NCBI GenBank assembly: GCA_937142015.1
Contig: CAKZQY010000254.1
Location: forward strand, 1-33,599
Direction of reading: 5' to 3'
DNA length: 33,599 nt
Source: an uncultured Halobacteria archaeon
GTDB lineage: Archaea; Halobacteriota; Halobacteria; Halobacteriales; Haloferacaceae
Translations under genes and position numbers: made by a program
Notes under the pieces: generated by a model
Told to the model about the DNA's origin: nothing
The model's input: the letters and a program-made list of their open reading frames with translations, nothing else
The model's database searches: none
In this document: positions 1-33,599 of the stretch, piece by piece
Numbering within the stretch: the stretch's first letter is position 1
How the letters are laid out: each line of letters starts with the position of its first letter

Positions 1-23
1 AGTCTCGCGGCACCTACGAGAGA

Positions 24-740
24 CTATCGAAATCGATCTGGGGGTAAACGCATACCATCGAGGTAGCCGTCACAGCCGACCCCGGCCAGCGGGACGACGC
101 CCTCCGCCGGAGTGTACGTCCCGATCCACGCGCACTTGTAGCCGTGTTCCGCGACGAGGTGCCGACACACCTGCCGGGCCAGTTCCTCTCTGCTCGTCGT
201 CTCAGTCACGATATCCAGCAGCTCCTGTTTGCTCCGACGCTCCCTGACGAGTGCGCGCTCGGCCCGGTAAGAGCGAACGGCCGTCTCGATCCGCCTCGCA
301 AGGAGACCCACGTCGTCGGCGAAGGCGCTCTTGCGGACGTAGTCCGTCACCCCCCGACTGATCGCTGTGCTGGCGACCACCTCGTTTCCCTTGCTCGTGA
401 TCAGCACGAACGGTCGGTTCCGGTTCCGTTCTCGCACCGACGCGAGCAGATCGAACCCTGTCCCGCCGCCGAGTTGGTAGTCACAGACGACGCAGTCGGG
501 GTCCAGTTCCTCGTACGCCTCGCGCGCGCCGGACAAGTCAGTCGCCGTCGTCACAGAGAACAGCTCCCGCTCGCGTTCGAGCAAGCGACCGGTGACGGTG
601 ACCCAACTCTCGTCGTCGTCGACGAGCAACACTGCCACATCCGAAAGCGAAACGTTCACTTCGTCCGGCGACGCGAGCATCGCGTCCTCGGTCGACACGG
701 AGACCACCTCCTTCTGGATCGAATCGCCATCGTTCGTCAC
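24..740 (-). CDS. Response regulator receiver protein with truncated C-terminal GAF domain
   Basis: The 238-residue protein starts at GTG (738-740). Residues 35-150 form a CheY-like receiver: acidic triad DDD at 41-43, probable phospho-acceptor Asp87 in VVCDYQL, Thr115 in VLITSK, and Lys137 in DYVRKS. Residues 165-230 look like the first half of the GAF domain found in haloarchaeal receiver-GAF and bacterio-opsin-activator-type regulators (EELARQVCRHLVAEHGYKCAWIG). The domain then stops at GYLDGMRLPPDRFR, far short of a full GAF. The stop lies just after a run of five C; a one-base insertion there would leave the frame open to the window edge, so a frameshift or true truncation is possible. 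The histidine kinase gene is divergent and 91 bp away, suggesting a cognate pair. The receiver is clear; the ligand and output are unknown. Confidence 0.85.
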   Translation of the reverse strand: MTNDGDSIQKEVVSVSTEDAMLASPDEVNVSLSDVAVLLVDDDESWVTVTGRLLERERELFSVTTATDLSGAREAYEELDPDCVVCDYQLGGGTGFDLLASVRERNRNRPFVLITSKGNEVVASTAISRGVTDYVRKSAFADDVGLLARRIETAVRSYRAERALVRERRSKQELLDIVTETTSREELARQVCRHLVAEHGYKCAWIGTYTPAEGVVPLAGVGCDGYLDGMRLPPDRFR

Positions 741-831
741 TATGTCGAAGTGGTGAGATAAGCGTGGTGCCCACGAGCGTGGGTGTGTCGGAACGGCAGG
801 AACGAGAGAGAGGGAGGAAGTACAAAGAGGT

Positions 832-2550
832 ATGTCGATCCGGTGTCACGTCCGAACGACGGCGATGGGATGGCAACAGACACCGTACGTGTATCCAGCC
901 CTCGTCGCAGCGCTCGTCTCGGGGGGGCTAGCGGTGTACGGACTCGCGTACCGCCACCGACGGGACCCCACTGTAACCGTCGACGCGTTTGTCGTGCTGG
1001 TCGCGGCGATCGCTGTCTGGGCGGGGTCGGAGGCGGTCGCATTTGCCCGAACCGACTTCGAGTCGAAGCTCCTCGCCTACCGGCTGGGACAGCTCGGCGT
1101 CGTCGCCGTTCCGCCAGCGTGGACGTTCTTCGCACTCGCCTACACCGGCCGTGAACGGAGAATTACGCGATACAGCGTCGCGGCGGCGCTCGTAGTCCCG
1201 GTTCTGACACTGGTTTCAGTCTGGCTCGCCCCGTACCCGTTCGCTGTCTCCGAGGCTCACATCGTGACAGTCGGCGCGTTTCGCTACCTGTACGTCACCG
1301 TTGGACCCGTCTACTGGCTCTTTCGTGCCTACAGCTACCTGCTGTCGGTCCTCGGGAGCGCGCTCGTGATCACCTCGGCACTCCGGATGTCGTCGCCGTA
1401 CGGGAATCAGGCGGCGCTGGTCGTAGGCGCGTCTCTCCTCCCGTTCGTCGGCGAACTCGCCAGTACGTTCGGCGTTCTTCCGGACGACCACGTGAACTAC
1501 GCCGCAATGTTTCTGTCGGTCTCGGCACTGGCCTTCGGCGTCGCAGTTTTCCGATACCACCTCCTCGATGTGCTCCCAGTCGCCCGAACGACTGTCGTCG
1601 ACAACATGCGGGACGGCATCCTCGTCACTGACGAGCGCGGCCGCATCATCGACCTGAATCCCCAGGCGAGACGGATGCTGAACGTCGAAGACGGCACCGC
1701 GGCTGGACGAGTATCGGCAATCGTCCCGGCGTACGACCGTCTCGACGACGACGGGGCGTCTGTCGTCGAGACGACGACACCGGATCGTCGCCGCGTCGAA
1801 CTGTCTCGCACGCCGATCACTCGTGGAGATCGGCGGTACGGGTGGATTGTGACTGTCCGCGACGTCACGACTCGTCGGCAGAACGAACGCCGGATCGACC
1901 GACAGCGACGCCGTCTAGAGCAGTTGGCGAGCACGGTCTCGCACGACCTAGAGGGTCCAATCGATGTCGGCCGGAAGTGGCTCGATGTACTCTCGGACGC
2001 GGCATCCGACGACGGAGGAGTCGACGACGCACTCCTCCGGGAAGGTCTCGACGAACTCGAGCACGCGAACGACCGGATCGACACCATTACTGACGATTTG
2101 GCCGCCCTGACCCGCGCGGAGAGTCAGGAGCTCGACATCGAACCACTTGCGCTCTCGGACGTCGCCCGCGTCGCCTGGCACACCGCCGAGACACCCGGCC
2201 TCTCACTCGACGTGGTTGCGTCTGCGTCGGTTCGGGGCGACCGGGGTCGACTGCTCCGCCTCTTCGAGAATCTGTTTCGGAACGTGGCTGACCACGCGGA
2301 CTGCGCCGAGACGGTTCGTGTTGGACCGCTCCCAGACGGCTTCTTCGTCGAGGACGACGGCCCCGGCGTCCCCGAAGACGAGCGAGAGCGGGTCTTGCGT
2401 CACGGTTACTCGTCGACTGACGGTGGCACGGGCCTCGGTCTCTCGGTCGTGCAGGCGATTGCGGAGGCCCACGGCTGGCAGGTCCGCCTCACCGACGGCG
2501 AGTCGGGCGGCGCGCGCTTCGAGTTCGTCCGTAGCGAACTCGACGAGTAG
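832..2550 (+). CDS. Membrane sensor histidine kinase (7TM - PAS - HisKA - HATPase)
   Basis: The protein is 572 residues from ATG 832; an in-frame ATG at 865 (MGWQQTPYVYP), just before the first membrane segment, is an equally good start. Residues 12-240 hold about seven hydrophobic segments of the HisKA_7TM type, then a PAS domain from about 255 (DGILVTDERGRIIDLNPQARRML). The H box is STVSHDLEGP with phospho-accepting His371. The HATPase shows an N box (FENLFRNVADHA), G1 box (VEDDGPGVPEDE) and G2 box (TGLGLSVVQAIAEAHGW). All catalytic motifs are present, so it should be an active autokinase in the cytoplasmic membrane. The divergent receiver-GAF gene is the likely partner (inference from position). 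The stimulus cannot be read from the sequence. Confidence 0.93.
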   Translation: MSIRCHVRTTAMGWQQTPYVYPALVAALVSGGLAVYGLAYRHRRDPTVTVDAFVVLVAAIAVWAGSEAVAFARTDFESKLLAYRLGQLGVVAVPPAWTFFALAYTGRERRITRYSVAAALVVPVLTLVSVWLAPYPFAVSEAHIVTVGAFRYLYVTVGPVYWLFRAYSYLLSVLGSALVITSALRMSSPYGNQAALVVGASLLPFVGELASTFGVLPDDHVNYAAMFLSVSALAFGVAVFRYHLLDVLPVARTTVVDNMRDGILVTDERGRIIDLNPQARRMLNVEDGTAAGRVSAIVPAYDRLDDDGASVVETTTPDRRRVELSRTPITRGDRRYGWIVTVRDVTTRRQNERRIDRQRRRLEQLASTVSHDLEGPIDVGRKWLDVLSDAASDDGGVDDALLREGLDELEHANDRIDTITDDLAALTRAESQELDIEPLALSDVARVAWHTAETPGLSLDVVASASVRGDRGRLLRLFENLFRNVADHADCAETVRVGPLPDGFFVEDDGPGVPEDERERVLRHGYSSTDGGTGLGLSVVQAIAEAHGWQVRLTDGESGGARFEFVRSELDE

Positions 2551-2606
2551 CGGCCCGATGTCGGATCGAAGACCGAGACGAATCTGGCGAACAGTCGTCG
2601 GCTCCG

Positions 2607-4373
2607 TCACAGAACGGTTCCGTGTTTCTTGTCGGGAACGTCCTTCTCGATGTCGGCGTAGAAGTCGAACCGGGCGACGAGTTCCTCACGCAGCGTCGAG
2701 GGCTCGATCACGTCGTCGATCACCACTTCGCTGGCCATGCGGTGAACGTCGATGTCGCGGCGGTACTCCTCGCGGAGTTCCTGCTCGCGTTCTCGGCGTG
2801 CGTCTTCGTCGTCGATCTCCGCGAGTTCGTTGGCGTACACGGCGTTGATCGCCGCTTCGGGGCCCATGATCGCAATCTCGCCGGACGGCAGTCCGAGCAC
2901 CGACTCCGGCTCGTACGCCGGGCCGCCCATCGCGTAGATGCCAGCGCCGTACGCTTTGCGGACGACCACCGTCTGCTGTGGGACGGTCGCCGAGGAGGTT
3001 GCGTAGATGAACTTCTTCCCCTTCTCTAGGATGGCGTCTTTCTCCACCTGTGAGCCGGCCATGAACCCCGGCGTGTCACAGAGGTACAGGAGGGGGATCT
3101 CGTAGGCGTCACACGTCCAGATGAACTCGGCGGCCTTCTCGGCGGCGTCGGGGAAGATCGCTCCCGAGCGCTGGGCGGGTTGGTTGGCGACGACACCGAC
3201 TGGTCGGCCGTCGATCCGCGCGAAGGCGGTGATCACCTCCGGACCGTAGTCGGGTTGGAGCTCGAACACCGACTCCGCGTCGACGACACGGTCGAGCAGA
3301 TCGGTCACGTCGTACGCGCGGTTGGGATCGTCCGGGATCACCGCGTCCGTGCCACGGGGGTCGTACGCCGGCGGCCGCGACTCCGCACGCGGCGGCGTCT
3401 CTCCCGCCGCGTCCGGGAGGTACGACAGCAGATCCGCGACCAGCTGTCGTGCGTGTCGCTCGTCTTCCGCCACGAGATCGGCGCTGCCGGAGTGTGTCGC
3501 GTGAACCTCCGGGCCACCCAGCTCCTGCATCTCGATCTCCTCGCCGGTGACCATCTTCACCATCCGTGGAGAGGCAATCGCCATCGCAGACATCTCCTCG
3601 ACCATGATGGTGAAGTCCGCGAACACCGGCGTGTACGCTGCACCTGCGATACAGGGACCGTACAGCACACAGATCTGTGGAACGCGCCCGGACAGCATCG
3701 AGTGGTTGTAGTAGTACTTCCCGATCCCCTCGCGGTTGGCGAAGAAGCCCGTCTGTTGGTCGATCCGACCCCCGGAGGAGTCCATCAGGTACACGACCGG
3801 CTTCCCGTTCTTCAGCGCGCGCTGTTGCATCCGGAGGAACTTTTCCACTCCTTTCGCGGCCATCGACCCCGCCTTCACCGTGAAGTCGTTGGCCATCACG
3901 TGGACATCGCGGCCGTCGAACTCCGCACCGCCGGTGATCAGCCCGTCCGCCGGCACCCGGTCGCTCTCGTCGTACTCGTCGACGCGGGGGGAGTCGGCGT
4001 GGTAGTCGTCGAACGCCGCGAACTTCCCGTCCTCGAACGACAGCGCCTCGCCCGGCTCGCCGCCCGCCTCGCCGAACCAGAGGTTCAGCCGGTCGCGGAC
4101 GAACAGCTTCCCCTGCTCCGGCAGGCGGTCCTTGTACTTCTGTGGTCCGCCGTCGAGAATGTCCGCGATCTCCTCGCGGAGCGCCTCCTCGCGCTCACCC
4201 GGCCGTTTCCCGTCGTCGACTGGGTAGTCCGGCTCCGGCGGCGTCGCCGTCGCCGCCGGCTCCTCGCCGTCGCCGACGACGACCGCCACCTCCACTGCGA
4301 GGTGCTCCGCGAGCGCCGACGCGATGGCGGACGCCTCCTCGTCTGTGGCCCCCGATCCGACGTGGACTCTCAT
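2607..4373 (-). CDS. Acyl-CoA carboxylase carboxyltransferase subunit with N-terminal epsilon/PccX-like extension
   Basis: The 588-residue protein starts at ATG 4371-4373. Residues from about 100 onward are a complete PccB-type carboxyltransferase, which moves carboxyl from carboxybiotin to an acyl-CoA. The N half includes YLMDSSGGRIDQQTGFFA and GPCIAGAAYTPVFADFTIMVE; the C half includes CDTPGFMAGSQVEKDAILEK and AYGAGIYAMGGPAYEP. It is about 70 residues longer than the usual 510-520. The first 45 residues (GATDEEASAIASALAEHL) resemble the N-terminal helix of the small acc operon/PccX (epsilon-like) subunit of haloarchaeal propionyl-CoA carboxylase, followed by a Pro/Ala/Glu linker. This suggests a built-in epsilon-like helix (inference). 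No biotin carboxylase or biotin carrier lies nearby. The acyl-CoA substrate (propionyl, methylcrotonyl or other) is not decidable. A second, canonical subunit begins at the right edge. Confidence 0.9.
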   Translation of the reverse strand: MRVHVGSGATDEEASAIASALAEHLAVEVAVVVGDGEEPAATATPPEPDYPVDDGKRPGEREEALREEIADILDGGPQKYKDRLPEQGKLFVRDRLNLWFGEAGGEPGEALSFEDGKFAAFDDYHADSPRVDEYDESDRVPADGLITGGAEFDGRDVHVMANDFTVKAGSMAAKGVEKFLRMQQRALKNGKPVVYLMDSSGGRIDQQTGFFANREGIGKYYYNHSMLSGRVPQICVLYGPCIAGAAYTPVFADFTIMVEEMSAMAIASPRMVKMVTGEEIEMQELGGPEVHATHSGSADLVAEDERHARQLVADLLSYLPDAAGETPPRAESRPPAYDPRGTDAVIPDDPNRAYDVTDLLDRVVDAESVFELQPDYGPEVITAFARIDGRPVGVVANQPAQRSGAIFPDAAEKAAEFIWTCDAYEIPLLYLCDTPGFMAGSQVEKDAILEKGKKFIYATSSATVPQQTVVVRKAYGAGIYAMGGPAYEPESVLGLPSGEIAIMGPEAAINAVYANELAEIDDEDARREREQELREEYRRDIDVHRMASEVVIDDVIEPSTLREELVARFDFYADIEKDVPDKKHGTVL

Positions 4374-4415
4374 ACCCGGGCGGTGGCGAGTATTGCGGAA
4401 AGGCGTTTCTATTCC

Positions 4416-5336
4416 TCACCCGGTCGTCGTCGCGTTCGACGCGCTCGATCTGGCGGCAGCCTCGTACCACGACGGCCGGTCGACGTTCGTCTCACCCACG
4501 TCCGCGACACGGAACGTCCGGGTGATCGAACGGAGCCGTCCGCCTCGTTCGCGGACGTACGATACCTGGAAGCTGCGGACGACCCCGCTGGCGGTCACCG
4601 TGCCAGTCAGCGTGACGTTGCGCGCCTCGTACGTCGGCGAGAACGCCGCCGCCCCGCGGACACGGAACACCGCCGGATCGACGGCGATCCGCTCGACGGC
4701 AGTCAGGTTGGCGATGCGGAAGGCGAACGCCACTGCGCCCTCCCCAGTCGTGTCAGACCGCGCGATAGGCGGGAACTCCGTGCGGTCGAACGTGTACGAG
4801 ACGGAGCCGTTCGGATCGACGACGCGGGAGACCGTGACACTCGCGTTCCCCCAGTAGGTGACGTTCTCCGGGATGAAGCCGACGCTCCGTGGGTTCGATC
4901 CCGTGACCGTCTGTTCGACTGCCAGCCGTCCGATCCGCCCACGCCCGTCGTCTTCGAGCCTGATCCGACTGTGTGCCACGACAGTCCCGTTCAGCGAACG
5001 CACGGAGATCGTCTGGACGATCGTCCGAGAGGCTCCGGAGAGCCCCTGCTCGTGTGCGCCGGCCAACAGCAGCGGGTCCGCGCTCGTCGTCGTGAGACTC
5101 GGCGGCAACGACTCCGCCAGCGTCGGCGTGACCGTCGGTGTCGGCACTGCCGTCGGTGTCGGAGACGGAGACTGCGTCAGTGTCGGCGACCGTGTCGGCG
5201 TCCCCGTCAGCGCCGGGTTCACCGTGTTCGCCTCGTCTGCACCCGCGCCGCCGCCGAACCCGTCGCCGATCCCGACGCTCCCACACCCCGCGAGCGTGAG
5301 GAGCACGGCGACGACGAGGATGTGAACGTGCCGCAC
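4416..5336 (-). CDS. Secreted lipoprotein, haloarchaeal type, function unknown
   Basis: I place the start at GTG 5334-5336, giving 306 residues that open with VRHVHILVVAVLLTLAGCGS: a short basic N-terminus, a hydrophobic core and a lipobox (LAGC) whose Cys should be lipid-modified. The longer upstream frame adds about 49 residues with no signal-peptide logic. After the Cys come a Gly-rich stretch and a Thr/Pro/Ser linker (residues about 40-75, TPT/SPT repeats) typical of haloarchaeal cell-surface proteins. The remaining 220 residues look beta-rich, with NGT, NVT, NAS, NGS and NLT sequons for surface N-glycosylation. This layout recalls the unnamed haloarchaeal DUF lipoproteins, but I cannot assign a function. 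The stop is 43 bp before the carboxyltransferase start on the same strand, so co-transcription is possible. The 296-bp spacer 5337-5632 separates it from the divergent CHAT gene. Confidence 0.8.
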   Translation of the reverse strand: MRHVHILVVAVLLTLAGCGSVGIGDGFGGGAGADEANTVNPALTGTPTRSPTLTQSPSPTPTAVPTPTVTPTLAESLPPSLTTTSADPLLLAGAHEQGLSGASRTIVQTISVRSLNGTVVAHSRIRLEDDGRGRIGRLAVEQTVTGSNPRSVGFIPENVTYWGNASVTVSRVVDPNGSVSYTFDRTEFPPIARSDTTGEGAVAFAFRIANLTAVERIAVDPAVFRVRGAAAFSPTYEARNVTLTGTVTASGVVRSFQVSYVRERGGRLRSITRTFRVADVGETNVDRPSWYEAAARSSASNATTTG

Positions 5337-5632
5337 ACGAACACACACGACCGCACGACAGTTGTGGCTGTCGCCGTCGCCGGTCCGATGCGACGACGAA
5401 GGCAGCTCGCAGACTCCCGGGACACGACGAGACGGCGAAGGCAGCGAGCACGATACCGGACGAAACACGACGCCCCGCACCACCGTGTGTGGGATTGCGC
5501 GAGAGCCCGCAGAAGACGATAGCCAGTCGGTCCAGTAAGGTTGCTAGCAGCTCTCGTTTTGAGTTATCCAAGCTAATTCGAGACGAGAAACGAAAACGAA
5601 ATGCGGGCTCGACACACAGACACGGAGTGTCG

Positions 5633-7900
5633 ATGGAAGAGACGTGGCTCGACGACGGGATTCGAGTGACAGACGCGGCGAAGAACACCGTCGTCGTCGA
5701 GACGGAGGGTTGGTCGCCGGGGGGCGACCCCCCGTCGGTCGCAGAGACGTTAGCGGCGGTCCAGACGGGGCCAGACGACCCGAACCTCGTGACCTCGGGG
5801 GTCGTCGAGCGGCTGCGCTACCCGTTAGTCACGACGGAGTTGATCGAGATCGACGGGAGAGACAGGCTCCAGTTGGCCACCGAGGAGGAGCGACTCGGCG
5901 GGGGGTCGTACCTCCTGCGGGCAGACGCGAACGTCCGGCTGTTCGTTCGGTTCGACGGTCCGGCGAGTGTGCGACTGACGACGCCGACGGACGGAGACCG
6001 GCGGTACGAGCTCCAGTTCCCGACGCCGACGCCGGTGTCGATGGCGTTCGAGAGCCGGGTCGACGTGCCGGACGAGACGGTGACGGTCCCGCCGACGCCG
6101 GAGGGGACGGCGACCGCGCTGTCGGTCACGTCCGTCGCAAACGAGACGACCTCACCGGACCGCACGTGGCCGACGCTCCGGAACCAGCCGCCGCGGATCG
6201 AACTCGGCGACGAGACGGACGTGCCGGCGTCCGTCCGCCGTCGTCGCCCGGACACTGGGATCGAACTGGTCGTGCCGCCGGATCTGCGGTACCTGTTCAC
6301 CGGCGCGTCGCTGATCCACTACCTCGGCGCGGCGGTGCGGACGGAGAGCGGCGCGGACCCACGACTCCTCGTCGACGGACAGACGGAGCCACTCGACACG
6401 CTGCCCTCGTATCAAGAGCAGACGGCCTCACTGCTCGCGCGCTGTTTCTACCTCGACTGTGTTGCTCGCTCGGCCGGCCCGCACGGGGAGCGTCTCACCG
6501 TCGCGTGGGTGTTCGACGAGTTGGGGTTAGACGCCGAGCGGCTGTACGAGGCTCCGCTCGCCGAGCGGGTGCAGCGGTACCTCGCGGTCCCGTTCGAACA
6601 GGTCGCCGACGCGTTCCCTCCGTGGCACTTCTCGATGTACGTCGCACCGAGGGTCGAACACGTGCCGACGCTGCCACACCTCCTCCAAGACGTACCACAC
6701 TTCTTCCTGCCGTCCGCGGACGACCTCTCCGAGGCGGAGTGGCTGGAGCTCTCCTCGAACGACGGATTCGCGCGCGAGCTGCCGACGCCCCCAGCGGACG
6801 GACGGCGAGGCGACCAGTCGGCTCGGGGGACACCCGACCCGTCGACAGAGCGGCCGTCCGACCAGTCGACAGAGTGGCCGTCCGACCAGTCGACAGAGCG
6901 GCCGTCCGACCAGTCGTCCGGAGACGCACCCGACCACCCAGACGACCGCGACGGTCTCCGTCGAGTGACACGCGAGGTGTCGAACGTCGACCTCGTGCAG
7001 CCGGAGTTGGGACCCGGGCAGGAGCACGGCTGGCTGGCCGAGGACGTGCCAATCGAGGTGTTCAAGACGTTCCCCGAGGCCTACGAGAACCGCCAGAAGT
7101 ACCTCGACGACGAGGACGCTCGCCTCACAGTCGCCGCGGTGCTCAACGACGCTGAGATGCGGGCGGAACACGACCGGGCCATCGAACACTACCGCGACCG
7201 CGCCGAGGAACTCAACATCGACATCACTGTCGCGGAGAACGTCGAGGTCGCGGAACTCGCACGCACGTTCGAGCAGCGCCACGACTTGGTCCACTTCATC
7301 GGCCACCGCGACCCGGAGGGCTTGGAGTGTGCCGACGGCTACCTCTCGACCAGCAGCCTCGCGGAGTCGAACGCGCGGACGTTCTTCCTCAACGCGTGTG
7401 GCTCCTACCCGGAGGGGCGAGAGCTGATCCGGCGCGGCTCCATCGCGGGCGGGGTCACCTTCGAGAGCGTGCTCGACAGCGAGGCGGCACGCGTCGGTAC
7501 GACATTCGCGCGGCTGATCGTGCTCGGGTTCTCCGTCAAGCGCGGTCTGGACTACGCCCGCCGACAGCTCCTGATGCCGAAAGACTACGCGGTCGTCGGC
7601 GACGGCTCACACGTCGTCGCACAGAACGACTCGCTCGTCCCGCCCAAACGGTGGCTGTTCGAAGTCGACGCGGACACGTTCCGGATCGTCGCGGAGAGTC
7701 TCTCGATGTGGTCACACGGCGGCTACACCCGCTCGACACTGTTAGACGACCCCGACGACCGGTACCTGTTCGGGACCGACCGCGTGTACACCGTCTCGCG
7801 GGCGGAACTCGACGAGTACCTCTCGATGGCCCAGTCACCTATCGTCTACGACCAGCAGCTCCGCTGGCCGACCGATCTGCGCGAAGAAATTATCGGGTGA
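5633..7900 (+). CDS. CHAT-domain (caspase-fold) protein
   Basis: The 755-residue protein starts at ATG 5633. The frame stays open 48 codons upstream, but that stretch is AT-richer and basic, unlike the acidic protein. The C-terminal third is a CHAT domain, the caspase-like fold of separase/HetF-type proteases: residues 552-558 are LVHFIGH (His554/His558) and residues 587-590 are NACG with Cys589, followed by GSIAGGVTFESVLD and a terminal MPKDYAVVGDG strand. The His-Cys spacing of about 31 fits a catalytic dyad. The N-terminal 380 residues are unrecognised and may be a sensor region. A hinge at residues 406-429 is three 8-residue repeats (PSDQST core). No TPR is visible, unlike TPR-CHAT. Known CHAT proteins act as proteases in regulated cell death, CRISPR-linked immunity or signalling; the role here is unknown. 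The closest neighbours are the lipoprotein (divergent) and the small exported protein (convergent). Confidence 0.8.
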   Translation: MEETWLDDGIRVTDAAKNTVVVETEGWSPGGDPPSVAETLAAVQTGPDDPNLVTSGVVERLRYPLVTTELIEIDGRDRLQLATEEERLGGGSYLLRADANVRLFVRFDGPASVRLTTPTDGDRRYELQFPTPTPVSMAFESRVDVPDETVTVPPTPEGTATALSVTSVANETTSPDRTWPTLRNQPPRIELGDETDVPASVRRRRPDTGIELVVPPDLRYLFTGASLIHYLGAAVRTESGADPRLLVDGQTEPLDTLPSYQEQTASLLARCFYLDCVARSAGPHGERLTVAWVFDELGLDAERLYEAPLAERVQRYLAVPFEQVADAFPPWHFSMYVAPRVEHVPTLPHLLQDVPHFFLPSADDLSEAEWLELSSNDGFARELPTPPADGRRGDQSARGTPDPSTERPSDQSTEWPSDQSTERPSDQSSGDAPDHPDDRDGLRRVTREVSNVDLVQPELGPGQEHGWLAEDVPIEVFKTFPEAYENRQKYLDDEDARLTVAAVLNDAEMRAEHDRAIEHYRDRAEELNIDITVAENVEVAELARTFEQRHDLVHFIGHRDPEGLECADGYLSTSSLAESNARTFFLNACGSYPEGRELIRRGSIAGGVTFESVLDSEAARVGTTFARLIVLGFSVKRGLDYARRQLLMPKDYAVVGDGSHVVAQNDSLVPPKRWLFEVDADTFRIVAESLSMWSHGGYTRSTLLDDPDDRYLFGTDRVYTVSRAELDEYLSMAQSPIVYDQQLRWPTDLREEIIG
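6848..6919 (+). repeat. In-frame tandem repeat, 3 x 24 bp, in the CHAT gene
   Basis: Units begin at 6848, 6872 and 6896 and share the core CCGTCCGACCAGTCG. They encode an 8-residue unit around PSDQST between the unknown N-terminal region and the CHAT domain. A partial copy precedes the first unit. Confidence 0.95.
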
Positions 7901-8049
7901 TCGCGGACGCCCGTGGTCGAGCGACCACGGACGTTCAGTTTCGGACGACCGCGAACGTCCGGATTCGAACGACGACGCGCGTTCGGCCTCGGACGACCGC
8001 GGCGGCCCCCGACACGTCCGGTGTCGAGCGCGTGACTGTCGACGCGAAG

Positions 8050-8355
8050 CTACGGACCGATCCCACCGAGGTCGTTCTCGGCCGTATCGACACAGTCGTT
8101 GTCCACTATGCCGAGGAAGTCGAGCAGCCACCCGAGGAAGCTACAGCTGTCCAGTTCCGCTGTCGTCTCGTTGGCTGTGCCGCCGTCCTCTCGGGTGTCC
8201 GAGATGTCCTCCCCGGGCGCTGCGGCGGCGACGGTACCGACCTGCGCGCCGAGTACTGCGACGACGAGCGCGAGCGCGAGACCCAACCGCAACCCGACGC
8301 GGAGACGGTCGCGTGTCCGTGATGTGGCGTGCCGTGCCGACTCTCTCCGTGCCAT
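8050..8355 (-). CDS. Small exported or membrane-anchored protein, unknown
   Basis: The 101-residue protein starts at ATG 8353-8355. An Arg-rich N-terminus (residues 1-20) precedes one hydrophobic segment (residues 21-45, VGLRLGLALALVVAVLGAQ) ending in an AxA-like site (VAAAA), as in a Sec signal peptide. The predicted mature part is about 55 residues, acidic, with two Cys (SCSFLG and NDCVDT) 20 residues apart that could form a disulphide, around a short hydrophobic stretch (LGWLLDFLGIV). A strong TATA box about 30 bp upstream argues that the gene is transcribed as a leaderless mRNA. It converges on the CHAT gene with 149 bp between stops. I do not recognise a family. Confidence 0.6.
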   Translation of the reverse strand: MARRESARHATSRTRDRLRVGLRLGLALALVVAVLGAQVGTVAAAAPGEDISDTREDGGTANETTAELDSCSFLGWLLDFLGIVDNDCVDTAENDLGGIGP

Positions 8356-8379
8356 GCCCGAAAGACGATTGGCTAGGCG

Positions 8380-8390
8380 TATATATTTTT
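8380..8390 (-). promoter_or_regulatory. TATA box of the small exported protein gene
   Basis: On the minus strand the sequence reads AAAAATATATA, centred about 30 bp upstream of the ATG at 8355, which places transcription start at or next to the start codon. Confidence 0.65.
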
Positions 8391-8529
8391 CTATAAGAAA
8401 TTCTAAAACCGTGCGTTGTAACGACGCAACTCTCGTGTGATAATTTGAGCACTTAAGAAGAACGCTCGGTCGGGGTTGCGGATCGTCGACGGAGGTAATA
8501 ATTTCGACAAAAAGATTGCCGGGCGAGCG

Positions 8530-8678
8530 GCGGTCGTCGCGGGGAGATCATCAGTCGGGCGCGGTCGTCGCGGGGAGACCGTCGGTCGGCGACGTGATCG
8601 TCGGTCGGCGGGAGTCGTTCGGCGACGCGGTCGTCTGCCGACGGGAGTCGTTCTGCGACGCGGTCGTCCGCCGAGCGG
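8530..8678 (+). repeat. Degenerate intergenic tandem repeats (31-bp and 33-bp units)
   Basis: Two copies of a unit starting GCGGTCGTCGCGGGGAGA begin at 8530 and 8561. Units of 33 bp begin at 8591 and 8624, with a partial one at 8657; these share GGGAGTCGTTC and GACGCGGTCGTC. There are no spacers, so this is a minisatellite rather than a CRISPR array. Confidence 0.8.
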
Positions 8679-8680
8679 CA

Positions 8681-8688
8681 ATACTTAC
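8681..8688 (+). promoter_or_regulatory. Probable TATA box of the pdhABC-type operon
   Basis: ATACTTAC lies directly after the repeat block. Transcription would start near 8711, giving a leader of about 30 nt before the GTG at 8741; a purine-rich AAGGTGGG 9-15 bp before the GTG could serve as a ribosome binding site. Confidence 0.5.
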
Positions 8689-8740
8689 GAAAACACTATG
8701 CCGGGAGAGGGGAAGAGTCAGGTATGCGAAGGTGGGTACC

Positions 8741-9856
8741 GTGAGTACGCTCGAGCGCGATCCAGCGGCAGATATGGTACGAGTACTCGACGAGGACGGG
8801 GCGGTGGTCGGCGACGTCCCGGACCTCGACGAGGACGAACTCGTCGCGATGTACCGGCAGATGAAACTGGCGCGGCACTTCGACGAGCGGGCGGTGTCAC
8901 TCAACCGGCAGGGGCGGATGGGGACGTACCCGCCGCTGTCGGGGCAGGAGGGCGCACAGATCGGCTCTGCCATGGCGATGGCAGCGGACGACTGGATGAT
9001 TCCCTCCTACCGTGAGCACGCGGCGGCGGTCGTCCGCGGGCTGGGACTCCGCGACACGCTGCGGTACTGGATGGGTGACGAGCGCGGCAACGAGATCCCG
9101 GACGACACGAACGTGTTCACTGTCGCGGTCCCGATCGCCTCACAGATCCCCCACGCGACTGGGATGGCGTGGGCACACAAGCTCCAGTCCGGGGGTGACC
9201 CGGACAGCGCGTTCCTCTGTTACTTCGGCGACGGTGCGACCAGCGAGGGAGACTTCCACGAGGGACTGAACTTCGCGGGCGTGTTCGACACGCCGAACGT
9301 CTTCTTCTGTAACAACAACCAGTGGGCGATCTCCGTCCCGCGAGAGCGCCAGACTGCCTCGGAGACCCTGGCACAGAAGGCCGAGGCGTACGGCTTCGAG
9401 GGCGTGCAGGTCGACGGGATGGACCCGCTGGCGGTGTACAGCGTCACGCAGGACGCACTGGCGAAGGCGCGTGATCCCGACGAGGGACAGCTCCGCCCGA
9501 CGATGATCGAGGCGGTGCAGTACCGCTTCGGCGCACACACGACCGCAGACGACCCGTCCGTCTACCGTGAGGAGGAGGAGGAACGGCGGTGGCGGGAGAA
9601 AGACCCGATTCCGCGCCTGGAGTCGTTCCTCCGTGGGCGTGACGTTCTCGACGACGACCGTGTCGAGGCAATCGAAGCGTCCGTCGAAGACGAGGTCGCG
9701 GCCGCAATCGACGACGCGGAGGCGACGGCCGACCCGGACCCGCAGTCGATGTTCGAGCACGTGTACGCGGAACAGACCCCGGAGCTCCGCCAGCAGGCGG
9801 CGCGGTTCGCCGAGCTCCGCGAGCGACACGGTGACGACGCCTTCAGAGAGGAGTAA
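8741..9856 (+). CDS. pdhA: 2-oxoacid dehydrogenase complex E1 component, alpha subunit
   Basis: The start is GTG 8741 (VSTLERDPAADMVRVLDEDG), which matches the STLxRDP opening I know from haloarchaeal E1 alpha; the frame stays open upstream only through repeat DNA. The protein has 371 residues, usual for the family. The thiamine diphosphate/Mg motif begins at residue 163 (GDGATSEGDFHEGLN) and ends in NNNQWAIS. RFGAHTTADDPSVYR is the typical phosphorylation-loop region. With E1 beta it decarboxylates a 2-oxoacid and reductively acylates the lipoyl group of E2. The stop is 3 bp from the E1 beta start. Substrate is uncertain: haloarchaea oxidise pyruvate largely by ferredoxin oxidoreductase, and such complexes may serve branched-chain or other 2-oxoacids. 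Confidence 0.95.
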   Translation: MSTLERDPAADMVRVLDEDGAVVGDVPDLDEDELVAMYRQMKLARHFDERAVSLNRQGRMGTYPPLSGQEGAQIGSAMAMAADDWMIPSYREHAAAVVRGLGLRDTLRYWMGDERGNEIPDDTNVFTVAVPIASQIPHATGMAWAHKLQSGGDPDSAFLCYFGDGATSEGDFHEGLNFAGVFDTPNVFFCNNNQWAISVPRERQTASETLAQKAEAYGFEGVQVDGMDPLAVYSVTQDALAKARDPDEGQLRPTMIEAVQYRFGAHTTADDPSVYREEEEERRWREKDPIPRLESFLRGRDVLDDDRVEAIEASVEDEVAAAIDDAEATADPDPQSMFEHVYAEQTPELRQQAARFAELRERHGDDAFREE

Positions 9857-9859
9857 CCA

Positions 9860-10867
9860 ATGAGCACACAGGATCGAGCGACAGCGGCGACGCAGAGTCT
9901 CACCCTCGTTCAGGCAGTCCGCGACGGACTGGCGACGGAGATGGCCCGCGACGACGACGTGATCGTGATGGGCGAAGACGTCGGCGAGAACGGCGGTGTC
10001 TTCCGGGCGACAGAGGGGTTGTACGAGGAGTTCGGCGACGACCGCGTGATCGACACCCCGCTCGCGGAGTCGGGGATCGTCGGCACGGCGGTCGGGATGG
10101 CCGCGATGGGGCTGAAGCCGGTGCCAGAGATCCAGTTCTCTGGGTTCATGTACCCCGGATTCGACCAGATCGTCTCACACATGCCACGGCTCCGCACCCG
10201 TTCGCGGGGTCGGTTCACAGTCCCGATGGTGCTGCGCGCGCCGTACGGCGGCGGGATTCGCGCGCCGGAACACCACTCGGAGTCGAAGGAGGCGTTCTAC
10301 GCCCACGAGGCCGGGCTGAAGGTCGCCATCCCCTCGACGCCGTACGACACGAAGGGGATGTTGATCGCCGCGATCCGCGATCCGGACCCGGTCGTGTTCC
10401 TCGAACCGAAGCTGATCTACCGCGCGTTCCGCGGTGACGTACCGGAAGGAGAGTACGAAGTGCCGCTCGGCGAGGCCGCCGTTCGACGCGAGGGGACAGA
10501 CGTCTCCGTGTTCACCTACGGCGCGATGGCACGGCCGACACAGGCCGCCGCCGAGGAGCTCGCCGAGGAGGGAATCGACGCGGAGGTGATCGACCTCCGG
10601 TCAGTCTCCCCGCTCGACCGCGAGACAATCGTCGAGTCGTTCCAGAAGACCGGCAGAGCGTGTGTCGTCCACGAAGCGCCCAAGACGGGCGGGTTGGCCG
10701 GCGAGATCACCGCCATCCTCCAAGAGGAGGCGCTGTTGTACCAGGAGGCACCGATCCAGCGTGTGACCGGCTACGACGTGCCGTACCCGCTGTACGCGCT
10801 GGAAGACTACTACATGCCGAACGAGGCTCGGGTCGCCGACGGCATCAGAGAGGCGGTGGAGTTCTGA
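9860..10867 (+). CDS. pdhB: 2-oxoacid dehydrogenase complex E1 component, beta subunit
   Basis: The 335-residue protein from ATG 9860 has the family's usual length. It shows the transketolase pyrimidine-binding part (VMGEDVGENGGVFRATEGL, DTPLAESGIVGTAVGMA) and the C-terminal transketolase domain (DVSVFTYGAMARPTQAAAEEL, EVIDLRSVSPLDRETI, HEAPKTGGLAGEI). It pairs with E1 alpha to form the alpha2beta2 enzyme that uses thiamine diphosphate. It starts 3 bp after E1 alpha and ends 1 bp before the E2 ATG, so the three genes form one tight operon with translational coupling. Nothing is missing or odd. Confidence 0.96.
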   Translation: MSTQDRATAATQSLTLVQAVRDGLATEMARDDDVIVMGEDVGENGGVFRATEGLYEEFGDDRVIDTPLAESGIVGTAVGMAAMGLKPVPEIQFSGFMYPGFDQIVSHMPRLRTRSRGRFTVPMVLRAPYGGGIRAPEHHSESKEAFYAHEAGLKVAIPSTPYDTKGMLIAAIRDPDPVVFLEPKLIYRAFRGDVPEGEYEVPLGEAAVRREGTDVSVFTYGAMARPTQAAAEELAEEGIDAEVIDLRSVSPLDRETIVESFQKTGRACVVHEAPKTGGLAGEITAILQEEALLYQEAPIQRVTGYDVPYPLYALEDYYMPNEARVADGIREAVEF

Positions 10868-10868
10868 G

Positions 10869-12665
10869 ATGACACGCGAAGCGTTCACACTCCCGGACGT
10901 GGGCGAAGGCATCGCCGAGGGTGAGTTGGTCAACTGGCTCGTCGAGGAGGGCGACACGGTCACGGAAGATCAGCCGGTCGCGGAGGTGGAGACGGACAAG
11001 GCGGTCGTCGACGTGCCGTCGCCGTTCGACGCGACGGTGGTCGAACGCCGCGCCGCCGAGGGGGAGATGGTTCCCGTCGGCGACGTGATCGTCGTCTTCG
11101 AGACGGACGAGGCGGCTGTCGACGCGGACGAAGTCGGCGGCAGCGCGGACGGGACCGGCGGCGCAGACGAGGCTGGCAGCGCGAACGCCGCCAGCGGCGC
11201 AGACGAGGCTGGCAGCGCGGACGGAGCCAGCGGCGCAGACGAGGCTGGCAGCGGAGGCGCACCGGAAGCGAGCGGGACGGCCGCGGCCGCTGGCAGCCCG
11301 GAGAACGGAGCCGGCGAAGCGGTCGAAGTGACCGACGAGGGTGTCGAGCAGTCGGAAGACGGCGAGGTCCCCGTCTCCGAAGAGCGCGTGTTCGCGCCGC
11401 CGTCGGCTCGCCGAGAGGCCCGCGAGCGTGGCGTCGACATCACTGCGGTCGAGGGGAGCGGTCCCGGCGGCCGGATCACCGTCGCAGACGTACGAGCACA
11501 CGCGAGCGGCGGCGGCCAGACGACCGCCGGCGGAGCGACGGCGGACGAAGGAGTGTCCGGCCCGAAGCCGGTCGACATCGACAGCGGCGAGTCGGCAGTG
11601 TCGACGAGCGACGGGACCGGCGGCGGTCAGTCGGCGGCCGGTGTGAGCGACACACCAGCGGTCGAATCCGCGGACAGAGACCAGACACTCGCAGCACCCG
11701 CGACACGCCGCGTCGCGCGCGAGGAGGGTATCGATCTGGACGCGGTGCCGACCGACCAGACGCGCGACGGCGAGGCGTTCGTCACGGCCGAGCAGGTCCG
11801 GTCGTACGCGGAGGCACAGCGCGCCGCACAGGCGGCCGACGCGGCGGCGGCTGGTGAACCGAGCGTGTCGGCAGCAGACACCGCAGCCCAGTCGACAGCA
11901 GACACCGCAGCCCAGTCGACAGCAGATACCGCCGGCGCGTCTGCGGACGCGGCAGCGAGCGACACGGAGGGTGTCGCAGAGACCGTGCCGTACCGCGGTG
12001 TGCGGCGGACAATCGGCGAGAAGATGGCGGAGTCGAAGTACACCGCGCCACACGTCACCCACCACGACACGGCGGTCGTCGACGAGTTGGTTGCGACACG
12101 CGAGCGGCTACAGCCGCGCGCGGAGGAACGGGACGTCTCACTCACCTACATGCCGTTCGTGGTGAAGGCGGTCGTGGCCGCCCTCCAGGAGTTCCCGATC
12201 CTCAACTCCCAGCTGAACGAGGAGGACGAGGAGATCGTCGTCCACGACGACTACCACGTCGGAATCGCCGTGGCGACGGACGCCGGGCTGATGGTGCCGG
12301 TCGTCGAGAACGCAGACGAGAAGGGACTCGTAGAGCTGTCGGCGGAGATCTCGGATCTCGCTTCGCGTGCGCGGAGTCGTGATCTCTCGCCCGCCGAGCT
12401 CCGCGGGAGCACGTTCTCGATCACCAACTTCGGCGTGTTCGGCGGCGAGTACGCGACGCCGATCATCAACTACCCGGAGACGGCGATCCTCGGACTCGGG
12501 GAGCTGGACGAACGGCCGGTCGCGGAGGACGGCGAGCTACGGGCCGCCCCGACGATGCCGCTGTCCGTCTCCATCGACCACCGCGTGATCGACGGCGCGG
12601 AGGCCGCGCAGTTCACGAACACCGTGATGGAGTACCTCGAATCCCCGGAACTGCTGCTACTGTGA
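10869..12665 (+). CDS. pdhC: 2-oxoacid dehydrogenase complex E2, dihydrolipoamide acyltransferase
   Basis: The 598-residue protein is cytoplasmic, the core of the complex. Domains in order: a lipoyl domain (residues 1-80, ETDKAVVDVPS with lipoylated Lys44), an Ala/Gly/Asp/Glu linker with three partial copies of a 12-residue repeat (about 98-128), a peripheral-subunit-binding domain (174-213, FAPPSARREARERGVD), a second PSBD-like segment (274-317, LAAPATRRVAREEGID), another repeat linker (335-357), and the acyltransferase domain (373-598) with catalytic His571 in DHRVIDG. Two PSBD-like segments fit what I recall of haloarchaeal E2. The length exceeds typical bacterial single-lipoyl E2 mainly through the linkers. 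No E3 (lpdA) gene follows; the next gene has its own promoter. Confidence 0.95.
   Translation: MTREAFTLPDVGEGIAEGELVNWLVEEGDTVTEDQPVAEVETDKAVVDVPSPFDATVVERRAAEGEMVPVGDVIVVFETDEAAVDADEVGGSADGTGGADEAGSANAASGADEAGSADGASGADEAGSGGAPEASGTAAAAGSPENGAGEAVEVTDEGVEQSEDGEVPVSEERVFAPPSARREARERGVDITAVEGSGPGGRITVADVRAHASGGGQTTAGGATADEGVSGPKPVDIDSGESAVSTSDGTGGGQSAAGVSDTPAVESADRDQTLAAPATRRVAREEGIDLDAVPTDQTRDGEAFVTAEQVRSYAEAQRAAQAADAAAAGEPSVSAADTAAQSTADTAAQSTADTAGASADAAASDTEGVAETVPYRGVRRTIGEKMAESKYTAPHVTHHDTAVVDELVATRERLQPRAEERDVSLTYMPFVVKAVVAALQEFPILNSQLNEEDEEIVVHDDYHVGIAVATDAGLMVPVVENADEKGLVELSAEISDLASRARSRDLSPAELRGSTFSITNFGVFGGEYATPIINYPETAILGLGELDERPVAEDGELRAAPTMPLSVSIDHRVIDGAEAAQFTNTVMEYLESPELLLL
11160..11252 (+). 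repeat. In-frame 36-bp tandem repeat in the E2 linker
   Basis: Units start at 11160, 11196 and 11232 (the last is partial) and share GCAGACGAGGCTGGCAGC. They encode a 12-residue unit around GADEAGSA in the flexible linker after the lipoyl domain, where length change should be tolerated. Confidence 0.95.
11871..11938 (+). repeat. In-frame 24-bp tandem repeat in the second E2 linker
   Basis: Units start at 11871, 11895 and 11919 and share CAGCAGACACCGCAGCCC (the third is diverged at its end). They encode an 8-residue unit around ADTAAQST between the second PSBD-like segment and the catalytic domain. Confidence 0.95.
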
Positions 12666-12764
12666 CGCAGCGCTGGTGGCGGAGTGCGGCCCGGACCGGG
12701 TGACTCCCCACCTGCAACCACCAGCCTCGGCCGACACGTCGACCACGGACCACCACGACCCCTG

Positions 12765-12773
12765 CACTTTAGG
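12765..12773 (+). promoter_or_regulatory. TATA-like box of the GCS2-family gene
   Basis: CACTTTAGG is centred 29 bp before the ATG at 12799, the spacing expected for a leaderless transcript independent of the pdh operon, which ends at 12665. Confidence 0.5.
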
Positions 12774-12798
12774 CTCCGGCGGCACGCAGATAGCGGGT

Positions 12799-14364
12799 AT
12801 GACCACGGGTACGGGCGGGGTCAGGGAGCTCGCGCGGCGAGTAGACGAGATTCTCGACGTCGATCCCGAGACGTTCACCGAACGGGCGGAGCTGGACGCC
12901 GAGACGGTGAAGACGGAGCTCAGAGACGGAACGTTCGACAACCACCAGTCGATTGTCGGCTTCGAGTACGAGTTCTACGCGGTCTCACAGGGGCGGTGGC
13001 ACGCGGGCAGCGAGACGGAGGGTGTCGGTCGCGGTGATCTCGCGCGCGTGCCGCGGCGACTGCTCGATCTGATCGGGTTCGAGAAGGAACTCGGGCTCCA
13101 CAACGCGGAGATGCGGACCAGTCCACAGCCGTTCAACCCGGACGGACTCAAAGCACAGTCGGCGGAGGTGCGGAGCCGTCTCCGGGCGGCGCTGGCGACG
13201 ACCAGACAGGAGGGGATGCGACTCGTCTCCGACGGGATGTGGACCGCGCCGCCCGCGGGAGAGACGGCCGGCTCGTACCTCGGCGGCGCGGTCGAACACG
13301 AGGGGTTGTTGATCGCCACCAACATGAGCGACTCCGCGCGCTACCACGCGATGGGCAACGGAGCCAACGCCGCGGAGACGTTCGAACTCGACGCGCCGTT
13401 CGTCGAGTTGGAGACGGACACGCCGATGCCCGTCGCGCTCACCACGTCGATCCAGCCACACTACCAGGTGACGAGCGCGAGTGACATTCCCGTCTACCAC
13501 AACTACGCGGTGCGACTCGTCGGGCCGCTGCTGGCGCTGGGTGTCAACACGCCGCTGGTGCCGCCGGACCTGTACGCCACAGCGGCCGACCCCGAGGAGA
13601 TTCTGGCCGACGGGTACCGTGAGAACCGGGTCGCCGCCTTCGAGTGTCTCAACAACACCGCGGAGCCGAAGGTGTGTCTCCCCGACGACCTCGACAGCGT
13701 GGAGCAGGCAGTCGACCGCGTGGCACGCGACGACGTGATCGTCCCGATGCCGGAGGAGGTGATCGTGGAGGGGAACCGCTTCGACGACTCGTTCGCCACC
13801 CTCCGACGGAAACACGGCACCTACTGGCGCTGGGTGCGGCCGGTGTTCGACGGCGGGTCGCGGTCGGCCGCCAACGCGCGACTGGAGCTCCGACCGATTC
13901 CGGCACAGCCGACAGTGCGCGACTCCGTCGCGTTCCTCGCCGCCTTCGCGGGGCTGATGGAGTGTCTCCCGCAGCGTCGCCACCCGTCGAGCGTGTTGGA
14001 CTGGGAGACTGCACACGAGAACTTCCGGGCGGCCGTCGCGGACGGAATCGACGCCGACCTGCGGTGGATCACGAACGAGGGCGTCGAGACCACGGACACG
14101 GACCGCATCTTCCAGGACGTGCTCGACCACGCCGAGGCCGGACTGGTCGGCGCTGGCTGTTCCGAACGCGAGGCGGAGGGGTACATCCGACCGCTGCGCT
14201 ACCGCGCCGAGACCCGCACGACGCCCGCGAGCTGGAAACTCGACCGCGTTCGAGAGTACCGCGCGAGCGGTGACCCCTTCGACGAGGCCGTCCGAGCCGC
14301 ACAGCGTGACTACCTCTCGCACCAACGCGATACACTGCTGGACGGGTCGTTCCGCGACTGGTGA
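12799..14364 (+). CDS. Glutamate-cysteine ligase (GCS2) family protein
   Basis: The 521-residue protein starts at ATG 12799, chosen because a TATA-like box sits 29 bp upstream. The opening SIVGFEYEFYAVS and LHNAEMRTSPQPFNPDG, and the later ANARLELRPIPAQPT, match the metal- and ATP-binding signature of the GCS2/YbdK carboxylate-amine ligase superfamily, which joins a glutamate carboxylate to an amine using ATP. Haloarchaea make gamma-glutamylcysteine as their main thiol, but the GshA I know there is shorter (about 360 residues). This longer form therefore need not use cysteine, and the true amine partner is unknown. It is on the same strand as, but probably independent of, the dehydrogenase operon 133 bp upstream. 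Confidence 0.7.
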   Translation: MTTGTGGVRELARRVDEILDVDPETFTERAELDAETVKTELRDGTFDNHQSIVGFEYEFYAVSQGRWHAGSETEGVGRGDLARVPRRLLDLIGFEKELGLHNAEMRTSPQPFNPDGLKAQSAEVRSRLRAALATTRQEGMRLVSDGMWTAPPAGETAGSYLGGAVEHEGLLIATNMSDSARYHAMGNGANAAETFELDAPFVELETDTPMPVALTTSIQPHYQVTSASDIPVYHNYAVRLVGPLLALGVNTPLVPPDLYATAADPEEILADGYRENRVAAFECLNNTAEPKVCLPDDLDSVEQAVDRVARDDVIVPMPEEVIVEGNRFDDSFATLRRKHGTYWRWVRPVFDGGSRSAANARLELRPIPAQPTVRDSVAFLAAFAGLMECLPQRRHPSSVLDWETAHENFRAAVADGIDADLRWITNEGVETTDTDRIFQDVLDHAEAGLVGAGCSEREAEGYIRPLRYRAETRTTPASWKLDRVREYRASGDPFDEAVRAAQRDYLSHQRDTLLDGSFRDW

Positions 14365-14390
14365 CCGTTGCAGGCGCACGAGGAACGCTC

Positions 14391-14474
14391 GGTCGGAGGA
14401 GAGCCGACGCACAGTAGTGGTCGGAGGAGAGCCGGCGCACAGTAGTGGTCGGAGGAGAGCCGACGCACATTAGT
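14391..14474 (+). repeat. Triple 28-bp tandem repeat ending in a promoter
   Basis: Units at 14391-14418, 14419-14446 and 14447-14474 are near-identical (core GGTCGGAGGAGAGCC). Unit 2 differs from unit 1 by one base, and unit 3 by one base in CAGTAGT, which becomes CATTAGT. There are no spacers. Confidence 0.97.
14467..14474 (+). promoter_or_regulatory. TATA-like box of the PAC2 gene, inside the third repeat unit
   Basis: ACATTAGT is centred 28 bp before the ATG at 14498. Only the third repeat carries the G-to-T change that creates the TTA core. Confidence 0.5.
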
Positions 14475-14497
14475 GAGCAGACGCCCGCGGGTAGGGT

Positions 14498-15259
14498 ATG
14501 GACGACATCGAGATCGAGACGGTGGCGGAGCCGGAGACGGAGCAGCCGGTGTTCGTCGAGGGGCTGCCGGGCGTCGGTCACGTCGGCAAACTCGCGGCCG
14601 AACACCTCGTCGAGGAGTTCGACGGCACACTCGTACGGCGCGTCTACACCACCTCGTTCCCCCCGCAGGTGACGGTCGGCGACGAGGGGGTCGCCGAACT
14701 CACACACGCGAAGTTCCACTACGTAGAGACGGGCGGGGAGAACCTCCTCGTGTTGACTGGTGACCACCAGGCGGCGAGCAACGAGGGTCACTACGCGCTG
14801 ACGGACGCGTTTCTCGACGTGGCGGAGTCGTTCGACAGCCAGCGCGCGTTCGCGCTCGGCGGCGTGCCGACCGGGGAGCTGATCGAGGACGACGAGTACG
14901 ACGTGCTCGGTGCGGTCGGAGACGCCGCGACGAGAGAGCGCCTCCAAGAGGCGGGCGTGGAGTTCCGCGAGGACGAGCCGGCCGGCGGCATCGTCGGGGT
15001 CTCCGGGCTGGTTCTCGGACTCGGCCAGCGCCGTGGCTTCGACGCTGCCTGTCTGATGGGTGAGACCTCCGGCTACCTCGTCGACCCGAAGAGCGCACAG
15101 ACGGTGTTGGAGACGCTCCAGTCGGTGCTCGACTTCGAGGTCGACTTCGCCGATCTGGAAGACCGCGCCGAGGAGATGGAGGAGGTCGTCGGGAAGATTC
15201 AGGAGATGCAGGGCGGCGGCAACGTCGCTCCCGACGACGAACTCCGCTACATCGGCTGA
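14498..15259 (+). CDS. PAC2-family proteasome assembly chaperone
   Basis: The 253-residue protein starts at ATG 14498. It has the PAC2 layout: an opening strand and loop with PVFVEGLPGVGHVGKLAAEHL, then TSFPPQVTV, LVLTGDHQAASNEGHYAL, ALGGVPTGEL, GVSGLVLGLGQRRGFDAACLMGETSGYLVDPKSA, and an acidic C-terminal coiled segment (residues about 215-240, DLEDRAEEMEEVVGKIQEM). Archaeal PAC2 proteins (PbaA/PbaB relatives) help assemble or bind the 20S proteasome. This role is inferred from family; the haloarchaeal proteins are less studied. Length is typical. Its stop is 6 bp from the stop of the convergent membrane gene. Confidence 0.85.
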   Translation: MDDIEIETVAEPETEQPVFVEGLPGVGHVGKLAAEHLVEEFDGTLVRRVYTTSFPPQVTVGDEGVAELTHAKFHYVETGGENLLVLTGDHQAASNEGHYALTDAFLDVAESFDSQRAFALGGVPTGELIEDDEYDVLGAVGDAATRERLQEAGVEFREDEPAGGIVGVSGLVLGLGQRRGFDAACLMGETSGYLVDPKSAQTVLETLQSVLDFEVDFADLEDRAEEMEEVVGKIQEMQGGGNVAPDDELRYIG

Positions 15260-15265
15260 CGGCGC

Positions 15266-16348
15266 TCACTGTCGAGTCGCGTCGCGCGGTCGCCAGCCGC
15301 GGAGGAAGGCGACGGCGACACCGCCGACGGCGAGCGCGAACGGGAGCGCGGCCGCGCGGACGAGCACGACGGCCGCGGTCGCGGCGGCGGCTGGCACCGC
15401 GACGGCGGCGACCAACGCGCCGACGAGCAGGAGATCGTACGCCCCGATACTCCCGGGGACGGGCACGAGGCTGGCGATCTGTGGGAGCGGGACGACAGCC
15501 GCGAGCGGAACCAGCGGTGCGGCGGTCCCGGTGCCGACGAGTGCGACCCACAACGCTGCCGCGGTGAGTGTCTGCTCGGCGACGCCCGCGAGCGCGATTG
15601 CCGCGACCAGCCCGGGGCGGTCGCGGAACGACAGCGCACGCTCCCAGAACTGCGCGGTCGCACGACGGACTGCCGCCCGCTCCGGCGGCTCTCGACGGCG
15701 GAGCCGCGCGACGAGCCGAGCGAGCGGAGCCAGCACCGCGACGGCGACTGTCGAGAGCAGCGCCCGCGAGCGCACGGCGAGCACCGCGACGACCACGAGA
15801 CCGACGACCGCGAGGAGGAACGCACCGAGAACCGCGGCCACCGACGGCGTGGTGCTCACACTCCGTGCGGCTGTCGCCGTACTGCCGCCGTCGAGCACTG
15901 TCGGTGATCCACGACCCACGAGGACGGCAGCGCCGAACACGACCGACGCGAGCAGTTGCGCGCCGGACTTGACGTACTTGGCGACGGAGCGGACGCCGAG
16001 CGCCGACGCGTAGTCGGTCCCGGTCTCGACGGCGACGAACCGCGCGACGACAGGCTCCGATCCGACCGGTCCCGCGGGATTGACCGTGTCGAAGAAGTCT
16101 CCCGCCAGCGCGAACTTCACGCTCGCGCGTCCGGAGAGACCCGAGCCGAGCGGACGCACTGACGCCCAGACACCGAGGCCGTCGACGACCGCCTCCGCGG
16201 CGACGAGTGTCACGACCGCGAACACCGTCCACCACGTGACGGCGCTCGCGTGGTCGAGCACGGCGTCCGTGCCGCCGACTGTGACTGCGAGAGCCAGCGC
16301 GAGGAGGCCGACCGTGGCTCCGACAGCGAATCTGACTGCCCGATGCAC
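15266..16348 (-). CDS. Lysylphosphatidylglycerol synthase TM-domain (UPF0104) membrane protein
   Basis: The 360-residue polytopic membrane protein starts at GTG 16346-16348. It has about eight hydrophobic segments, with the family signature between TM3 and TM4 (FDTVNPAGPVGSEPVVARFV) and an Arg-rich cytosolic loop (LARLVARLRRREPPERAAVRR). This is the flippase-like half of MprF without the aminoacyl-transferase domain, so it probably handles a lipid or lipid-linked substrate rather than synthesising lysyl-lipid. The substrate in archaea is unknown. A T-rich patch near 16370-16380 on the minus strand is a plausible promoter. It is convergent with the PAC2 gene. Confidence 0.85.
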   Translation of the reverse strand: MHRAVRFAVGATVGLLALALAVTVGGTDAVLDHASAVTWWTVFAVVTLVAAEAVVDGLGVWASVRPLGSGLSGRASVKFALAGDFFDTVNPAGPVGSEPVVARFVAVETGTDYASALGVRSVAKYVKSGAQLLASVVFGAAVLVGRGSPTVLDGGSTATAARSVSTTPSVAAVLGAFLLAVVGLVVVAVLAVRSRALLSTVAVAVLAPLARLVARLRRREPPERAAVRRATAQFWERALSFRDRPGLVAAIALAGVAEQTLTAAALWVALVGTGTAAPLVPLAAVVPLPQIASLVPVPGSIGAYDLLLVGALVAAVAVPAAAATAAVVLVRAAALPFALAVGGVAVAFLRGWRPRDATRQ

Positions 16349-16620
16349 GGGTGGTGGTGCGGGGTTCGTGGTAGAAAAGGCGTCGGAGACGGCAGGGGCG
16401 AGTCACCACCGCATCGTACTGGCTCCAAGTTCGCACCCGCAAAAAGAATTAAGTACCTCGGGCCAAAATCAGACTTCCATCGTGAGTAGAGTGGAGCTAC
16501 GGAAAGGTTGCAGACAAAATTTGGTGAAACAACCCAACGCCGATATAACCACTCGGCACGTAGAGTTGACGCTTGAACGACCGATGTGGATAGGCCTGCG
16601 GGCTAGGTCCGTCGACACAC
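16349..16620. other. Intergenic region, AT-richer, upstream of the uL15 paralogue
   Basis: The 272 bp between divergent genes become clearly less GC-rich from about 16440 (AAAAAGAATTAAG at 16441-16453, CGATATAACC at 16541-16550). Either the ATATAA near 16543 (leader of about 50 nt) or GGATAGG near 16588 (leaderless) could be the promoter of the gene at 16621. I see no gene or RNA here. Confidence 0.5.
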
Positions 16621-17604
16621 ATGACCAATAAAAAAGATCGACAGCGGGGTAGTCGAACACACGGTGGCGGGAGCCACAAGCACAACCGTGGTGCCGGACA
16701 CAGAGGCGGACGTGGCGCAGCCGGACGCGACAAACACGAGTACCACAACCACCAACCACTCGGAAAGAGCGGATTCACACCACCGACCCGGGAAGAGACA
16801 GACGAGATCGAACTCAGAGAACTGTACGAGAGAGCGTACTACGCAGACAGCCCCGAACTCGCCGGTCACGGAGTGTTCCGCCTCACAGACGGTACCATAC
16901 TCGTCGACGCGCGGGTTGTCGCCGCGAACAATCCAGAGAAACGCGTCGAAACTCTGTATCAAAATAGGAAGCCAGTCGCCGCCGACGGTGGGACGGCGGT
17001 GAGGAATCCAACAAAGATCATGGGACCAACAGGGGGTGTGCAGCCGAGCGACATCGTCCGGTTCGTCGCAGACGACGCCACAGATCCAGTCGTGGACACG
17101 GTGGAAGCGAACGACGACGAGCTGATCGATCCAACGGAGCTACAACAGATGCCTGTAGAATTCGACCACAACGGGGACGGTGGCACCGAGCGGGAGCCAG
17201 ACGGCGACGGAGAGTCGTCGTCACGGGAGGCCACGACGAGCGACCGGCCACTGGTCGAACAAAGTCCCGATCCGGCGACGGTCACGCCGTCGGACCTCAC
17301 TCCGGAGGACGTGCCGGTGTTGTACGCCAAGTGGCGTGCAGGCGACGAAGAGCAACGCGAGCGAATCGAGTCACTGCTGGACGCCTACTTCGCCGACATG
17401 TACGAGCGTGGACGCGAAGAGACACTGTACGAACTCGGCGAGGAAACGATCACACCGCAAGAGGTCGCAGAGACGCTCAACGCTCTTCAGCGCGAGTGGG
17501 AGGAACACCTCGGTAAAGAGTACGACCCGATCGACGGCGGACTCGACAAGGAGAAGCGAGAGTACCTGCTCTCAGTCCGTCCAGCCATCGAGCAGCCCGC
17601 CTGA
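16621..17604 (+). CDS. Divergent paralogue of ribosomal protein uL15 (L15) with extra C-terminal domain
   Basis: The 327-residue protein starts at ATG 16621. Residues 1-52 are nearly those of haloarchaeal uL15: KKDRQRGSRTHGGGSHK, RGAGHRGGRG, GRDKHEYHNHQPLGKSGF, the basic tail that threads into 23S rRNA. Residues 60-170 keep a faded uL15 globular pattern (EIELREL, ILVDARVV, KIMGPTGGVQ, VRFVADDATDPVVDTVE). Then comes an acidic, Ser/Glu-rich linker (about 180-220) and a charged helical domain (about 225-320, ESLLDAYFADMYERGREETL, QEVAETLNALQREWEEHL) absent from normal uL15, which is about 165 residues. No other ribosomal gene is near. It could be an alternative ribosome component, an assembly competitor or a captured gene with a new job. 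Function is not established. Its 3' end overlaps the convergent gene by 33 bp. Confidence 0.85.
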   Translation: MTNKKDRQRGSRTHGGGSHKHNRGAGHRGGRGAAGRDKHEYHNHQPLGKSGFTPPTREETDEIELRELYERAYYADSPELAGHGVFRLTDGTILVDARVVAANNPEKRVETLYQNRKPVAADGGTAVRNPTKIMGPTGGVQPSDIVRFVADDATDPVVDTVEANDDELIDPTELQQMPVEFDHNGDGGTEREPDGDGESSSREATTSDRPLVEQSPDPATVTPSDLTPEDVPVLYAKWRAGDEEQRERIESLLDAYFADMYERGREETLYELGEETITPQEVAETLNALQREWEEHLGKEYDPIDGGLDKEKREYLLSVRPAIEQPA

Positions 17605-17943
17605 CTTGTCCACTCCATTGTACAGCGTACGGAGTCCGAGGTACCGATAGAGCTTGGTCACCTCCGCTTCGGTCGGGTCGTCGAGGTACCGTCTGAAGAA
17701 GTCGCGGATGGTGTGTACCTCCCTCTCGATCCTCCGTCCGGCAATGGTGCTCGCCTTCCGCTCCGGTAGATCCGTCGACGACGGGCGTGGATACGCCTCT
17801 GTGACCACATCCTCGATCCGTTCGTACTCTGCCTCGTACCGATCATCGAGTTCCTTGACATGACGAGGAAGTGGCCGGCCCCGCTCTTTTTCTACCTCGT
17901 CACTAGAGATCGGGTTCGCCTCTTCACAGTTGCTCCAGACCAT
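17572..17943 (-). CDS. Small acidic/basic helical protein, unknown
   Basis: The protein has 123 residues if it starts at ATG 17941-17943 (MVWSNCEEANPIS), chosen because a strong TATA box lies 28 bp upstream; the frame stays open 34 codons further but crosses that box. It is rich in charged residues and mostly helical (VEKERGRPLPRHVKELDD, IEREVHTIRDFFRRYL, TEAEVTKLYRYLG), with no membrane segment, signal or metal motif. I do not recognise a family. Its last 33 bp overlap the end of the uL15 paralogue in convergent orientation, so the two transcripts would be complementary at their 3' ends. Confidence 0.6.
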   Translation of the reverse strand: MVWSNCEEANPISSDEVEKERGRPLPRHVKELDDRYEAEYERIEDVVTEAYPRPSSTDLPERKASTIAGRRIEREVHTIRDFFRRYLDDPTEAEVTKLYRYLGLRTLYNGVDKSGGLLDGWTD

Positions 17944-17964
17944 CGTAGCAATCACATTTATCTC

Positions 17965-17976
17965 AAAATATAAATT
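17965..17976 (-). promoter_or_regulatory. TATA box of the small gene at 17943
   Basis: AATTTATATTTT on the minus strand is centred 28 bp upstream of ATG 17943, fitting a leaderless transcript. It sits in the most AT-rich stretch of this part of the window. Confidence 0.65.
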
Positions 17977-18041
17977 CTGCGGTTTGTTCTCGTTTTTCTG
18001 CGCGGTTGGAGACCGGGTTTGCCCCACTCGCCCTCTCCTAG

Positions 18042-18521
18042 TCACTCGTTCTCTGTGGTTTTCGTGTCTTCACTTGTGGTATCTCTCCTCTCGCGCGTGT
18101 CCTCATCTGGCGTGTCTTCCTCGGACGTGGTTTTTTGTTCCGAAGACTGGTCGTTATCTTCAGGAAGGTCGAGGTCACCGAGTTCACCGACGGGGATCTC
18201 GCCGACGAGAGACCGAGCCATCAGAAACGTCGTGAGCGCTACCATCACCGTTGTGAGAGTGAACATGACCGTCCCGAGGAGATTGACAGTTCGTACGTAG
18301 AATCCAGTCTGTGCAACGAGCAGTGCGACCAGCGCAACTAACGCAGGGATGAGGCTCCGATACAGCCATCTGATGTATCGTTCGAGGTCGTCGATCAACC
18401 GTCTCCGATTCGCTCTCGTCTCGGCGTTCAACTGTCCGAGTAAGAACGTGACGATCAGTGCGATAATCGAAATGACTGTAATCACCGACGACACTGACAC
18501 CACTGGCTCGGACCCGAGCAT
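18042..18521 (-). CDS. Small membrane protein with acidic Thr/Asp/Glu-rich tail, unknown
   Basis: The protein has 159 residues from ATG 18519-18521 (MLGSEPVVSVSSVI). An upstream TTG in the same frame lies too close to the TATA box to be used. There are three hydrophobic segments: about 8-28 (VITVISIIALIVTFLLGQL), about 50-75 (RSLIPALVALVALLVAQTGF) and about 80-105 (LLGTVMFTLTTVMVALTTFLM). A basic loop between the first two carries RANRRRLIDDLERYIRWLYR. The last 45 residues are a disordered acidic tail. I do not recognise a family. A TATA box near 18590 predicts a leader of about 40 nt. It lies between the uL15-paralogue locus and moeA and may belong to the same accessory patch. Confidence 0.7.
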   Translation of the reverse strand: MLGSEPVVSVSSVITVISIIALIVTFLLGQLNAETRANRRRLIDDLERYIRWLYRSLIPALVALVALLVAQTGFYVRTVNLLGTVMFTLTTVMVALTTFLMARSLVGEIPVGELGDLDLPEDNDQSSEQKTTSEEDTPDEDTRERRDTTSEDTKTTENE

Positions 18522-18584
18522 GGTGTCTGTGTGTTCTCGACTCGGCCGTATCGCTTCTTTCGAAGCAAACTGACACAAAATGCT

Positions 18585-18595
18585 AGTATATTATG
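18585..18595 (-). promoter_or_regulatory. TATA box of the small membrane protein gene
   Basis: The minus-strand sequence CATAATATACT predicts transcription start near 18562, about 41 nt before the ATG at 18521. Confidence 0.55.
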
Positions 18596-18665
18596 TTTTC
18601 GAGTTGGAAAACAAGCCAGAGACGAGGTTCCAGTAGTGTTCGATCATCCGTGTTGTCGACAGCGG

Positions 18666-20621
18666 TCAGTCGTATCCGGGGAGTTTCGAGAGGATGTCGG
18701 GGAGCCGTCGTCCCCCGGACACCTCGTCTGACTCACCTCGTTCACCGTCTGTCAACAGCGCCCGCAGCGACGTCACACCGGGTTTCGACAGCCGGTCGTC
18801 GGCAGCCCACACACGAACCCGCTCCGTTCCGAGCGAGACGAACCCCGTGTCGAGTCGCTCGGCAGTCACACGGAGTCCCAGTCCGACATCGGCGTCGCCG
18901 GCGAGCACGCGTCTGGCGGGCGACTCGTGGGCGCGAACCGCCCGCTCGAAGCCGTCGATCGCCTCCACGAGCGCCCGTCGTGTGGTGTCACGTTCCTCCG
19001 CGAGGTCGGCGACAGCGTTGCCGAGACTCGTCCGCAGCCCGGAGTTCGTGTCGCGGTTGACCAGCCGCAGGTCCCGGTCGACGAGGTCCCCGAGTCCAGT
19101 CACCCCTACCGGGTTCTCCGGAGGGACGATCAGCCCCCACTCGCGGGACCACCCGCCGATTTCGGTCCCAGCCGGCTCTCTGTCGACCGGGCCAGCGGTG
19201 ACGGCGATGTCCGGCACGCCGGCCCGGAGCTGTCTGAGGCCTCGCCGACTGCCGTCCGCGAGGTACCGGGGGTTGTCGATCAGGTCGAGCAGTCGTGACA
19301 GCGCCGGGTCGTCCTCGCCGATGCCGACGAGCCGTGGCGGGCGGACAGACGGGGAGAACAGCTGGACAGTCACCGACTCGCCAGCCGCGAGATACTCCGT
19401 GTCCGGGTGGACAGCGACCACGCCGTCCGCCTCCACGAGACTCGTCGTCGCTCCCGACCCTCTGTCGACGGGGTACACCAGCGTCTCCCCGTCGCCACCT
19501 TCGACGAGTCCAGCGGGCATGAGACGGCGACGCCCCTCGCTGTACCGTTCCTCGACAGCCATCTCGCCGTCGACAGTCGCCGTCGGCGGCTCCGGCTGTC
19601 CCGCGGCCTCGCGGATCGCGGGTGCGACGAACGTCCGGAAGATAGTGAGCGCCGAGACGGGGTAGCCCGGCAGCCCGACGTACGCCGAGTCGCCGATCCG
19701 TCCGATCAGCATCGGCTTCCCGGGCTTGACCGCGACGCCGTGGAGGAGGAGTTCCCCGCGATCCTCGATCACGCGGTAGATCACGTCCACCGCGCTCGCG
19801 GAGGTCGATCCCGAAGAGAGCACGAGGTCACACTCCTCGCTGGCGTCGATCAGCGTCCGCTCCATCTCGTCGTAGTCGTCGCCAGCGTGGGGGTACAACA
19901 CCGCCTCGCCGCCCGCCTCCTCGACACCAGCGGCGACCGTGTAGCTGTTTACGTCGTAGATCTCGCCGCGGGCGCTGTCGAGGTCCTCGCCCGGCCGGAC
20001 GAGTTCGTCACCCGTCGAGACGATCCCGACCGTCGGCCGACCGCGGACGGGCACCTGATCGACACCGAGCGCTGACAGCAGTCCGATCTCGCGGGGGGTG
20101 ATCGCCGTGCCGGGTCCGAGTCCCCGCGCGCCGGCTGCGATGTCCGCGCCCGCGAACATGACGTTGTCTCCCGGCGCGACTGCCGTGCGGAACGCGACGT
20201 GACTCGGGGCGTCTGCTCCGGAGTCTCCGGAGTTTCGGGAGCGTTCCTCGGTGTCTTCCACCATCACCACCGCGTCCGCGCCGTCGGGGACGACCGCACC
20301 GGTCGAGATCTCGACGCACGTGCCGGGCTCGACCGTCACCGACGGCTCCTCGCCGGCGTGGACAGTGCCGACGAGCGGGAGCGTCGTCGGGTCGGCCTCG
20401 CCGGCGTCGAAGGTGTCGCGCGCTCGGACAGCGTAGCCGTCGACAGACGCGCGGTCGAACCCCGGCACGTCCAGCTCCGCGTCCAGTCGGTCCGCGAGCA
20501 CCCGCCCACGTGCCTCGGCGAGCGGGATCGTCTCCGGGTCGGGGGCGAGATCCAGCGACGCGATTGCATCGTGTGCCTCCTCGGGGTCGGCGAGGTCGCG
20601 GAACTCCTTGCGGTCGCTCAC
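18666..20621 (-). CDS. moeA: Molybdopterin molybdenumtransferase MoeA with C-terminal periplasmic-binding-like domain
   Basis: The start is GTG 20619-20621 (VSDRKEFRDLADPEEA), which overlaps the TGA of the upstream moeA by the GTGA pattern and gives 651 residues. Residues 1-400 are MoeA: FDRASVDGYAVRARDTF, ISTGAVVPDGADAVVMVEDT, VGIVSTGDELV, LSSGSTSASAVDVIYRVIED, GVAVKPGKPMLIG, GLPGYPVSALTIF. The enzyme inserts molybdate (or tungstate) into adenylated molybdopterin. Residues about 430-640 form a substrate-binding-like domain (VNRDTNSGLRTSLGNAVADL, ADVGLGLRVTAERLDTGFVSLG), as in archaeal MoeA-PBP fusions, perhaps for oxyanion or cofactor sensing. It is co-transcribed with the moeA above it. Cytoplasmic. 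Confidence 0.92.
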   Translation of the reverse strand: MSDRKEFRDLADPEEAHDAIASLDLAPDPETIPLAEARGRVLADRLDAELDVPGFDRASVDGYAVRARDTFDAGEADPTTLPLVGTVHAGEEPSVTVEPGTCVEISTGAVVPDGADAVVMVEDTEERSRNSGDSGADAPSHVAFRTAVAPGDNVMFAGADIAAGARGLGPGTAITPREIGLLSALGVDQVPVRGRPTVGIVSTGDELVRPGEDLDSARGEIYDVNSYTVAAGVEEAGGEAVLYPHAGDDYDEMERTLIDASEECDLVLSSGSTSASAVDVIYRVIEDRGELLLHGVAVKPGKPMLIGRIGDSAYVGLPGYPVSALTIFRTFVAPAIREAAGQPEPPTATVDGEMAVEERYSEGRRRLMPAGLVEGGDGETLVYPVDRGSGATTSLVEADGVVAVHPDTEYLAAGESVTVQLFSPSVRPPRLVGIGEDDPALSRLLDLIDNPRYLADGSRRGLRQLRAGVPDIAVTAGPVDREPAGTEIGGWSREWGLIVPPENPVGVTGLGDLVDRDLRLVNRDTNSGLRTSLGNAVADLAEERDTTRRALVEAIDGFERAVRAHESPARRVLAGDADVGLGLRVTAERLDTGFVSLGTERVRVWAADDRLSKPGVTSLRALLTDGERGESDEVSGGRRLPDILSKLPGYD

Positions 20622-22018
20622 GACGACCCCTCCCACAGTTCCACCGAGACAGTCTCGCCCGCGTCGATCCCCTCCCGCGGCTCGGGGACGACGACCCAGC
20701 CGTCCGAGAGCGCGACGGAGGAGAGTACCCCTGCGCCCGAGGCGCGTGTCGGCGCTGCTGTCGGGAGCCCGCTGCTGCCCGAAGCGCCGGTTGTCCCGGC
20801 GTCGCCGCTCGCGGCCTCTCCCCTCCCGGCGCTCGTGGCCTCTCTCCTCCCGGCGCTCGTGGCCTCACTCCTCCCGGCGCTCGTGGCCTCACCCCTCTCG
20901 GTGTCGTCGCCGCTCGTGGCGTCGCCCGTCTCCGAACTGCGGTCGAGTCGCACGCGGACGAACGTGCGTTCCCCGGGTTCGGAGGCGACCTTGCGGGCGA
21001 GTGTCGCCCGCTCCGTCGGGAGGGGAGCCGACGGGAGTCCGCCGGCACGTCGCGTCGCAGAGCGGAGGAACTGGACGGCGTTGACCAGACACGCAACCGG
21101 GTACCCCGGCAGCATCAGGACGGGTGTGTCTCCCGCAGTGCCGAGTGCGACCGGGTGGCCGGGCTTGAGCGCGACGCCGTGGACGAACACCTCGCCCAAC
21201 TCCGAGACGACCTCGGGGACGAGGTCGCGTTCTCCGACGGAGGAACCCCCGGTCGTGACGACGATGTCGTGGTCCGTGTCTCGCTGGATCGCCTCGCGGA
21301 GCGCGTCCGGGTCGTCGGTCACGATGTCGCGGTACGTCGCGTCCCCACCCCACCGCTCGACGAGCCGCGACACGGTGAGCCCGTTCGTCTCGATTATCTC
21401 TCCCGGGTCGGGATCGGACTCGACGAGCTCCTCGCCGGTCGGGATCACCGACACGGTCGGGGGCTCGCGCACCTCGACGCTGTCGACGCCGACGGACTGG
21501 AGCAGTCCCAGATCCGATGGACGCAGACGGTGGCCGGCGTCGTAGAGGTGTTGCCCCTGGTTCACGTCTTCGCCGCGGTCGCCGACGTTCTCTCCCTCCG
21601 CGACGGCGTCGTCGATCTCGATCTCGGTGCCGACGCGCTCGGTGCGTTCGATTTTCACCACCGCGTTCGCGCCCGACGGCAGTTCACTCCCCGTGTGGAC
21701 ACGGACCGCCTCCTGTGGGCCGACTGGGGGACGAGTGTCGTCGTCCTCGGTCTCGACGGCCCGCAGCACCGCCGGTGAGCGGTCGGACGCTCCGAACGTG
21801 TCTCGTGCGCGGACGGCCCAGCCGTCCATCGCGGCCCGGTCGTAGCCGGGGACTGCCCGCGGCGCGGTGACTGTCGAAGCGAGCACTCGCCCGTCTGCCT
21901 CGGTCAGGGGGAGTCGTTCCGTCCGGCCGTGTGGCACGACGCGTTCGAGGAGTCGCTCGCGCGCCTCCGCGACCCGGGTTCGGTCTTTGAACCCGGACTC
22001 TGTCCTGTCGTGGGTCAT
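20618..22018 (-). CDS. moeA: Molybdopterin molybdenumtransferase MoeA, single-domain form
   Basis: The 466-residue protein starts at ATG 22016-22018. Motifs: GYDRAAMDGWAVRARDTFGA, HTGSELPSGANAVVKIERTE, VSVIPTGEELVESDP, VVTTGGSSVGERDLVPEVV, GVALKPGHPVALG, LMLPGYPVACLVNA. It is longer than standard MoeA (about 400) because domain IV contains an insertion of about 60 residues rich in Ala/Ser/Gly/Thr, including three 8-residue repeats (EATSAGRG type). It overlaps the second moeA by 4 bp. Two MoeA proteins are common in archaea, possibly for molybdenum versus tungsten; which does which cannot be read here. Confidence 0.93.
   Translation of the reverse strand: MTHDRTESGFKDRTRVAEARERLLERVVPHGRTERLPLTEADGRVLASTVTAPRAVPGYDRAAMDGWAVRARDTFGASDRSPAVLRAVETEDDDTRPPVGPQEAVRVHTGSELPSGANAVVKIERTERVGTEIEIDDAVAEGENVGDRGEDVNQGQHLYDAGHRLRPSDLGLLQSVGVDSVEVREPPTVSVIPTGEELVESDPDPGEIIETNGLTVSRLVERWGGDATYRDIVTDDPDALREAIQRDTDHDIVVTTGGSSVGERDLVPEVVSELGEVFVHGVALKPGHPVALGTAGDTPVLMLPGYPVACLVNAVQFLRSATRRAGGLPSAPLPTERATLARKVASEPGERTFVRVRLDRSSETGDATSGDDTERGEATSAGRSEATSAGRREATSAGRGEAASGDAGTTGASGSSGLPTAAPTRASGAGVLSSVALSDGWVVVPEPREGIDAGETVSVELWEGSS
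20823..20894 (-). repeat. In-frame 24-bp tandem repeat in moeA domain IV
   Basis: Units begin at 20823, 20847 and 20871 (plus-strand core CTCCCGGCGCTCGTGGCCTC). They encode three copies of an 8-residue unit around EATSAGR in a loop not needed by the fold. Confidence 0.95.
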
Positions 22019-22128
22019 GCACCCCGATTAGAACCGGACCGAGTTGGCACTGTCGGCTGGGAGAGGGCGCGCGCTGCGGCGTCGCCTCCACTGTGTAAGA
22101 CTCTCGTCGCTGCCCAGTTGTCTGACGA

Positions 22129-22138
22129 CACTTTTTGT
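22129..22138 (+). promoter_or_regulatory. TATA-like box of the DUF5806-like gene
   Basis: CACTTTTTGT is centred 28 bp before GTG 22162. It supports that start over the longer TTG-initiated frame, which would begin inside the box. Confidence 0.5.
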
Positions 22139-22161
22139 CGGCGGACGCACAACGACACGGC

Positions 22162-22785
22162 GTGACAGACCACGCCAGCCGAGACGAGCCGGAGTCGACT
22201 GGATCGGTCGACCGGGGAGCCGACCGCGGCGCTGAGACAACGGGGGAGAGCGACGAGGAGAACGTGCCAGACGACGTGGCGCGGTACGACCGGTTCACGA
22301 AGATGGACCGCGCGGAGTACGACCGCGTCAACGAGTTCCTCCGCGACCGGACGTACGTCACCGCCCGCGAGTGGGCGATTGCCCGGCTGTGTGCGGACTT
22401 CCGGACGGAGACGGGCGTCGAGATGACGAAGATCGGCGAGAACTTGCCGGAGCTCGTCCCGTTCATGACGGACACCTACACCCCGCAGGCGGTGAACCAA
22501 GCGCGCCACTCCTTCGAAGAGAAGGTCCGCAAGTCCGGGGCGACGTTCCTCTACGGCGCGATGTCCGGCTTCTTCACCGCCGATGATCTCGACGAGATGA
22601 TGTACGACGTGACGGAGATCGCCAAGTTCCTGCTGGAAGTGGAGGGTGTCGACCTCGCTGTCGCCGAGGAACTGGAGGCGGAGGACCGTATCTCGACGGT
22701 GATGCGCGACGTGCGCGAGGCGAGCGCGGAGGTCCGCGGCGAGGAAGTGGCCTGTCCGGAGTGTGGACACGTTCACGAGCCGTGA
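22162..22785 (+). CDS. Haloarchaeal conserved protein, DUF5806-like
   Basis: The protein has 207 residues from GTG 22162 (VTDHASRDEPEST), chosen for the TATA-like box at about -28. The first 35 residues are an acidic disordered lead. The core (DVARYDRFTKMDRAEYDRVN, RTYVTAREWAIARLCADFRTETGVEMTKIGENLPELVPFM, DTYTPQAVNQARHSFEEKV) is very highly conserved among haloarchaea in my recollection and matches the DUF5806 family. The C-terminus ends in a CPECGHVHEP mini zinc-finger-like motif. Function is unknown. The helical core with a degenerate C-x2-C end suggests nucleic-acid or protein contact (inference). The gene is divergent from moeA. Confidence 0.8.
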   Translation: MTDHASRDEPESTGSVDRGADRGAETTGESDEENVPDDVARYDRFTKMDRAEYDRVNEFLRDRTYVTAREWAIARLCADFRTETGVEMTKIGENLPELVPFMTDTYTPQAVNQARHSFEEKVRKSGATFLYGAMSGFFTADDLDEMMYDVTEIAKFLLEVEGVDLAVAEELEAEDRISTVMRDVREASAEVRGEEVACPECGHVHEP

Positions 22786-22787
22786 AC

Positions 22788-22898
22788 TATACTGTCGGTC
22801 ACAACTCATCAAACTCGGGGTCGACAGAACCGGGACGAGACGCGTTGGAACCCCGAGTGAGACGCAACAACCTATCGACACCTGTGACCGACAGTATA
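22788..22898. mobile_element. MITE-like element, 111 bp with 16-bp perfect terminal inverted repeats
   Basis: TATACTGTCGGTCACA at 22788-22803 is the exact reverse complement of 22883-22898. Inside, ACTCGGGGT (22812-22820) pairs with ACCCCGAGT (about 22849-22857). The element starts 2 bp after the stop of the DUF5806-like gene. The ends fit a TA target duplication, as for IS630/Tc1-type elements (inference). It could instead be a strong terminator or attenuator hairpin. Confidence 0.6.
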
Positions 22899-22941
22899 CC
22901 TCGGAACCCGGTGAGGACGACCGACGCGAGTGGCGGCGAAC

Positions 22942-22949
22942 CACTTACG
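22942..22949 (+). promoter_or_regulatory. TATA-like box of the TIM-barrel hydrolase-like gene
   Basis: CACTTACG is centred about 29 bp before the ATG at 22974, fitting a leaderless transcript and fixing the start. Confidence 0.45.
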
Positions 22950-22973
22950 CCCACGAGCGCCCAAGCCGGTCGC

Positions 22974-24032
22974 ATGACAGCGTACGGTGTCGTCACACGC
23001 AACGAGGAGGAGGTGTCGTGGGGGGAGTTCGACCGCGGATTCTACGAGGTGAAAGACGTGACCGGTCGGGCGGCAGCCCCGCTGTCGGACGCGGTGAACA
23101 TGATCTCCTGTTTCGGCGACAACGCAGCCGTCGAGGAGTCACCCGAACTCGCGCCCGTGACGGCCGACGGCGAGCGGGCGACCCGCGAGCGACCGTACTT
23201 CGACTGGGCGTACGTCTGTCCCACACAGCCCGACTACCGGGCGGGTATCTTGGAGATGATCGAGGACGCCGCGGCCGAGAACGACGCCGTCAGACTCGAC
23301 GACGTCGGGTTCCCGCGGGCCGAGTACTGTTACTGCGACCGCTGTGGCGAGCAGTTCACCGCGTGGGCGAGCGAGCAGGAGGGTGTCGACGACGACGCCG
23401 AACGCGGCAGCGACGCGTGGTTCGACTGGCGCGCCTCGGTGATCTCCCAGTTCGTCGCGGCGGCGACCGACCGGATTCCCGGGCGGACGTACCTCACGCT
23501 CTACCCAGATCCGTACCCCGGTCACCTGTACGAGCGTGCGGGACTCGATCTCGACCGACTCGCCGGGCACGTCGACGAGTTCGTCGTCCCGCTGTACGAC
23601 ACCGCCTACGGCACCACCTACTGGCTGGAGACCATCGCCAAGGGGTTCCAGACGCGGCTCGCCGACCTCGACGTCGAGTTCTCCGTCGAGTTGTACGCCG
23701 TCAACGTCGACGTGGACGACCTGATCCACGCGGTGGAGGTCGCCGAGGCGTACGCCCGCGAGGTGTTCCTCGGCTACGACGCCAGTGTCGCCGCCGCCGC
23801 GCTCCGACGGATGCGTGCAGACCGACGCGAGGGTACCGAACACGGGGTACCGAGCGGTAGCGACTCGCCAGACGGTGGCGATGCGCTGGACAGTGGCGAC
23901 TCGCCAGACAGTGGCGACGCGCAGGACAGTGGCGACTCGCCAGACAGTGGCGACGCGCGGGACAGTGGCGACACACCGGACGGTGGCGATGCGCTGGACA
24001 GTGGCGACACACCGGACGGTGGCCGCGAGTGA
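22974..24032 (+). CDS. Putative TIM-barrel glycoside-hydrolase-like protein with repeat tail
   Basis: The protein has 352 residues from ATG 22974. The body (residues 1-280) has no signal peptide. YFDWAYVCPTQPDYRAGILEMIEDAA followed by AVRLDDVGFPRAEYCYCDRCGEQFTAW recalls glycoside-hydrolase-like barrel proteins in which an Asp-rich strand end (LDDVGFPR) is followed by a CYCDRC cysteine motif that may bind metal. Later strands include RTYLTLYPDPYPGHLYERAG, VVPLYDTAYGTTYWLE and VELYAVNVD. Assignment is by pattern only. The last 55 residues are an acidic tail of eight 6-residue repeats (GDSPDS type), unlikely to be part of the fold. The upstream neighbour is the MITE-like element. Confidence 0.6.
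   Translation: MTAYGVVTRNEEEVSWGEFDRGFYEVKDVTGRAAAPLSDAVNMISCFGDNAAVEESPELAPVTADGERATRERPYFDWAYVCPTQPDYRAGILEMIEDAAAENDAVRLDDVGFPRAEYCYCDRCGEQFTAWASEQEGVDDDAERGSDAWFDWRASVISQFVAAATDRIPGRTYLTLYPDPYPGHLYERAGLDLDRLAGHVDEFVVPLYDTAYGTTYWLETIAKGFQTRLADLDVEFSVELYAVNVDVDDLIHAVEVAEAYAREVFLGYDASVAAAALRRMRADRREGTEHGVPSGSDSPDGGDALDSGDSPDSGDAQDSGDSPDSGDARDSGDTPDGGDALDSGDTPDGGRE
23871..24023 (+). repeat. In-frame 18-bp tandem repeat, eight units, at a protein C-terminus
   Basis: Units of 18 bp start at 23871 and repeat to 24014, plus a half unit to 24023. All share GAC(A/G)GTGGCGA. They alternate between two versions, so the higher-order period is 36 bp. They encode Gly-Asp-x-x-Asp-Ser/Gly. Confidence 0.97.
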
Positions 24033-24102
24033 TTTCGCCACCGCCTGCAGCAGAGTGCCACCTGTCCGTCCAACCGCCAACCAGTTCAGACCAGTTGGGT
24101 CG

Positions 24103-24110
24103 CACTTATC
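24103..24110 (+). promoter_or_regulatory. TATA-like box of the MDR reductase gene
   Basis: CACTTATC is centred 28 bp before ATG 24135, fitting a leaderless transcript. Confidence 0.55.
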
Positions 24111-24134
24111 CCAGTCGGGGCCGACCAGCGTCGT

Positions 24135-25148
24135 ATGGCAGACGGAGACACGACACGGCGGTACCACCTCGCACAGCGGCCGGAGGGACGGCCAGCCCCG
24201 GAGACGTTCGACCTCCGGACGGTCGAACTGCCGGAGCCGGGGCCGGGGGAGGCGCTCGTTCGGACACAGTACCTCTCGGTCGACCCGTACATGCGCGACC
24301 GGATGCGCGCCGGAGAGTCGTACTCCGAGCCGTGGGAGGTCGGCGACCCGCTGCGCGGCGGCGTTGTCGGCGAGGTCGTCGCGTCGAACGGAGCCGGCGT
24401 CGAGCCGGGCCAGACCGTCGTCGGCAACCTGCAGTGGGCAGAACACGCCGTCGCCGACGGGAGTGACCTCACCCCGGTCGACACGGGGGGACTCCCGGTC
24501 TCCACCGCGCTGAGTGTGCTCGGAATGCCCGGGCGAACGGCGTACTTCGGCGTCCGGGAGGTGGCACAGCCGAAGGCGGGCGACACGATGGTCGTCTCCG
24601 GCGCGGCGGGTGCCGTCGGCTCTGTCGCGGGCCAACTGGCGACACTCCAGGGCGCGGAGGTGATCGGCGTCGCCGGCAGCGACGAGAAGGTCTCGTGGCT
24701 CACGGAGGAGCTGGGCTTCGCCGCGGGGATCAACTACGAGTCGGCGGACGTGAGCGACCGGCTCGACGAACTGGCCCCGGACGGGGTCGACGTGTACTAC
24801 GACAACGTCGGCGGACCGATCACGGACGCCGTCTTCGGACGGCTGGCGGTCGACGCGCGCGTCGCCGTCTGCGGACAGATCGCGCTGTACAACGACGAAC
24901 AGCTCCCAGTCGGCCCGCGGAAGCTGGCGAAGCTGATCGAGACCCGCGCGACCGTCGAAGGGTTCCTCGTCCGCGACTTCGCGCCGCGGTTCCGCGAGGC
25001 GACGAGCCACCTCGGCGAGCTGGTCGCCGCCGGCGACCTCGACTACCGCGAGACCGTGACTGACGGGCTGGAGAACGCTCCCGACGCGTTCCTCGGCCTG
25101 TTCGACGGCGAGAATATTGGCAAACAACTGGTGAAGGTGTCCGACTGA
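24135..25148 (+). CDS. NADP-dependent zinc-free medium-chain oxidoreductase (prostaglandin/alkenal reductase type)
   Basis: The 337-residue protein starts at ATG 24135. The N-terminal GroES-like part has TVELPEPGPGEALVRTQYLSVDPYMRDRM. The Rossmann part has VSGAAGAVGSVAGQLATLQGAEVIG with the GxGxxG-like AAGAVG turn, then VDVYYDNVGGPITDAVF and FLVRDFAPRF. This is the leukotriene B4 dehydrogenase/2-alkenal reductase branch (COG2130 type), which reduces alpha,beta-unsaturated carbonyls with NADPH. There are no structural zinc Cys. Length is normal. It is cytosolic and probably detoxifies reactive aldehydes or ketones. It is convergent with the NmrA-like gene, stops 53 bp apart. Confidence 0.9.
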   Translation: MADGDTTRRYHLAQRPEGRPAPETFDLRTVELPEPGPGEALVRTQYLSVDPYMRDRMRAGESYSEPWEVGDPLRGGVVGEVVASNGAGVEPGQTVVGNLQWAEHAVADGSDLTPVDTGGLPVSTALSVLGMPGRTAYFGVREVAQPKAGDTMVVSGAAGAVGSVAGQLATLQGAEVIGVAGSDEKVSWLTEELGFAAGINYESADVSDRLDELAPDGVDVYYDNVGGPITDAVFGRLAVDARVAVCGQIALYNDEQLPVGPRKLAKLIETRATVEGFLVRDFAPRFREATSHLGELVAAGDLDYRETVTDGLENAPDAFLGLFDGENIGKQLVKVSD

Positions 25149-25201
25149 CTGATAGTGATTACTGCGAATAGTTCCACGGAAGGCGTCGAAAACCGACGGT
25201 A

Positions 25202-25915
25202 TCACTCGCCCACAGGACGTTCGAACGCGCTCGCCCACTCCAGTTCTACAGTACCCGTCGTGTCGCCTCGGAGTCCATCGCGTGCGACCACCTCGAACGT
25301 ACGGTCGGCAGCCGCGGGCGTCCACAGCGCGTCGACGAGGAGTCGAGCGACGTCGGCACGCGGGATCGTCCCGCCGACAGTGTCGCCGCCCTCGCCGACG
25401 AGCACGTCACCCGTCGCCGGATCGTCAGTCAGCCCGCCGGGTCGGAGAATCGTGTGTGGCACCGCAGCCTCGCGCAGCGACTGTTCACCGCGTTCCTTCG
25501 CGCGGAGCACGCGAAAGAGGAACAGCCGGAGGAGACGCGGCGCGCGCGCCTTCGAGTCACCGACACCGAGAGAACTCACGAGCGAGACGCGATCGACCCC
25601 CTCCTCGGCGGCCGCGCGAGCGAGGTTCTCCACCCCGACGCCGTCGACGAGCTCGCGGCCGACCAACGCCGCGGGGAACCCGGACCCGACCGTACAACAG
25701 ACCGCGTCGACGCCGTCGACCGCGCGCACTGCCGTCTCTCCGTCGCGGAGGTCTCCCACGACCACCTCCTCGACACCAGCCTCCCGCAGTGTCGACTTCT
25801 TCTCGGCCGTGCTGGTGAGCGCTCGCACGGTGACCTCGCGGTCACGGAGCAACTGCACCGTCTCTCGCCCGACGCCCCCGGATGCTCCCGCGATCAAGAC
25901 GGTCTCGATTGTCAT
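25202..25915 (-). CDS. NAD(P)-binding protein, NmrA/atypical SDR family
   Basis: The protein has 237 residues from ATG 25913-25915 (MTIETVLIAGASGGVGRETVQLL); the longer open frame adds 23 residues in front of the Rossmann start and is rejected. The dinucleotide motif GASGGVGRE sits at residues 9-17, followed by VVVGDLRDGETAVRAVDGVDAV, VSLVSSLGVGDS, LREAAVPHTILRPGGLTDDP and RADVARLLVDALW. The active-site Tyr of classical SDRs is absent, as in the extended, NmrA-like group, which acts as an oxidoreductase or a redox sensor. The substrate is unknown. Confidence 0.88.
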   Translation of the reverse strand: MTIETVLIAGASGGVGRETVQLLRDREVTVRALTSTAEKKSTLREAGVEEVVVGDLRDGETAVRAVDGVDAVCCTVGSGFPAALVGRELVDGVGVENLARAAAEEGVDRVSLVSSLGVGDSKARAPRLLRLFLFRVLRAKERGEQSLREAAVPHTILRPGGLTDDPATGDVLVGEGGDTVGGTIPRADVARLLVDALWTPAAADRTFEVVARDGLRGDTTGTVELEWASAFERPVGE

Positions 25916-25980
25916 TGGTTGGGTGTCTCGGAGTGAGCACTCGAAAGTTGTGCCCGACGGAGGTCTCGCCCGACAGATTC

Positions 25981-26070
25981 TCACCGACGAACCACTCCAC
26001 AGCGCAGATCCTCACCTGCGAGTCACTGACCACGGCAGAACTTCACCTGCGAGTCATCGTCCACGGCACA
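25981..26070 (+). repeat. Three degenerate 31-bp tandem repeats over the 3' end of the P-loop gene
   Basis: TCACCTGCGAGTCA occurs at 26012-26025 and 26043-26056 and is followed in each by CCACGGCA. A weaker copy starts at 25981 (TCACCGACGAACCAC). The period is 31 bp. The copy at 26043 contains the stop codon and last residues of the P-loop gene. Confidence 0.75.
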
Positions 26071-26663
26071 CACTCGTCGGGGAGTCGGACGACACGCTCG
26101 GTCCAGTCGGACAGCGCCGACAGTGCCTCGCGTTCCGCCGTCGAGACGGGGTCGTCGGTGCCGAGTTCGTCACTCTCGAACGCGTTGGCGACGACACACG
26201 TCGCGTCGGCGGTGTACCGCTCGAACACGTCGGTCGAGAGCCGGTCGTGTTGGAACGGGATCGTCACGTCGTTGACGAACACCGCACGCGCGTCCGGCGC
26301 GGCCGCGAACAGCTCCGCCGCTCGGCGGGCGTTGTCCTCGGCCAGCGCGACTGACGCCGACTCGTCTGCCCCCTCGGCCCGCGGCGCGTGAGCCGCCAGC
26401 GTTCCGTGCCAGACGCCAGCCGGCACGTCGACGAACCGCGACAGCCGACCGCCGAGCAGCGTGCCGTCGCGGTACACCGCCGGCGCGAACTCGAACACGA
26501 CTACGCCACCCGTGCCGTGTTCCGCGACCCACCCCGACAGCGCGGCGGCCGTCGCACGCGTCTTCCCGACGTTCGACGGCCCGAGGATCAGTGTGCGCCC
26601 CGGCGGTGGTGTTGCCGGCGGTGAACCGTCGACACCCGACTCCAGCCGGTCGCTCTCGGTCAC
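26043..26663 (-). CDS. P-loop NTPase, unknown role
   Basis: The protein has 206 residues from GTG 26661-26663, which lies directly after the TGA of the upstream transporter gene (no gap). After a Pro-rich lead, Walker A is at residues 28-35 (GPSNVGKT) and a Walker-B-like strand is at AVFVNDVTI. The rest alternates strands and helices (FEFAPAVYRDGTLL, VWHGTLAAHAPRAEG, CVVANAFESDEL). It has no membrane segment. It is too short for an ABC ATPase and lacks a signature motif. I do not recognise the family, though nucleotide binding is likely. Co-transcription with the transporter suggests a shared function. Confidence 0.7.
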   Translation of the reverse strand: MTESDRLESGVDGSPPATPPPGRTLILGPSNVGKTRATAAALSGWVAEHGTGGVVVFEFAPAVYRDGTLLGGRLSRFVDVPAGVWHGTLAAHAPRAEGADESASVALAEDNARRAAELFAAAPDARAVFVNDVTIPFQHDRLSTDVFERYTADATCVVANAFESDELGTDDPVSTAEREALSALSDWTERVVRLPDECVPWTMTRR

Positions 26664-28010
26664 TCAGAACGCACCCCGGAGCGACTGGCCCGCGAGCACG
26701 ATCGTCGCCAGCCCCAACACGCCGGCGAACACGGTGACTGCGGCCGACAGCGGCTCCACCGGTGGGAACGGCGTGACGTGGCCACGCGCGAAGTTCCCGG
26801 CCAACACCGCCGCCACGGCGACCAGCACGCCGCCGGCCGCCGTCACACCTCGTGGGAGGTCCACGGCGACGCCGTCGGCGTGCAGCAGCGCCAACACCAC
26901 CACGAGCGCGAACGGCGTGCCGACGAGCCCGAACGCCAGCACCAACACCAGCAGTGGGAAGAACGCGCCGCCGACGAACACGCCGAGCGCAGACAGCAGC
27001 GCGAAGCCGGCCAACAGCGCCCGGTAGCGGTCGTCGGACACGTCCGTCTCCCAGCCGAGCTTGTCCGCCAACAGGAACGGCGGCGCGACCGTGTTGCCGC
27101 CGAGTGTCGACACCGCCGCACCCAACAGCCCGAGCAGGAACAGCCACTCCGCGCTGGGACCGACCAGCGGTCCGAGCGCCTGCCCGGCCTCGATGGCGCT
27201 GAGCCCGTCCGCGGCGGCCGCAGAGCCACGGAGCACGCCAGCCGCGACGAGGAAGATAGCGACGCTGTACACTCCGAACGCGACCAGCATCGACGCGCCC
27301 ACGTCGAACGTTGCCAGCCCGCGGTCGCGCTCCGTCCACCCGCGGGCGCGGACTGTGTACGTGTGCATTGTCACGAGCGTGACGTGGACTGCACCGCCCA
27401 GCACGCCCGCTGCGACGAGCGCGCCGTCGACACCACCCGGCAGCGAGGGCACGAGTCCGCCAGCAGCGGCGATCGGATCGACCGGCACCACCACCAACGA
27501 CGCGAGGAAGGCGACCACCACTGCGGCGACCAACACCTTGGCGACGAGTTCGACGAATCGGTAGCCGCGACCGGCCAGGCCGACAGCCAACACGACTGCC
27601 CACGCGACGCCCCAGATCCGCGCGTCGAGACCCGTCACTGCGGCAGACACGTCCGCGAGTCCTTTCATGATCACCAGCTGTGCGAGGCCGGCGGCGAGCA
27701 CAGTGTCGGCGACCAACAGCCACGCCCACCACTCGCCGAGGTGCCGCTCGACCGCGGTGACGATCCCCGACTCCGTCGCTAGTCCGACACGGACGGAGAG
27801 GTACTGCGCAAGCGCGCCGAGCACCGCCGACAACACGACGACCCACAACAGCGCGTAGCCGAACGACGCCCCGGCGGTCAACAGACTCGCCATCGTCGCC
27901 GGCCCGGCGGCGATCGCGCCGGCGACCCACGCGGGCCCCATCTCGGAGAGGGAGTCACGCCACGCTGCGAGCGACACCACCCTGTCGAACCGTCCCGTCT
28001 CGTTGCTCAT
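26664..28010 (-). CDS. Nramp-like membrane transporter with altered metal-binding motif
   Basis: The protein has 448 residues from ATG 28008-28010 and 11-12 hydrophobic segments. Residues 25-75 align by eye to Nramp TM1-TM2 (GPAWVAGAIAAGPATMASLL then GASFGYALLWVVVLSAVLG). The metal-coordinating DPGN of true Nramp is here GPAT (residues 36-39), so the metal-binding Asp and Asn are gone. TM6, normally with a metal-binding Met (MPHN), reads AVHVTLVTMHTYTVRARGW. It therefore probably carries something other than Mn/Fe, or no metal (inference). LeuT-fold transporters of this shape are known for divalent cations and related substrates. The downstream P-loop gene follows with no gap. Confidence 0.75.
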   Translation of the reverse strand: MSNETGRFDRVVSLAAWRDSLSEMGPAWVAGAIAAGPATMASLLTAGASFGYALLWVVVLSAVLGALAQYLSVRVGLATESGIVTAVERHLGEWWAWLLVADTVLAAGLAQLVIMKGLADVSAAVTGLDARIWGVAWAVVLAVGLAGRGYRFVELVAKVLVAAVVVAFLASLVVVPVDPIAAAGGLVPSLPGGVDGALVAAGVLGGAVHVTLVTMHTYTVRARGWTERDRGLATFDVGASMLVAFGVYSVAIFLVAAGVLRGSAAAADGLSAIEAGQALGPLVGPSAEWLFLLGLLGAAVSTLGGNTVAPPFLLADKLGWETDVSDDRYRALLAGFALLSALGVFVGGAFFPLLVLVLAFGLVGTPFALVVVLALLHADGVAVDLPRGVTAAGGVLVAVAAVLAGNFARGHVTPFPPVEPLSAAVTVFAGVLGLATIVLAGQSLRGAF

Positions 28011-28185
28011 CGTCGGTGCCACGACCCACGTGCTCAAGAACGTTTTCACTCGGTGGTATCACTGAGTGTCGAGCAGCCGAGCGGGGCGTGAAACGACGCG
28101 AACCGTCGTCAGCCTCAAATTCGTGCGGCACGTTACCACAGTTGCCCCTACCCGGGTGTGTCGTTCCGGTCCCCGCCCCGCTTTG

Positions 28186-28260
28186 TTCCGTTCTGTTTCA
28201 TTCCGTTCTGTTTCATTCTGTTTCATTCCGTTCGGTTCCGTTTGGTCCCGTTCTTTTATT
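28186..28260 (+). repeat. Degenerate pentanucleotide tract, T/C-rich
   Basis: About fifteen 5-bp steps of the forms TTCCG, TTCTG and TTTCA follow each other. TTCCGTTCTGTTTCA is repeated exactly at 28186 and 28201, and TTCTGTTTCA again at 28216. The sequence then becomes T-rich up to about 28305 (TGTTTTGTTTTTCG). A is almost absent from the plus strand. Confidence 0.9.
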
Positions 28261-28360
28261 CTAGTCTTTCTGTTTTGTTTTTCGTTTTGTTTTGTCGAGA
28301 GTCGGCTGGAGCACAACAGACACGGTCAGTCCCTCTCGATTGTCGTCGGCAATCCACGTC

Positions 28361-28368
28361 AGTTATGC
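28361..28368 (+). promoter_or_regulatory. TATA-like box of gltX
   Basis: AGTTATGC is centred 29 bp before the ATG at 28393, fitting a leaderless transcript. Confidence 0.5.
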
Positions 28369-28392
28369 CGGCGGCGCGAGTAGCCGGCGACG

Positions 28393-30123
28393 ATGGACGA
28401 GGAGTTACGCGAGCGCGTTCGGGAGGAGGCGGAGATCCACGCACTCGTGAACGCGGTCAAGCACGGGTCGGAGCCAGAGGTCGGCGCGATCATGGGGCCG
28501 CTGATGGGTGAGAACCCGTCGTTCCGCGAACACGGCGACGAGATCGCGGGCGTCGTCGCCCCGGTGGTGTCGTCGGTCGCAGACAGCGGCGAGGGAGAGC
28601 GGCGCGACCGGCTGGCGGAGCTCGCCCCGGGGCGGCTCGCGGAGCTCGAAGCCGACGAGGAGGAGGACGACGAGGCGCTGCCGGATCTGCCGAACGTGGA
28701 CGACGAGGAAGGGGTCACGCTGCGTGCGGCTCCCAACCCCAACGGGCCGTACCACATCGGCCACGCGCGGATGCCCGCGGTGATGGGCACCTACCAGGAG
28801 CGGTACGACGGGCACTTCATCGTCCGGTTCGACGACACGGACCCGGAGACGAAGCGTCCGGATCTCGACGCCTACGACGCGATCCTGGAGGACATCGACT
28901 ACCTCGGCTTCGAGCCGGACGAGGTGATCCGCGCCTCCGACCGGATGGAGACGTACTACGAGTACGCCCGCGAGCTGATCGATCACGGCGGGGCCTACAC
29001 CTGCTCGTGTCCGGCAGCACACTTCAGCGGGCTGAAAGCCGAGGGTGAGCCGTGTGACCACCGCGGGAAAGCCCCCGAGACGGTCCACCAGGAGTTCGAC
29101 GCGATGGTCGCCGGCGAGTACGACTCCGGCGAGATGGTGTTGCGGGTGAAGACAGAGATCGAACACAAGAATCCGGCCCTGCGTGACTGGGTGGCGTTCC
29201 GGATGATCGACACGCCACACCCGCGGGAGGAAGCCGCAGACTACCGGTGTTGGCCGATGCTCGACTTCCAGTCCGGTGTCGACGACCACCTCACGGGTGT
29301 CACGCACATCATTCGCGGAATCGACCTCCAAGACTCCGCCAAGCGCCAGCAGTTCGTCTACGACTACTTCGGCTGGGAGTACCCCGAAGTCCTCCACTGG
29401 GGACACGTGCAGGTGGACGCCTACGACGTGGCGATGTCCACCTCGACGATCAGAGAGAAGATCGAAGCCGGCGAGCTGACCGGCTGGGACGACCCGCGCG
29501 CGCCGACGCTGCGCTCGCTGCGCCGTCGGGGCATCCGCGGCGAGGCTATCGTTGAGGCGATGGTGGAGTTGGGGATGTCCACCTCCGACGTGGACCTCGC
29601 CATGTCTGCGGTGTACGCCAACAACCGCGACATCGTCGACGACGAGACGGATCGGTGTTTCCTCGTCCGCGAGGCCGAGGAGTTCCCACTCGTCGGGTCG
29701 TGTCCCGACGCCGGCCACCCGCCGATCCACCCGGACCACGAGGACCGTGGCCGCCGGACGATCGAGGCCGGCGACGCCGTCCTTATCGAGCCGGACGACG
29801 TGCCCGCGGCGGGCGACCGCGTCTGGCTGAAAGGGTACGGCTGTTTCAGCCGAGCGGGCGACAGCCTCCACTGGGACGGCCAAGACATCGAAGTCGTCCG
29901 CGAAGAGGGCGTTCCGGTGATCCACTGGGTGCCTGCCGACGACAACGAGCCTGTTCGGATGCGAACGCCCGACGGGGACGTGCCGGGTCGTGCGGAGGCG
30001 TCGCTCCGACAGTGTGAGACGGGCGATCTGGTCCAGTTCGAGCGTGTCGGGTTCGTCCGCGTCGACGAACCGAGTGACGAGGGTGACGGCGAGGAAACTG
30101 TCGTCTACTACGCGCACCCGTAG
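28393..30123 (+). CDS. gltX: Glutamyl-tRNA synthetase
   Basis: The protein has 576 residues from ATG 28393. The archaeal class I catalytic core starts after an N-terminal helical region of about 110 residues. The HIGH motif is H121-I-G-H124 (NPNGPYHIGHARMP), followed by VRFDDTDPETKRPDLDAYDAI. A Cys-rich insert (YTCSCPAAHFSG, PCDHRGK) may bind zinc. The KMSKS equivalent is AMSTSTI near residue 348, without the usual second Lys; I believe this variation occurs in haloarchaeal homologues but cannot confirm it here. The C-terminal beta-barrel anticodon-binding domain follows. It charges tRNA-Glu and, where GlnRS is absent, tRNA-Gln before transamidation. Single gene, leaderless. Confidence 0.97.
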   Translation: MDEELRERVREEAEIHALVNAVKHGSEPEVGAIMGPLMGENPSFREHGDEIAGVVAPVVSSVADSGEGERRDRLAELAPGRLAELEADEEEDDEALPDLPNVDDEEGVTLRAAPNPNGPYHIGHARMPAVMGTYQERYDGHFIVRFDDTDPETKRPDLDAYDAILEDIDYLGFEPDEVIRASDRMETYYEYARELIDHGGAYTCSCPAAHFSGLKAEGEPCDHRGKAPETVHQEFDAMVAGEYDSGEMVLRVKTEIEHKNPALRDWVAFRMIDTPHPREEAADYRCWPMLDFQSGVDDHLTGVTHIIRGIDLQDSAKRQQFVYDYFGWEYPEVLHWGHVQVDAYDVAMSTSTIREKIEAGELTGWDDPRAPTLRSLRRRGIRGEAIVEAMVELGMSTSDVDLAMSAVYANNRDIVDDETDRCFLVREAEEFPLVGSCPDAGHPPIHPDHEDRGRRTIEAGDAVLIEPDDVPAAGDRVWLKGYGCFSRAGDSLHWDGQDIEVVREEGVPVIHWVPADDNEPVRMRTPDGDVPGRAEASLRQCETGDLVQFERVGFVRVDEPSDEGDGEETVVYYAHP

Positions 30124-30168
30124 CTGTTCGTCGAGGGGCGGCAAGCTACACGCCGAAGACTCCTGCTG

Positions 30169-31500
30169 TCACCCGTCGACGAACGCGTCGGCCCGTCGCA
30201 CAGTCTCGCGGTAGATTCGCACACACCGCGCGAGCACGTCGACCGACACACTCTCGGAGTCGGTGTGTGCCTCGCCGGGTTCCGCAGCGCCGCAGATCAC
30301 ACAGGTCGTACCAGCTTCCGCCAGCCAGCCGGCGTCGGTCGCGTGCGGCTTGACGACGTGTTGTGGATCGTGCTCCACGCGTGGTGTGTCCGCTGTTTCG
30401 GTCGCTGGTGCGTCCACTGTCTCGGTCGCTGGTGCGTCCGCGGTCTCGGTCGCTGGTGCGTCCGCGGTCTCAGTTCCCGTCTTCGCCGCCTCCGACACGT
30501 CGTGTGCAGTTCGCGCGGCGTCGAGCACGGCGTCGGCGAACGCCGAGTCGTCACACCGCATCGGCGGGAGGTCCTGATCGACGGTCCACGAGACGCCGTC
30601 GATCTCCGTCGCGCGGTCGAGTGGCGCACGCTCGCCCGGCACCGTCCGCTCGTCGACGGTGATCGTACACGTCTCCGGGATCACGTTCCACGCCTCACCG
30701 CCCTCGATCTCGGTCACTTCCACACTGCCGCGCAGCTCTCGCCCCAACACCGTCGCCGTCGGGCGGTCGATCTCGCGGACCACGTCCACCGCGTCGCTCG
30801 CGCGGTACACCGCGTTCTCGCCCGCTTCCGGCTCGCTGGCGTGGGCTGCCGTCCCGCTCGCGGTGAGGGTGCTCCCCCGGCGACCCTTGTGTGCGACTGC
30901 GACATCCGTGACCCCCGGCGCAGAGTAGCCCGTCGATCCCTCGCCGACGACGGCGTACTCCGGGGCGAATCCGTCCTCGATGGCTGCTCGACAGCCCACG
31001 CCGCCCTGTTCCTCGCCGACGAAGGAGACGAAGACGAGTTCGACCGGCGCGTCCCGCAGCGTCGCCGTCTGTACGTCACGGAACGCCAGCATCGCCGCCG
31101 CGACCGCCCCCTTCATGTCCGCCGTCCCGCGACCGTAGAGTCGTCCGTCGTGCTGGTCGACGACGTACGCGCCCTCGGTGCCGTCGCCGGCTGTCTGTCG
31201 CGGAGCCGGCGGCACCACGTCGTGGTGACCGACGAGTGCGAGCGCCGTGTCGGCGTCTGCCGGATCGCGGCGTGCGATCACGTTGCCGTGGTCGTCCCGC
31301 TCGACCGCGGCGTCCGTCTCCGCACGGAGCCAGTCGGCGACGGCGTCGCCCGCCGCCGTCTCGTCCTCGTGGCTCGGGATCGACACCAGCCGCTCCGTGA
31401 GGCTCGTCACCGCAGCGCGATCCGCCGTCCCCGCCGAGTCGTGGTCGCCGTCGGTGCCGCCGTCCGTCAGGAGCTGTGAGTCCGTCTCGGAGTGAGTCAC
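30169..31500 (-). CDS. M20-family metallopeptidase / deacylase (ArgE/DapE type)
   Basis: The protein has 443 residues from GTG 31498-31500. Metal ligands are visible in the usual order: GHHDVVP, GRGTADMKG (bridging Asp), FVGEEQGG (Glu pair), EGSTG, and a terminal EAHTDSE His. The dimerisation domain (HASEPEAGENAVYRASDAV, WNVIPETCTITVDERTVPGE) sits between. Such enzymes hydrolyse N-acyl amino acids or dipeptides with two Zn/Co. The substrate is unknown, as no arginine or lysine biosynthesis gene is near. A loop of about 35 residues in the C-terminal catalytic part holds three 8-residue repeats (ETADAPAT type). Divergent from the small gene at 31565 with a shared promoter region. Confidence 0.92.
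   Translation of the reverse strand: MTHSETDSQLLTDGGTDGDHDSAGTADRAAVTSLTERLVSIPSHEDETAAGDAVADWLRAETDAAVERDDHGNVIARRDPADADTALALVGHHDVVPPAPRQTAGDGTEGAYVVDQHDGRLYGRGTADMKGAVAAAMLAFRDVQTATLRDAPVELVFVSFVGEEQGGVGCRAAIEDGFAPEYAVVGEGSTGYSAPGVTDVAVAHKGRRGSTLTASGTAAHASEPEAGENAVYRASDAVDVVREIDRPTATVLGRELRGSVEVTEIEGGEAWNVIPETCTITVDERTVPGERAPLDRATEIDGVSWTVDQDLPPMRCDDSAFADAVLDAARTAHDVSEAAKTGTETADAPATETADAPATETVDAPATETADTPRVEHDPQHVVKPHATDAGWLAEAGTTCVICGAAEPGEAHTDSESVSVDVLARCVRIYRETVRRADAFVDG
30401..30472 (-). repeat. In-frame 24-bp tandem repeat in the M20 peptidase gene
   Basis: Units start at 30401, 30425 and 30449 (plus-strand core GTCGCTGGTGCGTCC), with a weaker copy before. They encode an 8-residue unit around TETADAPA in a surface loop. 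Confidence 0.95.
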
Positions 31501-31526
31501 GACCGACGGCTTCGCGCTCTGCCGCG

Positions 31527-31542
31527 AAAGTATTTTTTGTTA
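31527..31542. promoter_or_regulatory. Bidirectional AT-rich promoter between two leaderless genes
   Basis: TATTTTTTGTTA at 31531-31542 is centred 29 bp before the plus-strand GTG 31565. The minus-strand AAAATACTTT at 31527-31536 is centred about 32 bp before the minus-strand GTG at 31500. The spacing fits both genes. Confidence 0.55.
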
Positions 31543-31564
31543 GAGGCGGCACAACGTCGGGATA

Positions 31565-31879
31565 GTGAGCTACCTCGTCGAAGTGAAACCGTCCGCGCGG
31601 AAGGCCAACGGCGCGGTCGGGCGACTGGTCAACAGGCAGGGTGCGCGCCGGGCCTTCGCGGACCGCAGTGCTGCGGAGGCGTGGGCCGAGGGTCTCTCGG
31701 AGGGGAGCCGCCCGGTCTGGATTCGAACTGCCCACCCCCGCGACCAGAGCGACGTCGACGCCTACCTCGTCTCTCGCCGTCGCCAACTCCTCGACCTCGA
31801 CGGCGCGTACGACAAACGCCGCCGCCGGCTCCGCGACACTGCGACCGCGCCGGGCACACTCGGTGAGTTCAGCGGCTGA
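31565..31879 (+). CDS. Small conserved-looking haloarchaeal protein, unknown
   Basis: The protein has 104 residues from GTG 31565 (VSYLVEVKPSARKANGAVG), chosen for the TATA box 29 bp upstream. It is basic for a haloarchaeal protein, with Arg-rich segments (RQGARRAFADR, SRRRQLLDLD, YDKRRRRLRDT) and a short strand-helix pattern up to VWIRTAHPRDQSDVDAYLV. There is no membrane segment or known motif. Nucleic-acid contact is plausible from charge alone. I do not recognise the family. Confidence 0.6.
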   Translation: MSYLVEVKPSARKANGAVGRLVNRQGARRAFADRSAAEAWAEGLSEGSRPVWIRTAHPRDQSDVDAYLVSRRRQLLDLDGAYDKRRRRLRDTATAPGTLGEFSG

Positions 31880-32105
31880 CGTGACCTGTGTCGTCAGGTC
31901 GGATCGCTCTGGTCCGTGACCGACACGACGTGCGTCCGACGCTCGTCAGACGAAATTTGTCGCCTCGTGGCAGTTTCCAGTCGAAACGGAGGGGTTCGGA
32001 CAACGGAGCGGTACGGAGTGGACCAGAGACACAGAGAGTCGGACAGTGTCGATGGGTTCCGAAGGAGGACCGAGAGACGACCCTCGTCGGTTGGTGTCGG
32101 AGAAG
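31880..32105. other. Intergenic region with no gene seen
   Basis: The 226 bp between the small gene and tRNA-Ser contain only short frames that also run through the tRNA, so I call no gene and no RNA here. Confidence 0.6.
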
Positions 32106-32191
32106 CGCCGAGGAGGAGATTTGAACTCCTGTGTCCTGAACGGACAGTTGATCTCGAATCAACCGCCTTGGCCGGGCTAGGCTACCTCGGC
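32106..32191 (-). tRNA. tRNA-Ser (anticodon CGA)
   Basis: The 86-nt minus-strand cloverleaf has acceptor GCCGAGG pairing with CCTCGGC and discriminator G. The D stem is GCC/GGC. The anticodon stem is GTTGA/TCAAC with loop TTCGAGA, anticodon CGA. A long variable arm pairs GTCC with GGAC, as in class II tRNAs. The T arm is AGGAG/CTCCT with loop TTCAAAT. No CCA is encoded. It reads UCG serine codons. No intron is visible. Confidence 0.95.
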
Positions 32192-32215
32192 GCGGTTACA
32201 GGTAGCGGGCGAAGA

Positions 32216-32224
32216 CGATTAGTG
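32216..32224 (-). promoter_or_regulatory. TATA-like box of tRNA-Ser
   Basis: CACTAATCG on the minus strand is centred 29 bp upstream of the tRNA 5' end at 32191. Confidence 0.45.
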
Positions 32225-32300
32225 CGTTTCGGTTCGGCGACGACTCTTCCGTACTCTTGGAAACACATTTTGTATTGGCAGGATAAATACTGGCGACGAA

Positions 32301-32573
32301 TGGCAGAGAGGTGTCCTCGGATTCGCCAGTCTGTACCCCGCGACCGGAGGGCTCGCACGGAACGGCAGCCCGTTGCGGTACAGCTCCGACGGAGTTGTGG
32401 CGCTGTTCGACTCTCTGTACTTCAGTTTCGTCACGTTCACGACTGTCAACTACGGTGACTTCGAGCTGATCTCGCCTGCTGGACGGGTCCTCGCTGGTCT
32501 CGAAGCGTTTCTGGGCGCGTTCCTCCTCGCGCTCCTCGTGTTCGTCCTCGGTCGAACGGTCAGACTCAGATAG
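32301..32573 (+). pseudogene. Remnant of a K+-channel pore-domain gene
   Basis: The frame reads FASLYPATGGLARNG, then SLYFSFVTFTTVNYGDFELI, then a final hydrophobic helix (AGLEAFLGAFLLALLVFVLG). This is the pore helix, selectivity filter and inner helix of a two-TM ion channel (Ion_trans_2 type), with TVNYGD where TVGYGD is usual. In this frame no ATG or GTG occurs back to a stop at 32220-32222 (the first possible start is TTG 32373), and the outer helix and any N-terminal domain are missing. The stop at 32571-32573 lies inside the left end of the MITE-like element. It looks like the surviving 3' part of a channel gene next to tRNA-Ser. Confidence 0.65.
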
Positions 32574-32678
32574 GGTCGTGCGTAGATAGTTACCGCCGGC
32601 TCGACTCACAGGTGCAGTAGCAACGCGGTACCGTCCAGTACTCCGCACCCAATCGAAAATCCCTACGCACGACCCTAT
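32570..32678. mobile_element. MITE-like element, 109 bp with 16-bp perfect terminal inverted repeats
   Basis: ATAGGGTCGTGCGTAG at 32570-32585 is the exact reverse complement of 32663-32678. Size and repeat length match the element at 22788-22898, though the sequences differ. If the flanking TA is the target duplication, the ends are GGGTCGTGCG and CGCACGACCC. The element supplies the stop codon of the channel remnant. No transposase is in the window. Confidence 0.65.
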
Positions 32679-32796
32679 GAGTGAATGGACCGCCCGACCG
32701 AGCAGCCACGCTGTCTGTCGTCAGGCCGGCCAGACGACGCGCGAGTGGCCGTCTCCTGCCGTCTGTGTCCACTTTTCACTTCCACCCTCGGGCGAC

Positions 32797-32804
32797 TGCT
32801 TATG
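32797..32804 (+). promoter_or_regulatory. TATA-like box of the DUF5790-like gene
   Basis: TGCTTATG is centred 28 bp before the ATG at 32829 and supports that start over the longer upstream frame. Confidence 0.55.
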
Positions 32805-32828
32805 TCTCGCATCGACGTACTCGGAGGT

Positions 32829-33278
32829 ATGGGGCAGACCACGTTCGACGACGACGAGCTCCTCGGAGAGGCGACAGACGAGATGCGCGCGGAGGTGCGC
32901 GAGCACCTCGAAGAGGCACGGTCACAGCTCCCGACGGCAGACGCCATCTGGGAGATGGACGCGAAGAACATGCTCGGCGCACTCAACGGTCTCCGGACCG
33001 CGTTGAACCCGGAGGACGCTGCGACGGCGCTCCGACAGGCGCGCAAACAGTACCTGTTGGGCGAGCGAGCGGGAGCGTTCGACGAAGACGACGACCTCGC
33101 GGACGATCTCGAAGAGGTCGCCGAGCTGCTGGCGACGGTGGAAGAAGCCTACGAGCAGGTCGGTGAACTCACGAGCACCGTGCCACAGCTCCGGAGTGAC
33201 CTCCAGTCGGTCCACCCGGCTGCCGAGGACGACGCCGACGGGAGCGACAGCGACGGCGGCGAGGAAGCTGAGGCCTGA
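32829..33278 (+). CDS. Haloarchaeal conserved protein, DUF5790-like
   Basis: The protein has 149 residues from ATG 32829 (MGQTTFDDDELLGEATDEM), chosen for the TATA box at -28; the longer frame adds 48 Cys/Arg-rich residues unlike the rest. It is acidic and helical: MRAEVREHLEEARSQLPTAD, IWEMDAKNMLGALNGLRTAL, ALRQARKQYLLGERAGAF, DDLEEVAELLATVEEAYEQVGELTSTVPQLRS, then a disordered acidic end. The pattern matches the haloarchaea-specific DUF5790 family as I recall it. Function is unknown; it probably forms a soluble helical bundle. Confidence 0.8.
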   Translation: MGQTTFDDDELLGEATDEMRAEVREHLEEARSQLPTADAIWEMDAKNMLGALNGLRTALNPEDAATALRQARKQYLLGERAGAFDEDDDLADDLEEVAELLATVEEAYEQVGELTSTVPQLRSDLQSVHPAAEDDADGSDSDGGEEAEA

Positions 33279-33313
33279 GCGGAATAGCGGAGACACGACC
33301 GGGAGTCGACTCG

Positions 33314-33372
33314 CGTCGTCGACACACGACGGACGACGATCACGAGCCAATCTACGTCGTCGACACACGACG
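33314..33372 (+). repeat. Pair of 18-bp direct repeats, each a partial palindrome
   Basis: CGTCGTCGACACACGACG occurs exactly at 33314-33331 and 33355-33372. Each has arms CGTCGT and ACGACG around 6 bp. The pair lies 27-85 bp upstream of the TATA-like box of the pccB-type gene, so it could be a regulator site or the 3' hairpins of the DUF5790-like gene. Confidence 0.6.
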
Positions 33373-33398
33373 TGCGCGGCCGAGGGACGACACGGAAC

Positions 33399-33406
33399 GT
33401 TTTAAC
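33399..33406 (+). promoter_or_regulatory. TATA-like box of the pccB-type gene
   Basis: GTTTTAAC predicts transcription start near 33430, a leader of about 35-40 nt before the GTG/ATG start. Confidence 0.5.
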
Positions 33407-33468
33407 GGCCGCTCGCCGCAACGTTGGCCAAGAATGTCTCCGCAGCCACGGGGTGGTCGGTCGTGACG

Positions 33469-33599
33469 ATGGACGACCGGATCGACGAACTCGAGGAGAA
33501 GCGCGCAGAGGCGGAGCTCGGCGGCGGCGAGGATCGCATCGAGTCCCAACACGAGAAGGGGAAGAAGACCGCCCGCGAGCGCATCGACTACTTCCTCGA
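33469..33599 (+). CDS. pccB: Acyl-CoA carboxylase carboxyltransferase (PccB type), N-terminal fragment
   Basis: The 43 visible codons from ATG 33469 read MDDRIDELEEKRAEAELGGG, then EDRIESQHEKGKKTARERID, the very conserved opening of propionyl-CoA carboxylase beta subunits. An in-frame GTG at 33463 is an alternative start. The gene continues past the window edge. Unlike the carboxyltransferase at 2607-4373 it has no N-terminal extension, so it is probably the canonical subunit, perhaps with biotin carboxylase and pccX genes beyond the edge (inference). A 10-codon frame at 33434-33466 overlaps the GTG. Confidence 0.88.
   Translation, partial: MDDRIDELEEKRAEAELGGGEDRIESQHEKGKKTARERIDYFL

Follow-up and report, generated by a model that had tools for sequence, protein, structure and literature searches.

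The CHAT-family gene of the window (the whole stretch of 33,599 nucleotides analysed here, from a haloarchaeon) lies tail-to-tail with a gene for a microprotein ending in Gly-Pro (GP), and this gene pairing is strongly supported as a recurrent property of the family. Given that the pair recurs in dozens of genomes, with many copies per genome, the microprotein is probably a dedicated partner of the protease. The mechanism is a proposal; that a cytosolic CHAT-type cysteine protease takes the GP-tailed microprotein as its ligand or substrate, with the tail as the recognition element, is a reading to which we give about even weight. The initial annotation of the gene was sound in what it observed, and its interpretation is supported in part. 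The features concerned are collected in Table 1.

Table 1. Features of the CHAT-family gene and the convergent microprotein gene in the window; domain assignments are predictions.
Feature	Position	Strand	Basis
CHAT-family protein, 755 aa	5633..7900	+	open frame, homologues, AlphaFold2 model
Beta-sandwich, residues 1-144, no assigned family	5633..6064	+	N-terminal model, pLDDT 91.6
Region packing in part with the caspase domain, residues 205-381	6245..6775	+	fold alignments
Disordered linker, residues 388-448	6794..6976	+	pLDDT <50
CHAT/caspase-type catalytic domain, residues 450-697	6980..7723	+	fold matches
His558 codon, dyad histidine	7304..7306	+	kept in 112/113 relatives
Cys589 codon, dyad cysteine (FFLNACGS)	7397..7399	+	kept in 112/113 relatives
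Convergent microprotein, 101 aa: signal-peptide-like hydrophobic segment, Cys...Cys, C-terminal Gly-Pro	8050..8355	-	
Microprotein C-terminal Gly-Pro codons	8053..8058	-	GP enrichment, codon degeneracy
TATATA, ~25-30 nt before the microprotein ATG	8380..8385	-	read in sequence

The CHAT-family reading frame has no internal stop. No Pfam family matches the window protein at E<=10, searches with PADLOC and NCBIfam returned nothing, and a sequence search of the PDB gave no relevant match; the Pfam CHAT family (PF12770) is matched weakly by 12 of 37 relatives (best 2.9e-4), and none of the CHAT-family copies in the window's own genome, nine in total, scores above the cut-off of a curated CHAT HMM. 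The predicted CHAT membership of the window protein comes from fold and motif. An AlphaFold2 model of the full protein (pLDDT 85.9, pTM 0.85) matched activated SAVED-CHAT, separase, gingipain R and Craspase in fold searches, with Z scores of 19.8-20 for gingipain R, 16.5 for SAVED-CHAT, ~16 for separase and ~13 for TPR-CHAT/Csx29, and a Foldseek E of 7e-7 to SAVED-CHAT (PDB 8tl0). On this model the C-terminal half is a predicted clan-CD cysteine peptidase with the caspase/hemoglobinase fold. His558 and Cys589 are both retained in 112 of 113 distinct relatives, as are the motifs H...GH and N-A-C-x-S that carry the dyad, and His554, Cys566, Gly569 and Ser591 are invariant. The initial annotation had proposed a CHAT-type cysteine peptidase with a complete dyad at these two residues; the positions are correct, and fold matches and intact motifs agree with the assignment.

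The N-terminal 380 residues had been described as matching nothing familiar. This stands for residues 1-144, which form a beta-sandwich when the N-terminus is modelled alone, with a best fold match (Z 7.4, to the YidC periplasmic domain and mutarotase-like sandwiches) below the level that can be trusted; it does not stand for the whole of residues 205-380. Alignments with gingipain, separase and TPR-CHAT reach back as far as model residue 329 or, in some cases, 219-225, so part of that region belongs to the composite caspase fold, and it is probably, on the model, an extra subdomain of the kind found in those three. There is no evidence of a TPR or STAND module, as had been stated, the N-terminal half being a beta-sandwich and not helical repeats. 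The fold matches listed for the N-terminal model include neither SAVED nor other sensor folds, which does not exclude SAVED, and inspection of the window protein found no signal peptide. The linker is largely encoded by 24-bp tandem repeats (6834-6916), and two further short tandem-repeat arrays lie around the locus (7922-8002 and 8530-8678).

Homologues of the CHAT-family protein are found in 46 of 60 related genomes, and a GTDB-based scan located relatives in 373 places. The family is chromosomal, multicopy and common in haloarchaea, yet absent from 14 of the 60, and is therefore neither a universal housekeeping gene, the distribution that the initial annotation had set against its own reading, nor a rare defence island. 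The protein may be an executioner set off by a sensor domain, as that annotation supposed of CHAT proteins in general. No match was found among 50,697 phage records, and a phage origin was rejected; plasmid-borne copies of the CHAT/microprotein pair do exist. Distant members of the family occur in the same phylum outside haloarchaea (L217-L220) and have no GP microprotein, and at one locus (L221, 2318-9309) the family is present as three tandem copies.

To survey the neighbourhood of the family, we took 116 intervals of sufficient length downstream of CHAT copies and listed the open reading frames of at least 25 aa on both strands. An exact Gly-Pro end was found in 74 of 357 frames on the convergent strand against 1 of 323 on the other (p ~2e-21), giving an exact GP-ended microprotein in 74 of the 116 intervals; the surveyed sequences are related by descent, so these counts are of loci and not of independent events. 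At ~8 further loci the GP is followed by up to 10 residues, bringing the total to ~82, whereas ~34 intervals are without a GP frame, many of them too short for one. A few microproteins lack the GP (L182, L205, L207), and some microproteins are left unannotated in RefSeq. The recurrent neighbours of the family are the microprotein, the regulator TbsP and DUF7504, and the suggestion that the small convergent protein might be a partner or target of the peptidase now has more than 100 surveyed loci behind the pairing. Two other suggestions did not survive. The Cys pair of the window microprotein is limited to a few subgroups, and it is the C-terminal Gly-Pro that recurs; the divergent lipoprotein gene (4416-5336, minus strand; weak DUF7537 match) was rejected as a partner, being replaced upstream by a different, lipA-like gene at the orthologous loci L037, L045 and L053.

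The Gly-Pro end is selected as protein. All four Gly codons, four Pro codons and three stop codons occur among the relatives, and dN/dS for the microproteins is mostly 0.2-0.6 (17 of the 18 tested pairs fall below 1; the closest pairs, with few substitutions, are uninformative). For the window microprotein and its ortholog in L045, dN is 0.34 and dS 1.10 (dN/dS 0.31), and 47 of their 93 differences are third-position changes; in the orthologue L037 no microprotein was found. A DNA-level cause of the GP end was ruled out by the codon degeneracy together with the variable spacing between the two genes, which ranges from -23 to +460 bp. The same observations bear on whether the tail-to-tail layout serves antisense regulation of the protease gene by a convergent transcript, the peptide being secondary. 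Stop codons within ~30 bp of each other or overlapping at many loci would fit such an arrangement, but the range of spacing and a Gly-Pro end kept through degenerate codons at dN/dS below 1 make it highly improbable. The TATATA upstream of the window microprotein is placed as for a leaderless haloarchaeal transcript and may act in its transcription.

The microproteins themselves are diverse. Those of Haloferacales consist of a hydrophobic segment and a tail, those of Halorussus and Haladaptatus have ~44 aa, and those of Natrialbales are soluble proteins of 40-50 aa that end in RVSTYGGP or similar, in many Natrialbales without a membrane segment. N-terminal parts vary by lineage and the C-terminal end is common to all forms; the shortest, of 20-29 aa and ending GGSxYTGP, are reduced to hardly more than the GP-ended tail, an indication that the function lies in this part. 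Since most forms have one hydrophobic segment, and bacterial CHAT proteases activate membrane effectors, the microprotein might be a membrane-active effector that the CHAT protease restrains or releases, in a toxin-like or suicide module comparable to gasdermin-protease or toxin-antitoxin pairs. We consider this unlikely: in many Natrialbales the microprotein keeps the VSTYGGP tail without any membrane segment, and typical suicide modules do not show such a broad presence on chromosomes, at conserved metabolic loci.

One of the microproteins led to DUF7503 (PF24335), a 42-residue Pfam family that surfaced as its weak match. A search with this profile found DUF7503 in 40 of the 60 genomes and in Haloferax volcanii, and all 30 loci that were fetched are tail-to-tail with a CHAT-family gene. 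DUF7503, with its hydrophobic segment and GP end, is the same kind of microprotein as the GP-tailed CHAT neighbours. It is present in 40 of 46 genomes with the CHAT family and in 0 of 14 without (Fisher p 2e-9, uncorrected for kinship). The window microprotein has no match to the DUF7503 HMM, and 7 of 15 relatives match it weakly (best 0.0025). This co-occurrence, and the persistence of the pair across unrelated genomic contexts, plasmids and paralogues, speak against an ordinary housekeeping CHAT peptidase beside which the microprotein gene merely hitch-hikes, a reading that we judge very unlikely even though the distribution is widespread and chromosomal and synteny with glyA is conserved in some families. 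At L184-L203, DUF7504 is encoded directly upstream of many of the DUF7503-type CHAT copies, often in place of TbsP, and a response-regulator-like gene adjoins several; uniting DUF7504 with TbsP_N was rejected (profile comparison probability 0.2%).

TbsP (PF19138/PF23336) is encoded downstream in the same direction at 99 of 120 CHAT copies, typically with the microprotein gene in between; the remaining copies are at contig edges (9), lack TbsP (11) or have it in the opposite direction (1). No TbsP gene adjoins the window copy or the orthologues in L037 and L045, and TbsP is also present in genomes without the CHAT family. TbsP-type regulators are expanded in the window's genus, with 12-23 copies per genome (G000, G001-G003) against mostly 1-3 in other genera.

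The window's own genome offers a comparison at a smaller scale. The dyad is intact in eight of the nine CHAT copies, and a GP microprotein lies beside seven of these (C254, C138, C9, C359, C213, C201 and C176), with a few residues after the GP in C359, C201 and C176; for the eighth, C238, the contig ends 290 bp past the gene. In the ninth, C357 (L035), Gly and Pro replace the dyad residues, and in this single case both TbsP and a GP microprotein are absent; its sequence suggests a possible pseudo-protease. Among paralogues in the genus, microprotein similarity tracks the CHAT copy (Mantel r 0.46, 0 of 5000 permutations), a correlation that shows co-inheritance and not contact, as co-inheritance alone can give such a value.

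In the mechanism that we propose, the CHAT protein would be a cytosolic clan-CD cysteine protease working with the tail-to-tail microprotein, whose C-terminal Gly-Pro tail it would recognise through physical contact. Either the tail would bind to the protease as a regulatory ligand or the microprotein would be cut as the protease's own substrate, and protease activity would be set in this way; the microprotein would thus act as ligand or substrate rather than as a stand-alone effector. Its signal-peptide-like segment suggests that it is membrane-inserted or exported in most lineages. TbsP, where adjacent, probably controls or reads the pair, and the window copy would work without an adjacent one. 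A C-terminal X-Pro resists most carboxypeptidases, which would suit a short tail. The soluble forms of Natrialbales favour recognition within the cell. Against the proposal, the membrane forms are predicted to have the N-terminus inside and the tail outside, which places the tail away from a cytosolic protease, although the two may still meet before export or after re-import. Also counting against it are the four distant homologues outside haloarchaea, L037 and the ~34 of 116 intervals, all without a GP microprotein, and the microproteins that lack the GP.

The microprotein could also be the precursor of a secreted, GP-ended signal of 7-14 aa comparable to Phr or PapR, which the cytosolic CHAT protein would receive or process, with TbsP as the output. 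In each of the 20 DUF7503-type sequences checked, the hydrophobic core is followed by an A/V/S-x-A site that leaves 7-14 residues, so that a short peptide could be set free outside the cell, and tails specific to each paralogue and an adjacent transcription regulator also fit a signal. The site, however, comes from pattern matching rather than from a trained predictor; a membrane anchor whose short tail lies outside would account for the sequence as well, the Natrialbales forms have no export signal, and no peptide importer or extracellular protease was seen in the cassette, so that we regard the secreted signal as rather unlikely. A broader form, in which an archaeal family of peptide-signalling or peptide-gated proteases has each CHAT protein recognise its own GP-ended peptide through paralogue-specific tails, with TbsP as output, seems to us unlikely. 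If this broader reading is true, haloarchaea would have genome-encoded peptide signals with many parallel channels per cell.

Returning to the protease with its GP-tailed ligand or substrate, three unexplained haloarchaeal families (the CHAT relatives, DUF7503 and the TbsP neighbourhood) gain a function-shaped context, and a protease-microprotein pair present at least seven times in one genome raises questions of specificity and signalling that are little studied in archaea. The two-residue C-terminal motif is a mutable target, and the presence of DUF7503 in H. volcanii, a genetically tractable model, makes the question directly testable. In the open-access literature we found no description of the pairing: no paper combines "CHAT domain" with haloarchaea, halophilic archaea or Haloferax, and none names DUF7503, DUF7504 or DUF5821.

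Among known systems, DUF7503 resembles the window microprotein in its tail-to-tail position with a CHAT gene, its hydrophobic segment and its GP end, although the window microprotein misses the HMM. Peptide pheromone precursors (Phr, PapR, SHP) are alike in having a tiny gene beside that of a cytosolic protein, a signal-peptide-like N-terminus and a short variable tail; unlike RRNPP-type signalling, the CHAT model has no TPR receptor or helical-repeat domain, and some microproteins have no export segment. With regard to bacterial gasdermin-protease pairs, no gasdermin-sized gene recurs beside the CHAT family. SAVED-CHAT (PDB 8tl0) shares the caspase-like CHAT domain and the His/Cys dyad, whereas the window protein has a beta-sandwich N-terminus without a confident fold match, no recognised SAVED and no CRISPR-type neighbours in view; TPR-CHAT/Csx29 of Craspase shares the composite caspase fold, but the window protein has no TPR repeats, and no gRAMP/Cas7-11, Csx30 or type III-E CRISPR neighbours were seen. 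Gingipains R and K give the highest Z (~19-20), the aligned part extending into residues 329-380, and are secreted, unlike a protein in which no signal peptide is apparent. Separase is likewise a clan-CD protease; the window protein has no helical-repeat arm and the microprotein is unlike securin, yet separase and securin, where a small regulator is dedicated to one protease, may serve as the working analogy for the pair.

Follow-up and report, generated by a model that had tools for sequence, protein, structure and literature searches.

A second uL15 gene with an added helical domain in an acquired three-gene island of a haloarchaeon suggests a ribosome-docking cassette

The gene at positions 16621..17604 (plus strand) of the window, by which we mean the whole stretch of 33,599 nucleotides analysed from an uncultured Halobacteria archaeon, encodes a paralogue of ribosomal protein uL15 of 327 aa with an ATG start. 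Beyond what had been described in an earlier note on this DNA, the paralogue is one of three genes of an acquired insertion, the other two of which, here called S and T, converge on it. Another archaeon (genome G078) has a similar insert within a mobile element, which suggests an undescribed ribosome-docking system. We tentatively propose, at slightly less than even confidence, that T, S and the uL15 paralogue form a mobile cassette with a conflict or accessory role, the paralogue being the ribosome-docking part and T the conflict output.

The ordinary rpl15 gene, for which a search had been recommended, was found in the same genome on another contig (C212; L001 1309-1788). It encodes a protein of 159 aa, lies directly 3' of rpl30 and rps5 and is the one canonical copy in the genome; the paralogue is therefore not the sole uL15. 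The place after uL30 in the ribosomal (spc) operon is thus taken by the canonical gene and not by the paralogue, which lies between the LPG_synthase_TM and moeA genes and hence outside a ribosomal operon, as was originally stated. Canonical haloarchaeal uL15 proteins, 153-166 aa in length, carry no C-terminal extension, so the extension is not a common property of the haloarchaeal subunit. The canonical gene elsewhere and the unextended canonical proteins together rule out the reading as an ordinary subunit, and the paralogue is real. The gene 3' of canonical rpl15 (L001:1788-3170) is unrelated and stands in place of the usual secY.

The basic tail of the paralogue (residues 1-53, 16621..16779, plus strand, net charge +9) is its conserved part. 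Residues 1-52 are identical to the canonical uL15 of the same genome at 47 of 52 positions, in agreement with the earlier observation that they are nearly those of haloarchaeal uL15. Although just five of these residues differ, the nucleotide identity is only 75%. The tail retains each of the 37 positions at which ten canonical haloarchaeal uL15 proteins do not vary, whereas the globular part retains 8 of 23 such positions. When the tail was compared with four canonical genes of the genus, 20 private codon changes were synonymous and 3 non-synonymous, a count which presupposes a canonical donor close to the genus; about 24% would be synonymous if changes were random (roughly 1:3 under neutrality; binomial p 5.5e-10). 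The GC3 of the tail is 0.56 versus 0.71-0.90 in the canonical genes. Because all 37 invariant positions were kept while the synonymous sites diverged, the similarity is not due to chance, and the gene is a second uL15 gene. The nucleotide identity, the codon changes and the low GC3 indicate that the tail is under purifying selection and is not freshly copied; the globular body is relaxed and free to change. This is what had been supposed from the sequence, namely that selection kept the rRNA-contacting part and remodelled the rest. The nucleotide identities (75% here and 66% for the G078 copy) and the differing GC3 rule out that the tail arose by recent recombination or gene conversion. The uL15 tail reaches into 23S rRNA, as established from the Haloarcula 50S structure, and the residue-level conservation fits an authentic 23S binding site.

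The globular part (approximately residues 54-166, 16780..17118, plus strand) has drifted strongly, as claimed before, and no match to Pfam PF00828 (L15/L18e) was found in the 327-aa protein. Its homology is still detectable (z 5.3 against the canonical uL15 of the same genome). Haloarcula uL15 was the PDB match to the paralogue (E ~2e-28), over query residues 1-102 only. About 160 residues follow the uL15 body. They consist of an acidic, low-complexity linker (approximately residues 167-225, 17119..17295, plus strand; pLDDT <50 up to residue 212) and a helical C-terminal domain (approximately residues 226-327, 17296..17604, plus strand), for which AlphaFold predicted helices at residues 230-240, 243-274, 279-297 and 310-318. 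In models of the two paralogues that were built on shallow alignments and were poor overall (mean pLDDT 50 and 53), both extensions were predicted to be helical, with pLDDT 88-93 at residues 221-260 of the 327-aa protein and about 73-84 at residues 211-330 of the G078 protein. The acidic linker and helical domain proposed earlier were thus recovered, and a stretch near residues 230-260 is predicted as helical with confidence. A fold search of both models against the PDB gave nothing at E <1e-3.

The paralogue belongs to a three-gene island of 2.3 kb (16349..18665) with a GC content of about 56-60% compared to about 66-70% around it. The chromosomal gene on its left encodes a protein of the LPG_synthase_TM family (15266..16348, minus strand; Pfam PF03706). 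On its right lies the chromosomal gene of a MoeA-type protein (18666..20636, minus strand), which is homologous to the adjacent MoeA encoded by a second moeA and has orthologues in all congeners. These flanking genes are adjacent in congeners. In two genomes of the same genus the island is absent and they lie 113 bp (G001) and 73 bp (G002) apart; since they nearly abut there, the 2.3 kb represent an insertion. No target-site duplication was found at the island. Elsewhere the window carries ordinary chromosomal genes, namely two-component genes, a carboxylase, a pyruvate dehydrogenase-type complex, moeA, NRAMP and glutamyl-tRNA synthetase, and neither an integrase nor a defence gene was found near the island.

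Both partner genes are located on the minus strand in the order T, then S, and could form one operon. T (18042..18521), which starts with ATG at 18521 or alternatively with TTG at 18578, encodes a membrane protein with about three predicted TM helices and an acidic C-terminal tail; its hydropathy and the order of its hydrophobic segments resemble those of the G078 T protein. S (17572..17943) encodes a small acidic protein of 123 aa. Its start is most likely at 17943 (MVW), while a longer form from GTG at 18045 is possible. A TATA-like box read from the sequence at 17965..17974 (minus strand), 22-31 bp upstream of the S start, is placed as would be expected for a leaderless haloarchaeal gene. 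S and the paralogue are convergent and their 3' ends overlap by 33 bp. The two S proteins, which share the MVW start, are 29% identical (z 3.1-4.2, p 0.002-0.008). For the T proteins z was 2.8 (p 0.02), and for control pairs of unrelated proteins it ranged from -0.4 to 0.4. Taken alone, these similarities of S and T are weak.

Searches with both the full protein and the tail alone identified G078, a genome of the same family, as the sole other one with a second uL15-tail gene. Its paralogue has 366 aa with a C-terminal extension of about 170 aa, keeps 36 of the 37 invariant positions in the tail and 15 of 23 in the body, and scores 21.1 bits against a PF00828 cut-off of 21.5. The nucleotide identity of its tail to rpl15 of the window host is about 66% and its GC3 is 0.35; purifying selection thus holds the amino acids of the tail in both diverged copies. 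The neighbours are a membrane protein and then an acidic 135-aa protein starting with MVW, convergent on the paralogue. A survey of the neighbours of homologues, suggested at the outset, showed the order T, S, convergent uL15 to be repeated. The S proteins are acidic in both cassettes (net charge -7 and -13), and the similarity between the extensions of the two paralogues is not significant (z 0.6-2.4). The element that carries the G078 cassette is integrative, of the conjugation type and low in GC; it encodes VirB4/HerA-like and TraG/TrwB-like ATPases, a tyrosine integrase and RadC. The cassette is adjoined by a DUF4209-like protein (L066:10933-12510) matching the PADLOC candidate PDC-S39 (5e-23). 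Both loci are horizontally acquired. Residues 264-337 of the G078 paralogue (L066:9448-9810) resemble the helical part of haloarchaeal aldehyde:ferredoxin oxidoreductase (AOR), with about 35% identity over 74 aa. This resemblance is reproducible, though weak: comparison with a single AOR gave z 10, and a profile of three sequences scored 15 bits. The segment has no Pfam match and is not clearly common to the window paralogue. Domains of the cassettes may have been captured from host enzymes.

From the conservation of the tail we infer with fair confidence that the uL15 site of the large subunit is where the paralogue docks. The tail would fill its normal 23S rRNA site, and the paralogue would therefore enter a fraction of the 50S subunits, replacing or competing with canonical uL15, and would display the helical domain at the 50S surface. 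S would bind the helical domain or the tail. T would be the output, inactive until the ribosome state or 50S assembly is disturbed, for example by infection with a ribosome-targeting virus, and would then harm the cell, as in an abortive-infection-like conflict device. The binding of S and the output through T are the least certain steps of this mechanism. It is with low confidence that we suppose S and T to work with the paralogue, T to be the membrane output and the whole to act in conflict, possibly in abortive infection, and the effector role is a guess. The cassette reading is supported by the recurrence of T, S and the convergent uL15 paralogue in two diverged copies. Against it stand the finding of just two cassettes, the weak similarity of the S and T pairs and of the two extensions, the negative search of the three window proteins against known defence families, the ordinary neighbours of the window island and the fact that a convergent layout is no proof of co-regulation of S and uL15. 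Its setting in the cassette makes a docked adaptor or conflict component the preferred view of the paralogue, ahead of a plain specialised ribosome. A bolder version, which we consider doubtful, is that of a new class of mobile conflict systems in which the uL15 paralogue is a ribosome-docked sensor or bait, with its tail in the 50S subunit and with S linking its variable body and helical domain to an effector in the membrane. Further cassettes may likewise have recruited other ribosomal proteins.

The kept tail, the remodelled body, the acidity of S (-7 and -13) and the mobile, sporadic nature of the cassette would also suit a toxin-antitoxin-like pair, with the paralogue as a dominant-negative uL15 that occupies the tail site while the 50S subunit assembles and so blocks its maturation, S as an acidic antitoxin masking the tail or the new domain, and T as an accessory. 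Since S converges on the paralogue at each locus and does not form an antitoxin-toxin operon with it, and since T is left unexplained, we regard such a pair as rather unlikely. Some ribosomal proteins have extraribosomal roles, and the tail could likewise have been reused as an RNA-binding module off the ribosome, with another function for the new domain. A general RNA binder, however, need not keep 37 of 37 rRNA-site residues of canonical uL15; the authentic 23S site is favoured for this reason, and the chance of an off-ribosome module seems quite small.

A non-functional chimera or a decaying rpl15 duplicate, without a selected function, would be in keeping with the presence of the gene in one genome of its genus, but the 327-codon frame is intact, the private changes stand at 20:3 instead of the approximately 1:3 of neutrality, and a second cassette has the same architecture, so that this origin is very improbable. 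Finally, the paralogue could be an accessory or specialised ribosomal protein on a mobile element, which would be built into the 50S subunit and would give the element or the host an advantage by altering translation, ribosome location (via T) or resistance to a compound that targets ribosomes. Its tail is conserved like that of a real subunit, its globular part is still recognisable as uL15 (z 5-6), and another ribosomal protein, L21e, is carried by archaeal viruses (PMC8651126). We nevertheless rate this reading as rather unlikely, because the body is strongly diverged, 160-180 residues are added and S and T require a role; together with the toxin-antitoxin-like pair it is the chief rival to the proposed mechanism.

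With canonical uL15 (PF00828, haloarchaeal rpl15) the paralogue shares an essentially identical tail and a detectably homologous globular part. It differs in its non-operon position in an acquired island, in a body below Pfam detection, in the linker and helical domain and in the partner genes. The abortive-infection and toxin-antitoxin modules with membrane effectors are similar in being small, sporadic, mobile sets which combine a membrane protein with a small acidic partner, and the G078 cassette lies beside a candidate defence gene. Unlike them, the three proteins contain no recognised toxin, antitoxin or defence domain, and we know of no ribosomal protein that is a component of such modules. 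The nearest kind is a ribosomal protein on mobile DNA. Virus-encoded bS21 and bL12 can enter host ribosomes (PMC6375957; L15 is not mentioned in its main text), and phage proteins target ribosomes as soon as infection begins (PMC10914614). The virus-encoded ribosomal proteins resemble our case in the location of the gene on horizontally moving DNA, in purifying selection (here on the tail only) and in possible incorporation into the host ribosome, but here a core protein has gained a new domain and resides in a three-gene cassette of an integrative element or chromosomal island. No relative was found in phages or IMG/VR, and the G078 copy lies in an element with an integrase and conjugation ATPases. 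What is new is the added domain together with the partner genes, and the cassette is possibly categorically new if it proves to be a system. A core ribosomal protein copied to mobile DNA, with its tail under selection and the rest rebuilt, would offer a ready means of equipping ribosomes with new functions. The conflict reading, if true, would make the ribosome itself a monitored asset in archaeal immunity, and under the accessory reading nature would have engineered a large subunit.

The cassette was found at two loci in about 520 haloarchaeal genomes. No third tail gene was found in three families (f1, 171 genomes; f7, 125; f4, 146) and in selected genomes of others, by tail pattern scans, which would miss relatives that have diverged strongly. 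Searches of phages, plasmids and IMG/VR gave no further such locus, and 392 genomes of the class, 84,980 species contigs, IMG/VR viral contigs and phages contained no relatives of the C-terminal domain. A match to the C-terminal part in G150 falls in the acidic linker, and one on an Acinetobacter plasmid (E 9e-3) was put down to chance resemblance between helical sequences. When 372 genomes were searched with a profile built from both S proteins, nothing appeared beyond two weak matches (in G332 and G142), both to unrelated proteins. None of the six cassette proteins of the window and G078 matched a PADLOC model. The earlier statement that no uL15 variant of this form had been described holds for the open literature, to which the search was largely confined. 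Where a genome had two tail matches, both belonged, in those checked, to one canonical gene, the second lying in its globular part, and a second match in G422 was an ORF without the tail pattern and was taken as spurious. The plasmid-borne uL15 of Natronorubrum bangense (H1) is an ordinary gene in a ribosomal operon; the ribosomal-protein genes L22 to L15 and secY lie there on an 828-kb plasmid (L034, NZ_CP031306.1 252003-268242). Since uL15 tail matches with the same score lie on two contigs of this genome (G457), its ribosomal operon may be duplicated. Equal-score tail matches also occur in G496, at C1:22201 and C1:3319611, far apart on one contig, and perhaps represent a duplicated operon or an assembly overlap.
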